From NCBI GenBank assembly GCA_046760505.1, contig JBHIEG010000001.1:52023-116022 (forward strand): DNA of 64,000 bases, given 5' to 3'. The position numbers and the translations under genes were made by a program. Numbering within the stretch: the first letter of the stretch is position 1; every line of letters starts with the position of its first letter. Of this stretch, positions 1 to 64,000 are shown one piece after another. Origin of the DNA: CAYFZR01 sp046760505 [NCBI: Candidatus Hydrothermarchaeota archaeon]. GTDB lineage: Archaea; CAYFZR01. Below the pieces are notes generated by a model that was given only the letters and a program-made list of their open reading frames with translations, made no database searches and was not told the origin of the DNA.

Positions 1-1068
1 AAAGTTCCCCCTCTTTTCATGATTCATGGAAATCACGATGGAACAAGAGATCCAGATAGCCCGGCAAAATACTCAAGTATTCTCGAACTATTTGAGATTT
101 TTCAAATTGCTAACTACACAGATCTTTATGTAACAGAAGAAATTACCGAACCCAAGATTTTTTTGATGGAAGATAAGGATGTAAAATTAGGCATTCAGGG
201 ATTTGGATACAGACATCCCAATGTGGCCAGGAATCTGTTGAAAGAATTTACTCCAATGGATGATGTGGACTATAATTTACTTCTGATGCATCAAACCATA
301 GAGGGATTGCAAACACCTACAACGCCTATTCAAGGACTACTTCAAGAAGAAATCGTCGAACTAGGATTTGACGTAATAATAGATGGACACATCCATAGGC
401 CACTAGATCCTGTTCCTAAGATTCGAGATACCTTAATAATCCTCCCAGGTAGCACGGAAAGAATTGATTCAGGAGAAATAGGTGAGAAGAAGGGTTATTT
501 CATTTTAGAATTTGGTAAAAATGGAATAAACACGATATTCAAAGAAATAGATCTAGACTCTGAAGTTCGAAGACTACATAGGATAAGGGTGAATATAGCA
601 GATTTTGTTGGTAGAGAGATACTTGATGAAGCCATAAAAGAGGTCAAATCAAAGTTAAAAGATCCATTAAATGCGTATGTAGTGATAGATTTACTGGGAA
701 AAGTGAGAGAATCTGTTTCTCCAGAAATAAGATCCAGCATTGCTAATGCAGTAGAAAAGATGGGTGTTGCTCATGTGGTAATACGGGATAAGACTAAGGC
801 GAAAACTTTGCCTTTGCTTAGTGTTGGGGAGTCTAAAACAATAGAGATAGGGGAAGACTTATTCAAAAAACTATTAGAAGAAAAACCACTTAAAACCAAG
901 GATAAAAAGCCAATAAGAGATGAAGAAATCATAAAAAAACTAGCAGGCTTAACTTACAAAGTCTTTGAAGCCTCCAAAAGCGATAATGAGGAAGAAACGA
1001 AGAAACTCTTTACTGAAGATCTCAGAAAAATCGTGAAGGACCTAAAAGAAAGGGAGGAGCATTCATGA
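1..1068 (+). CDS. mre11: DNA double-strand break repair nuclease Mre11 (5' truncated)
   Basis: This is the Mn-dependent exonuclease/endonuclease that works with Rad50 at DNA ends. The reading frame is open from base 1, so the gene begins before the window and lacks its first phosphoesterase motif. Visible calcineurin-like motifs are GNHD (about residue 10 of the visible part), a MHQ histidine motif and DGHIH near residue 130. A charged, helical C-terminus of about 130 residues follows and would bind the Rad50 coiled coil. The stop codon overlaps the rad50 ATG (ATGA), so the two are translationally coupled. In many archaea this pair sits with herA and nurA. Neither is in the visible part, and herA could lie upstream. 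Confidence 0.93.
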   Translation, partial: KVPPLFMIHGNHDGTRDPDSPAKYSSILELFEIFQIANYTDLYVTEEITEPKIFLMEDKDVKLGIQGFGYRHPNVARNLLKEFTPMDDVDYNLLLMHQTIEGLQTPTTPIQGLLQEEIVELGFDVIIDGHIHRPLDPVPKIRDTLIILPGSTERIDSGEIGEKKGYFILEFGKNGINTIFKEIDLDSEVRRLHRIRVNIADFVGREILDEAIKEVKSKLKDPLNAYVVIDLLGKVRESVSPEIRSSIANAVEKMGVAHVVIRDKTKAKTLPLLSVGESKTIEIGEDLFKKLLEEKPLKTKDKKPIRDEEIIKKLAGLTYKVFEASKSDNEEETKKLFTEDLRKIVKDLKEREEHS

Positions 1069-3299
1069 TCATCAAGGAGGTAAACGCAATAAATATAAAG
1101 ACTCATACTGCAAACACTCCTCCTATAAAATTTCAAAGAGGGTTAAACGTTCTTTTAGGAAGAGTTGGCTCTGGGAAGAGTACCATCCTCGATTCCATCA
1201 TGTTTGGATTGTACGGATGGAGGGGGATTAAATTTAAGAATCTAATTACGAAGGGTAAGTCTGATTTTAGAATAGAAATAATATTTGAGCATGAGGGAAA
1301 AGATTACAGGGTTGTTAGAGGGGAAGAAGACTATCTCGAGCTTTTGGATAACGGTTATCGGATTGCAAGCGGACACAGGAAAGTTACCGAGGAAATAGAG
1401 AGAATCGTTGGTATTTCCAGAGATCAGTTCCAAAATCTTTTTTACGCGACTCAGGGGGAGATAGCAAGACTGATAACAGGCTCTCCTGAAGAGAGACAGA
1501 AGATAATAGACCGTTTGTTGGGATTGGAGTCTTTGAGAGAAGCATATGATTGGTTAAAAGAGCCAGCGAAAGCCAATCAGGATGATTTAAATAAATTAAA
1601 GGAGGAAATTGCCAGACTTGATGGAAGGCTCCAAGGTAGATCGCTTGAACAACTAGAAGAGGAGAAAAGAGAAAAAGAGAAATTGGTAGAAGATTTTGCC
1701 TCCCAAATCGAGGAACTGGAGGATAAAATAAAGAAAATAGAAGAATCTTTATCGAGTATCAAAGAGAAGGTAAAAGAATGCGAAGAGTTTAAAGAGGAAA
1801 TAGAAAAACTAAACAAGAAAATAGAGCAAATAAACATAGAAATTAACGTTTTAAGAGAAGAACTATCAAGATTGGATCCTGCTAGCATTAAGAAAGAAAT
1901 TGAACACCTAAAAAATGATTTGGAAAAACTAGAAGGTAAGATAGAAAGGTTAAGCGATGAGGAAAAATTTTTGATCCGTGAGAGAGATCACAGTATAGTG
2001 GTTCTTGAGGGTTCTTTTTCCCAAATAAAAGAAGAACTAGATACCGAAATTAAAAATATTCGGGAAGAATATGAATATATGAAGGGTCAAATGGATGAAA
2101 AGAGAGGTGAGGCAAAAAAAATAGTAAAGCAGAAAAAAGAGCTAGAAAAATTAGAGGCTGGTCCAGATGCTCTTTGTCCTTTGTGCAGAAGGCCCCTCAC
2201 CGAAGAACACAAGAAAAAAGTCATAGAAGAACTAGAACTAGAATTGGACAAACTAAAAGCAAAGATCAATGTTTTTGAGGAAGAAGTTAAGGAAAAAAGC
2301 AATATTTTAAAAGAAAAAGAGAATACAAAGAAAGAAAGGGAAGAATCGATTAGGAAAGAGATTAAGGAGAAATACGATGAATATGAAGCTAAACTAAATT
2401 CTGTGAGAGAGGATTTGAGAAAACTCAGAGATCTGTATTCCAGCAAAAAGACGAGAAAAGATGAGCTAGAAAAAAAGTTAGAAGAGACTACAGCACGCAA
2501 ACAAGAATATGTTAGTAAAATAAAGGAATATGAACTTGAAAAAAATCATATCTCACTAGAACTTAATGGAGTGATAAGAGATTCAATAAGTAGACTTGGA
2601 ATTGAAGGACTCAGTCCCATCGAAGAGTTGACTCAACTAAAACAGAATTTTGAAGAGGAAAGATCTAAACTAACCTCCGATAAAGAAAACTTGAGTGTAC
2701 TCAAAACAAAAATAGAAAGCGATCTCAAGGTATTGAACAGGGAGATCGAAGAACTAAAGAGTTTAATCGAGGATGCAAAGGCAAAAGAAGAGAAGAAAAA
2801 AGATTTAGATGTAGTTGAAGAAGCCAACCATTTAGCAGGGGATATAAGAGAAAAATTTAAGGAAGCAAGAGAACTCATCCGTGTAGAAAGCCTTAAAGTC
2901 CTTCAAGCACAACTTGAAGACCTTTTCTTGGGAGACAACAGACTATACGTTCATGGAGATTTTCATAAGGTAAATCTCAAAGAAAACTATGAAATAACTG
3001 TAGAGAATCCCTACGGGGAGATTTCCATAGATACTTTATCAGGAGGTCAAAAAGCCATTGTCAGTCTAGCATTTAGATTTGCGGTCGCGAAAGCTCTTGC
3101 AAAAAACTTCGAGACTTGGCTGGTGGACGAGCCTACAGAAAGTCTGGGAGACGAAGACGTAGACCAATTGGCTAACGTTTTGGCTTATATACAAGAGATT
3201 CCTCAGATCATAGTGGCTACACATCATCCTGAACTGGCAAGAAACGCTCACGCAATAAGAGTTTATATCGAAAATGGCGAGACTAAGATCGAGTATTGA
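1065..3299 (+). CDS. rad50: DNA double-strand break repair ATPase Rad50
   Basis: This SMC-like ATPase tethers and processes DNA ends with Mre11. Walker A (GRVGSGKS) lies at residues 32-39. A long Lys/Glu-rich coiled coil is interrupted near residue 371 by the zinc hook CPLC. The ABC signature LSGGQ is near residue 657 and Walker B (LVDEPTESLGD) near 685. At 744 residues it is shorter than the roughly 880 of Pyrococcus Rad50, the difference being in coiled-coil length. It starts inside the mre11 stop codon. Its 3' end overlaps the convergent Dna2-like gene by 17 nt. Confidence 0.96.
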   Translation: MIIKEVNAINIKTHTANTPPIKFQRGLNVLLGRVGSGKSTILDSIMFGLYGWRGIKFKNLITKGKSDFRIEIIFEHEGKDYRVVRGEEDYLELLDNGYRIASGHRKVTEEIERIVGISRDQFQNLFYATQGEIARLITGSPEERQKIIDRLLGLESLREAYDWLKEPAKANQDDLNKLKEEIARLDGRLQGRSLEQLEEEKREKEKLVEDFASQIEELEDKIKKIEESLSSIKEKVKECEEFKEEIEKLNKKIEQINIEINVLREELSRLDPASIKKEIEHLKNDLEKLEGKIERLSDEEKFLIRERDHSIVVLEGSFSQIKEELDTEIKNIREEYEYMKGQMDEKRGEAKKIVKQKKELEKLEAGPDALCPLCRRPLTEEHKKKVIEELELELDKLKAKINVFEEEVKEKSNILKEKENTKKEREESIRKEIKEKYDEYEAKLNSVREDLRKLRDLYSSKKTRKDELEKKLEETTARKQEYVSKIKEYELEKNHISLELNGVIRDSISRLGIEGLSPIEELTQLKQNFEEERSKLTSDKENLSVLKTKIESDLKVLNREIEELKSLIEDAKAKEEKKKDLDVVEEANHLAGDIREKFKEARELIRVESLKVLQAQLEDLFLGDNRLYVHGDFHKVNLKENYEITVENPYGEISIDTLSGGQKAIVSLAFRFAVAKALAKNFETWLVDEPTESLGDEDVDQLANVLAYIQEIPQIIVATHHPELARNAHAIRVYIENGETKIEY

Positions 3300-6200
3300 A
3301 TTTGATTTTTTTAGATACGTCTCTAGGTTTAATAACTTCCCCCCTTTGCTTCGATACTGTTTTCACACTTATGTAGGTCCCCAGTCTCTTAGCCTCATTT
3401 ATGTATCCCAAAAGCGCGTTTTTGGCGCCTATTTGATCTCCTACTTTTTCCAGGGTAGTGGAGTCCCCTATAACAATTAATTTCTTCTTGCACCTAGACA
3501 TTGCCACATTCAATCTTCTTAAATCTCCTAAGAAACCTATTTCACCCTCGTCGTTACTACGAACAAGAGAGAGAAGCACTATATCGTGTTCTCTTCCTTG
3601 GTAAGAATCTATGGTTCCTGATCTTATTTCCCTCTTTAAGTAGGTTTTTATCCAGTTATTCTGCCTTTGATACGGTGTTAAGAGCAATATATCATCGGTT
3701 GCATGTCTTAATAAATCTATGATAGAGGCTGCGATTACAGCCTCTAGAGGGTTGGATTTGCTATAATCACCTGATTCTCGACAAGAACCTAAAGTATCGA
3801 TGAAAATTAAGGTATTTTTAGGATCAGAACATAATTTCAAGATTTTTGGTGTTATTTCAGCCTTTAAATCCATTTCTTTCAGGATTTCGTTGTACTTGCT
3901 TGCTATTCCTTCAAGATCTATGTTCAAAATCTCTTTGTGATGGTGGTTTTCTTTTGGTCCTGGATCGTTTTTTAACTTCGAATCGTAAAAATATTTTGAG
4001 AGATATTCTCCAACTTCATGGGGACATCTGTACTGAACGTCTAACATTCTGTAGGGGTGGTATGATTTTTTCTTTTCCAAGTGTTCAATTACCTGATCAA
4101 ACCAAGATCTCATAAGCCTCTTAGCATCTTTATCCTCCAAAACAGGCTCCAATTGTTTATGATCTCCAATTAAAATCCACTTTTTAGCAAAAATTCCAGG
4201 TATTATGGCTGTTGGTAAAATACATTGGGTGGCTTCATCTAAGAAGAGAACATCAAAAGGTTGTTGAGAGAAGTGAGGATAATCTTTTTCATGAGGGAAC
4301 TCTGCAAAGGCAGAGTAAAATGCGTCGCTGAAGGCTGATACAATTGTGACTCCCACAAGATCTGCTTCTTTCAGTTTTTTTATTTCTTCCAGATTTTCTT
4401 CTAAGGTGTCTATTATTTCTACTCCTTTTAGGTGTCTTACTGCTTCCGGTTTTCCAACCCTGACTATTCTAGCACTGATTTTTTTCTCATTCATCAGTTC
4501 AACTATCTTCTCTAGCGCATTATCAACCGCATTGTTGGTAAAAGAGGCAATTAAGACTTTTTTACCTTTTTTTAAAAGTTCTAGTGAGGCATAGGCGATT
4601 ACAGTTGTTTTTCCTGAGCCAAAAGGACCATGAACGACTCCGTACTCTGATTCCATCATAAATCCCACTGCCTGCTCTTGACTTGGATTTAAACCAATTT
4701 TTGTATCTTTTTTTATGGAAATAGCCTTTGAAGGGTTTTTCAATAACTCTTTAAACCTCAAAAAGTGATTTCTTGTTTCTTCGTTGATCGAAAACAATTC
4801 TGGTGCCTCGAGGATGGAGAGCGCAAACTTAGATCTCCTTGAAAGATCTATGAATGAGCCATCGATTCTAAGATTTTTCCTGTTGGTAATAACAGGAGAT
4901 GGCTTTTCTAGGAAGCGAACTCTAATCGAATAGGGTTTTATATCCTCGATTAGAGCACTGCACCAACCATGACGTGGATTGAATCCTGAAATACGAATGT
5001 AAGCTCCATTGAAGAAATAAGGTGTTCTTTTCGTGGGTTTGTCTGATTTTAAAATACCTAGATCATGATGTACTGACTCTAAATATAAATTCGAGAGGGT
5101 AGTACCCTGAAATTCTAGCTCAGCTAAGGGTAATTCGCCCAGATTAATCAACCTTTTGAGCTGAGTCTCTTGTTCGAAATCGATTCCGTTGCGCATTTTA
5201 GAAAATTCTTTTTCAAGAGTAAGACGGTTCATGTTGGAGCAAATAACCTCTTTCTGACATTCTTCGCATTTTTTGCTCTCTGGTTCATAAACGTTTATCG
5301 GAGGATTGTTAGCGGTTGACCAGTAAATGTATTCATCCCTGTTCCACAATAATTTCTTTAAGAAAATCTCTTTTTCTTCTTCTTTTACGGTATATTTCTC
5401 TATAAGGCTTCCATCTCTCAAATCAAATGCAAACAAATGAGCTTGGGACTCAGTTAAACCTATAGCATCTTCCATCAAAACTCTGTAGGCGTTCGCCTGT
5501 GTACTTCCCCTGAATACAGCTGGGCTTAGAAAATCCTTGTAATTTTCAACATTTTCCGTAAACTTCTGTTCTACGACTCTCCCTGTTTTTTTCTTACCTT
5601 TGTACTTTACGGCTATTGCATCCGCCCTTCCTATGAACCCAAATCTTGGGCTCATCAACGAATACTCTGACCAGGTATAGGATTCCGGATCTCCTTCTGA
5701 TATCCAGCAAAAAAGATCGTATGCTGTATCTGCATAACTATTTAATCGTGTTAGTGCATTTTTTATTAATTCTTTCGTTTTGATCCTTTGAGAATGCCTT
5801 TCTATCTCTGCATTGGCTTTCTTTAATCCTACATCTATGGCTTCTTCGATATTTTTTCCAGATTTAAATTCTTCCCATGTAGCATTCCAGAATTCTTGAA
5901 AAATCATGTGGTTAATTCTACCAAGAATCTGCTTTTCTGTAGGCTTAAATTGGATTCCAAATCTTTGGGTTAAAAATATTTCCATTGGACAAAAAAACAG
6001 AGCAGAATCAACGTTAACCAATCTGTCTAGGGCAATGGTAATCGGAGGACCGTTTCTCCAGAATCCATATCTGTCTTTGCGAGGTATTTGCCATTTGAAC
6101 CATTCGTTAGGCTCTGGGGTCCTATGAAACAATAATCTCGTTCCGATGCGTAGTATCTTTCGATCATAGAATTCAATGAGACTCGGATAGGTTCCATCAT

Positions 6201-6336
6201 AATCATCTGGTTGTGAAAAAAATACGGGAATTTTATCCTTGTTCTCAAGTTCAAGAAGAACTCTGATGTAAGGGTTTCCGTTTCTATCTACTTCTCTAAC
6301 GGCTTGTAGGATAGTTCCTATGATGCCAAAAACCAT
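3283..6336 (-). CDS. Dna2-like nuclease-helicase (Cas4/RecB-type nuclease plus SF1 helicase)
   Basis: The protein has 1017 residues. The N-terminal half carries a PD-(D/E)XK nuclease with D239, E256-x-K258 and a QxxxY motif (Q280, Y284). It is bracketed by four cysteines (C116, then C357, C360, C366) arranged as in the iron-sulfur nuclease domains of Dna2 and Cas4. The C-terminal half is an Upf1/Dna2-type SF1 helicase with Walker A GPFGSGKTT near residue 570, a DEAT box, a QYRCP motif and SYQGREHD near the end. Such enzymes cleave 5' flaps and resect DNA ends. The convergent position next to mre11-rad50 fits a shared role in resection, but that link is inferred. Domain assignment is firm; naming it Dna2 is by architecture only. 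Confidence 0.85.
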   Translation of the reverse strand: MVFGIIGTILQAVREVDRNGNPYIRVLLELENKDKIPVFFSQPDDYDGTYPSLIEFYDRKILRIGTRLLFHRTPEPNEWFKWQIPRKDRYGFWRNGPPITIALDRLVNVDSALFFCPMEIFLTQRFGIQFKPTEKQILGRINHMIFQEFWNATWEEFKSGKNIEEAIDVGLKKANAEIERHSQRIKTKELIKNALTRLNSYADTAYDLFCWISEGDPESYTWSEYSLMSPRFGFIGRADAIAVKYKGKKKTGRVVEQKFTENVENYKDFLSPAVFRGSTQANAYRVLMEDAIGLTESQAHLFAFDLRDGSLIEKYTVKEEEKEIFLKKLLWNRDEYIYWSTANNPPINVYEPESKKCEECQKEVICSNMNRLTLEKEFSKMRNGIDFEQETQLKRLINLGELPLAELEFQGTTLSNLYLESVHHDLGILKSDKPTKRTPYFFNGAYIRISGFNPRHGWCSALIEDIKPYSIRVRFLEKPSPVITNRKNLRIDGSFIDLSRRSKFALSILEAPELFSINEETRNHFLRFKELLKNPSKAISIKKDTKIGLNPSQEQAVGFMMESEYGVVHGPFGSGKTTVIAYASLELLKKGKKVLIASFTNNAVDNALEKIVELMNEKKISARIVRVGKPEAVRHLKGVEIIDTLEENLEEIKKLKEADLVGVTIVSAFSDAFYSAFAEFPHEKDYPHFSQQPFDVLFLDEATQCILPTAIIPGIFAKKWILIGDHKQLEPVLEDKDAKRLMRSWFDQVIEHLEKKKSYHPYRMLDVQYRCPHEVGEYLSKYFYDSKLKNDPGPKENHHHKEILNIDLEGIASKYNEILKEMDLKAEITPKILKLCSDPKNTLIFIDTLGSCRESGDYSKSNPLEAVIAASIIDLLRHATDDILLLTPYQRQNNWIKTYLKREIRSGTIDSYQGREHDIVLLSLVRSNDEGEIGFLGDLRRLNVAMSRCKKKLIVIGDSTTLEKVGDQIGAKNALLGYINEAKRLGTYISVKTVSKQRGEVIKPRDVSKKIKFNTRS

Positions 6337-6453
6337 GAAAAGCCCCTAACCTTTTTTAGAAAAATGCCTTATTAATGTTGGGATCGTATCTTTCAATACC
6401 TACCTTATACCAATATTATACAATATTTGTGCTATAAAATGCCCATCTTGACT

Positions 6454-6714
6454 TTATTTTATAATTTTTCCGGTTCTCGGATCGATCCAGAAATAATGAT
6501 ATTTAATTGGTTCTCTTGGCGGTGGTAGGTCGGAATTCCATTTATCAGATTTTGCCTTGAAAACGCGATCTAGGGTGAAAAATTCGTGTTCCCATATTCT
6601 TAACTTACTTCGCTCCTCCTCGCTTAAACAAAAGACCCTTATTTTCTTACCCTTGGGTAACCTTGATAAGTCGATATCGTGTTTATACCCGCACTCAGGG
6701 CATTCTATAATCAT
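6454..6714 (-). CDS. Small zinc-ribbon-like protein of unknown function
   Basis: The protein has 86 residues and opens with a CPECGYKH motif. A single later cysteine lies near residue 29, so at most a partial zinc knuckle is visible. The rest is Trp-, Pro- and charge-rich. The ATG is preceded by a good ribosome-binding site (AAGGTGAT). It heads the minus-strand group 7701-6454 (SagB-like, membrane protein, this one), with a 32-nt gap from the membrane protein. I do not recognise the family. Confidence 0.6.
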   Translation of the reverse strand: MIIECPECGYKHDIDLSRLPKGKKIRVFCLSEEERSKLRIWEHEFFTLDRVFKAKSDKWNSDLPPPREPIKYHYFWIDPRTGKIIK

Positions 6715-6746
6715 GGTATCACCTTCTCTTAGATTTTAAAAACGCT

Positions 6747-7019
6747 TTAGTAAATCAGAGCGTATTTGTGAGTTAAAAACGTCGAAATTATCGTTATCAT
6801 GGTGGTTAGGGCAAAGGATACATGAATCCTTCTGATTATCCTTTCATTTGATATCAGGAGAGAAAAACCTGAAATCGAAAGCACGGAAAATCCAACCAGA
6901 CTAAGATAGGCAAAGAGATGATGCCAGTCTACTGGCCTAGGCTTTTGATAGTAGAGTGCCCAGATGAAGAGAATACTTATTAAATAAGTTAGAACAGTAA
7001 TTGCAAGGGTTTTCTTCAT
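6747..7019 (-). CDS. Small integral membrane protein of unknown function
   Basis: The protein has 90 residues and about three hydrophobic segments, roughly residues 4-22, 33-55 and 67-88. Short charged turns separate them. A strong Shine-Dalgarno (GAGGTGATGAT) directly precedes the ATG. The start lies 4 nt after the SagB-like stop, so the two are probably co-transcribed. No family signature is visible. Confidence 0.6.
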   Translation of the reverse strand: MKKTLAITVLTYLISILFIWALYYQKPRPVDWHHLFAYLSLVGFSVLSISGFSLLISNERIIRRIHVSFALTTMITIISTFLTHKYALIY

Positions 7020-7023
7020 ATCA

Positions 7024-7701
7024 TCACCTCTTATGCCCTACAGGCATTATATAGATGGGTTTATGATCTGATGGAAGTTTGAGGACTTCTTGGACTTCAT
7101 CATCGTAAAAAGCTCCAACTACCGTTGTTCCTAAGTTTAAAGAAACGCATTGAAGGTATATATTCTGGGCAACATGTCCTGCTTCCATGTAAACATATCT
7201 TTCTCCTCTCTCACCATATTTCCTCTTCGTCCTTTCGAATACAGCTGTGATTATAATGTCGACGGGGGCCTCTCTAACCCATTCCTGATCTAAAGCTGCT
7301 TTTGAAAGGTTTTTTCTAACATCTCCAGCGTATTTTTGCTCCAACGAATGAGTCCAAGGATCGTAGTGATATATTCCTTCTTTCGTTACTACGTATATTT
7401 CCATAGGGTAAAGAGCTCCAGCCGAGGGTGCAGTTCTGAATCCTTTTGGTCTGTACGTTATTCCTTGAGCCGCCCAGAGAATCTGTGAAATTTCCTCTAA
7501 ACTGAGATTCTTCTCACTGTATTCTCTTATGGATCTTCTCTCAAGGATTGCTTCCTCTACAGATTTATTGCTTGTATAACGAGGCTCAGGAAGCATGATT
7601 ATCTTGTCTACTTCTTTTAATTCTCTCTTTTCAGTTATGCAGAGGCTTGTGGGCAGAATTAAGATGATTGAAAGGCATATTGCATTTATATTTCGATACA
7701 T
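7024..7701 (-). CDS. Exported SagB/ThcOx-type nitroreductase-fold oxidoreductase
   Basis: This is a 225-residue FMN-dependent nitroreductase-fold protein of the SagB-type dehydrogenase group. Typical features are the RRSIREYS motif near residue 55, the SAGALYPMEIYV stretch, the EAGHVAQNIYLQ helix and the C-terminal MPVGH. Residues 7-22 are a hydrophobic signal-like segment, so it is probably exported or membrane-tethered. Stand-alone archaeal and bacterial copies are common and their substrate is usually unknown. No peptide-cyclisation partner gene is adjacent, so bacteriocin maturation is not implied. Confidence 0.85.
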   Translation of the reverse strand: MYRNINAICLSIILILPTSLCITEKRELKEVDKIIMLPEPRYTSNKSVEEAILERRSIREYSEKNLSLEEISQILWAAQGITYRPKGFRTAPSAGALYPMEIYVVTKEGIYHYDPWTHSLEQKYAGDVRKNLSKAALDQEWVREAPVDIIITAVFERTKRKYGERGERYVYMEAGHVAQNIYLQCVSLNLGTTVVGAFYDDEVQEVLKLPSDHKPIYIMPVGHKR

Positions 7702-7773
7702 TTTCCAATCTAATGAAGTTATTCGGTTTATCGATAAAAGTGTTTCTTTGTTAGGAAATTTGAATCTTTAAGA

Positions 7774-8000
7774 TCACTCCTTGGAAAAGATCTCTACTGC
7801 TTTTTCAACGGAAGACACTCTCTCAGTACATTCGTATCATGAACCCTCTCGAAGTATTCTTTCAGCCCTTCAGGCGTCTTCAGGTTCAGGCCAGTAAGTT
7901 GCCTACAGTTCACGTAACCAAACCTATCCTTGAATGCAGTTAAAAATTCATCGACCATATCGGTTGAGGATCTTCTTCTATGCTTGTTCTCCCACTCCTA
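7774..8000 (-). pseudogene. Remnant of a C_GCAxxG_C_C family redox protein
   Basis: Read on the minus strand, this stretch encodes a recognisable C-terminal piece of the C_GCAxxG_C_C family. It includes FKDRFGYVNCRQLTGLNL, then a VLRECLP segment. After that the frame breaks by one base: KAVEIFSKE-stop continues in another frame. Upstream there is an in-frame TAG near 8003 and the Cys-GCA half of the protein is absent. It is therefore both truncated and frameshifted. The remaining 7702-8091 intergenic sequence holds no other gene that I can see. Confidence 0.7.
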
Positions 8001-8091
8001 CTTTTGCACTAAACACACAACCAGAAATCTAAACGGTCTTTGCTTTAATTTGTTCACAGGACCGATCTAGAGAAAAAGTATATTGAGAGAT

Positions 8092-8325
8092 CTATTTTAC
8101 TTTCTTGGAGAATATTGTTCTCGTCTCAACGATTCCTTTGATTTGTAAGATCTTATCTGTTACTAGGTCTATAACCTTCTCGGGATCATCGATACCTATC
8201 TTCGCAAGAACGTCATATTGGCCTGTGATAAGATAAACTTCCAAAATCTGATCAATTTCTGCCATTTCTTCGGCAATGGTCTTTTCTTTTCCGGCCTCGG
8301 CTCTAACAACTATAAAAGCACTCAT
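8092..8325 (-). CDS. Stand-alone AsnC/Lrp ligand-binding (RAM) domain protein
   Basis: The 77 residues form a complete RAM domain with the pattern VxxGxYDVLAKI in the middle and IKGIVETRT near the end. There is no helix-turn-helix. Such proteins bind amino acids or similar effectors and can form hetero-oligomers with full-length Lrp proteins, three of whose genes or relatives lie in this window. A Shine-Dalgarno (GGGTGAAAGG) precedes the ATG. Confidence 0.85.
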   Translation of the reverse strand: MSAFIVVRAEAGKEKTIAEEMAEIDQILEVYLITGQYDVLAKIGIDDPEKVIDLVTDKILQIKGIVETRTIFSKKVK

Positions 8326-8467
8326 CCTTTCACCCTATTATAATTGGAGAAGAAATTACTTAAGATTTATTCATGTATCCCATCAATCGTGTATATTATC
8401 TCGTAGGTGTGTATCAAATAATGAGTAACCCAAAGTTAGAAATGGTAGTATTACTTAAGATAAAACC

Positions 8468-9190
8468 ATGTCCGAAAAAATGGAAACTTCTCGGAAGAAT
8501 AAGTTTGCCAGATTTGACAAGGATTTTCTCAGGCAAATAGGGATGTTTAGCAAGCCGAGAAAATATAAGGCTCCAATCTCCAATGAAGAGTTAATGGAAG
8601 ATTTAGAGAGATACAGAGAATTTGCTTTTAAGCTTGGATGTGAGGATGCGAAAATAATTCCAGGCTCGATGGTTAATGTGGATGAGAGGCTGAGATTAAA
8701 GTGCAGAATTTCCGCATGCCATCACTACAATAACTGCATAAACTGTCCGCCCTATTCCCCAACAGCCGAGGAGATGGCGAGAATCATTCCAAAATACAAG
8801 TATGCTTTGTTCATAAAAAGGGACGTTGATCCCAAAGAAGATTTCATAGATCCAAAGGAAGAAGATGACATAGCAAGACATTACAGAAAAAATATGGAGA
8901 TAGTAGGTCTCCTAGAGGCTCAAGCATTTAGTGATGGTTACTACTTCGCAATGGGCTTTGCAGGAGGTTCCTGCCAGCATGCACTCTGCATGATGCAGCC
9001 CTGCAATGTTTTAAAGGGGGAAAGATGCAGGTTTATATTAAAAGCCCGACCTGCAATGGAGGCAGTGGGAATAGATGTCATAGACATTGCAATAAAGGTT
9101 GGATGGGAACTCTATCCGGTTCGAGCCAGACCAATTCCACCAGAAGAATTTCCATGTGCTAAAACTTTCGGTATTATCTTCGTTCACTGA
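8468..9190 (+). CDS. DUF2284 cysteine-rich metal-binding protein
   Basis: The protein has 240 residues. A Cys-rich core (CRISACHHYNNCINCPPYSP, residues about 78-97) and a second cluster (GSCQHALCMMQPCN, about 168-181) are the hallmarks of DUF2284, a predicted metal- or cluster-binding family common in anaerobes. The N-terminal 40 residues are basic and poorly conserved, so the true start could be later. It stands alone, followed by a T-rich terminator. Confidence 0.8.
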   Translation: MSEKMETSRKNKFARFDKDFLRQIGMFSKPRKYKAPISNEELMEDLERYREFAFKLGCEDAKIIPGSMVNVDERLRLKCRISACHHYNNCINCPPYSPTAEEMARIIPKYKYALFIKRDVDPKEDFIDPKEEDDIARHYRKNMEIVGLLEAQAFSDGYYFAMGFAGGSCQHALCMMQPCNVLKGERCRFILKARPAMEAVGIDVIDIAIKVGWELYPVRARPIPPEEFPCAKTFGIIFVH

Positions 9191-9203
9191 GACTTCTAAG
9201 CAT

Positions 9204-9220
9204 TCCTTTTTATTTTTTTA
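9204..9220 (+). terminator. T-rich archaeal terminator
   Basis: Two pyrimidine/T runs (CCTTTTTATTTTTTTAT) lie 14 nt after the DUF2284 stop and just upstream of the next promoter. This is the usual archaeal oligo-T type, without a hairpin. Confidence 0.5.
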
Positions 9221-9242
9221 TACCTGATAGATGCCGCTAAGG

Positions 9243-9249
9243 TTTAAAT
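9243..9249 (+). promoter_or_regulatory. TATA box of the MiaB-like gene, leaderless
   Basis: The box TTTAAAT sits about 27 nt before ATG 9274. No Shine-Dalgarno precedes that ATG. Transcription would start at or next to the codon, and this supports ATG 9274 rather than the upstream TTG at 9253. Confidence 0.5.
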
Positions 9250-9273
9250 CATTTGATAACTTTTATAGCTCCT

Positions 9274-10518
9274 ATGAGAGTGTACGTTGAGAGCTACGGC
9301 TGTACCATGAACAAGGGAGATGCGGATTTAATCAGAGGTATTCTATCAATGAATGGTTTCTCCTTGGTAGATTCCCTGAGCGAGGCAGATCTTGTTGTAA
9401 TAAATACATGTACGGTAAAAGGACCCACAGAAAGAAAGATGATAAAAAGAATTAAAGAAATCAAAGAAACGAACAAAAAACTTGTTGTAAGCGGTTGCAT
9501 GAGCATGGCTCAGCCCGAACTTGTAAAGAGGATTCATCCCAAGGCTATTCTTTTAGGACCTAAAAGCGTGGACAAGATCATACCTGCAATAGAAAGGGAT
9601 TCCGACTTTTTGGATGAAAAAACTCCAAACAAAACCGATTTACCAACAGCAGAGAATTCCAAAATAATACAGATCTCAGAGGGTTGCTTGGGGAACTGCT
9701 CATATTGTATAGTCAAAATGGCGAGAGGTCAATTAAAAAGCTTTCCTTTGAGGAACATAATTAAGAGGCTAAGAGAATTCGTTGAAAAGGGAAGAAAGGA
9801 GATACTTCTAACCGCTTTGGACACCGCTGCCTACGGTCAGGACTTGGGTCTGAATTTGGCAGATCTTTTGTACGAGATAGATAAAATTGATGGTGAATTT
9901 TGGGTTAGAGTAGGAATGATGAATCCATCTCATGCCTTAGATTTTACAGACGAATTAGTAAACGCTTTTAAATCAGAAAAAATTTATAAATTCCTGCATT
10001 TACCGGTTCAGAGCGGGGACGATGATATCTTGGAGAAGATGAACAGGAATTATACCGTCGATGATTTTAAGTATATCGTAAATAGATTTAGGAAGGAGAT
10101 ACCCTATTTAACTCTTTCAACAGATGTGATTGTGGGATTTCCTACTGAAACAGAAGAGCAATTTCAAAATACATATAAACTAATTGAGAAAATAGAGCCG
10201 GACGTGCTTAACATAACAAGATTTTCCCCTAGACCTTTTACTGAGGCAAGCAGGATGAAACAAATACCTGACTGGATAAAAAAGAACAGATCTAGGAAAA
10301 TAAATGAGTTGAGATCCCGAATCTCATTAGAGAAGAATAAAAGATGGATAGGAAAAAGATTAAAGGTTCTTATATCCGAAAAAGGTAAAAAAGATGATTT
10401 TATCGCTAGAACCTTCTCATACAAGCCTGTTATTGTCTCGAAGGATGGGAAGATGCTCAACGAGTTCATAGAGGTAGATATCACCGGTGCCAAGGAAAAT
10501 TACCTGTTAGGCTCTTAA
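9274..10518 (+). CDS. MiaB-like tRNA methylthiotransferase (archaeal e-MtaB/CDKAL1 type)
   Basis: This radical SAM enzyme is predicted to convert t6A37 in tRNA to ms2t6A. The UPF0004 domain has its three cluster cysteines in SYGCTMN, NTCTVKG and SGCMS. The radical SAM motif is CLGNCSYC. A C-terminal TRAM-like segment follows from about residue 350. ATG 9274 begins MRVYVESYGC, the standard start of the family. A longer form from TTG 9253 would add seven residues and has no support from an RBS. It is a single-gene transcript. Confidence 0.92.
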   Translation: MRVYVESYGCTMNKGDADLIRGILSMNGFSLVDSLSEADLVVINTCTVKGPTERKMIKRIKEIKETNKKLVVSGCMSMAQPELVKRIHPKAILLGPKSVDKIIPAIERDSDFLDEKTPNKTDLPTAENSKIIQISEGCLGNCSYCIVKMARGQLKSFPLRNIIKRLREFVEKGRKEILLTALDTAAYGQDLGLNLADLLYEIDKIDGEFWVRVGMMNPSHALDFTDELVNAFKSEKIYKFLHLPVQSGDDDILEKMNRNYTVDDFKYIVNRFRKEIPYLTLSTDVIVGFPTETEEQFQNTYKLIEKIEPDVLNITRFSPRPFTEASRMKQIPDWIKKNRSRKINELRSRISLEKNKRWIGKRLKVLISEKGKKDDFIARTFSYKPVIVSKDGKMLNEFIEVDITGAKENYLLGS

Positions 10519-10533
10519 ATAAATCAAATTAAA

Positions 10534-10851
10534 TCAACATCCCGTGGGCTCTATAGCCTGCTCTTCAGACCAGAGCATTATCAGATTTTTGTTTTCTAGC
10601 CTCTTCAGCACTCCATATAACAACTCGGGATCTAAATCTGTTCTTATCGAAAGTTCCAGAAGGGATATCGCTTCTTCGTTAGAACTGGGGATATGGGTGA
10701 ATACCATACCTTCAAGCCCATCTAATTTAACCTTCTTCTTAATAAATGAAGCAATCTTTAACTTTCTGGGTATTAATACGACTTTAACAGGATCGCCTTC
10801 CCTTTCTGTCCCTTCAAACTTTTCAACACAGTATATTTTTCCTATGTCCAT
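10534..10851 (-). CDS. Conserved hypothetical protein with winged-helix-like C-terminus
   Basis: The protein has 105 residues. The first half is beta-rich and basic. Residues 55-95 look like a winged helix (SLLELSIRTDLDPELLYGVLKRLENKNLI). It starts inside the isochorismatase-like gene (10-nt overlap), so the two are coupled. No family name is recognised; a regulator or nucleic-acid-binding role is only a guess. Confidence 0.6.
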   Translation of the reverse strand: MDIGKIYCVEKFEGTEREGDPVKVVLIPRKLKIASFIKKKVKLDGLEGMVFTHIPSSNEEAISLLELSIRTDLDPELLYGVLKRLENKNLIMLWSEEQAIEPTGC

Positions 10852-11384
10852 TCAATATCACTTGAATCTAAAATTTTTCCGTTCAAGACTTCTTCTATTT
10901 GTTTAAGAGCCCACTCATGGTCTTCTTCGTTCAACCCTGCTACGCAATCTCTCGGTACTGTTATCCTGTAACCTAGATTGACTGCATCACTCGAAGTATA
11001 GAGCACGCATATATTCGTAACGATTCCGGTGATTATTAATTCCTCCACCTTAAATTCTCTGAGAATTGAATCTAAATCAGTGCCAAAAAATCCACTATAC
11101 TTCCTTTTACGAACGATATAATCATTTTTTTCAGGTTTTAGTTCATCTATAACTTCTGATCCTTCTGTGCCGCTCACACAGTGTCTGGGCCATATATCGA
11201 ATTCAGGATCATCTTCTCTATGACTATCACATATATATATTACCATAGTTTTTGTTTTTCTAGCCTTTTCAATCAAATTTTTTATTGGATTAATGATATT
11301 TCTAGATTCTGGAACTTCCAGTGGTGCATTTTCTTTAACAAAATCTTTTAACATGTCTATGATTAGCAATGCCTTCATAACCAT
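10842..11384 (-). CDS. Isochorismatase-family cysteine hydrolase (nicotinamidase-like)
   Basis: The 180-residue protein shows the family catalytic triad: Asp in LLIIDMLKDF near residue 10, Lys in VRKRKYSGFFGT near 95, and Cys in GIVTNICVLYT near 125. Members hydrolyse nicotinamide, N-carbamoylsarcosine or isochorismate-type substrates. The DxxxDF and cis-peptide (GIVTNICV) signatures fit a nicotinamidase-like enzyme in NAD salvage, but the substrate is not certain. ATG 11378 (MKALLIID) is an equally likely start, two residues shorter. Confidence 0.85.
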   Translation of the reverse strand: MVMKALLIIDMLKDFVKENAPLEVPESRNIINPIKNLIEKARKTKTMVIYICDSHREDDPEFDIWPRHCVSGTEGSEVIDELKPEKNDYIVRKRKYSGFFGTDLDSILREFKVEELIITGIVTNICVLYTSSDAVNLGYRITVPRDCVAGLNEEDHEWALKQIEEVLNGKILDSSDIEWT

Positions 11385-11432
11385 CCCAAATTTAATTAAA
11401 CAAATGTGCTTAAGTATTTGTCGCGCCCAGAA

Positions 11433-11732
11433 TTAGGTGAATTTAAAGAGCAAAAATTCTAGTAGTAGAGCAGAGAGTAAAATGATCCAGAATACAGGGT
11501 GGGTGAATATGAGGTTAAATCTCATCTTCCATGTAACGTGAGGAGTTAGATACTTGTTTAGTTCGAGTTCAACCTCTCTTATGAGATCGAGATTATCGAA
11601 TTGAGGGTTGTTCTTGATGAGTTCTAGGTTTCTGCTAATTTCCATTCTTCTTCGAACTGGAATATTTCTCTGAACTTTCCTGAACTTATTCTCCAGATCC
11701 GTCACTACGTCAATACCAGCTTCCATAGCCAT
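11433..11732 (-). CDS. Tail-anchored hypothetical protein
   Basis: The protein has 99 residues. The N-terminal 75 are charged and helical. Residues about 78-96 form one transmembrane segment, leaving a three-residue tail. It stands as a single gene, divergent from archaemetzincin across 130 AT-rich bases. ATG 11726 is an alternative start. Family unknown. Confidence 0.55.
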   Translation of the reverse strand: MAMEAGIDVVTDLENKFRKVQRNIPVRRRMEISRNLELIKNNPQFDNLDLIREVELELNKYLTPHVTWKMRFNLIFTHPVFWIILLSALLLEFLLFKFT

Positions 11733-11862
11733 CTTCTCTAATCTAAATCGTTGTGATTTAGATGATAAACAACTTTTTAATTTGTAAAACCTATTTAATA
11801 TACTTTTTCGTTTTGAAATTTTGGATATGATTTTTGTATAAGTTTTTAGTAACTAAAAAATA

Positions 11863-12420
11863 ATGGAAGTTCATTTGTTGCGGATCGGTGAAGTTGAGGA
11901 TAAAATATTGAGCGAGATAAAGAATGATGTAGAAGAGGCTTTCAAGGGAATTGTTACGATAAAACTATCGGATACTTTCCTATCAATTCCTGAAGAATCA
12001 TGGAACAAAAGTAGGAGACAATACAAGTCAGATATCATCTTAGAAAAAATAGACAAAATGGGAAGAAATATGGGGCTCATTTTGGTGGGAATCACTCCAG
12101 AAGACCTTTACGTTTCAGGACTGAACTTTGTTTTCGGTCAGGCAAAGATACACGGAAATGCCTGTATAGTTTCCTTACACAGACTGAGACCTGAATTCTA
12201 TGGATCTATTGTGAGCGGAGAAGTGTTAAAAAAGAGATTGAAAAAAGAGATAATCCATGAGTTAGGACACGTCCTTGGATTGACTCACTGCTTTGATAAA
12301 AGTTGTGTAATGTCGTTTTCTAATAGCATAAAGGATGTGGATTACAAAAGAGAGGAATTGTGTCATAATTGCTGGAGGAAGTTGAATGAAGATAAGATCC
12401 ATGTCCCATTCAGACTTTGA
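11863..12420 (+). CDS. amzA: Archaemetzincin zinc metalloprotease
   Basis: This 185-residue peptidase carries the extended zinc motif HELGHVLGLTHC, followed by a CVMSF segment and CHNC. That is the archaemetzincin signature of HExxHxxGxxH plus a Met-turn and four cysteines binding a second zinc. The physiological substrate is unknown in this family. It overlaps rimI by 35 nt, a pairing that implies co-expression. Confidence 0.93.
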   Translation: MEVHLLRIGEVEDKILSEIKNDVEEAFKGIVTIKLSDTFLSIPEESWNKSRRQYKSDIILEKIDKMGRNMGLILVGITPEDLYVSGLNFVFGQAKIHGNACIVSLHRLRPEFYGSIVSGEVLKKRLKKEIIHELGHVLGLTHCFDKSCVMSFSNSIKDVDYKREELCHNCWRKLNEDKIHVPFRL

Positions 12421-12829
12421 CAGAGTGATAGAAATTGAAAGGGCATCATTTAAAGATCCGTGGTCACATATCAGTTTTCTGGATTTATTTCACTTCAGCC
12501 CAAAGGGATTCATTGTAGTAGAGGTCCAAGGCGAAATTGTTGGATACGCAATATATGTTCTAGAAACCAATGAAATAGGACACCTCCTGTCAATCGCAGT
12601 AGATCCTAACTGGAGAAGGAAAAAAATAGGTACCTCTCTAATGAACTATATTATAGAGGACCTAAGAAACAAGGGAGTAAAATATCTTAAGCTAGAGGTC
12701 AGGGAAGGAAATCTTCCTGCAATAAAGTTGTACAAATCACTCGGGTTTTTGGAAATTGAAATCATACGCTATTATTATAGTGATGGTGAAAATGCGATAC
12801 TGATGGTTAAGGATATAAGCAGAGAGTAA
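12386..12829 (+). CDS. rimI: Ribosomal-protein-alanine N-acetyltransferase RimI-like (GNAT)
   Basis: This is a GNAT acetyltransferase of 147 residues. The acetyl-CoA motif is VDPNWRRKKIGTSLM (residues about 72-86), followed by LEVREGNLPAIKLYKSLGF. In archaea, single RimI/Ard1-like enzymes acetylate protein N-termini. It begins inside the archaemetzincin gene. A later ATG (12401) gives a five-residue-shorter form. Confidence 0.88.
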   Translation: MKIRSMSHSDFDRVIEIERASFKDPWSHISFLDLFHFSPKGFIVVEVQGEIVGYAIYVLETNEIGHLLSIAVDPNWRRKKIGTSLMNYIIEDLRNKGVKYLKLEVREGNLPAIKLYKSLGFLEIEIIRYYYSDGENAILMVKDISRE

Positions 12830-12905
12830 GTGCAATCAAAGGTTAAAAAACCAACTTTTAAGGTACTTTTTAATCACCATTCTGAACATCCTCTTAATCG
12901 TAAGA

Positions 12906-12914
12906 TTTATATAT
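12906..12914 (+). promoter_or_regulatory. TATA box of the hsp20-cdc48 operon
   Basis: TTTATATAT lies 53 nt before the chosen hsp20 ATG at 12967, leaving a short leader that contains the Shine-Dalgarno GAGGTGAT (12955-12962). A heat-shock operator is expected here, but I cannot identify one. Confidence 0.5.
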
Positions 12915-12966
12915 GACATCTAACGCAAGATTATTTAGTGGGTCTAACACTCATGAGGTGATGAAA

Positions 12967-15704
<2,738 letters not shown>

Positions 15705-15742
15705 TAAGGGTGTATCCTTCCACCCCAATTTTTCAGAAATTA

Positions 15743-16174
15743 TCAGATCGCTATACCGTGTTCCTCTTTCATTATATTCAAAACCACCATGGTGTACGTT
15801 CTTTTAACGTGCTCCATTGCCAAAACTTTTTTTACGAAATCGTTCAAACTGGAACGATCTTTGAATTTAGCCACGATTATGGCATCGTACTCTCCAGTAA
15901 CGTCATAAACTGCAGAAACATTCGGTTCATCTGCGATCTTTTTTTCTATCTCTAATAAATGTCCACCCTCCACAATAATACCGATTATCGCAGCTAAGTC
16001 ATAACCCAACTTTGAGTAATCTATGTTTGGAATGAATCCTTTTATTATTTTAAGTTCTCGAAGCTTGTTAAATCTATTGTACACCGTTCCCTTGGCAACA
16101 TCCAATTTATTGGCTAACGCCCTGAAGCTCTGGCGTGCATCTTTCTTTAATTCTCTGAGTATGTTTAAATCCAA
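15743..16174 (-). CDS. AsnC/Lrp family transcriptional regulator
   Basis: The 143-residue protein has an N-terminal winged HTH (KDARQSFRALANKLDVAKGTVYNR) and a C-terminal RAM domain with VTGEYDAI. TTG 16174 is the only usable start because no ATG or GTG lies upstream in frame. That start is only 3 nt from the P-II start on the opposite strand, so this gene and P-II share a very compact divergent junction. A role in nitrogen or amino-acid control is inferred from the neighbours P-II, nrpR and glnA. Confidence 0.9.
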   Translation of the reverse strand: MDLNILRELKKDARQSFRALANKLDVAKGTVYNRFNKLRELKIIKGFIPNIDYSKLGYDLAAIIGIIVEGGHLLEIEKKIADEPNVSAVYDVTGEYDAIIVAKFKDRSSLNDFVKKVLAMEHVKRTYTMVVLNIMKEEHGIAI

Positions 16175-16177
16175 GTC

Positions 16178-16504
16178 ATGGGGATTATCAGGGATGAAAA
16201 ATTGGAGGATGTTAAGATAGCGCTTGAGAAAGTCGGAATCATAGGACTAAATGTAACAGAGGTCAAGGGCAGGGGTCGCCAGAAGGGAATTCCACTTCAA
16301 TGGCGAGCCACTACGTACATTGTAGATATGCTTCCGAAAATAAAACTGGACATTGTGGTAAAGGATGAGGACTTGGAAAAAGTTGTTAATACAATCCTAG
16401 AATCGGCATGGACAGGTAACTTTGGCGATGGAATGATTTTCGTTATTCCGGTGGAGGAGGTGATAAGGGTCAGAACCGGAGAGAGGGGAGAGGATGCATT
16501 ATGA
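16178..16504 (+). CDS. glnK: Nitrogen regulatory protein P-II
   Basis: This trimeric sensor of 2-oxoglutarate and adenylates has 108 residues. It shows the KGRGRQKG start of the T-loop, a Tyr in the TTYIVDM context equivalent to Tyr51, the B-loop (TGNFGDGMIFV) and the C-terminal RVRTGERGEDAL. Compared with typical family members, about four residues of the first beta strand are missing: it starts at MGIIRDEKLEDVK. No amtB gene is adjacent, so choosing glnK over glnB is only convention. It sits beside nrpR and glnA. Confidence 0.92.
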   Translation: MGIIRDEKLEDVKIALEKVGIIGLNVTEVKGRGRQKGIPLQWRATTYIVDMLPKIKLDIVVKDEDLEKVVNTILESAWTGNFGDGMIFVIPVEEVIRVRTGERGEDAL

Positions 16505-16755
16505 GTAGTTAGAGGTCCAAGATCAACCGAGTCTTGCCTCTATCTATTTCTCTCGTTTTCTGGATATGCATCACAGAAAAAGTAAGAATTCATCAAGAAT
16601 TTATCCATGGACATGATAGGGAGAAACTAAGATTCTTAAGTTAAATCCAGAAAACACCCCCATCACAAAAGTGTAACAAAAAGCATACAATAGAAATTCC
16701 GTTTAGAGGGATAAGTGCGTGGAAGATGCGGAACATCGTAGGTTACTCTCAGATT

Positions 16756-17733
16756 CTAAAGTTTTCTGAACTTTTTTATATCAATTATGGATTCCATGGC
16801 CATTGTCTCCGTTTCAAATCCCTTTTCTTCTACTGCTGCCATAGAATTGACTCCACCTATCAGAGATATACCAATCTTGTCTTTTCCAACAGGTATTCCA
16901 AGCAAAGGCTGATTTGGCTCTCCAAATTCTAATAGACCTGTGAAACCTCTCCTTTCCATTAACTCTAATATCTCTCTCGCCTGTTCTTTGGCAACCATCG
17001 GTATCTCCCTAAAGTTTGCTAAAATCTTGCCTTTTCCTGTTTCTATTGTTTCATTGATGGATGTTATCCTCTTTGTCATGAAAACCTCGAGTGGATCCAA
17101 GGAGGATCCATGGTATGATATTGCATCCGAAAATCTATAGGGCCTATGATCCAGCATTTGAACTACTCCACCGAACCTTGGCTCTACGGGGATTCCAGAC
17201 TTTAAGAGTACTCCGTCAAATGTTATGCTACATATGGTTGAGATACCACTTTTATCTCTCGGAACCTCATATTCGCCTATTATCTCGCCCTCATCTACCA
17301 CTAGCACATGAGAGCTTATTGACAAGCCCGCATCATGGACCTTTCGCATTATTTCAAGTATTTCCTCTACATATTTTTTGTCAACAAAGCTTATATTGCT
17401 CGCTACTGCTCCTTTGTCAGTTTTGGGATCGTAGGTCACGTAGTACGCTATTGTTTCAATTTTTGTTATGATGAATCCCAATCTATCATGAACCAGTGCA
17501 TTTTCCAACTCTTCTATACCTTTTTTTGTAATAATTCGACCTGCTTGCCCATGTTTTTTCGTTAATCCTCTTTCATCCATGATCCTTAGATAATATCTGA
17601 CCGCCCTTTCTCCTATTGTATAACCCGCATCTGCCAGTTCTCTTGCTATTATTCTTGCTCCAACTGGACCTTTTCTGTTTTTGAGGCATCTCAATATTTC
17701 AATTATCTTTCTTTGTATATCTACATCTTCCAT
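16756..17733 (-). CDS. nrpR: Global nitrogen regulator NrpR (one HTH, one NRD domain)
   Basis: This repressor is released from DNA by 2-oxoglutarate. A winged HTH covers residues 1-70 (ERAVRYYLRIMDERGL is the recognition region). A single DUF128/NrpR regulatory domain follows from about 80 to 320, with FGGVVQMLDHRP and ISLIGGVNSMAAVEE. Methanococcus NrpR is about 540 residues with two NRDs, while this protein has only one, like split NrpRI/NrpRII forms. A matching operator is at glnA (19209-19224). A weaker candidate site lies at 17750-17763 in its own promoter. Confidence 0.93.
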   Translation of the reverse strand: MEDVDIQRKIIEILRCLKNRKGPVGARIIARELADAGYTIGERAVRYYLRIMDERGLTKKHGQAGRIITKKGIEELENALVHDRLGFIITKIETIAYYVTYDPKTDKGAVASNISFVDKKYVEEILEIMRKVHDAGLSISSHVLVVDEGEIIGEYEVPRDKSGISTICSITFDGVLLKSGIPVEPRFGGVVQMLDHRPYRFSDAISYHGSSLDPLEVFMTKRITSINETIETGKGKILANFREIPMVAKEQAREILELMERRGFTGLLEFGEPNQPLLGIPVGKDKIGISLIGGVNSMAAVEEKGFETETMAMESIIDIKKFRKL

Positions 17734-17749
17734 AGCGATTACTCCATGC

Positions 17750-17763
17750 GGGATCTGTTTTCC
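17750..17763. promoter_or_regulatory. Possible degenerate NrpR site upstream of nrpR
   Basis: GGGA-N6-TTCC differs by one base from GGAA-N6-TTCC. It lies 17 nt upstream of the nrpR ATG, downstream of a minus-strand TATA-like element near 17784-17790. Autoregulation is plausible but weakly supported. Confidence 0.25.
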
Positions 17764-17833
17764 AGTATAGAAAGACTCAAGATTATTTAAGTTCTACGCA
17801 TCTTCAATAAAAGGAAAAAACCTTTGGTTAGGC

Positions 17834-19171
17834 TCAAAGCAGGTGGAGATATTTCTTTATCTCATATGGATGCACTTGGATGCTGTACTCCTCCCATTCC
17901 TTTTTCTTTAGATCTAGGAAGTTTTCATAGACATGATCTCCCAATGCTTTTCTAACTAGTTCACTATTCTCCATTTCCTCGATAGCCTCCTTTAATGAAG
18001 AAGGTAGGGACTCTATACCCAGTTCTTTCTTCTCTTCCTCGCTTAGAGCATAGATATCTCTTTCTATTGGCTCAGGAAGTTCGTATTTCTTTTTGATACC
18101 CTCCATGCCCGCTGCAAGCATTACCGAGAACGCAAGGTATGGATTGCAAGCGGGGTCTGGAGATCTGAGCTCCGCTCTCATCGCCAGTTCTTTTCCTGGT
18201 TTGTACATCGGTACTCTTATTAAGGCAGAGCGGTTTCTCCTTGCCCATGAGATATACACAGGCGCCTCGTATCCAGGCACCAAACGCTTGTAGGAATTTA
18301 CCCACTGGGCCAGTACTGCACAAATTTCCCTTGCATGGACGAGTTGACCTGCTATAAATCTTTTTCCAATATCAGAAAGCTTATACTCGTCATCAGGGTC
18401 GAAGAATGCATTTTTGTTCCCTTTAAACAAAGACTGATGGGTATGCATGCCGCTCGCATTCTCTCCAAATATAGGCTTCGGCATAAATGTGGCGTATACC
18501 CCATGGATCTGAGCAATTGCCTTTACCGCAAGCTTATACGATTGGGTATAATCAGCCATCCTCAGGGCATCTGTGAATCTAAGATCTATCTCATGCTGAC
18601 TTGGAGCCACTTCATGATGGCTGTATTCTACGCGTATGCCCATTTCTTCCAATGCAAAAATTGTCTCTCTCCTAAGATCCGTTGCTAGGTCGAGCGGAAT
18701 TAAGTCGAAGTAACCTCCCCTATCAAGCACTTCCGGCTCCTGTGAGGATTTAAAGTAGAAGTACTCTAGTTCAGGGCCAAGGTTATAGATGTACCCTTCT
18801 TTTTCGAGTTCTTTGAGATTTCTCTTCAATACATAACGGGGACAACCCTCAAAATTCTTTCCGCCAGGCTCTAATACATCGCAGATTAATCTCGCAACAC
18901 CTTTCTCCTTCGGCCTCCATGGAAGTATGGCAAATGTATCTGGGTCAGGCAACGCTACCATGTCGCTTTCTTCTATATGCACGTACCCTGTTATAGATGA
19001 GCCATCAAAGCCCATGCCATCGTCGAGAGCATTTTCCAATTCCTCGAATGGAATTGCAAAACTTTTCAAAATACCCAATATATCCGTAAATTGAAGTCTT
19101 ATGAACTTTATATCTTTATTTTTACAGGTTTCTATAATCTCCTTTTTTTTCTCTTCTATTGTCTTTTCCAT
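17834..19171 (-). CDS. glnA: Glutamine synthetase type I
   Basis: The enzyme makes glutamine from glutamate, ammonia and ATP. It has 445 residues, typical of the GSI-alpha class without adenylylation. Visible motifs are MGFDGSS, SHHEVAPSQHEID, the glutamate-binding NPYLAF and RNRSALIR. A strong Shine-Dalgarno (GGGAGGTGGTGAG) precedes the ATG. An NrpR operator overlaps the promoter, and P-II and NrpR genes lie just downstream. Confidence 0.97.
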   Translation of the reverse strand: MEKTIEEKKKEIIETCKNKDIKFIRLQFTDILGILKSFAIPFEELENALDDGMGFDGSSITGYVHIEESDMVALPDPDTFAILPWRPKEKGVARLICDVLEPGGKNFEGCPRYVLKRNLKELEKEGYIYNLGPELEYFYFKSSQEPEVLDRGGYFDLIPLDLATDLRRETIFALEEMGIRVEYSHHEVAPSQHEIDLRFTDALRMADYTQSYKLAVKAIAQIHGVYATFMPKPIFGENASGMHTHQSLFKGNKNAFFDPDDEYKLSDIGKRFIAGQLVHAREICAVLAQWVNSYKRLVPGYEAPVYISWARRNRSALIRVPMYKPGKELAMRAELRSPDPACNPYLAFSVMLAAGMEGIKKKYELPEPIERDIYALSEEEKKELGIESLPSSLKEAIEEMENSELVRKALGDHVYENFLDLKKKEWEEYSIQVHPYEIKKYLHLL

Positions 19172-19208
19172 GATCTCACCACCTCCCTATCCATGAACTT
19201 CATCGACT

Positions 19209-19224
19209 AGGAAGGAGGTTTCCT
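19209..19224. promoter_or_regulatory. NrpR operator at the glnA promoter
   Basis: The palindrome AGGAAGGAGGTTTCCT contains GGAA (19210-19213), a 6-nt spacer and TTCC (19220-19223). This is the NrpR operator consensus established in Methanococcus maripaludis. It sits between the TATA box (19231-19240) and the expected start site near 19207, where a repressor would block polymerase. Confidence 0.75.
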
Positions 19225-19230
19225 ATGTTG

Positions 19231-19240
19231 TATATATATT
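19231..19240 (-). promoter_or_regulatory. TATA box of glnA
   Basis: On the minus strand this reads AATATATATA. It is about 60 nt upstream of the glnA ATG, leaving a leader of about 35 nt with the NrpR operator at its upstream edge. Confidence 0.6.
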
Positions 19241-19277
19241 CTTCGCCAAGGTAACTTCAGCCAGAAAAGGATTCGCA

Positions 19278-19934
19278 TTATTTTTTGACTATTTTTACTC
19301 CTTCTTTGGACCCTACCAGAACTCTTTCAACGGGACAGGTAAATATTCCGTTTTCTACCACGCCAGGTATTGAATTCAACTCAATTTCTAATTCTTTTGG
19401 CTTATCTAAATCTTTTACCTCTAAATCACAAATAAAATTACCAAAATCAGTTATAAAAGGTCTATTTTCTTTCCATCTCAGGGAAGGATTGCCTATTTTC
19501 TTCAATTCCTCTTCTACAACTCTCAATGCCTTTGGTATCACCTCTACAGGAATCGGGTGAGAAAATTTCTCGACCATTTTTCTCTCTTCAACAATGACTA
19601 TGAACCTCCTAGCGCTATAATCAACAATTTTTTCTAAAGTATGGGCTCCTCCTCCACCTTTTATAAGAATAAGATCGCTGTTGACTTGATCGGCACCATC
19701 TATCGCTATATCACATTCGTATTCATTTAATGAGGCTACTTTTATGTTGTTTTCTATGGCTAAAAGCATTGACTGGTAAGAAGTAGGAATTCCTATCACG
19801 TCTAAGCCATTCCTAACCTCTTTTCCCAAGGCAACTATGAACTCCGCTACCGTGGATCCTGTTCCAATGCCCACAACATCGCCATCTTTAATGTATTTTA
19901 ATGCCTCTTTGGCTAGTAATTTTTTTGCGTGCAT
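19278..19934 (-). CDS. rpiA: Ribose-5-phosphate isomerase A
   Basis: It interconverts ribose 5-phosphate and ribulose 5-phosphate. The 218-residue protein has the phosphate-binding GIGTGSTVAEF, the catalytic DGADQVN motif and IKGGGGAHTLEK. Length is normal. It is divergent from the phosphoesterase gene, sharing a 66-nt region with a near-palindromic TATA (19970-19980). Confidence 0.96.
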   Translation of the reverse strand: MHAKKLLAKEALKYIKDGDVVGIGTGSTVAEFIVALGKEVRNGLDVIGIPTSYQSMLLAIENNIKVASLNEYECDIAIDGADQVNSDLILIKGGGGAHTLEKIVDYSARRFIVIVEERKMVEKFSHPIPVEVIPKALRVVEEELKKIGNPSLRWKENRPFITDFGNFICDLEVKDLDKPKELEIELNSIPGVVENGIFTCPVERVLVGSKEGVKIVKK

Positions 19935-19970
19935 TAAAAACCCTCTAACCCATTGTTTATCTCTCCTAAA

Positions 19971-19980
19971 TATTTATATT
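19971..19980. promoter_or_regulatory. Shared TATA region of rpiA and the phosphoesterase gene
   Basis: TATTTATATT can be read as TATA in both directions. It lies about 25 nt from ATG 20001 (leaderless on the plus strand) and about 40 nt from the rpiA ATG. Confidence 0.45.
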
Positions 19981-20000
19981 ATTGCACTTACCGTTAAACC

Positions 20001-20609
20001 ATGGGTCGTAAAATAAAAATCCTACTCATTTTGTTATTCTTATTAGGTATGTTATCCTTGATCATTTTCCCAAAAAGATCAAAGCAATATGAGGCGGAGT
20101 TGATAAGAGGAGGGGGTGAAAATGCTGAAGTAATTACCATTGGAGTTATATCTGATACTCATATACCTAAGAGAGCTCAAAAACTCCCGCGAGAGATCTA
20201 CGAAATATTTGAAAACACTAGCATGATAATTCATGCGGGAGATATGGTAGATACGAGGGTAATAAATGAGTTGGAGAAAATTTCTCGGGTTATAGCGGTT
20301 TATGGGAACATGGATCCTCCTCAAATAAGAGAAAAATTCCCAAAAATTAACTCAATCGAGATTTATGGCTGGAAAATTGGTGTAACACATAATTCAATAA
20401 TAAGGAGTGGTGAAATGAAAGAGATAGCGATGAAAAACGACTTCGATGTCCTGATTTTCGGACACACTCACAGGGCATCTATCGTGAAAGAAAACGGGAG
20501 GATTTACCTAAATCCGGGCAGTCCAACAAACCCCTTACTGGCTAAACCTAGTGTTGCGGTATTAAAAGTGAGTAGAAATAAAATAACTGCTAGAATAGTT
20601 GAGATTTAA
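20001..20609 (+). CDS. YfcE/MJ0936-like phosphodiesterase with N-terminal membrane anchor
   Basis: The catalytic part (from about residue 46) is a calcineurin-like phosphodiesterase with ISDTH, HAGDMVD, YGNMD and GHTH motifs. It is preceded by about 45 extra residues, of which 5-25 form a hydrophobic segment, so the domain would face outside as a signal-anchored protein. This is unusual, since family members are cytoplasmic. A strong Shine-Dalgarno-like AGGAGGGGGTG sits at 20108-20117 before an out-of-frame ATG at 20124, just where a normal start would be. The stop abuts the ATG of the radical SAM gene. Confidence 0.82.
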   Translation: MGRKIKILLILLFLLGMLSLIIFPKRSKQYEAELIRGGGENAEVITIGVISDTHIPKRAQKLPREIYEIFENTSMIIHAGDMVDTRVINELEKISRVIAVYGNMDPPQIREKFPKINSIEIYGWKIGVTHNSIIRSGEMKEIAMKNDFDVLIFGHTHRASIVKENGRIYLNPGSPTNPLLAKPSVAVLKVSRNKITARIVEI

Positions 20610-21590
20610 ATGTTTGCTTTCAAAGCGCTTGCAAATATTATAAAAAGCAGGTATTCTCCTGTTCCTTTGGTTATATGTCACAACATAACTTATAAATGTA
20701 ATTTAAGATGCAAATTCTGTCGTTTTTGGAGAATAAAACCTCAACAAAAAGAACTAACCTTTGAAGAAATTCAACGAATCATCGATGAATCCAGGGAATT
20801 AGGCGCAATAATGTATAATGTATGGGGTACAGAGCCTCTTATGAGAGAAGATCTGCTAAATTGTTTAAGCTATGCAAAAGAAAAGGGCTTAAGAACTTGT
20901 CTCATAACAAACGGCATACTCCTCGAAAATAGGGTTAAAGAACTCTCTAAGTTGATAGATTATTTGATCGTATCTGTAGACGGACTGGATGATACATACG
21001 AGAAGATAAGAGGTATTAACTTTAGAACAATACTAAGGGCTCTTGAAAAGGTAAAAGAGTATAAAATTAAAACTACGTTGAACTACGTTATATGCGGTCT
21101 AAATCTAGGAGGAATACGAAAAACCATATCTTTCGCAAACGATATGGGCTTTTACATAAGTTTTGAACCAGTTCATTATTTTCCCGAAATAGAGGAAGAC
21201 TGGGAAGAAATAAAAATAAAGGACCAAGACTCTTATATTAAGGCGATAGAGACAATCATCGAGATGAAGAAGGAAGGATACAAGATTGCAAATTCTTTTA
21301 AGTACTTGTCCCTGTTGAAAGAAAATAGAAGAGACTTCAGATGTAGTGTGGGAAACTTTCTCTTGCATATAGAGCCAGATGGCTCTGTTTACATTCCATG
21401 CGGTAAATGGGGCAAGATTGGCTCTGCAAGAGAGAACTCGCTAAGGAATATATGGTTCTCTAGTGAGGCGAAAAAAAGGAGAAATCATGCCAAAGATTGT
21501 AGAGATTGTCTTTTCTCGGGTTATATTGAGTCTTCCCTCCTATATTCTTTTAATTTAAGTGCACTGAAAAATTTTTTCATGAATATATAG
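20610..21590 (+). CDS. Radical SAM protein with C-terminal SPASM-like cysteines
   Basis: The 326-residue protein has the radical SAM cluster motif CNLRCKFCRFW near residue 31. Conserved GTEPLMREDL and VDGLDDTYEKIRG are typical of the PqqE/HpnH-like branch. C-terminal cysteines (CSVGNF, YIPCGKWG, CRDCLF) suggest an auxiliary cluster. No modification target is evident. It begins immediately after the phosphoesterase stop, so the two are translationally coupled. A role in lipid or peptide modification cannot be decided. Confidence 0.85.
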   Translation: MFAFKALANIIKSRYSPVPLVICHNITYKCNLRCKFCRFWRIKPQQKELTFEEIQRIIDESRELGAIMYNVWGTEPLMREDLLNCLSYAKEKGLRTCLITNGILLENRVKELSKLIDYLIVSVDGLDDTYEKIRGINFRTILRALEKVKEYKIKTTLNYVICGLNLGGIRKTISFANDMGFYISFEPVHYFPEIEEDWEEIKIKDQDSYIKAIETIIEMKKEGYKIANSFKYLSLLKENRRDFRCSVGNFLLHIEPDGSVYIPCGKWGKIGSARENSLRNIWFSSEAKKRRNHAKDCRDCLFSGYIESSLLYSFNLSALKNFFMNI

Positions 21591-21610
21591 AAGAGCAAAA
21601 AGGGATATTT

Positions 21611-22333
21611 TTAAATTAATCTCGAAATCTCTATTCCGTAGTCCGTAATTTCAAAAAGAAACCAGTATGTGAGTGGTTTTTTCCCAATCATTGACTTTAT
21701 CCTCAGTTGTCTTTCAAGCCTTTCTTTTTCCACATATCTTACCTCGACCAAGGAGTCCATTATAGATTCTATTTGTGCGACTGTTTGTGGATCTAGAGCT
21801 TTTTCATGCAGGATATAGAAATTTATTCCATTGAGCCTTTTTAATTTTGCTTTAAATTTCATAATGTGTCTCAGGAGTTCTTTTGTTTCTACATAATACA
21901 AAAGAGTGGTTAAATCATCCACCAGAACCAAGAAGTGGTGACCCTTTACTCTATCGAGTACCTCATCCATTACCTTTGAAACTCTGATCAAATTCGTTGG
22001 ATCGTCTATTACGTATTCAGCATCGCTTTTTTGGATTTCTTCTCTTCCTATGAGTCCTGAATAACCATCCACTATTATAAAAGATCCTTCCTCCTCAAAT
22101 TTTGTGGTATCCCATCCAAAATATCCCATCTTACTCCTTACATCACCGGGAGAATTCCTCAGGGTAAAATATATACCATACTCTCCTCTTATCAAGGCGT
22201 TGTACAAAATCTGCCTGCACAATATACCTTTTCCAACTCCAACATCTCCAAAAACTAGGACGTATTGGCTTCTCGGAAACCCGCCGAAAATTCGATCGTC
22301 AATCTCCTTTATCCCTGTAACCAATAAATCCAT
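21611..22333 (-). CDS. KaiC/GvpD-like RecA-family ATPase with altered Walker A
   Basis: The protein has 240 residues from ATG 22333 (MDLLVTGIKEIDDRIFGGF, the usual KaiC-domain opening). A longer form from ATG 22366 adds 11 residues. The P-loop reads GDVGVGKG: the Ser/Thr that holds Mg2+ is replaced by Gly. Walker B is HFLVLVDDLTTLL. KaiC-like archaeal ATPases often act in signalling, and this copy may bind nucleotide poorly. It converges with the radical SAM gene, 20 nt away. Confidence 0.8.
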   Translation of the reverse strand: MDLLVTGIKEIDDRIFGGFPRSQYVLVFGDVGVGKGILCRQILYNALIRGEYGIYFTLRNSPGDVRSKMGYFGWDTTKFEEEGSFIIVDGYSGLIGREEIQKSDAEYVIDDPTNLIRVSKVMDEVLDRVKGHHFLVLVDDLTTLLYYVETKELLRHIMKFKAKLKRLNGINFYILHEKALDPQTVAQIESIMDSLVEVRYVEKERLERQLRIKSMIGKKPLTYWFLFEITDYGIEISRLI

Positions 22334-22389
22334 ATATATTAATGAATCGAAACATGATAAAAACATTTTGTAATCAATATTGTAGTAAA

Positions 22390-24234
22390 CTAAAGAAGAG
22401 TTCTAAGTCTCCTCTGGCTATTTATGATGTCTAGGAAAGCTCCTATGTCACCGATCTTTAATGCATAACTGGCTTTCTTAAGAGCACTTGAAATCTCTCG
22501 TAATCTCTTTTGATCTGCATGCATTACCTCTTTACTCAAAATTTCTAGGGAATATGCAGTATCCCCAATTATTTTTCTTATCTTTGGATCCTTTGCTTGC
22601 ATAGAAATTCTTTCAAGTTGTTTTGAAATATGAAATAGCGACTCAGAAGCTTTCTCCCTATCTTTGAGTAAAAGATCAGAGATTTCTTCGAATTGATCAG
22701 ACAATTTCGCTAAAACAAAGAAGAACTGTGGAGGCTTTTGGATGAGGTTCTTTAAATCTTCGGTTCGAACCACAATGTATTCTCCAAATCTGGCAAGGAC
22801 GTACTCTCTTGGTACGTTTTTTCTCTCCAGTATTGCGTATCTAATGTTAGCGTTTTTAGATTGGGTTATTATCCATGGCTGTAGTACTTCACGCCACGCT
22901 CCGTTGTCGGTTCTTCTATCCGTGAAGAGAGATATTGCACATGCTGTAAATCCATTTTCTACGTGGAGTATTTCATTTTGGTATGTGTTTTCCATGATCC
23001 AATTGTATAATTCCAATGAATCTCTGGAAATAGCCCTGTCTTGACGTAAAATCTGCTTATCAGATAGAGCAAGAATTTCCAAGTGTAAGGGCGTGGGCAC
23101 CTTTCTTATTTTCATAAGATAATTCTTTCCTTCAAAAAATTCCCTCCCCCTAGGTATTCCTCCTACTTCTTGTATAAGTTGTCTTGGCAAGTTTTCCTTC
23201 ATTTGTTTAAACTCTTTTGCAGAAAGCGTTTCCTCAGGAAAAGGTCTTATAGTAATGCTCGGAGAAAATGTGAGTGAAAGTATTATCAATAAACATAAGA
23301 CCAAATGAAAGCCGTATTTTCCAAAATCATTTGCCAAGTTTCTCGCGCCTACAGCACATGGTATAGTTATTGCCGAAGGAAAATGGATCCAGAATCTCCA
23401 TGAATAAGTATACGCAGTTGGAATCAACCCGATTACACTTGCTATCAACAAAACATCCACATCTCTTCTTGACTTAAATAGAGAGTAAATTCCGATTATA
23501 CCAAACAAAGCTATGATCAGATCCAAATTTATGTCTCTAAGAGCATGGATCCTTCCATGTATCCAGTTGAAATTTGAAATTACATGAAGTCCCCAAGGCA
23601 AAAATAGGAAGAGAGATATTGAGAGTACCTTGAAAAACCTCTTTAAATATTCTCTTTTTATCAAACTGAATATCAACAAGCCAAGTATGGCTGTCCAAGG
23701 AGCGGCCAAATGCGTCCATAAGGAAATCGTCAGCAACAATATTGCGATCCTTTCACTTTTTATAAATGACCAAAATATCAGGGGATATATCCCAAAGATC
23801 AGAGATGTCGGTGCTATGGATAGTTGCCACCAAAAATAGTTTTCAGGCATACTTAAAAATAAAACACTTAGTAAGGCTATTTTATCATCAAAAAAATCCT
23901 TGGAAACAAACCATATAATAAAAAAAGAAGTGATATACATAATGATTCCATAAAGTCTTTGTATCGTCAGAAATTCTAAACCAAGTAAATGTGAGGATGC
24001 AAATATGGTGTGTAAAAGAGGAGGATATAAATGGGGTCTTCCAACCGGTGCAAACTCATAGTAGTCCCACAGAAGGGATTGGTGATCTGTAAACATTCTT
24101 GCAACCATCTGGTGATAAGTCCAGTCTTTTTGATCGTTTGGTAGTGCATCAAAATTTAATACAAGCAAAATAAGATGGATGAGTATAATAGAAAAAGCAA
24201 TCACCTCGTACTTAGAGAGATTTCTTGAGCCCAT
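22390..24234 (-). CDS. GT-C-like multi-spanning membrane protein
   Basis: The protein has 614 residues with about ten transmembrane segments in the first 330. A first external loop after helix 1 holds acidic and aromatic residues (NDQKDWTYHQ). A soluble C-terminal region of about 270 residues ends in a helical bundle. The layout matches PMT/ArnT/AglB-type GT-C glycosyltransferases. I cannot identify a diagnostic catalytic motif, so the function is tentative. It stands alone between the KaiC-like gene and trkA. Confidence 0.6.
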   Translation of the reverse strand: MGSRNLSKYEVIAFSIILIHLILLVLNFDALPNDQKDWTYHQMVARMFTDHQSLLWDYYEFAPVGRPHLYPPLLHTIFASSHLLGLEFLTIQRLYGIIMYITSFFIIWFVSKDFFDDKIALLSVLFLSMPENYFWWQLSIAPTSLIFGIYPLIFWSFIKSERIAILLLTISLWTHLAAPWTAILGLLIFSLIKREYLKRFFKVLSISLFLFLPWGLHVISNFNWIHGRIHALRDINLDLIIALFGIIGIYSLFKSRRDVDVLLIASVIGLIPTAYTYSWRFWIHFPSAITIPCAVGARNLANDFGKYGFHLVLCLLIILSLTFSPSITIRPFPEETLSAKEFKQMKENLPRQLIQEVGGIPRGREFFEGKNYLMKIRKVPTPLHLEILALSDKQILRQDRAISRDSLELYNWIMENTYQNEILHVENGFTACAISLFTDRRTDNGAWREVLQPWIITQSKNANIRYAILERKNVPREYVLARFGEYIVVRTEDLKNLIQKPPQFFFVLAKLSDQFEEISDLLLKDREKASESLFHISKQLERISMQAKDPKIRKIIGDTAYSLEILSKEVMHADQKRLREISSALKKASYALKIGDIGAFLDIINSQRRLRTLL

Positions 24235-24293
24235 GATGAAGAAGTATATCTCGCAAAATTATAGTTTTTGTTGAATAAAGGAAGCATAAAAAA

Positions 24294-24303
24294 ACTTATA
24301 TTT
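24294..24303 (+). promoter_or_regulatory. TATA box of trkA-trkH
   Basis: AAACTTATAT ends about 20 nt before the trkA ATG. No ribosome-binding site is present, so the transcript is probably leaderless. Confidence 0.5.
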
Positions 24304-24322
24304 TGGACAGAATACTGAGGTT

Positions 24323-25660
24323 ATGCGAATTATAATTGGCGGGGCCGGGGAAACAGGGAGAAATCTTGCAATAGCATTTGTAGAAGAAGGCAACGATGTA
24401 ATTATCATCGAAAAAGATAGAGAAGTCTGCGATAAAATAAAAGAAGAAATTGATGCACTTGTTATTGAGGGAAACTGCGCCAGTTATAAGATCTTTGAGT
24501 CAGGAAACCTTGAAGGATCTGATCTTTTTATTGCCACGACCGACAATGATGAGGTAAACATACTTGCATGTATGGTCTCAAAACATTTCGATGTAAAAAA
24601 GACGATTTGCAGAATCAGTAACTTTGAGTACCTTGATAAGCCTATGAGTTCTGCTCCAAAATTCAAGCGATTAGGCATAGATTTAGCGATGTCTCCTGAG
24701 TTGATAGCTTCAGAGAAGATTGCAAGAATTTTAGAGCACAGATACGCAATAGACTGTGAGTATTTTTCTGAGGAAGATATAAAGATGATTGAATTTCCTA
24801 TTTTAAATCCAGATATCCATGATCACTCTTTAGAAGAGAGAATTTTCCCAAAAGAGAGCATTATAGTTGGAATAAGCAGAGGGGATCAGTTAATAATCCC
24901 CAGAGGAAAAGACAAACTTTTCCTAAATGATAAGATAGTTATCTTGGCGAAATCTGAAGTGGGTCCTCTCCTAGAATCTATATGCTGTGGAACTACTGGT
25001 TTAAAGCCGATAAGCAAGGTGATGGTAGTCGGAGCTGGGACAATAGGATTTTATCTGGCGAAATTGCTGAGTGAAAGGGGAATAAAAACCATACTGGTCG
25101 AAAAAAATAAAAAAACAGCCGAAAAAATGGCTAAAGAGTTGCCAAAGGTGCTGGTGCTTTTTGCAGACGGTAAGAACATAGAAGTGCTGAAATCCGAGAA
25201 AGGAATTGATGCCTACGTGGCATGCACAGGAAGCGACGAGACAAACCTCTTAGGATGCATATTGGCCAAAAGATTAGGAATTCCAAAGAGCATTGCCTTG
25301 GTACACAATCCAAGTCACCAACTTCACTTTGAAATGGGCGGAATTGATTCAGTAATATGTCCTAGGCTAGAAATTGTAAGTGAAGTTTTAAGGTTTACCA
25401 GAGAGACAGAAATACTGTCTTTAAGCTTTCTCACCGGTAAGAGAGCAGAAATAGTTGAATACATGGTCTCCGAGAATAAGAAAATTGTTGGTAAAAGATT
25501 AAAAGATATAAAAATGCCAAAAGACTCCATTGTGGGAATGATCATTAGGGGAAATAAAACCATTATACCCAGCGGGAATGAAGTAATTCAGGCTAGAGAT
25601 AAGGTGATCGTTTTCACCCTTACTAAGTGCATCGATGATGTTGAGAATATATTTAAGTGA
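24323..25660 (+). CDS. trkA: Trk potassium uptake regulatory protein TrkA
   Basis: This cytoplasmic NAD-binding gating subunit has two RCK modules in 445 residues. Each opens with a Rossmann motif: GAGETG at residue 5 and VVGAGTIGFYLAKLL near 235. TrkA-C domains lie near 140-215 and 370-445. It precedes trkH by 6 nt, forming the potassium-uptake operon. Confidence 0.95.
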   Translation: MRIIIGGAGETGRNLAIAFVEEGNDVIIIEKDREVCDKIKEEIDALVIEGNCASYKIFESGNLEGSDLFIATTDNDEVNILACMVSKHFDVKKTICRISNFEYLDKPMSSAPKFKRLGIDLAMSPELIASEKIARILEHRYAIDCEYFSEEDIKMIEFPILNPDIHDHSLEERIFPKESIIVGISRGDQLIIPRGKDKLFLNDKIVILAKSEVGPLLESICCGTTGLKPISKVMVVGAGTIGFYLAKLLSERGIKTILVEKNKKTAEKMAKELPKVLVLFADGKNIEVLKSEKGIDAYVACTGSDETNLLGCILAKRLGIPKSIALVHNPSHQLHFEMGGIDSVICPRLEIVSEVLRFTRETEILSLSFLTGKRAEIVEYMVSENKKIVGKRLKDIKMPKDSIVGMIIRGNKTIIPSGNEVIQARDKVIVFTLTKCIDDVENIFK

Positions 25661-25666
25661 TTTTTC

Positions 25667-27112
25667 ATGTCTTTCAGGGAAGTCATCAGATCCTTAGGTA
25701 CAATTACAAAGTTTTATGGGGCTTTATTTGTTCTTCCAACCCTTGTTGCATTAATATACGGAGAGTATAATCCTGCTATCGTATTCGTTTCCGTTGGAAT
25801 TTTTGCATTTTTGATGGGGAAAATTCTTGAGACGGTAGGTCCCGAGCTTGAAGAGATTCATATAAGAGAGGGTTTCATGATCGTTGCCTTAAGCTGGCTT
25901 GTTGCAGCATTACTTGGTTCATTTCCCTTCTACTTTACCCATGTAATGCCTAATTTTTACGATGCTTTTTTTGAGGCGATGTCAGGCATCACGACTACTG
26001 GTGCCACGGTTGTTACCGACATGGATGGAATACCGAGAAGCATACTTTTCTGGAGAGGATTAATCCAGTGGATCGGCGGTATGGGGATTATTGTCCTATC
26101 AATCGCTGTTTTGCCTGAATTAACGATAGTAGGGAGGCATCTCTTTAGAGCAGAAGTGCCTGGAGTGGCTACAGAGAAAATAGTGCCCAGAATTAGAAAT
26201 ACCGCCATAATTTTATGGTCCGTGTATGCATTCTTCTCCATTGGGGAAGTACTTCTCTTAAAAATTGCAGGGATGTCGATTTACGATGCTATTTGCCATA
26301 CATTTACCACAATGGCTACTGGCGGCTTTTCCACAAAACTGCAGAGCATAGGGTACTACAATTCTCCAACGATCGAGTTTATAATATGTACCTTTATGTT
26401 TATTGCAGGCACGAACTTTGCATTACACTACCACGGAATTAGAGGCAACTTTAGAGCGTACCTGAGGGATTCAGAATTTAGATTCTACTTGGCGATTATT
26501 ATCATATCAGTGTCTTTAGTCTCGCTGAATTTATATCTCAACCATATATACAATCCCTCTACAGCGTTTAGGTACTCCCTCTTCCAAGTGATGTCTATTC
26601 TCACGACAACAGGATACACCACCGCGGACTTCAACAACTGGACGGATTTTTCCAAAATGATCCTCCTTCTTCTTATGTTCATTGGAGGTTGCGCTGGCTC
26701 TACCGGAGGATCAATCAAAAACATAAGGATATTTTTATTGTTAAAACTCATTCATCGGGAAGTACGAAAACTAGTGCATCCAAGCGCGGTTCTTCCATTA
26801 AGAATAGGTGATGATGTCATTTCAGATGAAGTTATCATAAACGTAGGAGCCTTCTTCTTTCTCTATATGATAATATTCATCATCTCAACTCTTTTTGTTG
26901 CCTCTCACGGATACGACATTGTTACATCTATATCTGCTGTAGCAGCCACACAAGGGAATGTTGGTCCTGGGTTGGGGCTTGTTGGCCCCTCATTTAATTA
27001 CGCTTTTTTCTCTCCCCAAGTAAAACTTCTATTGGCAACTTGTATGTGGATTGGTCGTTTAGAACTTTTTACGGTTATATTGCTTCTTTTCCCTAGCACA
27101 TGGAGAGCCTGA
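25667..27112 (+). CDS. trkH: Trk potassium uptake channel subunit TrkH
   Basis: This 481-residue membrane protein has about ten hydrophobic segments. The four pore-loop repeats of the Trk/Ktr/HKT family are visible (SGITTTGATV, TTMATGGFST, TTTGYTTADF, AATQGNVGPG). Together with TrkA it takes up K+. Confidence 0.95.
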   Translation: MSFREVIRSLGTITKFYGALFVLPTLVALIYGEYNPAIVFVSVGIFAFLMGKILETVGPELEEIHIREGFMIVALSWLVAALLGSFPFYFTHVMPNFYDAFFEAMSGITTTGATVVTDMDGIPRSILFWRGLIQWIGGMGIIVLSIAVLPELTIVGRHLFRAEVPGVATEKIVPRIRNTAIILWSVYAFFSIGEVLLLKIAGMSIYDAICHTFTTMATGGFSTKLQSIGYYNSPTIEFIICTFMFIAGTNFALHYHGIRGNFRAYLRDSEFRFYLAIIIISVSLVSLNLYLNHIYNPSTAFRYSLFQVMSILTTTGYTTADFNNWTDFSKMILLLLMFIGGCAGSTGGSIKNIRIFLLLKLIHREVRKLVHPSAVLPLRIGDDVISDEVIINVGAFFFLYMIIFIISTLFVASHGYDIVTSISAVAATQGNVGPGLGLVGPSFNYAFFSPQVKLLLATCMWIGRLELFTVILLLFPSTWRA

Positions 27113-27122
27113 AGCTTAAAAA

Positions 27123-28289
27123 TTACCTTAACTTGTGAAGAAACGATTCCATCCTAGATATTGCTTCATTTATTGCTTCTCTTGAAGCAGCATAAGCACA
27201 TCTCACGAATCCTTCGCCTGCACTCCCAAATGCATCTCCCGGTACCACTGCAACCTTTTTCTCCTTGAGCAGTCTTTCTGCAAATTCTTTAGATGTGAGT
27301 CCTGATATGTCAATTGATGGAAAAGCGTAGAATGCCCCTTTTGGCTCAAATGTGTATAGCCCTATTTTGTTCAACCCTTTTACTATTAATCTTCTTCTTC
27401 TGTTGTATTCCTTTACCATTGCCTTCATCTCTTTCTCACCGTTCTGAATTGCCTCTATTGCCGCGAATTGACCAGTTATGGGGGCACATAGCATGCTATA
27501 CTGATGAATTTTCATCATAGCCTCTATAATCTCAGGAGTAGATGCTGCATATCCTATTCGAAGACCAGTCATAGCATATGCCTTAGAGAATCCGTTTAAC
27601 AATATTGTATTCTCTTCCATACCATTTAAAGAAGAAAAGCAGGTGTGTTTTCCTTCGTATGTGAGTTTATCATAAACTTCGTCTGATATTACGATCAAAT
27701 TGTGTTCGTTTACAACATCCGCGATTTCTTCTAGGTCTTTTTTACCCATCGTGGCTCCTGTAGGATTATTGGGATAGCCAATTACTATTGCCTTTGTTTT
27801 GTCTGTTATTTTTTCTTCAATCTGTTCAGCAGTTACCTTGAACTCATTTGAAAGAAATGTAGGCACTTCTACAGGTTTTCCACCAGCAAAGATTATGCAA
27901 GGTTTGTACATTACATAGCAAGGCTCAGGTACGATTACCTCATCTCCAACATCAACTATCGCCCTCACTGCTAAATCGTATCCCTCGCTCACCCCAGTGG
28001 TGATCAGCAGCTGATCTGAGGGGTCGTAGTAAACAGAATAGTCAGAATAAAGTTGCTGAGAAATCGCCTCCCTCAATTCAAGCAACCCATAGTTAGATGT
28101 ATAGGTTGTATATCCCTTCTCTAGAGAGTAGATAGCTGCTTCCCTTATGTGCCAAGGAGTAACAAAGTCAGGCTCCCCTACACCTAGGGAAACAACATCT
28201 TCCATGCCGATGACCATCTCAAAAAATTCACGAATACCAGAGGGTGGTACTTTTTTTATTCTATCAGCTATCTTGGATTTATCCCTCAT
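27123..28289 (-). CDS. PLP-dependent class I/II aminotransferase
   Basis: The 388-residue protein is of the aspartate/aromatic aminotransferase fold type I, subgroup I-gamma. It has GVGEPDF at the start, GYPNNPTGAT, the PLP lysine in NGFSKAYAMTGLRIGY and the C-terminal RCAYA. The exact substrate is uncertain. It overlaps the upstream Lrp gene by 4 nt, suggesting that the regulator senses a substrate or product. Confidence 0.9.
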   Translation of the reverse strand: MRDKSKIADRIKKVPPSGIREFFEMVIGMEDVVSLGVGEPDFVTPWHIREAAIYSLEKGYTTYTSNYGLLELREAISQQLYSDYSVYYDPSDQLLITTGVSEGYDLAVRAIVDVGDEVIVPEPCYVMYKPCIIFAGGKPVEVPTFLSNEFKVTAEQIEEKITDKTKAIVIGYPNNPTGATMGKKDLEEIADVVNEHNLIVISDEVYDKLTYEGKHTCFSSLNGMEENTILLNGFSKAYAMTGLRIGYAASTPEIIEAMMKIHQYSMLCAPITGQFAAIEAIQNGEKEMKAMVKEYNRRRRLIVKGLNKIGLYTFEPKGAFYAFPSIDISGLTSKEFAERLLKEKKVAVVPGDAFGSAGEGFVRCAYAASREAINEAISRMESFLHKLR

Positions 28290-28786
28290 GGAGTTATCGC
28301 CAACCTCTTGTTATCCTCTTTTACGTAAATGATGTCTCCATCTTCCTTGTATTTTTTCAAGAGGAAGTGCGTGAATGTGCCTCCCACTTGTTCTAAGGGG
28401 GCTAATTTTTCAGCCACAAAAAAAGCCACATCTTTCATGCTCTTTCCTTCCACAAGTACCGTGAGGTCGTATTCACCTGAAACCAAATATATCGTTCTCA
28501 CTTCTGGAAAGTTTGCTATTCTCTCCGCAGGATGATCATACCCGGTTCCTCTCGCAGGGGTAATCTTAACGTCTATTAAGGCGTAAACTTTTTCTTCTCC
28601 AACCTTTTCCCAATCAACTACAGCCTTATATCTCCTTATTATGCCCTCTTTTTCCAGTCTGTATATCCTCTTTTCGACTTCTTCTTCCGATAAGTTTAGC
28701 ATTGTGGCAATCTCACTTCTGCTCGTCTTTGCATCGCGCTCTAATATATACAGAATCTCTTTTGTTTTCTCATCCATCGAGATCAC
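28286..28786 (-). CDS. AsnC/Lrp family regulator coupled to an aminotransferase
   Basis: The 166-residue protein has an HTH at residues 5-60 (SRSEIATMLNLSEEEVEKRIYRLEKEGI contains it) and a RAM domain with VSGEYDLTVL. A clear Shine-Dalgarno (GAGGTGATCTCG) precedes the ATG. It is the first gene of a two-gene operon with the aminotransferase. Such pairs usually autoregulate. Confidence 0.92.
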   Translation of the reverse strand: MISMDEKTKEILYILERDAKTSRSEIATMLNLSEEEVEKRIYRLEKEGIIRRYKAVVDWEKVGEEKVYALIDVKITPARGTGYDHPAERIANFPEVRTIYLVSGEYDLTVLVEGKSMKDVAFFVAEKLAPLEQVGGTFTHFLLKKYKEDGDIIYVKEDNKRLAITP

Positions 28787-29109
28787 CTCTGGTTACCCTT
28801 GTAATACATGCCCAACATAATTAAAGTTTACGACATAAACATGATCATCAATGATTTTTAAGTTAGAGTGCTTTACCATAATCCCCCATATTGAATAATG
28901 GTTTTACACCGATGTGTATACTTTCTAACTAACTTAACCAGATATTAATACACTTTATCATTGCATAAATGTTAAGCAATTTGTCACCTAATCCATATCA
29001 ACCTCTCATTTTTCCATAAAACTTATATACTAAGAGATTGAGAAAGAGTTATTGTGCTCTGTCGTATGAGCTAGTAAATATAGGAAAGGTTAGCTGGAGG
29101 TGAAAACAT
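28787..29109. other. Divergent promoter region between lrp and histone genes
   Basis: This is 323 bases of AT-rich sequence without a gene that I can see. It contains a histone TATA (29022-29030), a leader with the Shine-Dalgarno GGAGGTGA (29096-29103), and the lrp Shine-Dalgarno at 28787-28800. No tRNA, C/D-box pair or strong hairpin is evident. Confidence 0.5.
29022..29030 (+). promoter_or_regulatory. TATA box of the histone gene
   Basis: CTTATATAC lies about 80 nt before the ATG, predicting a leader of about 55 nt that includes the Shine-Dalgarno. This leadered design differs from the leaderless promoters nearby and fits strong expression. Confidence 0.5.
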
Positions 29110-29316
29110 ATGGCGGAGTTGCCTATAGCACCAGTCGATAGGATTGTGAGGAAGGCAGGTGCAGAGCGAGTAAGTGAGGATGCAAAAGAGGCATTGGCTG
29201 AACTCCTAGAAGAATATGGAGTTGGAATTGCCCAAGAAGCTGTCAAACTCGCTAAACACGCTGGAAGAAAGACTGTAAAGGCCATAGATATAAAACTCGC
29301 TGTGAAACGCGCTTAA
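29110..29316 (+). CDS. Archaeal histone
   Basis: This 68-residue histone fold (HMf type) wraps and compacts DNA as dimers and larger assemblies. Typical residues are [21 protein letters not shown] and [17 protein letters not shown]. There are no tails. It is a single gene with its own promoter. Confidence 0.98.
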
Positions 29317-29322
29317 TCCTTC

Positions 29323-29340
29323 CATTTTCTTATTTTTTTA
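29323..29340 (+). terminator. T-rich terminator after the histone gene
   Basis: Runs CATTTTCTTATTTTTTTA begin about 7 nt after the stop codon and overlap the end of the convergent AmrS-like gene. Confidence 0.5.
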
Positions 29341-30361
29341 TATAACTGCCGATTATTGGAATCTCCTCACCACACTTACATTTTTTATCGATGAGATTGT
29401 ATTCCAAAACCCTGTATCCATATCTTTTTATCAATAGAGAATTACATCTCGGGCAATAAGTATTCTCAAATTTATGTCCTAAAACATTTCCCAAATAGGG
29501 AAAAAGTATCCCTTCTTTTTTTGCAGTTTCATACGCATGGATCAAAGTATCAAGGGATGTGGGAGGGTTTTCAAATTTATAGGCCGGAAAATACCTTGTA
29601 AAGTGAATGGGGGTATCTGGGCCCAAGTTCTTAAGGTGCTCATCAATAATCCACCTGATACATTCTTCATCATCGTTAACGTTAGATATTAGAAGATTAA
29701 TCATTTCGACATGGATATTCAACTCTTTAGCCCTTCTAGCATTTCTCCAGATTATATTAACATCAACACCTTTGCAATATTTCTTGTATACCTCATCGTT
29801 TCCCTTTATGTCTATGTTTATAGCGTTCAATCCGCTATCTTTAAGCATTTTAAGTGCATCTAACGTGAAGTATCCGTTTGAAACATAAGTATTGTACAAT
29901 CCAATCTCTTTGGAAAGTTTAAAACACTCTAGATTGAATTCATGTAGTAAGGTTGGCTCGTTTAAACTCACACACAAACCATTGTCATTTCTCTTAAAAG
30001 CCAGATCAACCACATCTTTGGGGGAGAAATATCTCAAATGGACTTTATCAGGTCTTGTTTTGCTTAGGTGCCAGTTTTGACACCATGGACAATCGAAGTT
30101 ACATGATACGGTAGAATAAGTAAGAGAAGTAGAACCCGGCCAAAAATGAAAGAATGGTTTTATCTCTATAGGTCTGCTTTCCAATGCACTTAATTTTCCG
30201 TAAACAGTTGTGTATAATCTTCCTTCAATATTTTTTCTGGTCTTACAGTAGCCTGTCTCTCCAGATGAAATCTTGCATCTTCGCTCGCAAAGATTGCAGA
30301 GGACTTTTTCTCCCAATTTTTTATACAGCATGGCTTCTCGAACTGGACTCTCCTTCAACAT
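29330..30361 (-). CDS. amrS: AmrS-like radical SAM protein (AmmeMemoRadiSam system)
   Basis: The 343-residue protein is related to pyruvate formate-lyase activating enzymes. It has an N-terminal Cys pair (CNLCERRCK) and GYCKTRKN. The radical SAM motif is CNFDCPWCQN near residue 87. Extra cysteines occur near the C-terminus (CPRCNSLL, CKCGEEI), which look like a zinc ribbon. AmmeMemoRadiSam proteins usually occur with MEMO1 and AMMECR1 genes. Neither is adjacent here. Confidence 0.85.
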   Translation of the reverse strand: MLKESPVREAMLYKKLGEKVLCNLCERRCKISSGETGYCKTRKNIEGRLYTTVYGKLSALESRPIEIKPFFHFWPGSTSLTYSTVSCNFDCPWCQNWHLSKTRPDKVHLRYFSPKDVVDLAFKRNDNGLCVSLNEPTLLHEFNLECFKLSKEIGLYNTYVSNGYFTLDALKMLKDSGLNAINIDIKGNDEVYKKYCKGVDVNIIWRNARRAKELNIHVEMINLLISNVNDDEECIRWIIDEHLKNLGPDTPIHFTRYFPAYKFENPPTSLDTLIHAYETAKKEGILFPYLGNVLGHKFENTYCPRCNSLLIKRYGYRVLEYNLIDKKCKCGEEIPIIGSYIKK

Positions 30362-30461
30362 ATAACCAAGGTACTCAGTTTACATATTAAAATTTAGATC
30401 AAAGTTAAGATAGTTTAGACAGTAATAATAAAATAAAAAAAATTAGAACAGAAGGGTATTC

Positions 30462-31157
30462 ATGTCTATCTGTAAAAACAAAAAGAGAAGATACTACAGG
30501 TTTAGAGCAGACAGATTTTATGGTGGTATAGCCACTGCTGATTGCATGGGATGCAACCTTGATTGTGCCTTCTGCTGGAGCTATTATACGAAAGAGAATC
30601 CTATGATGGGAAATTTTTATTCTTCAAAAGATGTCGCATTAAGATTAATTAAAATAGCAAAGAATAATGGATTTAGGTATGTAAGAATAAGCGGAAACGA
30701 GCCTACCTTATGCAGAGATCATCTATTGAATGTGATAAAAACAGTGGAAAGAAAAACAAATCTTACATTTATACTCGAAACCAATGGAATAGAATTGGGT
30801 AAAAACGAAGACTACATAGAAGATCTGAAGGAATTTAAAAATCTGCACGTAAGAGTCTCTTTCAAAGTAGGAAATCCAAATCACTTTGAAATTATAACAA
30901 ATAGACCAAAATCATGGTTCAATTACCAATTAAAAGCGATTGAATATTTATATAAGCACAAAGTTTCTTTTCATCCTGCTATAGTGAAAGAGTACCATGA
31001 TGAATATCTCATTAAAAGATTGGTTGATGTAGATTCTAATATAGCTAGAAATCTTGAGTTTGAGAGTTTAAAAATAACTGCACCAATTAAAAGAAGATTG
31101 TTAAGGAGGGGTTTGCTCAAAAACGGATCGATTCCTCTGAACTTGGAGGATTTTTAA
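30462..31157 (+). CDS. Radical SAM protein of unknown substrate
   Basis: The 231-residue protein has the cluster motif CMGCNLDCAFCWSY (about residues 28-41) and conserved ISGNEPTL, typical of short radical SAM enzymes with only the core barrel. No auxiliary-cluster domain is visible. It is divergent from the AmrS-like gene with about 100 nt between. Substrate unknown. Confidence 0.8.
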   Translation: MSICKNKKRRYYRFRADRFYGGIATADCMGCNLDCAFCWSYYTKENPMMGNFYSSKDVALRLIKIAKNNGFRYVRISGNEPTLCRDHLLNVIKTVERKTNLTFILETNGIELGKNEDYIEDLKEFKNLHVRVSFKVGNPNHFEIITNRPKSWFNYQLKAIEYLYKHKVSFHPAIVKEYHDEYLIKRLVDVDSNIARNLEFESLKITAPIKRRLLRRGLLKNGSIPLNLEDF

Positions 31158-31236
31158 TGTTCTTATCATCATAATAAAGAGAGTAAATCTAAAAAAATAA
31201 TTGAAAGATAAAAAGATTAACAGATTTCTGAGACCG

Positions 31237-31524
31237 TTACTCCTTCAGGACTTTAATTAGGTCGTCTACAGACATTGCAGGCATGGTTAGTGTTTGTATT
31301 GTCCCTCGGGCACCGAGTTCAACCGCGACCTTGATAGCAGTTTCGTTGTCAGGAGCTTCCAGTATGTTTACAAAGTCATATGGGCCGAAAACGGTGTATT
31401 GACTTAGTATTTTGACTCCCATTGCCTCAACTTCTTTGTTGACCTCTTTTATTCTTTCTGGATTCTTTTTTATGGTCTTTCTGCCCTCGTCCGTAAGCGT
31501 GGTCAGCATAACATATACCGGCAT
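31237..31524 (-). CDS. GYD-domain protein
   Basis: The 95-residue ferredoxin-like-fold protein has the pattern YTVFGPYDFVNILEAPDNETA typical of the GYD family (here PYD replaces GYD). Function in the family is unknown. The gene is monocistronic, with a good Shine-Dalgarno (GGGAGGTGAGG) before the ATG. Confidence 0.85.
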   Translation of the reverse strand: MPVYVMLTTLTDEGRKTIKKNPERIKEVNKEVEAMGVKILSQYTVFGPYDFVNILEAPDNETAIKVAVELGARGTIQTLTMPAMSVDDLIKVLKE

Positions 31525-31762
31525 ATCCTCACCTCCCTCTCGATCAACTTACACGAGCGATGTACACATTAAGCTACCTTATAAATGAGATAAAGTTTGC
31601 GGAGTATGAAGGTTATTTTCACATGAAACATAGCGGATCTCACTGGAATCTTCAACGATCTTCTCTTTATCCAAAAGTAGTAGACAGAAGTATCCAATAT
31701 GTTTTTGGAGATCAAACTCCTTTATATACTACTTATCTATCTCTGAAGTGGTCAGCGACCTT

Positions 31763-32965
31763 TTATTTATCGCCTCTCGATTTTCTTCTAATTTTGTTGA
31801 ATAGATTCGCCTGAAATCCATGAAATTTGAGCATGCCACTTATTTCTCTCTGATCGAATGCCTTTTCATCGAACGATACAGCCTCTTTTTCGTATAGGGC
31901 AAATGGAGATTCTTTTGAAACCACCCTTGCATTGCCTTTATGCAGTTTTATCTTTACCGTACCAGAACACCTTTTCTGAGTAAAGTCTATATATTCGTCC
32001 AGCCCCAACCTCAAAGGATCGTGCCACAGTCCATGGTATATCAACTCTCCATACAAGGAGTCCACATATTCTTTAAATCTGATTTCGTTCCTTGTTAAAA
32101 CCAAACTTTCTAGGCTTTTATGAGAGTTTAAAAGAGTCATAGCTGCGGGAGCTTCATAAATTTCCCTAGACTTTAGACCGAGAATTCTGTCCTCGATTAT
32201 GTCAATTCTTCCCACCCCGTGTGATCCTGCTATTTTATTTAGGTTCATTATCAACTCAAGAGGGGGCATCTTATTGTTATCTAGAGAAACAGGTTCTCCT
32301 TCTTCAAAATCGATTTCAATAACTTCGCCATCTTCAGGTGCATCTTTTACAGAAACCGTCATTTCAAATATATCCTCAGGAGGATCCAAAGAAGGATCTT
32401 CTAAAACTCCACCCTCAATCGATCGGCCCCAGAGATTTTCATCTATGCTGTAGGGTTTCTCATGCGTTACAGGAATTGGAATCCTCTTTTCTTTTGCATA
32501 TTCGATTTCTTCTTTTCTTGACATGTTTAGTTCTCTGATCGGCGCTATAACCTCAAAATCACTAGTTCCCCTTATTAAGGTCTCGAATCTGAATTGATCG
32601 TTGCCTTTGCCGGTACATCCATGGGCTATTGCTTTAGCGTTTAATTCTCTGGCTTTTTCTACCGCTTTTGTGGCGATTAACGGTCTTGCCAAGGCTGTAC
32701 TTAAAGGATAGCCTTCATAGATGGCATTCGCTTTGATAGCCCTAAATATGTAGTCCTCTGCGAATTCATCCTTTGCATCTATGGTGTAATGATCCGAAAC
32801 ACCAATTTTTTCAGCTCTTTCTTCAGCCTCTTTTATATCGTTTGCTGGCTGTCCAACGTCTACTGTAACAGTTACTACATCCATATTGTATTTTTCTTGG
32901 ATCAACCTAATGCAAACCGAGGTATCCAAGCCTCCGCTGTAGGTTAACACGCAGATATCCTTCAT
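31763..32965 (-). CDS. argG: Argininosuccinate synthase
   Basis: It condenses citrulline and aspartate with ATP in arginine synthesis. The ATP pyrophosphatase P-loop is YSGGLDTSV at residues 8-16, and [13 protein letters not shown] is conserved. The start at ATG 32965 gives 400 residues. It overlaps the carB stop (ATGA) and has a Shine-Dalgarno (GGTGGAGG), while ATG 32980 lies within carB without support. carB and argG thus form a coupled arginine operon. Confidence 0.95.
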
Positions 32966-35900
32966 GCCTCCACCTTCCATTTCCCCCTATAATACTCGGA
33001 TAACGACCTTACACAGAGTTTGCCTTTTCTTACCTTCTTTATTGCCTCAACCGCTGCTCTTGCGCCTGCAAGAGTTGTTATGTAGGGTATACTTAGTTCT
33101 ACGCATGCCCTCCTTATCATAAATCCGTCTCGAGAGGGTTCCCTTCCAACGCTTGGGATGTTTATGACGAAATCTATCATATTTGACCTCATGTAATCGA
33201 GTATATTTGGAGTTCCCTCGCTTACCTTCTTCACGATTTCGGCTTTAACTCCATTTTCATTAAGAACTCTTGCTGTACCTCTGGTTGCCAATATTTTAAA
33301 TCCTAGATTGGACAATTCTTTTACTATGGGTACCATATTTAGTTGTTCTTCATCTTTTACGCTGATAAAGATAGTTTTGTTGAAAGAAGTGCTTACAGGT
33401 AGTTCCATAAAGGCGCCTAACTGAGCCTTAAAGAAGGCGTTTCCGAAAGCATAGTCGATTCCCATTACCTCGCCGGTAGACTTCATTTCTGGTCCCAGTA
33501 CGGGATCTACGCCAGAGAGTTTTGCAAACGAAAACACCGCTTCCTTAACTGCTACATGAGTTAGGTCGTGCTCGCTAGTATAACCGAGTTCTTTTAGGCT
33601 GCGTCCAATCATTACCTTTGTTGCCAATTTAGCCAAAGGAATACCGATAGCCTTGCTAACATAGGGAACTGTTCTGCTTGCCCTTGGGTTTGCCTCTAAA
33701 ACATAGACAACTCCATCCTTCACCGCATACTGTATGTTTATCAACCCTACTACTCCAAGTTCTAAGGCTATTCTCTTTGTGTAATCCTTAATTTTTTCAA
33801 CAATATCTTTTCCAAGCGTCTGTGGAGGTATAACGCATGCACTATCTCCAGAATGTACTCCAGCTTGCTCTATATGTTCCATTATGCCTCCAATGAAAAC
33901 GTCTTTTGAATCACAAACCGCATCAACGTCTACTTCTACAGCGTCTTGCAAAAATTTATCTACAAGGACCGGGTGCTCTGGGGAGACTTTTATCGCGTCT
34001 CTCATATATTTCTCAAGTTCGGTTTCATCTTGCACTATCTCCATGGCCCTTCCGCCCAATACGTATGAGGGTCTCACGAGCAAAGGATAGCCAATCTTCC
34101 TTGCAATATTCTTTGCTTCTTCTATTGAATGTGCGGTTCCGTAAGGAGCCTGAGGTATGCCCAACTTGTCTAGCAATTCTGTAAAGCGTTTTCTATCTTC
34201 TGCTCGATCTATGCTTTCAGGAGACGTTCCCAATATTTTAACACCGCATTTTGACAGAGGAACCGCTAGGTTTATGGATGTTTGACCGCCAAACTGAACC
34301 ATAACTCCTTCGGGCTTTTCTAACTCAATTACGTTCAAAACGTCTTCTAGCGTAAGAGGCTCAAAATATAACTTGTCAGATATGTCGAAATCAGTACTAA
34401 CTGTCTCAGGATTGTTGTTTATTATTATGGCCTCTATTCCCTCTTCTCTTAATGCTAAAACGGCATGTACGGTACAATAATCGAACTCTATTCCCTGACC
34501 TATTCTAATTGGTCCTGCACCGATTATGATTACCTTCCTATTTTTGGAGGGATTAACTTCGCATTCGCTCTCATATGAAGAATAGTAATAAGGTGTTTGC
34601 GCTCGAAATTCTGCTGCGCACGTATCCACCATCTTGTAGGTTGGGATAATGTTCAATTCTCTACGTAGATTTCGTATTTTAAACTCATTTGTCTTTAAGA
34701 GATGTGCTAACTGTCTATCAGAGAAACCCAACTTCTTTGCCTCAGTTAAAATCTTCTTATTTATGTTTTTTATCCCCTTCTCTTTGATTATTTTTTCCAT
34801 TCTCACTATGTTTGAGATTTTATGTATAAAGAATGGATCTATATTTGTTAATCTCGAAATTTCTTCTACCTCGAGTCCCTTCATCAATGCCTCCCTGATA
34901 TGAAAGAGAGTTGTATCAGTGGGAGAGGAAAGAATTTTTTTAAGAGATTCTTTATCACCAAAGGACTCCTCTGTTCCGTTTGCTTCCAAGCCAAATTTTC
35001 CGATATCTAGTGATCTAACTGCTTTCTGTAACGCCTCCTCAAAAGTTCTTCCAATCGCCATTACCTCTCCAGTTGACTTCATTTGTGTTTTTAGAGTCCT
35101 ATCTGCGTACGGAAACTTGTCGAAAGGCCATCGGGGTATCTTGATAACAACGTAGTCTAGTGTAGGTTCAAAACTAGCAAGAGTTTCGCCTGTAACCGCA
35201 TTTGGAATCTCATCTAAAGTCATGCCGATTGCAATCTTTGCTGCCACTCTTGCTATTGGATATCCCGTCGCTTTAGATGCTAGAGCACTGCTCCTGCTAA
35301 CCCTAGGATTAACTTCTATTACTCTGTATTCTCCTGTTTCTGGATGGACGGCAAATTGTATGTTGCAGCCTCCCTCCACGCCCAATGTTCTTATAATTCT
35401 CAGTGAGGCGCTTCTTAAGATTTGATGATCCTCATCTGATAAAGTCTGAGCAGGTGCTACCACTATGCTCTCTCCGGTATGGATTCCCATTGGATCTATG
35501 TTCTCCATGTTACATACGGTAATGCAGTTATTCGCTGAGTCGCGCATAACTTCGTACTCAAATTCTTTCCAGCCTAGAACCGCTTCTTCAATAAGAACTT
35601 GATTTATTCTGCTATACTCAATTCCGATTTTCACTATTTCTTCTAGTTCTTTCTGGTTATGGGCTATCCCCCCTCCGGTCCCTCCCAGTGTGTAAGAAGG
35701 GCGTATGATCAGGGGAAATCCGATTTCCTCTGCGATAATTTTGGCGTCTTCTAGATTATTTACGGCTTTACTTTTGGGAACAGGCTCACCAATGCGCTCC
35801 ATCGTCTTCTTGAACAAATCACGATTTTCACATGCTTTTATCGCCTCTATTGGTGTTCCAAGAGTTTCTACTCCGTACTTTTTTAATATTCCTCTCTCTG

Positions 35901-36207
35901 CAAGTTCTGATGCAATATTTAACCCGGTTTGTCCGCCAACAGTAGGTAAAATTCCATCTGGTCTTTCCTTTTCAATTATTTTCTCTAGAAACTCGGGTGT
36001 AAGAGGTTCAATGTACACTACATCTGCTATTTCAAGATCGGTCATGATTGTAGCAGGATTGCTGTTGACAAGTATCACCCTGACTCCTTCTTCTCTCAAT
36101 GATTTACATGCTTGTGAACCTGAATAATCAAATTCAGCCGCTTGTCCTATTATTATAGGACCTGATCCTATTACTAGCACGTTTTTTACTTCCTCTCTTT
36201 TTGGCAC
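32962..36207 (-). CDS. carB: Carbamoyl-phosphate synthase large subunit
   Basis: It makes carbamoyl phosphate for arginine and pyrimidines. The 1081-residue protein contains two homologous ATP-grasp halves, each beginning with a pre-ATP-grasp [11 protein letters not shown] or [15 protein letters not shown] motif (residues 11 and about 560). The C-terminal MGS-like regulatory domain starts near residue 940. It is full length. The small subunit gene carA is not in the window and must lie elsewhere. argG follows with a 4-nt overlap. Confidence 0.96.
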
Positions 36208-36231
36208 CTCATTTCCCCCAAGATATAAAGG

Positions 36232-37275
36232 TTAAAAGTTGTTTTTTCCGAGTATTTCTCTTAGCCTTTTGTCATTAAATCTTACGCTCATAGTTGGAGT
36301 GCTCAATTTTAACCCTGATACAACGATTGTAACCCTAACCTTGTCCCCGAATTCTGGATCCAATTGAGCCCCCCAGATAATATGTGCACCCTTAGAGAGT
36401 TTCTTCGAAACTTCATTGACAATTCTCCCTGTTTCCTCCATTTTTAGGTCATATCCTCCTACTATGTTTATTAATGCTCCTTTGGCGCCGTTAATATCTA
36501 TTTCCAACAGAGGACTATTTAAAGCTTCAGAGGCTGCGATGATTGCTCTGTTTGGACCTTCCCCCTCGCCTATTCCTATCATTCCGATATTTTTTCCTCC
36601 AATAATCGTTTTGAAATCCGCGAAGTCAAGATTAACGAGGCCTGGCTTGGTTATTGATTCAACGATGCCCTTCAATGTGGTTACGAGAATTTCATCAGCG
36701 AGTTTATAGGCAGAAGCAGATGTAGAACTTGAGGTTAACTCAAGCAATTTCTGGTTGGGTATAACTATTACAGAATCAACGATATTTTTCAATCTATTTA
36801 ATCCTATATGCGCGTTTCTCATCCTCGAAGGACCTTCAGATTTAAGTGGTAGCGTTATCATTAATATAGTTAGTGCACCGGAATTTTTGGTTATTTCCGC
36901 TATTACTGGCGTAGATCCCGTTCCTGTCCCTCCCCCCAACCCGCATGTTATGAATGCCAAATCAACTCCCTTTACCGTATCTCTTATGATTGGTGCATCT
37001 TCTCTTGCTGCAGAGTCTCCGAGTTCGAGAATACTGCCTGTTCCTAAACCCCTAGTAATGGACTTACCGATCAGTATTTTATGGTGGGCTTTAGCATTTA
37101 AGAGAGCCTGCGCATCGGTGTTTATGACAATGGTCTCCGCTCCCTCTATCCCGGCCTCCATTAATCTCGAAACAACCTTACAGCCCGCTCCTCCTATGCC
37201 AATGATTTTTATATTCGGTCTTGATTCAATGATTATTCTCTTCAATTCGTCATCAGTCTTATCCTCTTTGGACAT
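36232..37275 (-). CDS. ftsZ: Cell division GTPase FtsZ
   Basis: This tubulin-like GTPase of 347 residues assembles the division ring. The nucleotide-binding IGGAGCKVV is near residue 26. The tubulin signature GGGTGTGSTPV is near 112, where bacterial FtsZ usually has GAAPV. T7-loop residues NLDFADFKTI are near 218. No long C-terminal tail is present. The stop is 24 nt before carB. Confidence 0.95.
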   Translation of the reverse strand: MSKEDKTDDELKRIIIESRPNIKIIGIGGAGCKVVSRLMEAGIEGAETIVINTDAQALLNAKAHHKILIGKSITRGLGTGSILELGDSAAREDAPIIRDTVKGVDLAFITCGLGGGTGTGSTPVIAEITKNSGALTILMITLPLKSEGPSRMRNAHIGLNRLKNIVDSVIVIPNQKLLELTSSSTSASAYKLADEILVTTLKGIVESITKPGLVNLDFADFKTIIGGKNIGMIGIGEGEGPNRAIIAASEALNSPLLEIDINGAKGALINIVGGYDLKMEETGRIVNEVSKKLSKGAHIIWGAQLDPEFGDKVRVTIVVSGLKLSTPTMSVRFNDKRLREILGKNNF

Positions 37276-37367
37276 AGAAGACCCTCTGGCAATCTATTAA
37301 AAATTAGAATTAATCTTATTTTAGTTTAGTGATCAAAAAGAAAAACTGAGGAGTTGAGAAAGTTAAC

Positions 37368-37799
37368 TCAGTATCGTCTTCTCTCTCCTCTACTAAAATC
37401 TTTCCTAAAATAGCCTCTTCTACGATAACCCGTCTCGTACGTCTTGTTAGAAATATTTTTTTCGGTATTTATTTCTCCTAACTCTATATCCTCTCTTTTT
37501 TCCATCGAACCATACTTGCCTATGTTGAGTCTCATGTTCCCCCTGATTAAAGATACGTACCCATTATCTATGGCTATTATGTCTCCTTCGTTTACCTCGT
37601 CAATCTGGTTTCCCCATAGGGTCATGACGACAGTAGCGGTTTCATCGCCAACGAGAACCTCTGCAAGAGTCTTTGTTTCACCAGATCTTGTTGTTATGGT
37701 CCTCTTTTCTGGTTCTTCTAAGACCTTCACTATCAAATTAGCTCTCCTACTGGTAGGAGAGAGGTCTTCAACCTTAATCATCTCTTGGTCTCTCACCAT
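37368..37799 (-). CDS. Single-stranded DNA-binding OB-fold protein (SSB/SOSS-B-like)
   Basis: The protein has 143 residues from ATG 37799. One OB fold covers residues about 5-100 (KVLEEPEKR, LVGDETATVVMTLWG, GDIIAIDNGYV). An Arg/Gly/Tyr-rich tail ending RGERRRY follows, like the flexible tail of crenarchaeal SSB. It probably binds ssDNA or RNA. GTG 37805 is an alternative start. It lies 9 nt downstream of the HdrC-like gene. Confidence 0.82.
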   Translation of the reverse strand: MVRDQEMIKVEDLSPTSRRANLIVKVLEEPEKRTITTRSGETKTLAEVLVGDETATVVMTLWGNQIDEVNEGDIIAIDNGYVSLIRGNMRLNIGKYGSMEKREDIELGEINTEKNISNKTYETGYRRRGYFRKDFSRGERRRY

Positions 37800-37808
37800 C
37801 ACCACATC

Positions 37809-38222
37809 TCATATTTGATCTGTTTCGGAACAGTCTTCTGAAGTATAAGTATCCCATCTATTTAAATCTTTGCAGGGTTTCACCGAGGCACGCTGTAAAT
37901 CTTCTATTACGCTTCGAATCGGAAGTTTTTGTGGACAAACAATTTGGCAAAGGCCCTTACAATTACCACACATCAATGCAACTTCCTTAGCAGGCATTCT
38001 TTCGGATCCTATCCTAACAGGATAATTTGGATCATTAATGCGAGCAGCAATCATAAAATGAGTTGGTTCTATGCGGAGTGGGCATTTTTGCATACATATC
38101 CTACATTGCCAGCAGATCATAGTTTCAGGGTGCGGGCCTTGGTATGCCCTAACGAAGTAGTATGCAAACAATGCAATGATAATTGAAAAGGAGATCAACT
38201 GGAGTATGATAATAAGGTTCAT
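37809..38222 (-). CDS. Membrane-anchored HdrC-like two-[4Fe-4S] protein
   Basis: The 137-residue protein has one N-terminal transmembrane helix (residues 4-25). Two cysteine sets follow: CWQCRICMQKCP near 36 and CGNCKGLCQIVCP near 84. This fits a ferredoxin-type domain resembling HdrC/GlpC, held at the membrane. The second set spacing (C-x2-C-x3-C-x3-C) is irregular. It could pass electrons to or from a membrane carrier. No partner oxidoreductase is adjacent, so the role is open. Confidence 0.75.
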   Translation of the reverse strand: MNLIIILQLISFSIIIALFAYYFVRAYQGPHPETMICWQCRICMQKCPLRIEPTHFMIAARINDPNYPVRIGSERMPAKEVALMCGNCKGLCQIVCPQKLPIRSVIEDLQRASVKPCKDLNRWDTYTSEDCSETDQI

Positions 38223-38308
38223 ATTCTAGTTCCATCGATACTTCTTCTTAAAAATTCCGTGTGAACATATATATTCCTTCATCCTCTAATAATATAGGAG
38301 GCTCTTCA

Positions 38309-38935
38309 ATGATATGTAAGACATGTGGTACCAGTTTAAAAGAGAAATGGCGATACTGTCCAAACTGTGGAAAAGCCGTGAAAGACGTCGAAGAATTCCT
38401 ATCCCTCGAGGAGTTAATTGATAGGATAAAAAGAGAGATAGGAGATATAACCAAAGATTTTGCAAAGGAGATTCAAATCCTTGATTTTAAGGACCTTACC
38501 GAGTCAATTATAAAGGGCGGAGGCTTCAGTATCAGAATTTCAAAAGAAGGAGATAAATCCCCTGAAATAGACATAAAGACTTTTGGTGATCTCGAGGAAG
38601 AGATAAAAGAGATGATAACAAATATCCTGAACATTGACACGAAAAGTAAAATAGAAATCAGAAACCCAGACAAAAAAAAGTTCAGAACCACACCAGAAAA
38701 GGTAGAAGAGCCTGAGATAACCTTTAATAGTGATGGGGTTTACGATATCGTGACACTTGATTTACCTGATGTGAAAGATATTAGCCAAATCGACATTGAA
38801 AAGTTTGAGGAGTCCATTGAAGTGAGGGCGTTTACCGATAATAAATGTTACATCAAGATAATACGCATTCCTAAAGGTACTTCCATCGTAAAAACAGAAT
38901 TTAGCATGGGAAAACTAAAGTTAACCCTCAAATAG
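38309..38935 (+). CDS. Zinc-ribbon protein with C-terminal alpha-crystallin-like domain
   Basis: The 208-residue protein starts at ATG 38309 behind AGGAGG. The frame from 38261 has no ribosome-binding site. A zinc ribbon CKTCG...CPNCG covers residues 3-24. A charged linker follows. Residues about 135-208 resemble an alpha-crystallin/CS beta sandwich (DIVTLDLPDVKDI, SIEVRAF, GTSIVKTEFSMGKLKLTL). The gene directly precedes a cdc48 copy by 9 nt, just as hsp20 precedes copy 1, implying a substrate-targeting chaperone. This is inference from context. Confidence 0.78.
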   Translation: MICKTCGTSLKEKWRYCPNCGKAVKDVEEFLSLEELIDRIKREIGDITKDFAKEIQILDFKDLTESIIKGGGFSIRISKEGDKSPEIDIKTFGDLEEEIKEMITNILNIDTKSKIEIRNPDKKKFRTTPEKVEEPEITFNSDGVYDIVTLDLPDVKDISQIDIEKFEESIEVRAFTDNKCYIKIIRIPKGTSIVKTEFSMGKLKLTLK

Positions 38936-38944
38936 GTGGGTTGA

Positions 38945-41131
38945 ATGAAGCAGATAGAGTTAAGAGTCGCAGAGTCAATGCCCCAAGATGTTGGTAAAGG
39001 TATAGTTAGGATAGATGGAAAAAGTCTAGCGGAATTAGGACTTGTTGCAGGAGATATCGTCGAGATAAGAGGAGAAAAAATAGGAGTGGCAATAGTAAAC
39101 CAAGGGTATCCTATGGATGAAGGTCTGGGCATTGTGAGGATGGATGGAGTGGTAAGATACAATGCAGGAGCCAACATAGGAGGGAAGGTGAAGGTAAGGA
39201 AAGCACAAGTAAAAAACGCCCGAAGAATAAGGTTAAGCCCCATTCAACCCGTTAGATTTAGATCAGATTTCCAAGAATACGTCAGAAGAAGAATTATAAA
39301 AAAACCGCTGATCAGAGGAAATAGGATAGATGTTCCTGTTTTTAATACCGCTTTATCTCTAATAGTAACGAGTACAGACCCGAGCGGTTCGGTATTAGTA
39401 ACCGAGGAAACCCAGATTAATATCAGCGATCGTCCGATAAAGGACATACTAGATATTCCAGCCGTAACATATGAGGACATAGGTGGGCTGAAAGAGGAAA
39501 TCCAGAAAGTTAGAGAGATGATCGAGCTTCCACTAAGGCACCCTCAGGTATTCGAGAAACTGGGTATCAAACCCCCAAAGGGCGTTCTTCTCCATGGACC
39601 GCCGGGAACCGGAAAAACATTACTTGCAAGAGCAGTAGCCCACGAAAGTAACGCCCATATTATAATGTTAAATGCTCCTGAAATTATGGGAAAATATTAT
39701 GGAGAAAGCGAAGAAAGGCTCAGAGAAATATTCAAACAAGGGCATGAGAATGCTCCAAGTATAATATTCATAGATGAAATAGATGCAATAGCGCCCAAAA
39801 GGGAAGAGGTTACTGGAGAAGTGGAGAAGAGAGTAGTAGCACAATTACTTTCTTTAATGGACGGTTTAAAAGAGAGAGAGAAAGTAATAGTTGTTGCCGC
39901 TACAAATAGGCCAAACGCTCTCGATCCTGCGCTCAGAAGGCCTGGAAGATTTGATAGAGAGATAGAGATAGGTATTCCAGATAGAGATGCAAGATTTGAG
40001 ATACTGCAGATCCATACAAGGAACATGCCTTTAGAAGACGTGGATCTGGAAGAGTTAGCAAATTCAACCCATGGTTTTGTGGGTGCAGACATAGCCGCTT
40101 TATGCAGAGAGGCTGCAATGAGTGCCTTGAGAAAAGTTTTGCCAGAAATAGATCTTGAAGCCCATGAAATCTCACCAGATACATTGGAAAAATTGGTAGT
40201 GCGTAGAGAAGACTTCAAAGCAGCCTTAAAAGACGTTGGCCCCTCTGCACTCAGAGAAGTCTACGTTGAAATTCCGAATGTAAGGTGGTCAGATATTGGG
40301 GGGTTGGAAGAAGTCAAGAAGGAGTTAAAAAAGGCGATAGAATGGCCTCTCAAGTATCCAGATGAGTTTGAAGAACTAGGTATCAAACCGCCTCATGGTA
40401 TATTACTCTACGGTCCTCCAGGAACCGGCAAGACCATGCTTGCAAAGGCTATAGCCACTGAGGCTCAGGCCAACTTCATAAGTATAAAAGGGCCCGAACT
40501 ACTAAGTAAATGGGTTGGAGAAAGTGAAAAGGCAGTTAGAGAGGTATTCAAAAAAGCCAGACAAACTGCCCCCTGTATAATCTTCTTTGACGAGGTAGAC
40601 TCGATAGTTCCTAGAAGAGGGACTGGTATAGGAGATTCAAGAGTTACTGAAAGAATAATAAGCCAGATACTAACGGAGTTAGATGGTATTGAAGAACTAA
40701 CAGATGTAGTGGTAATTGCCGCGACGAATAGACCTGACATAATCGATCCTGCCCTGTTCAGACCAGGAAGATTTGATAAAATAATTTACGTACCAGAACC
40801 TGATCAGAGAGCAAGATTAGAAATATTCAGGGTGCATACAAAGAATATGCCTCTGGGAGATGACGTGGATATTGAGTGGTTAGCAGGCGTTACCGAAGGA
40901 TACACCGGAGCAGACATAGCTGCTCTTTGTCAAGAGGCAGCTATGATAGCGCTTGAAGAAATCATGGGAAAAGACGTTAAAAGGATTGAGATGAGGCACT
41001 TTGATGAGGCACTGAAATCAGTAAAACCATCTTTGTCAAAAGAAGTCATATTTCAATACGAGAAATTTACAAAGGAAAGAGAGAAGAGAGGCACGATATT
41101 GGACGAAGATTTCAGGGTTTCTTACTTGTAA
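38945..41131 (+). CDS. cdc48: AAA+ unfoldase Cdc48/VAT, copy 2
   Basis: The 728-residue protein has an N-domain to about residue 180 and two AAA modules, each with GPPGTGKT and a DEID/DEVD Walker B. It is clearly related to copy 1 but differs throughout, especially the N-domain loops and the C-terminus, which ends Ser-Tyr-Leu. The duplication is therefore old rather than recent. The upstream zinc-ribbon/alpha-crystallin gene is co-transcribed. It probably acts on a different substrate set from copy 1. Confidence 0.95.
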
Positions 41132-41163
41132 AATTTTTTATTAAAACATCAGATATTTTTTTG
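41130..41163 (+). terminator. T-rich terminator after cdc48 copy 2
   Basis: AAATTTTTTATT right after the stop and TATTTTTTTG at 41153-41163 fit an oligo-T terminator for the 38309-41131 operon. Confidence 0.45.
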
Positions 41164-41235
41164 TTTCACCAAATTATCCCGTTTAAGCAGAGAAAAATTT
41201 TTATTCTCACTCATCGAAAGAGTTCTGGGGATTAT

Positions 41236-42144
41236 ATGCTCTCTGTTGATAAGGTAGTTATACAAACGATAGTAGATAACTATATAGACGTATTTGAGCC
41301 AAGTACCGATAAGATAAAAAGAATCTCTCCTGGAGAATTGAAAGAACCCTTGGTTGCGGGTCATGGACTCTCTTTCCTCATAGAAATTGAAAGAGGCAAT
41401 CAGACTAGAAAGATCCTCATGGACACCTCTCACTCATCCCACGCTCTGCTTCACAATCTCAAAAACTTAGGAAATGAAGTTGACGATATCGATACCATCT
41501 TTCTCAGTCATGGGCACCCGGACCACTACGGTGGTCTCTTGGGATTTTTGAACTCAAGAAATAAAGAAACGCCCATATTGATGCACCCCGAGGGGCAATT
41601 TCCCCGCTACATAGTAACTCCAGCTGGAGTAAGAGGGCCATTTTTATTTGATAGAGAAAAGGTAAAGGAGGCTGGAGGATTAATCGTAGAGGCAAAAAAT
41701 CCAGTTTCTTTAGATATCGGGGTCTTGAGTACAGGAGAAATAGAAAGAACCACAGATTTTGAGAAACCATGGATAGGCCCTAAGATAGTAAAAAATCATG
41801 TATTTCAGGATGACTATTTCATGGACGAGCAAGCCTTAGTTTTGAATGTTAAGAATAAAGGTTTGGTCATACTCGTGGGATGCGCTCATCCAGGAGTGGT
41901 GAACATAATCAATCATGCACAAAAACTAACTGGAATCAATGAAATTTATGGAATCATCGGAGGTTTCCATCTTACCGTAGCAGAGGATGAAATCATAGAA
42001 AAGACAGTCGATGCTTTTAAGGAAAAAAATCCATCTATCATAATACCAGCTCACTGTACTGGCTTCAGGGCAATGAAAAAAATTTCAGAGAAAATGCCTG
42101 AACAATTCTTTGTGAACTGTGTGGGAACAAAAGTTTTTTTATAG
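41236..42144 (+). CDS. Metallo-beta-lactamase-fold hydrolase (MptS-like/RFA-P synthase-related)
   Basis: The chosen start ATG 41236 gives 302 residues. The frame can extend to TTG 41161, but no ribosome-binding site supports that. The zinc motif HGHPDHYGG is near residue 94, with GCAHPGVVNI near 216 and the last His in IPAHCTG. Closest known relatives by layout are archaeal MBL proteins annotated as 7,8-dihydropterin-6-methyl-4-(beta-D-ribofuranosyl)-aminobenzene-5'-phosphate synthase. That assignment is frequently carried over and should be regarded as family-level. Confidence 0.82.
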   Translation: MLSVDKVVIQTIVDNYIDVFEPSTDKIKRISPGELKEPLVAGHGLSFLIEIERGNQTRKILMDTSHSSHALLHNLKNLGNEVDDIDTIFLSHGHPDHYGGLLGFLNSRNKETPILMHPEGQFPRYIVTPAGVRGPFLFDREKVKEAGGLIVEAKNPVSLDIGVLSTGEIERTTDFEKPWIGPKIVKNHVFQDDYFMDEQALVLNVKNKGLVILVGCAHPGVVNIINHAQKLTGINEIYGIIGGFHLTVAEDEIIEKTVDAFKEKNPSIIIPAHCTGFRAMKKISEKMPEQFFVNCVGTKVFL

Positions 42145-42164
42145 TTTCAAAGTTGATTAGAAAC

Positions 42165-42938
42165 ATGATAAAACCCTCAGATCTGGTAACTCTGAAGAAA
42201 TTCGAAGCAGGATTCGGCTGGTACAACAAAATAAGAGGAGATATCAAAGGTAAGTACTTTAGAGATATCGTTGATCTTGACAGAGAAACTGCTGTTGAAT
42301 TATCCAATTATATAAATGGAAAATTCCATGATTTCAAGCCTTATCCAACTGTAGAGTGGATAATATCTACATCTCCCTTAAAAGATCTGGAAATATTTTT
42401 TATGTTCGACAATAATCCTGAATTCGGTAAAGATCTCTTCGTTTTCTTTGATAAAAGAGGGGTTGACAAGATTCCTTCAGAAGATGTATACGTTTTTACC
42501 CAGAGCTACCTTTCATTGATTTCCAGATATCGCAAAGACTTGTGTAAAAGATTAGAGTGCTCCAGTAAAATGCTAACAATGGAAGAGGTTGAGAGAGAAA
42601 AGAAAGAAAATTTTTCTGAATATACCATGGGAAAGAGAGAAGATCTCTTAAAAAAAATAAAGTATGAGACTGCAAAAGAAATATCTCCACGAATAAAGGC
42701 TAAATTTATTGAATCTGAACAAGAAATATGGGGATTTAGATTTTCACCCCTCTATGATTTAGATATTACATACAAACTTGATTCGGACAACAATTTGAAA
42801 ATATTATACAACGAGATTGGAGTAAAGAAATATATACTGGGAATTTTGATAGCCTTTACCTGGCTTTATGCAAACGAAATTATAAGGGAAGCCCAAAAAA
42901 TAGATAATAGTATTCCACGGATATCCAGATACATATAG
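42165..42938 (+). CDS. Conserved hypothetical protein, possibly DUF3786-like
   Basis: The protein is 257 residues from ATG 42165. A frame from TTG 42153 is slightly longer. It is soluble, with alternating acidic and aromatic residues, no cysteine cluster (only two cysteines near residue 128) and no transmembrane segment. The order of secondary structure vaguely recalls DUF3786, but I cannot confirm this. It follows the MBL gene by 20 nt and precedes a thioesterase by 9 nt, so all three may be one operon. Confidence 0.6.
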   Translation: MIKPSDLVTLKKFEAGFGWYNKIRGDIKGKYFRDIVDLDRETAVELSNYINGKFHDFKPYPTVEWIISTSPLKDLEIFFMFDNNPEFGKDLFVFFDKRGVDKIPSEDVYVFTQSYLSLISRYRKDLCKRLECSSKMLTMEEVEREKKENFSEYTMGKREDLLKKIKYETAKEISPRIKAKFIESEQEIWGFRFSPLYDLDITYKLDSDNNLKILYNEIGVKKYILGILIAFTWLYANEIIREAQKIDNSIPRISRYI

Positions 42939-42947
42939 GGGGTTTAG

Positions 42948-43358
42948 ATGAAGGAAAGCAAAACAGAGATCAAGGTGAGAATCTCTGATACAGACCTATG
43001 GGGCGTCGTTTATTTTGCAAATTACTTCCGCTATTTTGGCGTTGGTATAGAGGAGTTCTTCATGTCTCTAGGAATTCCTAGGGAAGAGTTGATAAAATTT
43101 TTCGAAGAAAAAAAGGTAGCAATGCCAATAGTAGAGGCTTCCTGCCAATATAAGGCTCCAGCCAGATTTGGAGATACATTGGAGTTGGATACAACGCTTA
43201 AAGGAATTGGTAACAAGAAGATAACCTTCGAATTTAATTTACTTAGAAAATACGATGGTGAACTCATAGCAAAAGGTCGCGTAACTCACGTATTAGTGGA
43301 CGAAAACTGGAAACCCATAGAAATCCCTAAAGAACTGAAGAAATTATTAGAAAATTGA
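42948..43358 (+). CDS. 4HBT hotdog-fold thioesterase, paralogue A
   Basis: The 136-residue YbgC/FadM-like acyl-CoA thioesterase carries the catalytic SDTDLWGVVYFANYFRYF segment with Asp-x-x-x-x-Gly-Val-Val. It has a Shine-Dalgarno (GGGGG) upstream. It is similar to the second copy at 45195-45602, with which it brackets a KaiC-like gene. Confidence 0.88.
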   Translation: MKESKTEIKVRISDTDLWGVVYFANYFRYFGVGIEEFFMSLGIPREELIKFFEEKKVAMPIVEASCQYKAPARFGDTLELDTTLKGIGNKKITFEFNLLRKYDGELIAKGRVTHVLVDENWKPIEIPKELKKLLEN

Positions 43359-43371
43359 GATAAAATAAAAC

Positions 43372-43394
43372 CATTATATAACTCTGTTATAATG
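43372..43394. repeat. 7-bp inverted repeat after thioesterase A
   Basis: CATTATA and TATAATG are exact reverse complements separated by 9 nt, about 14 nt after the thioesterase stop. It is AT-rich and could be a chance palindrome, an operator or a terminator element. Confidence 0.35.
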
Positions 43395-43472
43395 AAAAAC
43401 CTTTAAAACAGCTAGAAGTAACAATACATCGTCAATTGATTTGTTGATGAACTTCTCAAAACTGTATAGAGA

Positions 43473-43483
43473 AAATATATATT
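43473..43483 (+). promoter_or_regulatory. TATA box of the KaiC-like two-domain gene
   Basis: AAATATATATT is centred about 28 nt before ATG 43506, which lacks a ribosome-binding site. Leaderless transcription is likely. Confidence 0.5.
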
Positions 43484-43505
43484 AAATACCCGCTCATTTT
43501 TAAGC

Positions 43506-45125
43506 ATGCGTGAAAAGCCTATACCTGAAGAAATTTTAGATGCGTTTAACAGGTACAGAGGTTATGTATTACTGATAAAGGGAGATCCAGGAACCGGGAA
43601 AACAATATTTTCTCTTGAATTATTAAACGAATTGAGTAAAAATGGCAACGGAATTTACCTCTCTACTAGAGTATCTGGAAAGTATTTATACGATCATTTT
43701 CCATGGCTAAAAGGTGTTTTGTTTGAGGAAAATATATTAGATACGACCAAAGGCTACCTAATCGAGGCAAAAGATCCTAAGAAAGCGGTATTCTACAGTT
43801 CAAAGCCAGATTTTATCAAAACCATATATGAGAGAATACATCATTTAGAAAAACCAGTTACTTTAGTTATAGATAGTTGGGACGTTATATTTAACGATAT
43901 AAAGGAAGCAAAGGATTTGGAAGATAATTTTATAGAGATATCTCGCGATACTGAAACGAATGTAGTTATGATAACGGAAAAGCAAGGTAAGTCTCTTGAT
44001 TATTTAGTAGATGGCATATTAAGATTTGAGAAGAAGAATATAGAAGGGAGAAGAATTAGGTTACTCCACATAGATAAAATGAGAGGAATAAAGATAAGAA
44101 AGCCAAGCTATGTTTTTACTCTGGAGAGTGGTAGAATAAAATGCTTTAAGCCATTCAAGCCATTGGTCTACAGTTTGTGTGGAAAACTATGCTCTGTCTG
44201 CGATCTTTTCATCGATAAAAAATGCAAGGGATGTGTACTAGAAAACGAAAGCAGAGAAGAAAAATGCCCTATATATAAATGCTTGGTGGTTAAAAAAGCC
44301 AAATCTTGCGACAGATGTGCTGAATTAAACTCATGTAGCATATATGAAAAATCCGTGGAGAAATGCATAATATCGGGATACAGTCCTAAGAAATTAATAA
44401 TTAAGGAGTGGGTGTCTACAAAAGATGGCATGACTCATTTTTCATCGGGAAGCGAGGAGTTAGATGCAATTTTAGGGGGAGGATATAGGAGAGGTAGCCT
44501 AGTGCTCATAGACGTTGGAGAAGGAGTTCAAGATCCAGCATATAGACTCTTTAATTATTTGCCTGTAATGAACTTCATTCAGCAGGGAAGAGGCGCAATA
44601 ATATCAACTGTGGGTGGAGCAGACTCTCAAGAAGTAAGGAACAGGATGTGCCGTTTTGTAAGCGAGAAAACATTTGACGAATACGTTAGGGTACTGGAAA
44701 TAAACAATCCTGAAAAAGATCAGGAGAAGCCCTACATCGTTATATTAGAGGACGATACAATAGAGGCTTTCAACGATGCCTGGGTTAAAACTCAGAAGGA
44801 GCTCAGAAAAAAGACAGGCAAGCCGATATATCATCATTTTGGTTTTGACATACTGGAATACAGATACGGAGAGCAATCCCTGATAGAGGAAACCAGCAAG
44901 ATAACAACAATGATAAAGAGCAACGGAGATCTTGGAATCGCAGTAACAAAACCCGGTCTAAAATCCAAACAGGAACTAGCAAACATAGCAAGTGTCCATC
45001 TAAAAATAATGAATATTCATGGTTTCACTGTCTTTTATGGAATACAACCAATTACAGAACTTTATTTAACAAATGTAGATATATCCAAAGGTTATCCTAA
45101 GATAAAACTCTGCCCAATTGTTTAG
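43506..45125 (+). CDS. KaiC-like ATPase with central cysteine-cluster domain and second degenerate KaiC domain
   Basis: The protein has 539 residues. The N-terminal KaiC/RecA domain has Walker A GDPGTGKT (residues 26-33) and Walker B VTLVIDSWDV (about 118). Residues 225-287 hold about eleven cysteines (CGKLCSVC, CKGC, CPIYKC, CDRC, CSIY), resembling the DUF3795 metal-binding pattern. A second KaiC-like domain (about 310-539, GSEELDAILGGGYRRG) has lost the GKT of its P-loop (VGEGVQD). Such fusions suggest a nucleotide-driven switch with a metal or redox module. It lies between two thioesterases. Confidence 0.8.
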   Translation: MREKPIPEEILDAFNRYRGYVLLIKGDPGTGKTIFSLELLNELSKNGNGIYLSTRVSGKYLYDHFPWLKGVLFEENILDTTKGYLIEAKDPKKAVFYSSKPDFIKTIYERIHHLEKPVTLVIDSWDVIFNDIKEAKDLEDNFIEISRDTETNVVMITEKQGKSLDYLVDGILRFEKKNIEGRRIRLLHIDKMRGIKIRKPSYVFTLESGRIKCFKPFKPLVYSLCGKLCSVCDLFIDKKCKGCVLENESREEKCPIYKCLVVKKAKSCDRCAELNSCSIYEKSVEKCIISGYSPKKLIIKEWVSTKDGMTHFSSGSEELDAILGGGYRRGSLVLIDVGEGVQDPAYRLFNYLPVMNFIQQGRGAIISTVGGADSQEVRNRMCRFVSEKTFDEYVRVLEINNPEKDQEKPYIVILEDDTIEAFNDAWVKTQKELRKKTGKPIYHHFGFDILEYRYGEQSLIEETSKITTMIKSNGDLGIAVTKPGLKSKQELANIASVHLKIMNIHGFTVFYGIQPITELYLTNVDISKGYPKIKLCPIV

Positions 45126-45194
45126 AGTTTCCTAATTGCTCTCAAATAAAAATATATAAAATATTTTTGTAAAAAGAGAGTTTTGGCGTATCAA

Positions 45195-45602
45195 ATGAAA
45201 GTTCATAAAACTGAGATCAGGGTTAGATTTGGAGACACAGATCCCTTTGGAGTTGTTTATTATGTAAGCTACTTTAGATACATCAAAGACGCCCTTGATG
45301 AGTACATCAGGTCCAGCGGTTTTGAGCCAGAGAAATTTTATAGGGATGTTAAGAGGAAGATAGGTTTTCCCATCGTAGAGGCATTTTGCCAATACAGGGC
45401 TCCAGCCAGATATGATGATCTATTGGAAATACATACGAGCATAAAGGAAATAAAAGAAAAATCCATAAAATTCAACTTCGACGTCTATAAAAAAGAAGAA
45501 AAAAAGTTTTTGGCAAACGGATATCTCACGATCCTAGCAATTGATGAAAATTGGAGACCTATAAAGATTCCGGATGATATACGAAATTTACTGACTAAAT
45601 GA
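45195..45602 (+). CDS. 4HBT hotdog-fold thioesterase, paralogue B
   Basis: The protein is 135 residues from ATG 45195. TTG 45183 is an alternative start. The motif GDTDPFGVVYYVSYFRYIKD is the same catalytic segment as in paralogue A, and FCQYRAPARY and ENWRPIKIP are also shared. It lies about 70 nt after the KaiC-like gene. Substrate unknown; probably an acyl-CoA. Confidence 0.88.
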   Translation: MKVHKTEIRVRFGDTDPFGVVYYVSYFRYIKDALDEYIRSSGFEPEKFYRDVKRKIGFPIVEAFCQYRAPARYDDLLEIHTSIKEIKEKSIKFNFDVYKKEEKKFLANGYLTILAIDENWRPIKIPDDIRNLLTK

Positions 45603-45604
45603 TC

Positions 45605-46579
45605 TTAAATTCCAATATCTCTCGCATTTTTCCCAAGGATGTTTTCTTTAGATTCTAAGTCGATTTCCAGAGATAGTACCCACCTTATGCAGTTCTTCAT
45701 TCCTGTAAATCTATCGCAAAAGCCTGTTATCGCGGGGTAATCTGATCCATAGAGTATTCTATCGGATCCGACTTCATTCAAGACTTTTTTTAATAGATCT
45801 TCGTTGAAAGATGCTGAAATATCCATATAAATATTATCGTTCCTTTTCAACAGATTCAATGTATTTTCAAAATGATTCGGAGGCAAATATGGAAAGTAGC
45901 CTCCCATGTGTGCAAGCACTATCTTCAGATCCGGATGTTGTGCTGCGATATCTCCTAGATGAGAAGGAGAACAGTCTTTAGAAAGGCTTGGAAGTTCCCA
46001 AGGACCCATACCTAAGCCCATGTGGATTAGAATGATTAATTCTTCTTTTTCAGCACATTCATATATTAAACTCATTTTTTCATCCTTAGGATTGAAGAAT
46101 TGATAGTTAGGGAGGAGTTTTATTCCCTTGAACCCATAATCTTTTATCTTTTTGAACTTATTTCTTATGTATTCTTCATCTTTATTTGGATTTATTGAGC
46201 CGAAACCAACTATTCTGTTAGGATATCTGTCCAAAAAATCTTTCACTTCTTCTTCTGGCGTATTTACCAGTGAATGAATTTGTTTTCCAAGATGAAAGAG
46301 ATACCTCTTTGCGATGTCCTTTTCTTCAATGGGAACAACACGCCAGAAGTACCAGAAGTATGATTTTGCCTCCTCAGGGTCAATATCTCTCATGTACTTA
46401 TTAAAATCCTCTTTGTTGGTCTCTATAGAAAGTAAAACTGCTCTATCAACTCCTGCTTCGTCTAAAATCCTGACAAAGTCATCTATCATATTTTCTCTTG
46501 TTTTACCAGGACTAGGGACTCTTGGGGGATGTACATGAGCATCTATTACTTCTATTTCTCTGGAATCGATCTTAATCAT
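45605..46579 (-). CDS. TIM-barrel amidohydrolase (amidohydrolase 2 family)
   Basis: The protein has 324 residues from ATG 46579. TTG 46600, seven codons upstream, overlaps the previous gene and is less likely. Motifs are VIDAHVHPPR (metal ligands), a central HMGL, LAHMGG and YGSDYP near the end. Family members hydrolyse or decarboxylate small molecules. No substrate can be inferred. It is preceded by the YkgJ-like gene, with 17 nt between. Confidence 0.85.
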   Translation of the reverse strand: MIKIDSREIEVIDAHVHPPRVPSPGKTRENMIDDFVRILDEAGVDRAVLLSIETNKEDFNKYMRDIDPEEAKSYFWYFWRVVPIEEKDIAKRYLFHLGKQIHSLVNTPEEEVKDFLDRYPNRIVGFGSINPNKDEEYIRNKFKKIKDYGFKGIKLLPNYQFFNPKDEKMSLIYECAEKEELIILIHMGLGMGPWELPSLSKDCSPSHLGDIAAQHPDLKIVLAHMGGYFPYLPPNHFENTLNLLKRNDNIYMDISASFNEDLLKKVLNEVGSDRILYGSDYPAITGFCDRFTGMKNCIRWVLSLEIDLESKENILGKNARDIGI

Positions 46580-46596
46580 GATTTTGATAAAATATT

Positions 46597-47856
46597 TCAA
46601 AATTTATAAGTTTTTTTATCTTCTGTTTCCCACAACATCTCCATGATATTTTGATCTAAGATTCTTATAGATTCTTCCACGTCATTTCTTTCAATGATTT
46701 CATGGTTGTTCTTCAGCGAGCAGATTATAGATATAATGTACAGCGTGTGCAAAATTCTCCCTGTGTTGAACAAACCCACGATGCATGGAATAGGGAGACT
46801 CTGAATCAGATGGTATTGAAATATTGGGTGGTCTATCAGGTAATTAACGTAAAATTCCATCGTAGACTTTGCTTCATCTGAAATTTTTTTAGCCAATATA
46901 TTTTTATTTATTGAAACTTTTTTATCCTTCTTCTTCCCAAAATAATTTACAATCAGTTTGTTATCAGAGTATTTAATTCTATATGGATATAAACCCTCAG
47001 TTCCACTTAAATAACTTGTCTTTTCCAGAAAAGAGTAAAAATCCTTCTCAACGTGGAATTCGTCTTTAAATAACTGAAACAAATCTTCAGAAGCATCTAT
47101 TATAAAAGTAGAATCTTCCCTGCTTGTAATAGGTCCTAGATATTGATTGTAGTAAACTTCGTAAGCCCAAATTCTTTTTCTGAAAGAGAATAGGAAGTCT
47201 TCCTCTTCAAAAGCTCTTCTTTTTATCTCTTTTATGGTAAAAAATATCTCATCAGGAGTTACAAAAGTAATGTACTCGCTGAAATTTTCTATCCACCGCT
47301 CTATTGGAAAAGGCTCCCTTATAATTTTAAATTTTTTCGAGAGTGTCTCGTACGCTCTTTTTGCAAAATCTTCCAGAAATTCTCTCTCTATCGAATTGGA
47401 TTTTGGGTGATTTATGGCAGGACAAGATAAGTTTAGTATTATCTTAAGTTTTCCAGAAAATAAATCCCTCCTTATGCTGAATGGAAATCTCCTACAGATA
47501 GATGGTCTATTTTCATAGATCTTGCATACGTTATAGTTTATCAGGAATGAACATTTTTCGGCTCTTTGTTTTATAAAATAACGCTTCTTGCCATCTCTTT
47601 CTTCTGTTTCTTCCAGAAAATTGTACTTTGATACTATCTCTTTTTCCTCCTCAAAAACCTCAATTTTCTTAAAACGGCAGCAGAAACCACATCTAAGACA
47701 GGTCCATTTCCAGTTTTTAGGAAAATAAGTTTCAAATTCTATTTCTTTCCCATGAACTTCTATCACACCGGTAAAAATTTCTTTTTCATCAAACATCAAA
47801 TGAACAACTAATCTTTTCAATAAGTATCTTTGGCTCTCAGGTAATTCGTTGTGCAA
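46597..47856 (-). CDS. YkgJ-type Cys-cluster protein
   Basis: The protein has up to 419 residues. Residues 54-62 (CLRCGFCC) together with CKIYENRPSICRRFP (about 115-129) form the CxxCxxCC...CxxxxxRPxxCRxFP pattern of the YkgJ family, predicted to bind Zn or an Fe-S cluster. The remaining 290 residues are helical and of unknown function, making it much longer than typical YkgJ (about 110). The start is uncertain: TTG 47856, or ATG 47796 giving 399 residues. No partner is obvious. Confidence 0.75.
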   Translation of the reverse strand: MHNELPESQRYLLKRLVVHLMFDEKEIFTGVIEVHGKEIEFETYFPKNWKWTCLRCGFCCRFKKIEVFEEEKEIVSKYNFLEETEERDGKKRYFIKQRAEKCSFLINYNVCKIYENRPSICRRFPFSIRRDLFSGKLKIILNLSCPAINHPKSNSIEREFLEDFAKRAYETLSKKFKIIREPFPIERWIENFSEYITFVTPDEIFFTIKEIKRRAFEEEDFLFSFRKRIWAYEVYYNQYLGPITSREDSTFIIDASEDLFQLFKDEFHVEKDFYSFLEKTSYLSGTEGLYPYRIKYSDNKLIVNYFGKKKDKKVSINKNILAKKISDEAKSTMEFYVNYLIDHPIFQYHLIQSLPIPCIVGLFNTGRILHTLYIISIICSLKNNHEIIERNDVEESIRILDQNIMEMLWETEDKKTYKF

Positions 47857-47923
47857 ATACTTTTATGTCATAACCTCAGTTTTATGTTATAAACTCTATT
47901 TGTAACATAAGTTGGTGTGTAAC

Positions 47924-48652
47924 TTGATTGTGGAGTACGGAGATGTTGTTAAGGTCAACTTCTCCATCCTACTGGAAGATGGAGAGGTATTCGAAACAAC
48001 TTATGAAGATGTTGCAAAGAAAAAAGGAATCTACGCAAGCTGGAGGAAATATGTACCACTTGTATTCAAAGCAGGAATAGGACAGGTGATAGAGGGATTA
48101 GATAAAGCAGTCATAGGTATGAGAAAAGGAGAAGAAAAATCAGTAAGAATCCCTCCCGAAGAGGGTTATGGGCATATAAGACCGGAATTGATTCAGACCG
48201 TGCCCATGGATATGTTCAGAAAAATTGGAGTAGAACCAATGGAAGGAATGATCATAGATACAAGTGAAGGCTATGCGAAGGTAATAGCAGTAACCGAAGA
48301 AGAAGTCGAATTGGACTTAAATCACCCTTTGGCAGGTAAAACAGTCATTTTTGAAATCGTTTTAGAAGACATAGTGAAAGAAAAAGCAAAAGAACAAGGT
48401 TTAGTCGAGAGAGGGACTTACTTACTTAGAATGAGGAGATTTGAGGAAGCATTAGAATTTTTTGATAAAGCCTTGAATATAAATCCAGAACATGGAGATG
48501 CTTGGAACAAAAAAGGTGTTGCCCTAGGAATGATGGAAAAATTTGAGGAAGCTTTAGCATGCTTTGACAGAGCACTAGAAATAAATCCACAAGACAGAGA
48601 AGCATTGTCCAACAGAAAACTTGCCCTGAGCAGGATAAGAGAAGGAAAATAA
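47924..48652 (+). CDS. FKBP-type peptidyl-prolyl isomerase fused to TPR repeats
   Basis: The chosen TTG 47924 has a GGTG Shine-Dalgarno 8 nt upstream. TTG 47912 and GTG 47930 are alternatives. The N-terminal half is a SlyD-like FKBP (FEATURES such as FKAGIGQVIEGLDKAVIGM and the GYGHIRPELIQTVP insert). The C-terminal 70 residues form two TPRs (EALEFFDKALNINPE and EALACFDRALEINPQ). Archaeal FKBPs normally lack TPRs, so this fusion is uncommon; eukaryotic FKBP51/52 use TPRs to bind Hsp90. It probably acts as a chaperone with a docking arm. Confidence 0.85.
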   Translation: MIVEYGDVVKVNFSILLEDGEVFETTYEDVAKKKGIYASWRKYVPLVFKAGIGQVIEGLDKAVIGMRKGEEKSVRIPPEEGYGHIRPELIQTVPMDMFRKIGVEPMEGMIIDTSEGYAKVIAVTEEEVELDLNHPLAGKTVIFEIVLEDIVKEKAKEQGLVERGTYLLRMRRFEEALEFFDKALNINPEHGDAWNKKGVALGMMEKFEEALACFDRALEINPQDREALSNRKLALSRIREGK

Positions 48653-48655
48653 AGG

Positions 48656-49057
48656 TTAAACTCTGTAAACAGTCTTGGGATCGAATATTCTTTCCTCTAC
48701 TACTTCCCATACCCCATCTCTTAGTTTTCTGAAGAAACATGACCTGTAGCCTTCATGACAGGCTCCGGTGACCTGTTCGACCTTTATTAAAATAGCATCG
48801 CCATCGCAATCTAACCTTATCTCTTTCGGTACTTGGATGTGTCCTGAGGTTTCTCCCTTTTTCCAGATTTTCTTTCTACTTGTACTGTAAAGATAAACCT
48901 CATTCTTCTTTAATGTCTTCTCCAAGGCTTCTTTGTTCATGAATCCCACCATCAAAACCTCTTTGTCACTTATGTCCTGAATTACCGCTATTATCAAGCC
49001 GTTTCTCTTGAAATCCACTTCATTTAATATATTATTTATCATATTATCATTTCTCAT
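48656..49057 (-). CDS. hisI: Phosphoribosyl-AMP cyclohydrolase
   Basis: It performs the third step of histidine synthesis. The 133-residue protein has the zinc and Mg motifs: SRKKIWKKGETSGHIQ, LDCDGDAILIKV and GACHEGYRSCFFR. HisE is not fused. It starts in the stop codon of the HEKGH gene, so the two are co-expressed. Confidence 0.95.
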   Translation of the reverse strand: MRNDNMINNILNEVDFKRNGLIIAVIQDISDKEVLMVGFMNKEALEKTLKKNEVYLYSTSRKKIWKKGETSGHIQVPKEIRLDCDGDAILIKVEQVTGACHEGYRSCFFRKLRDGVWEVVEERIFDPKTVYRV

Positions 49058-49761
49058 TCAAGAATCTCCCACTCATCCCATGAGATACCTCTGGGAGGAT
49101 ACAAGTTATCGAAAATCTCGCCAATCTTATTGTTAGCGGTTAGAATATCTTCAGAGTCCTTTATATCGGTTAAGGCTTCTGCTATTTTCCCAACAAAGGT
49201 GGATTCGCTGGTTTTTAGAAAACTAAAATCTTCTTTGGAAACTGCATCAAACGCAAGGAATGTAGCCAGAGAACAATAGTAGTACCCATCTCTAAGTTCA
49301 TAAGGCGTTGGGATCAATTTTCTGATTAAAGTAGAGCACCTAGCATTAGCAATGCAAACTATCCAGTATTTTTGAGGGATTAGGTACTTATTTATGTAGT
49401 AGTCCTCTACATTAACCACAACATAAGGTCTGAAAGGCACAGGAGGCGGATAAAGTTCCCTACAAGTTATATGACCCTTCTCATGAAGAATTTGCCACTC
49501 AACAACATGCTTCCAAGGTACATCGTAGTGCTCGCTTGCAAATGCAATTGAGAGTTCTGCATTATCAATGCTAAAGTAGATAATATTCTCCTTAAGATTG
49601 ATACATGTAGTGTAAGCTGTTTTGACTTCTATGGGGTATGCTATTTTCTTTGCATGCTCAAATATTTCTTTTTGGGTTACCCCCAAGGGTTCTACGTGTT
49701 CGAATCTTATGTGCTCCGTGTTTCCCCTTTCAGTGATTTTTCCGCAAACCACGCAACGCAT
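49054..49761 (-). CDS. Putative zinc metallopeptidase with N-terminal zinc finger
   Basis: The 235-residue protein begins with CVVCG near residue 3. The motif HEKGH at residues 93-97 resembles HExxH, with an EDYYIN motif 22-31 residues later that could supply a third ligand. This combination suggests a gluzincin-like peptidase, but I do not recognise a named family and the evidence rests on the motif. It overlaps hisI by 4 nt and follows the small Cys-rich gene by 24 nt. Confidence 0.6.
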   Translation of the reverse strand: MRCVVCGKITERGNTEHIRFEHVEPLGVTQKEIFEHAKKIAYPIEVKTAYTTCINLKENIIYFSIDNAELSIAFASEHYDVPWKHVVEWQILHEKGHITCRELYPPPVPFRPYVVVNVEDYYINKYLIPQKYWIVCIANARCSTLIRKLIPTPYELRDGYYYCSLATFLAFDAVSKEDFSFLKTSESTFVGKIAEALTDIKDSEDILTANNKIGEIFDNLYPPRGISWDEWEILE

Positions 49762-49785
49762 CTAATTCCCCGAATTGTTTTTGAT

Positions 49786-50025
49786 TTAACCTCTACTCTG
49801 GAGATTCCTTAATTTTTCTACACAATTATCACACACAATTATTCTCTCGCCTTCAAAGTAAATTGGGTAGAGCTTCGTTACCTCCTCCTTACATAGTTCG
49901 CATTCCATAGATATCTTCAATTCCTCAACACATTTAATACATACCAGTAAATTTTTAGATTCCTTTTTTACAAGATGTAATACATTTGCAGGGCCCTTAC
50001 ACCAATCACATTTATAGTGTCTCAT
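49786..50025 (-). CDS. Small protein with four CxxC knuckles
   Basis: The 79-residue protein has CDWC, CIKC, CELC and CDNC pairs, which could form two zinc fingers. The Shine-Dalgarno GGAGG sits 6 nt before the ATG. It heads a possible operon with the HEKGH protein and hisI. Role unknown; a nucleic-acid or protein adaptor is possible. Confidence 0.65.
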   Translation of the reverse strand: MRHYKCDWCKGPANVLHLVKKESKNLLVCIKCVEELKISMECELCKEEVTKLYPIYFEGERIIVCDNCVEKLRNLQSRG

Positions 50026-50049
50026 TTTTGCCTCCGTTTGTTAACTTGA

Positions 50050-51252
50050 TTAAGGTCCTATGTGTCCTAGTGGGGTTTGAGCGATTACTACCTTTAAACC
50101 TACACCGTTTAATATATTTTTTATCTCCACCATTTCTTTGAAACTCGGTCTTTTTAGCCATGTTCTTCTGAACTCTGGTCTGTAATCCAAAACACATACC
50201 TGAATATCCTCTTTGATCTTAAAAATTTTCTCTCCCATATTCGCTATTTCTTCTTTTGAAATCAGTTCTCTATTATAAGGTACTCCGATTCCCGTAAAGA
50301 CTTCGTCAGAATAATTATCTACCAAATACTTTACCGAATCCCACGCATTTTTCATGTATTCTCTAGCAAGTTTCTTGTCTTTTACATTGGTGATGTGCAT
50401 GAACGTCTCGAGTTCTAAAGCCTTTAGGTCTACTCCTATGTCTGTCATTCCCGATTGTACCAGTTCATCGATATAGCCTCTTTCGAGCAAGGATCCATTT
50501 GTATCTACGTGAAGTCTTACATCTTTATCAAAATCTCTCATCCGAGAAAGAGTCGATAGGAGCCAATTCCGATTTAAAGTACATTCCCCTCCCGAAAGAG
50601 CAATTCTATTCACTCCATATAAACTTTTTAGCATTATTAAGGTGCTAGCGTTTCTTTCTGGATCTACGGCTTTGCCATAGGTAAAGGCAATGTTATGGTT
50701 TTGGCACTGACCGCAGTGAAAATTACATCCGTGACAAAAGCCTGCGACTTCAATAATGCCTTTACCTTTTAGATCATGAGGAGTTCCAACTCCTCCTACT
50801 TCGTGAGGAAAATATCCGGATACCACTCTTAGCATAGGTTCTTCAATTATTTCTATTTCCATATTTTCATCTACCCTTGTGATACAAGAAGGCATCACAC
50901 TATTGTTTATTTTCACCGCACAGCAAAAACATCCCCCCACATCGCATGGAGAAAAGATTCCCTTCCCAGGATATCTTGAAAACGAATATCCAAGAGTTTT
51001 TAAGGCTTCTCTCACTGGTATTCTCTCTGGAACTTCCTTTTCTATTCCATTTATTCTGATCTTTATTTTTTTTCTTTCTCTTTCATCCTTGACGAAGTAC
51101 CTAGCCTCTTTAGGGCATGCTTTTATGCATGCTCCACAGGCATAACAATCAAGTTTACACAAAAATCTCGAACATATGTTGCAGTTGATGCATTTATCCT
51201 TGTCTCTCTCCGCTCTATATGAATCTTTGTATTCGGTCATATGAGTCTTCAT
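50050..51252 (-). CDS. Radical SAM protein with fused 4Fe-4S and 2Fe-2S ferredoxin domains
   Basis: The 400-residue protein has three parts. Residues 20-47 carry a cysteine-rich ferredoxin domain (CINCNIC, CYACGACIKACP). Residues about 55-130 look like a 2Fe-2S ferredoxin (CDVGGCFCC with a later SC). Residues about 150-400 are a radical SAM domain of the PFL-activase type with CHGCNFHCGQCQNH. The ferredoxin parts may feed electrons to the radical SAM cluster. No glycyl radical enzyme gene is adjacent, so the target is unknown. Confidence 0.82.
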   Translation of the reverse strand: MKTHMTEYKDSYRAERDKDKCINCNICSRFLCKLDCYACGACIKACPKEARYFVKDERERKKIKIRINGIEKEVPERIPVREALKTLGYSFSRYPGKGIFSPCDVGGCFCCAVKINNSVMPSCITRVDENMEIEIIEEPMLRVVSGYFPHEVGGVGTPHDLKGKGIIEVAGFCHGCNFHCGQCQNHNIAFTYGKAVDPERNASTLIMLKSLYGVNRIALSGGECTLNRNWLLSTLSRMRDFDKDVRLHVDTNGSLLERGYIDELVQSGMTDIGVDLKALELETFMHITNVKDKKLAREYMKNAWDSVKYLVDNYSDEVFTGIGVPYNRELISKEEIANMGEKIFKIKEDIQVCVLDYRPEFRRTWLKRPSFKEMVEIKNILNGVGLKVVIAQTPLGHIGP

Positions 51253-51261
51253 CTTACATTC

Positions 51262-52122
51262 CTAATCAACAACGTTGAAGAGCTTTTTCTCCCCCAAATA
51301 TTTTTCTATAATCTCCTTTTGATCCGCTGTTACCTTTGTATTTCCGTATAAAGCGTATCCTAGGTTTAATGCATCTTTTAGGTTCTTTGCGCCCACAAGA
51401 TTTGCTTTCATAAGGTTTGCTCCCATAAGATTTACTTTCCTAAGATTGGCATTGCTTAAATCGGATTCCATGAGATTGGCCTCTCTTAAAAAAACATTAC
51501 TGAGATCTGCCTCGCTGAGGATGCTGCCAGCCAGATTTGCTTTCCACAGATTGGACTCACTAAGATTTGCTCTAGTAAGATTTGCTCTCCATAGATTGGC
51601 TCCAGATAGGTATGCTTTAGTGAGATTGGCCTCCCATAGGTTGGCTCTCCATAAGTTTGCTTCCATTAGATTGGCCTTCATAAGGTTTGCTCTGGTTAGA
51701 TCTGCCTTATTGAGGTCTGCTTCGTTGAGATCTGCCTCGCTAAGATCTGCTTCCCAGAGGTTTGCCTCCATAAGGTTTGCCCGGTAAAGATAAGCTTTGC
51801 TTAATTTTGCTTCCATGAGCCTTGACCCGGCAAAACGTGCTTTTGCAAGGTTTGCCCCGCTAAAGTCTGCTTCACCAAGAAAAGATTCAGATGCTTTAAG
51901 AAATGGCAGTTGTATATTGCTCGCCTTTACACCCTTCAAGACTGAGCCTTCGATGTTTATTCCTGCTTCCACAGAAGATATTGTCCTCAAGTATGCATTG
52001 AGCATATCGAAATCCTTGTGACCAGATATATCGCAATCACTTAAATCAATGCCACAAAAATCCTTTTCTCCACTGAGAACCCTCTTGTAAAACTCATCGA
52101 GCGTTATCTTTTTAATTCTCAT
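51262..52122 (-). CDS. Pentapeptide-repeat protein
   Basis: The 286-residue protein contains about 30 tandem A(D/N)LxxA pentapeptides from residue about 85 to 255. These form a right-handed quadrilateral beta helix. The N-terminal 85 residues are a short related cap (FCGIDLSDCDI). No signal peptide or fusion domain is visible. Related helices mimic DNA and bind gyrase in MfpA/Qnr, but most are of unknown function. The 15-bp period in the DNA reflects the codons, not a CRISPR or intergenic repeat. Confidence 0.92.
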   Translation of the reverse strand: MRIKKITLDEFYKRVLSGEKDFCGIDLSDCDISGHKDFDMLNAYLRTISSVEAGINIEGSVLKGVKASNIQLPFLKASESFLGEADFSGANLAKARFAGSRLMEAKLSKAYLYRANLMEANLWEADLSEADLNEADLNKADLTRANLMKANLMEANLWRANLWEANLTKAYLSGANLWRANLTRANLSESNLWKANLAGSILSEADLSNVFLREANLMESDLSNANLRKVNLMGANLMKANLVGAKNLKDALNLGYALYGNTKVTADQKEIIEKYLGEKKLFNVVD

Positions 52123-52174
52123 TAATCACACACTCAAATACATTATGAGTGAAACTCCATTACGTGAAACTGCA

Positions 52175-52408
52175 TCATAGATAAATGTTCTCCTTCTGGG
52201 AGAAGGTTTCTATGTATGTGCTGTACATTTCCCTGAGACAGAGTTCTCTGTACCTTTTGGCTTCCTCGCAACTTCCGTCGATTTCAATTGCTTTGTTGAA
52301 GCAAATTAAAGCCTCTCTGTATTTTTTTGAATCTAGCAGATTCTTTCCTTTTTTAATCCATTCGGAAGGTAGATTATTCTTTTTGAGACCTTTTATCTTA
52401 TCTTCCAT
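52175..52408 (-). CDS. Short TPR-like protein
   Basis: The 77-residue protein has one TPR motif (KKYREALICFNKAIEIDGSCEEA near residues 31-53) preceded by a charged helix. It is divergent from the ABC transporter gene. The repeat resembles the other TPR proteins in this window (47924, 55972). Confidence 0.6.
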   Translation of the reverse strand: MEDKIKGLKKNNLPSEWIKKGKNLLDSKKYREALICFNKAIEIDGSCEEAKRYRELCLREMYSTYIETFSQKENIYL

Positions 52409-52493
52409 TCCTTTATGAAGATGTTAAAGAACTAACTTAAATACTTATAAGATAAGGTCCTAGAAATTTCATACTAAAAGACTCGGGATAAAG

Positions 52494-53486
52494 ATGCACG
52501 CTATCGTTGTTGAGGAAATAACAAAAGAATTTAATGGCTTGGTGGCCGTAAACAAGGTTAATTTGAAGGTTAAAAGGGGAGAGTTGCTCGGCTTACTGGG
52601 TCCAAATGGTGCTGGAAAAACCACGCTGATTCACATGTTATGTACTCTCATCCCCCCTACCCACGGTAGAGGAGAAGTATGGGGCTATGACATAGTAGAA
52701 GAGCCAGACGAAGTCAGAAAATCCATAGGTATAGTCTTTCAGGATCCTACTCTGGACGAGAAATTAACTGCAAGAGAGAACCTTGACTTCCACGGAAGGA
52801 TGTATGGAATGCAAAAGGCTGTGAGGGAGAAGAGGCTTAGAGAAGTTTTAGAACTTGTAGAACTTACCGATAGAGAAAATTCTTTGGTTGAGACTTTTTC
52901 AGGAGGAATGATGCGAAGATTAGAAATAGCAAGGGGATTGATGCACAAACCAAAGGTTCTATTTTTAGATGAACCCACTCTGGGTTTAGATCCTCAGACT
53001 AGAAGACATATCTGGAATTACATCAAAGAGTTAAACAAAAGGGAAGATATAACCATAGTTTTGACAACTCATTATATGGAAGAAGCCGACTTTTTATGCG
53101 ACAGGGTAGCAATAATTGATCAGGGAAAAATAATATCTCTAGACTCTCCAGAATCTCTTAAAAAGAATCTAGGCGGAGATATAATTTACCTCAAGGTTTC
53201 AAACGCCCAGAAGATGGCTGAGATATTTTCAAGATTAGATTTTGTACAGGGTGTAAAGATTGTGGATGAAACTATACAGCTAAAAGTTAGTGACGGGGAG
53301 AAGACTATACCCAAGGTACTAGATATCGCTAGGGAGAACGGTACCACTGTTGAGGCAGTAAGTGCAACCAGACCCACATTGGAAGATGTTTTCATCCAAT
53401 ATACCGGTAGAAGAATAAGAGAGCAGGAAGTCTCTTCTAGGGAGAAAACAAGAGCAATGATAAGAGCAATAAGGAGAAGAAGGTAA
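52494..53486 (+). CDS. ABC transporter ATP-binding subunit (DrrA-like)
   Basis: The 330-residue protein has Walker A GPNGAGKTT near residue 35, the Q-loop FQDPT, the signature FSGGMMRR and Walker B VLFLDEPTLGLDP. An extra C-terminal domain of about 90 residues follows, as in DrrA-type exporters, ending in an Arg-rich tail. It pairs with the ABC-2 permease 30 nt downstream. Substrate unknown. Confidence 0.93.
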   Translation: MHAIVVEEITKEFNGLVAVNKVNLKVKRGELLGLLGPNGAGKTTLIHMLCTLIPPTHGRGEVWGYDIVEEPDEVRKSIGIVFQDPTLDEKLTARENLDFHGRMYGMQKAVREKRLREVLELVELTDRENSLVETFSGGMMRRLEIARGLMHKPKVLFLDEPTLGLDPQTRRHIWNYIKELNKREDITIVLTTHYMEEADFLCDRVAIIDQGKIISLDSPESLKKNLGGDIIYLKVSNAQKMAEIFSRLDFVQGVKIVDETIQLKVSDGEKTIPKVLDIARENGTTVEAVSATRPTLEDVFIQYTGRRIREQEVSSREKTRAMIRAIRRRR

Positions 53487-53516
53487 AATATAGGATTAAG
53501 AGGGGAAAAGCAGTTG

Positions 53517-54263
53517 ATGGCAATTTACACTCTATGGCTAAGAGAAATGAAGAGATTCATAAGATTCAGGAGCAGAGTAGTTTCTTCTCTGGCAACCCCT
53601 ATCTTCTGGCTTCTATTATTTGGTGTGGGACTTACCACCGCATTCAGGTTTCCGGGTCTTGGGAGGCTCTCGTACTTAGAGTTCATGGCTCCTGGAATCG
53701 TTGGCATGACCCTACTCTTTGCCTCCACGTTTGCTGGAGTCTCTGTTCTTTGGGACAGACAGTTTGGTTTCTTAAAAGAAATAATGGTAGCACCGGTTTC
53801 TAGAACGCATATTGTGCTGGGAAAGACGATTGGGGGGGCAACGACTTCTCTCATTCAGGGAGGTATAATGCTCATAGTAACTTTGCTCGTTGGCATAAAA
53901 TTCTCTCTTTCCGGATTTTTCATAGCCTTTCTCTTCATGATCTTGATTTCGATAGGCTACGTTGCCTTTGGACTCATATTCGCTGCCAAAATGGAGGATC
54001 CCCACGGCTTTCAGATGATAATGAGCTTTCTCATCATGCCAATGTTTTTCCTTTCCGGTGCTCTTTTCCCACTCGATAGGGTTCCTCACTGGCTAAGATC
54101 ATTGTCCTGCATAAATCCTCTAACATACGGAGTAGACGGGATGAGGGGGGCTTTAATTGGAAATTCTGTCTTCCCCCTGTGGACCGACTTCATCATCTTA
54201 GTGACTTTTTGCCTGATAACAATATCCTTGGCAAGCTACTTCTTTGAGAAAACAACGGTATAA
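53517..54263 (+). CDS. ABC-2 type permease (DrrB-like)
   Basis: The 248-residue protein starts at ATG 53517 (TTG 53514 adds one residue). About six transmembrane segments and the ABC-2 signature region (SFLIMPMFFLSGALFPLDRVP) are visible. Together with the upstream ATPase it forms an exporter. The stop codon is adjacent to the structured RNA candidate. Confidence 0.92.
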   Translation: MAIYTLWLREMKRFIRFRSRVVSSLATPIFWLLLFGVGLTTAFRFPGLGRLSYLEFMAPGIVGMTLLFASTFAGVSVLWDRQFGFLKEIMVAPVSRTHIVLGKTIGGATTSLIQGGIMLIVTLLVGIKFSLSGFFIAFLFMILISIGYVAFGLIFAAKMEDPHGFQMIMSFLIMPMFFLSGALFPLDRVPHWLRSLSCINPLTYGVDGMRGALIGNSVFPLWTDFIILVTFCLITISLASYFFEKTTV

Positions 54264-54360
54264 GAGAAACCCTAAAGACGTTTTACGCCCTTGGTGAGCA
54301 CGAGGAGGTAAAAACTCGGAACCCACAAAAAGGCATGCGCACGTCTTTAGGGTATTTCTC
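54264..54360 (+). ncRNA. Candidate structured RNA (long nested hairpin)
   Basis: An 18-bp closing stem joins GAGAAA-CCCTAAAGACGT (54264-54281) with ACGTCTTTAGGG-TATTTCTC (54341-54360), with a TA bulge. The inner 59 nt fold further: CGC/GCG (54286-88 with 54337-39), CCTT/AAGG (54289-92 with 54330-33), GGT/ACC (54293-95 with 54321-23) and CGAG/CTCG (54301-04 with 54315-18), with a 10-nt loop. It is much more GC-rich than its flanks, as archaeal stable RNAs in AT-rich genomes are. It could be an sRNA, a 3'-end processing element of the ABC operon, or a small mobile element. Strand is undetermined by the stem itself. Confidence 0.5.
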
Positions 54361-54600
54361 GCTAATCATTCAGCACGTTTTAGTTTTTATTTGTAATCTA
54401 ATTTTTCTGGAACTCAATTATATATGTTTTATTCCTTTAGTTGTACACTTTCGTCCATGGCATACATTTTGTTTTTAATATACAATTTCTATCGAAAGTA
54501 TCCTCTCATACAACTTTTTATTATATTTATTCCACTGGCATTAATACTTAAGAATATGTTACTGATGATGTATGTGTAAAGATAATAAGACGGTGATTCA
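54361..54600. other. AT-rich leader upstream of hdrC
   Basis: About 240 bases with T-rich runs at 54376-54392 and 54470-54480 and a TATA-like AATACTTAAGAATAT near 54543-54557, 45-58 nt before the hdrC ATG. I see no ORF, tRNA or strong hairpin. A GGTGATTCA just before the ATG is a weak ribosome-binding site. Confidence 0.4.
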
Positions 54601-55107
54601 ATGCCAAGTAGATCATATCCAAGCTTTGCGGACGAAGTAATAGAGGCAGGAGGAGAAACCCTTAACCTTTGCTATCAGTGCGGAACCTGTACAGGAACTT
54701 GTCCTTCCGGGAGATTAACTGCATTTAGGGTCAGAAACATTATCAAAAAGGCTCAATTTGGATTTAAAGATGATATTTTACCTAATGATGATCTCTGGAT
54801 GTGCGTTACTTGCTACATGTGCTACGAAAGATGTCCAAGAAGGGTAGACATCCCCGGCATAATCCTGATCTTAAGGAACATGTCTGTTTCTGCCGGTTTC
54901 ATGGCGGACAATCATAAAAAAGCTGCTGAAAACCTTATAAAAACAGGTCATAGCGTTCTTCTGACCGATAAATATAAAGAAATGAGAAAAGCACTCGGAT
55001 TACCTGAAGAACCACCTACTACACTAACAGATCAAGAGGCACTCAAAGAAATCAAAGTTATTGTTGGACGAACAGGGTTTGAAAATCTTTTGAGGAGGAA
55101 AAAATGA
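54601..55107 (+). CDS. hdrC: Heterodisulfide reductase subunit C
   Basis: The 168-residue protein has two [4Fe-4S] motifs, CYQCGTCTGTCP near residue 21 and CVTCYMCYERCP near 67, with no membrane helix. It passes electrons between HdrA and the HdrB active site. The hdrB gene follows with a 4-nt overlap. hdrA is not adjacent. Confidence 0.92.
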   Translation: MPSRSYPSFADEVIEAGGETLNLCYQCGTCTGTCPSGRLTAFRVRNIIKKAQFGFKDDILPNDDLWMCVTCYMCYERCPRRVDIPGIILILRNMSVSAGFMADNHKKAAENLIKTGHSVLLTDKYKEMRKALGLPEEPPTTLTDQEALKEIKVIVGRTGFENLLRRKK

Positions 55108-55967
55108 CTTACGCTCTTTTTCTCGGATGTATCGCTCCACTGAGGTATCCTGGAATAGAGAGTTCTACGAGGGAGATCTTGGATAGGCTGGGTATAAAAT
55201 ACACAGATCTAAGAGGTGCTTCCTGTTGTCCAGCACCAGGAGTTTTCAGATCTTTCGATCAGAGGACGTGGCTCTCTGTGGGGGCAAGAAACCTTGTCTT
55301 GGCTGAGAAAAATAATTCAGATGTGTTGGTGATTTGTAACGGATGCTATGCCTCTTTAAAAGAAGTTGCACACGAACTGAATAAGGAGAAGAACTTGACA
55401 GAGATAAATGACGTTCTGAACGAAATCGGTATGAAATACAGCGGTTCTGCAAAGGTTAAACATATTGTAGAAGTCCTATACGAAGAAGTCGGGACAGGAA
55501 GAATAAAAGAAAAGGTTGTTAATGAATTAGAATTGGATATAGCGGTTCATTATGGATGTCACCTCTTAAGACCCAGCGAGATAATGGTGAGCGATGATCC
55601 TGAGAAACCCCATATACTGGATGAACTAGTTGAGGCAACCGGAGCCAAAAGCCTTTCATACACGGATAGGATGCTTTGTTGCGGCTCTGGAGGCGGAGTT
55701 CGTGCGAGGTCTCCAGATGTAGCGCTGAGAATGACTAAAATAAAACTTGACATATTCAAAGAAGCGGGTGCTCAAGCAATAGTTACCCCATGTCCTTTTT
55801 GCCATCTCCAATACGACTCAGGACAAAAAGAGTTGAGGAAAAAAGGAAACGGTTACAATATTCCTGTTCTCCACGTATCACAACTACTTGCATTATCCTT
55901 TGGGGTCGATAGGGATAAACTTGGATTGAAGTTTCATTCAACGCCTGTGAATCTGGAGTTTGATTGA
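55104..55967 (+). CDS. hdrB: Heterodisulfide reductase subunit B
   Basis: The 287-residue protein carries two cysteine-rich CCG domains: GASCCPAPG (about residue 39) and CCGSGGGVR (about 192), with CHLLRP and CPFCHLQYD. These bind the non-cubane [4Fe-4S] clusters that reduce CoM-S-S-CoB in methanogens, or other disulfides in related archaea. Without mcr genes in the window, methanogenesis cannot be claimed. Confidence 0.93.
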   Translation: MTYALFLGCIAPLRYPGIESSTREILDRLGIKYTDLRGASCCPAPGVFRSFDQRTWLSVGARNLVLAEKNNSDVLVICNGCYASLKEVAHELNKEKNLTEINDVLNEIGMKYSGSAKVKHIVEVLYEEVGTGRIKEKVVNELELDIAVHYGCHLLRPSEIMVSDDPEKPHILDELVEATGAKSLSYTDRMLCCGSGGGVRARSPDVALRMTKIKLDIFKEAGAQAIVTPCPFCHLQYDSGQKELRKKGNGYNIPVLHVSQLLALSFGVDRDKLGLKFHSTPVNLEFD

Positions 55968-55971
55968 TACC

Positions 55972-56553
55972 ATGAAGAAACTAGTGGTTATTCTTTCTAT
56001 TCTTATAGGGATCTCTGGATGCTATGAAGTTGAAGGAAAAGCAAAAGATCTTCTCGCAGATAAATGGAATAGAGAAGGAGTCTATCTTCTCAATCAAGGA
56101 AATTATGTAGATTCCATTGAATGCTTTGATAGGGCGCTGAAAATAGATCCAAAATACTATAAGGCATTGAACAACAAGGGACTCGCCCTGATATTTTTGA
56201 AAAGATACAATGAGTCTATTGAATTCTTTGATAAAGCGCTGAAAATAAATCCAGAATGCGTTTCTGCATTGAACAACAAAGGAACAGCTTTACTTAATTT
56301 GAAAAGATACAACGAGTCTATTGAATTCTTTGATAAAGCGCTGAAAATAAATCCAGAATACGCCTTGGCATGGAACAACAAGGGGTATACACTGGCAAAG
56401 TTAGGAAGATACGAAGAAGCGCTTGCATGCTATGATGAGGCATTAAGGATCAAACCTAACTACGCAATTGCCTTGGATAACAAGAAGAATGCTTTGAAAG
56501 AGATTGAGAAAATTGAAAAATCACCTCAAGTATCTGAGAGTATTAAAGACTAA
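55972..56553 (+). CDS. TPR lipoprotein
   Basis: The 193-residue protein starts at ATG 55972, just after the hdrB stop. A signal peptide ends in a lipobox-like ISGC near residue 17, predicting a lipid-anchored protein. Four TPRs follow (residues about 40-180). Two neighbouring units, near 56190-56260 and 56300-56362, are almost identical at the DNA level over about 60 bases with a 102-bp offset, a recent internal duplication. Its C-terminus overlaps the convergent transporter gene by 33 nt. Its function near hdrB is unknown. Confidence 0.82.
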   Translation: MKKLVVILSILIGISGCYEVEGKAKDLLADKWNREGVYLLNQGNYVDSIECFDRALKIDPKYYKALNNKGLALIFLKRYNESIEFFDKALKINPECVSALNNKGTALLNLKRYNESIEFFDKALKINPEYALAWNNKGYTLAKLGRYEEALACYDEALRIKPNYAIALDNKKNALKEIEKIEKSPQVSESIKD

Positions 56554-57438
56554 AACAGCCAATACCACCTGAAAGACGGTATCCACTGCTGCAGGAAGAG
56601 ATGTAACAGTTTTGAAGTTTAAAATCGCTATTGTCATCGCCAATCCCATGTTTTTTATGCTTCCAGATGTGTACAATAGAATATCTCTCTTAATGGGACC
56701 GTATCTTCTTGAGAGAGAAATAAGTAGTCCAATCAGGAATCCAAAAAATACATGAATAAAACTAACCAGCGAAAGTTTAAAAGAGAGAAATGCATCAAAT
56801 TTCTGAATATTGGGTACATTGACTGCTATTATGGTGAAAACTATTATTAATAAAGCTAATCCAGATAAAAATGAGGAATAGGGTTTTATAGATTCTTTCT
56901 GTATTTTTGAAAATTTTTTTATAAATATAGATAATGAAACCGGAATAACTATCAGAAAAACAAGATCTTTGAAAACATAAAGAGCATTAACCTTTACGAA
57001 AGTCCCTGCAAGCAATAACATCAGTATTGGTAATAGAATCGGAGTTAAAAACGTGGTTACTCCGACTAATGTTATAACTAAGGGTACATCTCCATCTAGC
57101 AATCCTATCCATAGAGTTGTTCCAACCGCGATAGGGGCACATCCAACGAGTATTAATCCGGTTGCAAGGTCCGGATGATCAAAAAGAAAAACTTTTGCAA
57201 GAATCCAGCAGAGAATGGGCATGAGTAAGAAGTTTAAAATCAAGACGATTAGTATTACATCTTTGTTTTTTGTGATTTCATCTATTCTCTCTATATCCGA
57301 GGAGAGACTCATTAGAAAAATTATGAGAGCAAGAAGAAATGGAACTGAAGGTCTAAAAAACTCTCCATATTCGGGTCCTAGCATCAAGCCAATCAGCATG
57401 GAGACTATTATGAGGAATGAAAAAATTCGTTGGTACAT
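56521..57438 (-). CDS. BASS-family transporter (ACR3/bile acid-sodium symporter-like)
   Basis: The 305-residue protein has about ten transmembrane helices. The ACAPxxxGT-type segment VGCAPIAVGTTLW (about residue 100) and the helix SIKNMGLAMTIAIL near the end are typical of the BASS superfamily, including ACR3 arsenite exporters and MrpF-like Na+ symporters. No arsR or arsC is adjacent, so arsenic specificity is not implied. It is convergent with the TPR lipoprotein gene. Confidence 0.85.
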   Translation of the reverse strand: MYQRIFSFLIIVSMLIGLMLGPEYGEFFRPSVPFLLALIIFLMSLSSDIERIDEITKNKDVILIVLILNFLLMPILCWILAKVFLFDHPDLATGLILVGCAPIAVGTTLWIGLLDGDVPLVITLVGVTTFLTPILLPILMLLLAGTFVKVNALYVFKDLVFLIVIPVSLSIFIKKFSKIQKESIKPYSSFLSGLALLIIVFTIIAVNVPNIQKFDAFLSFKLSLVSFIHVFFGFLIGLLISLSRRYGPIKRDILLYTSGSIKNMGLAMTIAILNFKTVTSLPAAVDTVFQVVLAVLVFNTLRYLR

Positions 57439-57520
57439 GGTCTCATCTAATGAATGATAAGTAAATGAAATTTTTGAATTCAGGAAAAAATATTAAAATC
57501 TATATCTGAAAGAATGATCT

Positions 57521-58012
57521 ATGAATCCAATAAAAAGGCTAAACCTATGGATATATAAAAATACAAGCCTAATTTCCAGATTAGTAGATGTATGGGTCGT
57601 GATATTCCTTATTTTACTTGTATCCCTCATATTTGGCAAACCGTTTCGAAAAATAATAACAATATGGAGTTTTTTAGGTATCCTATTCTTGTACACTCAT
57701 TACCTTTGTAACTGGTATTATAAAGGTAAAAGGAAACCCAAAGGAAATGAATTGGAACAAATAAGTACAAGACTTCCAACCAAATTAGATTTATGGATAG
57801 TTGAGCGGAGAAATAAGATCATAAAAATTTTTTTACTCTACATAGTTTTTTTATCATTCTTCTGCATCCTTTATCTCTATGGGTTACCATCTAAATTCGT
57901 TTTAGTATGGTATTTCTTATCATTGATTTTTGTTTATCCTTTATTTGTTATATACTGGTATAGAACTGGAGAAATTAAATTTCAAGATGAAACGAAAAGA
58001 AACTCACCATAG
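57521..58012 (+). CDS. Integral membrane protein of unknown function
   Basis: The 163-residue protein has four hydrophobic segments in two pairs (about residues 22-43, 48-66, 98-120 and 124-145). Basic loops lie between them. The two halves look like a weak internal repeat (NLWIYKN/DLWIVER). No family is recognised. It is divergent from the BASS transporter. Confidence 0.6.
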   Translation: MNPIKRLNLWIYKNTSLISRLVDVWVVIFLILLVSLIFGKPFRKIITIWSFLGILFLYTHYLCNWYYKGKRKPKGNELEQISTRLPTKLDLWIVERRNKIIKIFLLYIVFLSFFCILYLYGLPSKFVLVWYFLSLIFVYPLFVIYWYRTGEIKFQDETKRNSP

Positions 58013-58052
58013 GAACATAAAAATAAAGAAATGTAAAATAAGGAAACTGAAA

Positions 58053-58643
58053 TCACCACCTCTTGTGGCGTTCTTCTTTTATTATCTTTCCTTTAATTTC
58101 TCTTCCATAAAGGTCAAAAAGATACTTTATCATGCATGAGTGCTCTATTAAACTTATAACCTGATATGCTTCCTCAAGTAACCTTCCTATTGCAAATGTT
58201 CCATGTCCTCTTGCTATTACCCCTTTGTTTTCCTTTAATGTACTAGAAACTTTTTTCGCAAGTATTTCTCCACCTATGGGTCCCTCTACAATGGGTATCT
58301 TATGTAGGAAGTAATCACCCTCCATGTCTATGGGGATTATCTCGTCGTAAGAAAGAGATAGTACAACTGCATATGGAGAATGACAGTGAATAACGGCTAG
58401 AGCAGATGTTTCTTTGTATATTTCCCTGTGAATTCTTATGTCTGTCGATGCAAGCAAGGTCTTGCTATCGGTTCCTTCCAAATCGGTCTCTATCAAATCA
58501 TCTTTCCTTATTTCATCCAGCATACATCCTCTTCTTGTAATCAGTATTTTGTCTCCCTGTCTAACACTTATGTTGCCTCCATGGGAGGTTACATACCCTC
58601 TCTCAACAAGTTTTTTCCCAAACTTGCTTATTTCTTCAAGCAT
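58053..58643 (-). CDS. Class II aldolase/epimerase (FucA/AraD-like)
   Basis: The 196-residue protein of the L-fuculose-phosphate aldolase fold carries SHGGNISVRQGD (residues about 19-30), the zinc histidines in IHCHSPYAV and the ARGHGTFAIG motif. Fuculose- or ribulose-phosphate aldolase/epimerase chemistry is likely; substrate unknown. It is last in the operon Lhr - phosphoesterase - AOR - aldolase. Confidence 0.9.
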   Translation of the reverse strand: MLEEISKFGKKLVERGYVTSHGGNISVRQGDKILITRRGCMLDEIRKDDLIETDLEGTDSKTLLASTDIRIHREIYKETSALAVIHCHSPYAVVLSLSYDEIIPIDMEGDYFLHKIPIVEGPIGGEILAKKVSSTLKENKGVIARGHGTFAIGRLLEEAYQVISLIEHSCMIKYLFDLYGREIKGKIIKEERHKRW

Positions 58644-60384
58644 AAAGATCTCCCAGGCCTAATGCTTCCAGTTTCTCTTTTTTGGGTATTCCCTCCTCAT
58701 TCCAGCCTCTGTATTTGTAGTACTCCTTTAACATTTCGTCCAACTTCACTACATTACCGTTTACTTCTTCTTTTAATAATCTTCGAGGTAGAGAATCATC
58801 TTTCCTTGTGAAACCTTCTCTTATGTTAAATAGTCTTTCAAGATTCCAGATTCTCTCCCCTATGCGGAGGACATCTTCACCTGAGAATTCAATTCCTAGA
58901 GCGCTTGTCAGCAATCTTGAAAAGAATTCCTCATCTACCGCGAAGGATACAAACTTGCATAAAACCAAAGAATCTATTGCACTGCAGAGGTTTTGATAAA
59001 CTATTATTAACCCTGCCTTTCCTCTCGGAGAGAACCTGTTTATCAGTTTAGGTATTCCCAATATCTCAGGACCAATCATGTATGCCCTAAGATGACAGGC
59101 ACCTCTATTGGATGTAGCGTATCCTAAACCCTGACCCTGTGCCCCTCTAGGGTCATAGCCAGGTAATTCAAGTTTTTTGCTTGTCATAGAATATTCAGGC
59201 TTTTTTAAACTGCTAGCAAGTTTATACGAACCCTCTGCAAGAAGATCTCCTATTCCTTTCCTTAGCGCGATATCTTTGATCACGTTCAGCAGTTCATGGT
59301 CTCCAAACCTAATAAAATCTAAAAATCCACGCTCTGAGAGTTCCATGGCGCATGAAATTGTAACTCCCGTAGAAATAGTATCCAGACCAAATCTGTTACA
59401 CAAATAATTTGCTCTTGTTATTATATTTAGATCATCTATTCCGCAATTTGCTCCAAATGACCATATCGTTTCGTACTCTGGTCCCTCTCCTTCCTCGTTG
59501 TTTAAAGATGTCTTTCTTCCACACGCTATGGGACAGGCAAAACAGGCTCTTCTTCCTTTAAAAAAGCTTATTTTCAGCGTTTCTCCCGATATATTATCTG
59601 CATATTCAAATCTGTTGGTTTGGAAATTTCTTGTTGGCAGTATTCCCATTTCATTTACTATATTCACCAAAGAAGACGTCCCAAACTCTTTTAAAGCAAT
59701 AGAGGTGACTGGATTCATTTCTAGAAGTTTTCTTAACTCTTTGCAGTAATACTTAAATTTATGGTGGTCTTTTAGGGGTACTTTTTCTTTTCCATGGGCA
59801 ACTATAGCTTTGAGGTTTTTAGAACCCATTACTGCCCCTAAGCCGCCTCTTCCTATGGCTCGATGCCTGTCGTTTATTATGCAGGCATATCTAACAAGGT
59901 TCTCTCCTGCCTGTCCTATGCATGCAACCGAGCCTTTATGCCTCTTTTCTAGTATATCTGTTGTCTCATGGGTATCTTTTCCCCATAAATCGCTTGCATC
60001 AAGAATCTCGATTTTTCTGGATATATTCAGATAAACAGGAGATTTAGATCTTCCCTTTATTAAAATAACATCATGACCGGATTTCTTTAGCATTGCACCA
60101 AATTTTCCGCCCGAATTTGAATCAAATATCGTGTTGGTAAGAGGAGACTTAGATGTAACTGAAAATCTGCCGCTTGTCGGAGCCATAGTCCCAGTTAATG
60201 GTCCGCATGCAAATATCAGGATATTTTCTTTTGATAGGGGTTCTGTTTTCTCTTTTAGAAGATCATAAAGCAACTTCACTCCTAAGCCTCTTCCACCCAG
60301 GTAAAATTTTATTAGATCTTCATCCATTTCTCTTTCCTCGATTTTATCCTTTGATAAATCTACCGAAAGTAAGTTCATCATCAA
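58636..60384 (-). CDS. aor: Aldehyde:ferredoxin oxidoreductase (tungsten-dependent)
   Basis: The 582-residue enzyme oxidises aldehydes with ferredoxin and a tungstopterin cofactor. It has the N-terminal GGRGLG motif, the cofactor-binding GPLTGTMAPTSGR and SNSGGKFGAMLK, and the [4Fe-4S] cysteines CFACPIACGR near residue 287 with another Cys near 490. The length is slightly short of the usual 600 or so. ATG 60384, 60381 and 60378 are all possible starts. It overlaps the aldolase start and the phosphoesterase end. Confidence 0.93.
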   Translation of the reverse strand: MMMNLLSVDLSKDKIEEREMDEDLIKFYLGGRGLGVKLLYDLLKEKTEPLSKENILIFACGPLTGTMAPTSGRFSVTSKSPLTNTIFDSNSGGKFGAMLKKSGHDVILIKGRSKSPVYLNISRKIEILDASDLWGKDTHETTDILEKRHKGSVACIGQAGENLVRYACIINDRHRAIGRGGLGAVMGSKNLKAIVAHGKEKVPLKDHHKFKYYCKELRKLLEMNPVTSIALKEFGTSSLVNIVNEMGILPTRNFQTNRFEYADNISGETLKISFFKGRRACFACPIACGRKTSLNNEEGEGPEYETIWSFGANCGIDDLNIITRANYLCNRFGLDTISTGVTISCAMELSERGFLDFIRFGDHELLNVIKDIALRKGIGDLLAEGSYKLASSLKKPEYSMTSKKLELPGYDPRGAQGQGLGYATSNRGACHLRAYMIGPEILGIPKLINRFSPRGKAGLIIVYQNLCSAIDSLVLCKFVSFAVDEEFFSRLLTSALGIEFSGEDVLRIGERIWNLERLFNIREGFTRKDDSLPRRLLKEEVNGNVVKLDEMLKEYYKYRGWNEEGIPKKEKLEALGLGDLYA

Positions 60385-61073
60385 AGGTGTCTCCTCAGGT
60401 CATAAATACGAGGAAAAACGATGTAATCCTCTTCTATCTCAACTATAGGCTGTAGATTGCTAATATCCACCTTTCTAAGAATAGGCGATAGAAAATCACT
60501 TTCTTCGATGTTGTTTATTAAGACGCCCTGACACAATGGGCTAAAAGCAGGCAGGACTACTATATGCGTACCGTTTAAGTTTTTTCCATATAAAAAGCAA
60601 GGCAACCTTACCATCTCGATTTCAATGGTAGGGTGCTCGTGTCCAATTATTAGGCATTTTCCATTCTTAAAAGGCATATGACCATGAACAAATGTTATAT
60701 CTCCAATATCATATTTGTCAAAGACTTTTTTTGCTAAATAAGGAAGCATGGTATCATGGGAGCCCCTAACAAATATTATATCTTCTACATTTTCCTCTAA
60801 AAGTTCTAAAATCGATAAAAACTTCTCTTTTACTTTCCATTCTATTTTTTCAAAGGAATGGAATATATCACCATTTAAAACAAATTTTTTTGGCTTAAAT
60901 CTATCGATTATTTTCTCTAATCTTTCTATCAATATTTCTTTCTCTTTTAACGGAAAAATCAAACCTTGAGAAAATGATTCATCTTCCAGCCCAATATGAA
61001 GGTCTGATACCGCGCATATGTTTAAATCTTTAACGAAGAGAGAATTATTGTAGAAATCAAATCTATCTATCAA
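60381..61073 (-). CDS. Lhr-associated metallophosphoesterase with altered GNHD motif
   Basis: The 230-residue calcineurin-like enzyme has VSDLHIG, LNGDIFHSF, VHGH and GHEHP motifs. In the place of the usual GNHD it has GSHD (codon TCC), so the Asn metal or phosphate contact is replaced by Ser. Relatives (MJ0037-like) are often encoded next to Lhr helicases and may act in DNA repair. Here the ATG lies in the Lhr stop region (4-nt overlap). Catalysis may be reduced. Confidence 0.86.
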   Translation of the reverse strand: MIDRFDFYNNSLFVKDLNICAVSDLHIGLEDESFSQGLIFPLKEKEILIERLEKIIDRFKPKKFVLNGDIFHSFEKIEWKVKEKFLSILELLEENVEDIIFVRGSHDTMLPYLAKKVFDKYDIGDITFVHGHMPFKNGKCLIIGHEHPTIEIEMVRLPCFLYGKNLNGTHIVVLPAFSPLCQGVLINNIEESDFLSPILRKVDISNLQPIVEIEEDYIVFPRIYDLRRHL

Positions 61074-63700
61074 ACTTCTCCCTCTATGGTCTCCATGACT
61101 CTTTTATGGAAGTCTCTTAAGAGTGCTAACTTATCTTTAACAAAAACAACATCGCTTGCCCCCATGGTAGCTATTCCAAATGCCATGGGGCTTGGCGATC
61201 TAGAAAATTTCTCTGTTATCTGGATCTTGCCCGACTTTATACCTCCTAATATTTCTTTTATATTCTCAACCTCGAATTTATCTTCTATAATCTCTCTGTA
61301 ACTCTCTCTCAACACAGCGAAGTCATCCAACTTCTTTGCAAAATATATGAGCATATCGGCGCTGATTTGCTGTCTTCTTGCACTTTTTTTCCTTCCTTTG
61401 TAGTTCCTTAGTATCATAAAAGATCTTGCAGCATTTATTCTAAATATTCTCTTTAATAGATGTGTATTCTCGACAGATCTTTCTAAAATATCTTCGCAGT
61501 TCATTTTGCTTATCTCGATAAGGTAATTCTTTAAATTTACCTTTCTGTTAATAGGAAGAGAAAGTAAAAAACCCGTGTCGCATATAGCAATGGATATGTT
61601 ACTCGTTTCTCTTTCAGAAATCAAATAGGCGAGCATTCTGCTAAAACCATCGTTAAATCTCATGCCATAGTTTGTTAGGACATAAAAATTGCGTCTGTAA
61701 TTCTCTCTATCAAGATTTTCTTCTATAACTATTCTTTCTACTGTAGAAATAGAATCATGTCCCAAATATCTTATCTGATGGTCGAAGATTTCATATATGC
61801 TTCTGGCTGAATTCTCGTCAATTGGATACTCTTCCATTATCTTTTTTAAGACGTCTTCTTTTTTGTTGTTTTTCATGAGCTCAATCATCTCTGCTTTGAA
61901 CATCAACACGTGCTTTCCAAGATCAAAAGACAAGGGCAAGCGTTCCGAGAACCAATTAGGAATGGTAGGTCTCTCATTCGTAACATCGACGTATATATTT
62001 CCTCCTCTTCTATACCTAAATTTGTATTTCTTCCCTCCAAGGACAAATACGTCTCCCCTGTTTAGTCTTTCCAAATACTTCTCGTCCAACTTTCCTACCC
62101 ATCTGTCGTCTCTCGTGTAAACGTCGCATGAAAATTCATCAGGAATCGTTCCTAGGTTTAAGAAGTATATCATCCGAGAATATTTACCCCTTCTCCCTAT
62201 CATATTGGTCTCTTCGTCATACCAGATCTTTGCATAAACGTTTCTCTCTTCTAGTCCAGCATATCTTCCGGAAAGGTAATTTATAACGCTCATGAAGTCC
62301 TCGTCTCTGATATTCTCATAACAATAGGATCTCTTTATTATCCTCTTCACATCCTCTATGTTCCATCTCTTCTCCAGAGACATGCCATACAGATGCTGAC
62401 ACAGAACGTCTAAACAATTCTTTGGAATATGTATTTTATCAACAAAGCCCTCCTTTCCTTTTTTTAGCATTACAGCACACTCAATAAGCTCATCTCTATC
62501 TAATGCTATTATTCTACCCTTTACTATCTGATCAAGACTATGACCTGCCCTTCCTATTCTTTGAAGCAAAGCAGCAACTGACTTTGGAGAGCCTATCTGT
62601 ATAACCAAATCGAGGTGGGGCATGTCTATACCAAGTTCTAAGGAGGTGGATGAAGTTACAACCTTTATATCACCGTTCTTCAATTTGTCTTCTATCTCTA
62701 CTCTTCCATGCTTGCCCATTGAACCGTGATGACATCCTGAATTTTCCTCATTATAAAACTCTGGATAACGTGTTCTAAGATTGTAGAGAACTCTTTCTGC
62801 TCCATTTCTTGTATTAGTGAAAATTAAGGTATTTTTATGCTCATTTACTAAATTATGGATCATTTCATAAAGTTTATTGCTTAATTCCTCTGATGTCGTA
62901 TATATAAGATCTGGAACAGGACATAAAAGTCTTATATCGAATTTTCTTGCAAATCTGGTATCAACAATCTTTACTTGTCTATCCTTTCCAACCAAAAACC
63001 TTCCTACCTCTTCCAAAGGTTCTATCGTGGCTGAACATCCAATTCTAACAAAACCGCTTGCAATCTCTTCTAAACGTTCTAAACTTAAAGAAAGATGTAC
63101 TCCTCTCTTTGAGCCTGCGAGAGAGTGGATTTCGTCTACGATTACCCATCTGACCGTTTTAAGTTTTTCTTTGAATCTGGGAGAATTTAAAAGTATGCCT
63201 AAGGTCTCAGGAGTAGTATTAAGAATGTGAGGTGTCTTCTTCAGCATCTTAGATCTCTCTGCAGTAGAAATATCCCCGTGACGGATGGCATGCCTTATTT
63301 CCTCTACTTCCAAGCCTCTTTCAGATGCTATTTTCTTTATCTCCGACAGTGGTTGTTCCAGGTTCTTATTGATGTCGTTTGCAAGCGATCTTAAAGGAGA
63401 AATATAAAGGCAATAAACGCTATTTGACAAACCCTCATTCTTTGAGAGAACGAATAATTTATTTATAATTGATATAAATGCCGATAGAGTTTTTCCGGAA
63501 CCTGTGGGGGCGCATATCAAAACGTTTTCGTCTCCATAAATTAATGGAACCGCTATTTTTTGTGGAGGGGTGAAAATTTCTTTGCCAGATGAAAAGGTCC
63601 TTATCCACCATTCTCTAATCGTATCATCAAATAAATTCAGTATTTCCTCATCACTCAACTTTGGCTCGGTGATGATTTCTTCCTTCATGTTCTTCTCCAT
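61070..63700 (-). CDS. lhr: Lhr-family SF2 helicase
   Basis: The 876-residue large helicase-related protein unwinds DNA:RNA and DNA:DNA hybrids. Walker A is APTGSGKTLSAF (residues 64-75), the DEIH box and helicase C motifs (TRNGAERVL and QRIGRAGHS) follow, then an Lhr winged-helix and core domain. It is the first gene of a four-gene minus-strand operon with 4-8 nt overlaps. ATG 63688 is a possible later start. Confidence 0.95.
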   Translation of the reverse strand: MEKNMKEEIITEPKLSDEEILNLFDDTIREWWIRTFSSGKEIFTPPQKIAVPLIYGDENVLICAPTGSGKTLSAFISIINKLFVLSKNEGLSNSVYCLYISPLRSLANDINKNLEQPLSEIKKIASERGLEVEEIRHAIRHGDISTAERSKMLKKTPHILNTTPETLGILLNSPRFKEKLKTVRWVIVDEIHSLAGSKRGVHLSLSLERLEEIASGFVRIGCSATIEPLEEVGRFLVGKDRQVKIVDTRFARKFDIRLLCPVPDLIYTTSEELSNKLYEMIHNLVNEHKNTLIFTNTRNGAERVLYNLRTRYPEFYNEENSGCHHGSMGKHGRVEIEDKLKNGDIKVVTSSTSLELGIDMPHLDLVIQIGSPKSVAALLQRIGRAGHSLDQIVKGRIIALDRDELIECAVMLKKGKEGFVDKIHIPKNCLDVLCQHLYGMSLEKRWNIEDVKRIIKRSYCYENIRDEDFMSVINYLSGRYAGLEERNVYAKIWYDEETNMIGRRGKYSRMIYFLNLGTIPDEFSCDVYTRDDRWVGKLDEKYLERLNRGDVFVLGGKKYKFRYRRGGNIYVDVTNERPTIPNWFSERLPLSFDLGKHVLMFKAEMIELMKNNKKEDVLKKIMEEYPIDENSARSIYEIFDHQIRYLGHDSISTVERIVIEENLDRENYRRNFYVLTNYGMRFNDGFSRMLAYLISERETSNISIAICDTGFLLSLPINRKVNLKNYLIEISKMNCEDILERSVENTHLLKRIFRINAARSFMILRNYKGRKKSARRQQISADMLIYFAKKLDDFAVLRESYREIIEDKFEVENIKEILGGIKSGKIQITEKFSRSPSPMAFGIATMGASDVVFVKDKLALLRDFHKRVMETIEGEV

Positions 63701-63759
63701 TTACTATTTCTAGAAAATTTTTATGCTGAACTTATCGTTTTGCAAGATAGTTGAGATCA

Positions 63760-63768
63760 TTTAAATAT
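63760..63768 (+). promoter_or_regulatory. TATA box of the RHH gene
   Basis: TTTAAATAT lies about 28 nt before ATG 63792, which has no ribosome-binding site. The transcript is likely leaderless. Confidence 0.5.
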
Positions 63769-63791
63769 TTTCCAACCTCCACTTATTAAGT

Positions 63792-63926
63792 ATGAGGGAT
63801 GATAGGGTTACGGTAAGGATGCCAAAAAAACACATAGAAGAGATAGATTCTTTGGTAAGAAAGGGCAAGTTTTCTTCAAGGAGTGAGGTAATTAGAGAGG
63901 CAGTAAAGAGTTTTGTTACTCACTGA
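63792..63926 (+). CDS. Ribbon-helix-helix (CopG/Arc-like) regulator, 44 residues
   Basis: This very short ORF encodes RVTVRMPKKHIEEIDSLV near the N-terminus and SSRSEVIREAVKSFV, the classic RHH beta strand, helix and helix. Such proteins bind DNA as dimers and regulate nearby genes. No toxin-like partner is visible before the window ends. A hairpin follows it. Confidence 0.82.
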   Translation: MRDDRVTVRMPKKHIEEIDSLVRKGKFSSRSEVIREAVKSFVTH

Positions 63927-63936
63927 GAGATAACGC

Positions 63937-63972
63937 GGCTCATTGCATGGAGTGTGGCTCGCTCCACCCGCA
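63937..63972 (+). other. GC-rich hairpin after the RHH gene
   Basis: GGAG and CTCC (inner stem, loop TGTGGCTCG) sit within an outer GCGG/CCGC pair. It could terminate the RHH transcript or begin an RNA gene continuing past the window. Pairing by eye only. Confidence 0.35.
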
Positions 63973-64000
63973 AATCTATCTAAAATTATTTTATGCAACG

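What the first reader, a model, noticed from the sequence alone, without database searches (positions are those of the whole stretch)
54264..54360. Long nested hairpin suggests an undescribed structured RNA
Seen: an 18-bp closing stem (12 bp perfect, CCCTAAAGACGT with ACGTCTTTAGGG) and four inner helices enclosing a 10-nt loop, in GC-rich sequence inside AT-rich flanks directly after the ABC permease stop. Known: stable archaeal RNAs in AT-rich genomes often stand out by GC. Inference: it is an sRNA, an mRNA 3' element or a MITE-like repeat. It matches none of the riboswitch or box C/D motifs I know, and a GA-containing 5/2 internal loop only vaguely recalls a K-turn.
Basis: partly seen in the sequence, partly recalled or inferred. 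Interest (0 to 1): 0.62.

Follow-up and report, generated by a model that had tools for sequence, protein, structure and literature searches.

The report
Lone palindromic hairpin behind transporter genes
A 97-letter stretch just after a transporter gene of an unnamed archaeon can fold into one long hairpin; the hairpin is real, but it looks more like a small palindromic repeat element in the tail of the gene's message than a new kind of RNA.

Summary
The hairpin at 54264-54360 is real: an 18-bp closing stem (13 bp perfect), nested helices and a 10-nt loop, directly behind the stop codon of an ABC-2 permease gene. The minus strand folds better (-51.3 kcal/mol, z -6.3) and is the most stable fold among 110-nt windows (step 10) of the 64 kb. 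The excess over chance is moderate: 0 of 8 shuffled windows reach it (best -45.3 against -47.3). No Rfam family matches. A one-sequence structure model finds no credible relative in 813 archaeal genomes, so covariation could not be tested. No second copy lies in the window; its own genome is not held. Behind the closest permease match in the nearest phylum sits a different nested hairpin that is a dispersed palindromic repeat (42 places in 511 kb). Best reading: a low-copy MITE/REP-like palindrome in the 3' tail of the ABC operon mRNA, ahead of T-tracts that resemble an archaeal terminator. Against it: one copy in 64 kb, no flush target duplication, hairpins here not conserved. A minus-strand small RNA with an anti-Shine-Dalgarno loop, best predicted partner the neighbouring HdrB-like gene, stays possible but weakly supported. 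Interest low.

The parts
54264..54360 (.). imperfect palindrome / nested hairpin; folds better as minus-strand RNA
54264..54281 (.). left arm of the closing stem
54341..54360 (.). right arm of the closing stem, with a 2-nt bulge at 54354-54355
54305..54314 (-). 10-nt apical loop, UUUUUACCUC on the minus strand; AGGAGGT (54303-54309) on the plus strand is a Shine-Dalgarno-like word, ACCTCCT on the minus strand its complement
54378..54406 (+). three T tracts (54378-54381, 54384-54388, 54402-54406), a possible archaeal terminator of the ABC operon
   Evidence: sequence; function inferred
52494..53486 (+). ABC transporter ATPase gene (DrrA-like C-terminal domain)
53514..54263 (+). ABC-2 type permease gene; its stop codon touches the hairpin
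54601..55107 (+). 4Fe-4S dicluster protein gene (HdrC-like; that name is recalled)
55104..55967 (+). cysteine-rich CCG-domain protein gene (HdrB-like; that name is recalled); its upstream GAGGAGG at 55092-55098 is the best predicted partner of the minus-strand loop

Best explanation
A small MITE/REP-like palindromic element lies directly behind the stop codon of the ABC permease gene and is now part of the 3' untranslated tail of the ABC operon mRNA, ahead of U-tracts where archaeal termination would occur. As RNA it forms one long rod. Its likely effect is passive: a stable 3'-proximal hairpin that slows 3'-to-5' decay of the transporter message. Shown: the palindrome, its place and predicted stability, the T-tracts, and a dispersed palindromic repeat behind the closest permease match in the nearest phylum. 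Inferred: the mobile origin, the transcription, the termination site and the effect on decay.
For: Whole-length inverted repeat of 97 nt directly behind a stop codon. In genome G428, the closest permease match of the nearest phylum (59%), a nested hairpin with a perfect 15-bp closing stem also follows the permease (z -7.03); it is a dispersed repeat: 15 places by blastn at E <= 1e-3 (itself included), 42 by iterated nhmmer in 80 contigs (511 kb), none in reversed contigs. Of the 42, 22 lie mostly outside ORFs against 4.3 expected at random (maximum 14 in 300 trials), and 17 lie within 50 nt of a gene 3' end against 3.1 (maximum 10). No homologue of the window hairpin in 813 genomes and no match of the G428 family in the other held loci or the window fit genome-specific repeat families. 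Three T tracts follow the hairpin; U4 tracts mark archaeal terminators (PMC8716108, passages).
Against: One copy in 64 kb, whereas the G428 family has about one place per 12 kb. No flush target-site duplication; only TAA at an offset of 2 nt. MITEs are said to be typically AT-rich (PMC10969869, passages), this is GC-richer than its surroundings. The G428 repeat shares no sequence with it. G428 is closest by permease, but by the protein at 31763-32980 G427 is; in G427 the next ORF starts at the permease stop, so no hairpin fits there. Among outside-ORF copies of the G428 family the gene-end preference is not significant (8 of 22; 10 of 100 random sets reach it). Strong folds follow only 5 of 114 other permease ends at z < -3, 3 of 114 at z < -4, about the background of gene ends (30 of 489 at z < -4).
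Confidence: 0.38

Rival explanations
1. A selected 3' element of the ABC operon mRNA (3'-end protection or help in termination) that was not mobile in origin.
For: Directly behind the stop codon, followed by three T tracts; with the one inside the hairpin, four T4 tracts in the first 150 nt, the highest of 15 gene ends compared (others 0-3).
Against: The plus strand folds clearly worse than the minus strand and its energy is within the range of shuffled windows. Hairpins behind this permease are not conserved. Archaeal terminators do not need a hairpin (PMC8716108, passages).
Confidence: 0.2
2. A minus-strand small RNA whose loop (UUUUUACCUC) pairs with ribosome-binding sites, foremost that of the HdrB-like gene at 55104 in the neighbouring operon, and blocks its translation.
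For: The minus strand folds best; all 4 non-Watson-Crick pairs are G-U on the minus strand and mismatches on the plus strand, a 1 in 16 chance for a named strand. The loop contains the complement of AGGAGGT. Of 51 start regions the best partner is the HdrB-like one (-15.5; 1 of 300 shuffles that keep the ACCTCC core does as well). M. mazei sRNA154 and sRNA41 are described as masking ribosome-binding sites (PMC5867862, passages).
Against: Over all 51 start regions the loop pairs no better than shuffled loops (90 of 300 reach the mean). The 10 loop bases alone give only -6.2, so apical pairs must open. The target was picked after the fact among 51. No homologue. A TATA-like site at 54432 on the minus strand is at chance level (126 of 500 shuffles reach its score), and no clear promoter motif could be derived.
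Confidence: 0.15
3. A chance palindrome without function, noticed because it is the strongest of the window.
For: Perfect 13-bp arms occur in 18 of 100 whole-window shuffles; shuffled windows reach -45.3; 30 of 489 gene ends carry a fold with z < -4; no conservation seen.
Against: 0 of 8 shuffled windows reach -47.3; 36 pairs with only small internal loops; it begins exactly behind a stop codon.
Confidence: 0.22

Closest known systems
MITEs and REP/ERIC-like intergenic palindromes (review PMC10969869, passages read)
   Same: Short, no ORF of 60 aa within it, terminal inverted repeats, between genes, transcript would fold into a stable stem-loop
   Different: Only one copy known here, no flush target duplication, GC-richer than its surroundings; copy number in its own genome untested
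Dispersed palindromic repeat of genome G428 (found here: L114 688-845)
   Same: Nested hairpin with a long closing stem directly behind a related ABC permease gene
   Different: No sequence similarity; longer (about 158 nt); multi-copy
Archaeal U-tract (aCPSF1) terminators (PMC8716108, passages read)
   Same: T tracts of 4-5 behind the gene end
   Different: Those terminators do not need a hairpin; here a long hairpin precedes the tracts
Methanosarcina mazei sRNA154 and sRNA41 (PMC5867862, passages read)
   Same: A loop complementary to ribosome-binding sites; a possible target inside a polycistronic mRNA
   Different: No homologue found, no evidence of transcription; no Rfam match

Membership tests
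MITE | terminal inverted repeats | tested here: met
   18-bp arms, 13 bp perfect
MITE | target-site duplication flush with the ends | tested here: not met
   none flush; best is TAA with a 2-nt offset. Duplications wane with time (PMC10969869, passage), so the loss is not decisive
MITE | many copies in the genome | tested here: inconclusive
   one copy in 64 kb; own genome not held
MITE | a related autonomous transposon in the genome | not tested
   own genome not held; only 5 window proteins were scanned with Pfam, none a transposase
Rfam families | score above the gathering cut-off | tested here: not met
   0 of 4227 families over the whole window; weak sub-threshold hits only
conserved structured RNA | homologues with compensatory changes | tested here: inconclusive
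   no homologue found, so covariation could not be counted; no close relative is held
hairpin-dependent intrinsic terminator | U-run directly after the stem | tested here: not met
   no terminator-like site called there; the first T4 tract begins 18 nt beyond the stem
archaeal U-tract terminator | U4 tracts upstream of the transcript end | tested here: inconclusive
   three T tracts at 54378-54406; the transcript end is unknown
anti-RBS small RNA (sRNA154-like) | own transcript | not testable with these tools
   no RNA data; promoter scans uninformative
anti-RBS small RNA (sRNA154-like) | loop complementary to ribosome-binding sites | tested here: inconclusive
   strong for one gene (-15.5), not better than shuffled loops over 51 start regions

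The most novel reading that the evidence does not exclude
A minus-strand small RNA of a deep-branching archaeal lineage that shows an anti-Shine-Dalgarno loop and silences the HdrB-like subunit of the neighbouring operon, perhaps domesticated from a palindromic repeat.
Probability: 0.08. Interest if true: 0.5.

Novelty: new member of a known kind. Interest (0 to 1): 0.18.

Why it matters
If it is a palindromic repeat element, it is one more case of small hairpin elements settling between genes in a little-studied archaeal lineage, where they would shape mRNA tails. It also shows that a striking hairpin without relatives should be checked against the repeat families of the nearest genomes before it is called a new RNA. 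If it were an anti-Shine-Dalgarno small RNA, it would carry ribosome-site masking by small RNAs well beyond Methanosarcina.

Tried and rejected
Rfam at gathering and at permissive thresholds: nothing credible. tRNA genes: none in the window. Copies elsewhere in the window: short partial matches only, best E 0.70. Two window repeats near 43125 and 45369 looked like elements but seem to lie in paralogous reading frames (the frames were judged by eye, and a Pfam scan that would have named them failed). The hairpin DNA was not found in 6 genomes. The one-sequence model R1 gave three weak hits in 3 of 23 genomes of the nearest phylum (18.2, 16.6 and 13.6 bits). I read the ORFs around the first two and both lie inside long ORFs, so I took them as chance; the third (L113) I saw only as an alignment. 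The first hit covers just the apical 31 nt and keeps the loop and pairs of that part, so it is a tempting but coding match. Plasmid and phage searches: no match. Viral contig patterns: no match. A motif search on 26 upstream regions gave no recognisable archaeal promoter motif and was dropped; a recalled consensus scored at chance level. Rfam on 8 permease loci: nothing. K-turn: no formal test; by eye the minus-strand internal loops show no tandem G-A pairs. Names such as HdrC/HdrB, Cdc48, Hsp20, Nop5, argininosuccinate synthase and thioesterase are recalled, not from a call.

Full report
Observation. The sequence at 54264-54360 is an imperfect palindrome with arms 54264-54281 and 54341-54360: 18 bp with a 2-nt bulge, 13 bp of it perfect. 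It begins directly behind the stop codon of an ABC-2 permease gene (53514-54263), which follows an ABC ATPase gene with a DrrA-like C-terminal domain. As RNA the 126 nt at 54250-54375 fold at -39.4 kcal/mol on the plus strand (z -4.17, 0 of 200 shuffles) and at -51.3 on the minus strand (z -6.27, 0 of 200). The minus-strand fold of 54259-54365 has 36 pairs, 4 of them G-U; the plus-strand fold has 33, none G-U. The four G-U pairs become mismatches when the plus strand is laid on the same structure.

Chance. Among 110-nt windows at step 10 on both strands the minus-strand hairpin is the lowest (-47.3; best unrelated one -44.1 at 21361, plus strand). In 8 versions of the window shuffled in 500-nt blocks (step 20) the lowest values ranged from -38.7 to -45.3 (a larger run, hit the time limit). 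From these eight values I estimate a 1-2% chance per window. A perfect 13-bp inverted repeat within 120 nt occurs in 18 of 100 shuffles.

The organism. No genome is held for the window. The protein at 31763-32980 (argininosuccinate synthase, name recalled) matches 17 of the 23 genomes of the phylum of G409 at E <= 1e-145, with 57-62% identity and up to 554 bits, against at most 496 bits in 392 genomes drawn from the phylum of G002. G409 holds locus L046, isolate SZUA-158, which PMC6946796 calls a Hydrothermarchaeota MAG (passages read). The window is thus from a divergent archaeon, perhaps near Hydrothermarchaeota. This rests on one protein, and other archaeal phyla could not be reached.

Relatives of the hairpin. 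No Rfam family reaches its cut-off in the window, and the sub-threshold hits are weak. A covariance model built from the one sequence finds the hairpin itself (133.7 bits; its other strand 24.8) and nothing else at E <= 5 in the window and 98 loci. It finds nothing at E <= 0.05 in 392 genomes of the phylum of G002 and 398 of the phylum of G405, both with stricter filters. In the 23 genomes of the phylum of G409, 3 of 23 gave weak hits; the two I examined lie inside long ORFs. The 11 and 58 genomes were empty too; their handles had appeared, and I do not add them to the 813. Plasmids, phages and viral contigs gave no match. Without a close relative an empty answer is weak evidence, and covariation could not be tested.

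Same place in other genomes. I took the best permease match in each of the 138 loci then held; 114 had a stop codon and at least 110 nt beyond it, whatever lies there. Of these 114, 5 had z < -3 and 3 had z < -4 on at least one strand in the 110 nt behind the stop; some loci overlap, so the rows are not all independent. Background: 30 of 489 gene ends with at least 110 nt to the next ORF had z < -4 on at least one strand, from 12 shuffles each on 160 nt (this set includes the window, the loci and 20 contigs of G428). Strong hairpins behind this permease are therefore not a conserved trait.

The closest permease match of the nearest phylum. One of the three is L114, in genome G428 (59% identity). 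There a nested hairpin with a perfect 15-bp closing stem (688-702 with 831-845) follows the permease (z -7.03 for 580-853). In 80 contigs (511 kb) of G428 this sequence is dispersed: 15 places by blastn at E <= 1e-3 including itself, 42 by iterated nhmmer, none in reversed contigs. 22 of 42 lie mostly outside ORFs of at least 100 aa, against 4.3 at random (maximum 14 in 300 trials); 17 of 42 start within 50 nt of a gene 3' end, against 3.1 (maximum 10). Among the 22 outside ORFs, 8 are near a gene 3' end, which 10 of 100 random outside-ORF sets reach, so a special liking for gene ends is not shown. The family does not match the window or loci L001-L138 other than L114 itself, and the window hairpin has no match in these contigs better than 17 nt at E 0.44. 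In G427, the genome closest by the protein at 31763-32980, the ORF behind the permease starts at its stop codon, so there is no room for a hairpin.

Reading. A MITE/REP-like palindrome behind the ABC operon explains the whole-length inverted repeat, the place, the lack of homologues and the parallel in G428. Against it stand the single copy in 64 kb (the G428 family has about one place per 12 kb), the lack of a flush target duplication and the GC content. If the operon is transcribed through it to the T tracts at 54378-54406, it forms a stable tail of the mRNA; archaeal termination at U4 tracts, without need of a hairpin, is described in PMC8716108 (passages). With the tract inside the hairpin this gene end has four T4 tracts in 150 nt, the highest of 15 gene ends (others 0-3). 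The function is inferred.

Small-RNA reading. The minus-strand loop region contains ACCTCCT. Among 51 start regions its best partner is the ribosome-binding site of the HdrB-like gene at 55104 (-15.5; 1 of 300 core-preserving shuffles does as well). Over all 51 it is no better than shuffled loops (90 of 300 reach its mean), and 6 of 51 reach -10 against a shuffled mean of 6.5. The 10 loop bases alone give -6.2. M. mazei sRNA154 and sRNA41 are described as masking ribosome-binding sites (PMC5867862, passages). Transcription from the minus strand is unproven; a TATA-like site at 54432 has a score that 126 of 500 shuffles reach.

Literature. I searched for SZUA-158, archaeal small RNA with Shine-Dalgarno and hairpin loop, aCPSF1 terminators, archaeal MITEs, sRNA41, and Hydrothermarchaeota with small RNA. 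Only the passages were read. In the last search 2 papers were listed, neither about small RNAs of this lineage by title or start of abstract.

Noticed in passing
L114 688-845; L139-L218 (80 contigs of genome G428): A dispersed family of GC-rich palindromic repeat modules (42 places in 511 kb by iterated nhmmer), enriched outside ORFs, absent from the window and from loci L001-L138 other than L114.
   Followed up: partly
window 21331-21480: Second strongest fold of the window (-44.1 for 110 nt, plus strand), inside the reading frame 20610-21590.
   Followed up: no
window 12913-15704 and 38261-41131: Two gene pairs that look like Hsp20-like plus Cdc48-like genes (names recalled); the long genes share 71% over 1382 nt.
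   Followed up: no
window 15705-16755, 6337-7023, 31158-31762: Long stretches without an ORF of 150 aa (1051, 687 and 605 nt) and without Rfam or tRNA hits.
   Followed up: no
L028 2036-2235; L075 10189-10389; L001 6039-6239: Other strong folds directly behind gene ends in other genomes (lowest z -5.9 to -10.2 from 12 shuffles; folds); L028 lies behind a related permease of a Desantisbacteria MAG.
   Followed up: no
window 43125-43206 and 45369-45449: 77% identical 82-nt stretches, apparently in two paralogous small reading frames (thioesterase-like by recall) on either side of the gene 43506-45125.
   Followed up: partly
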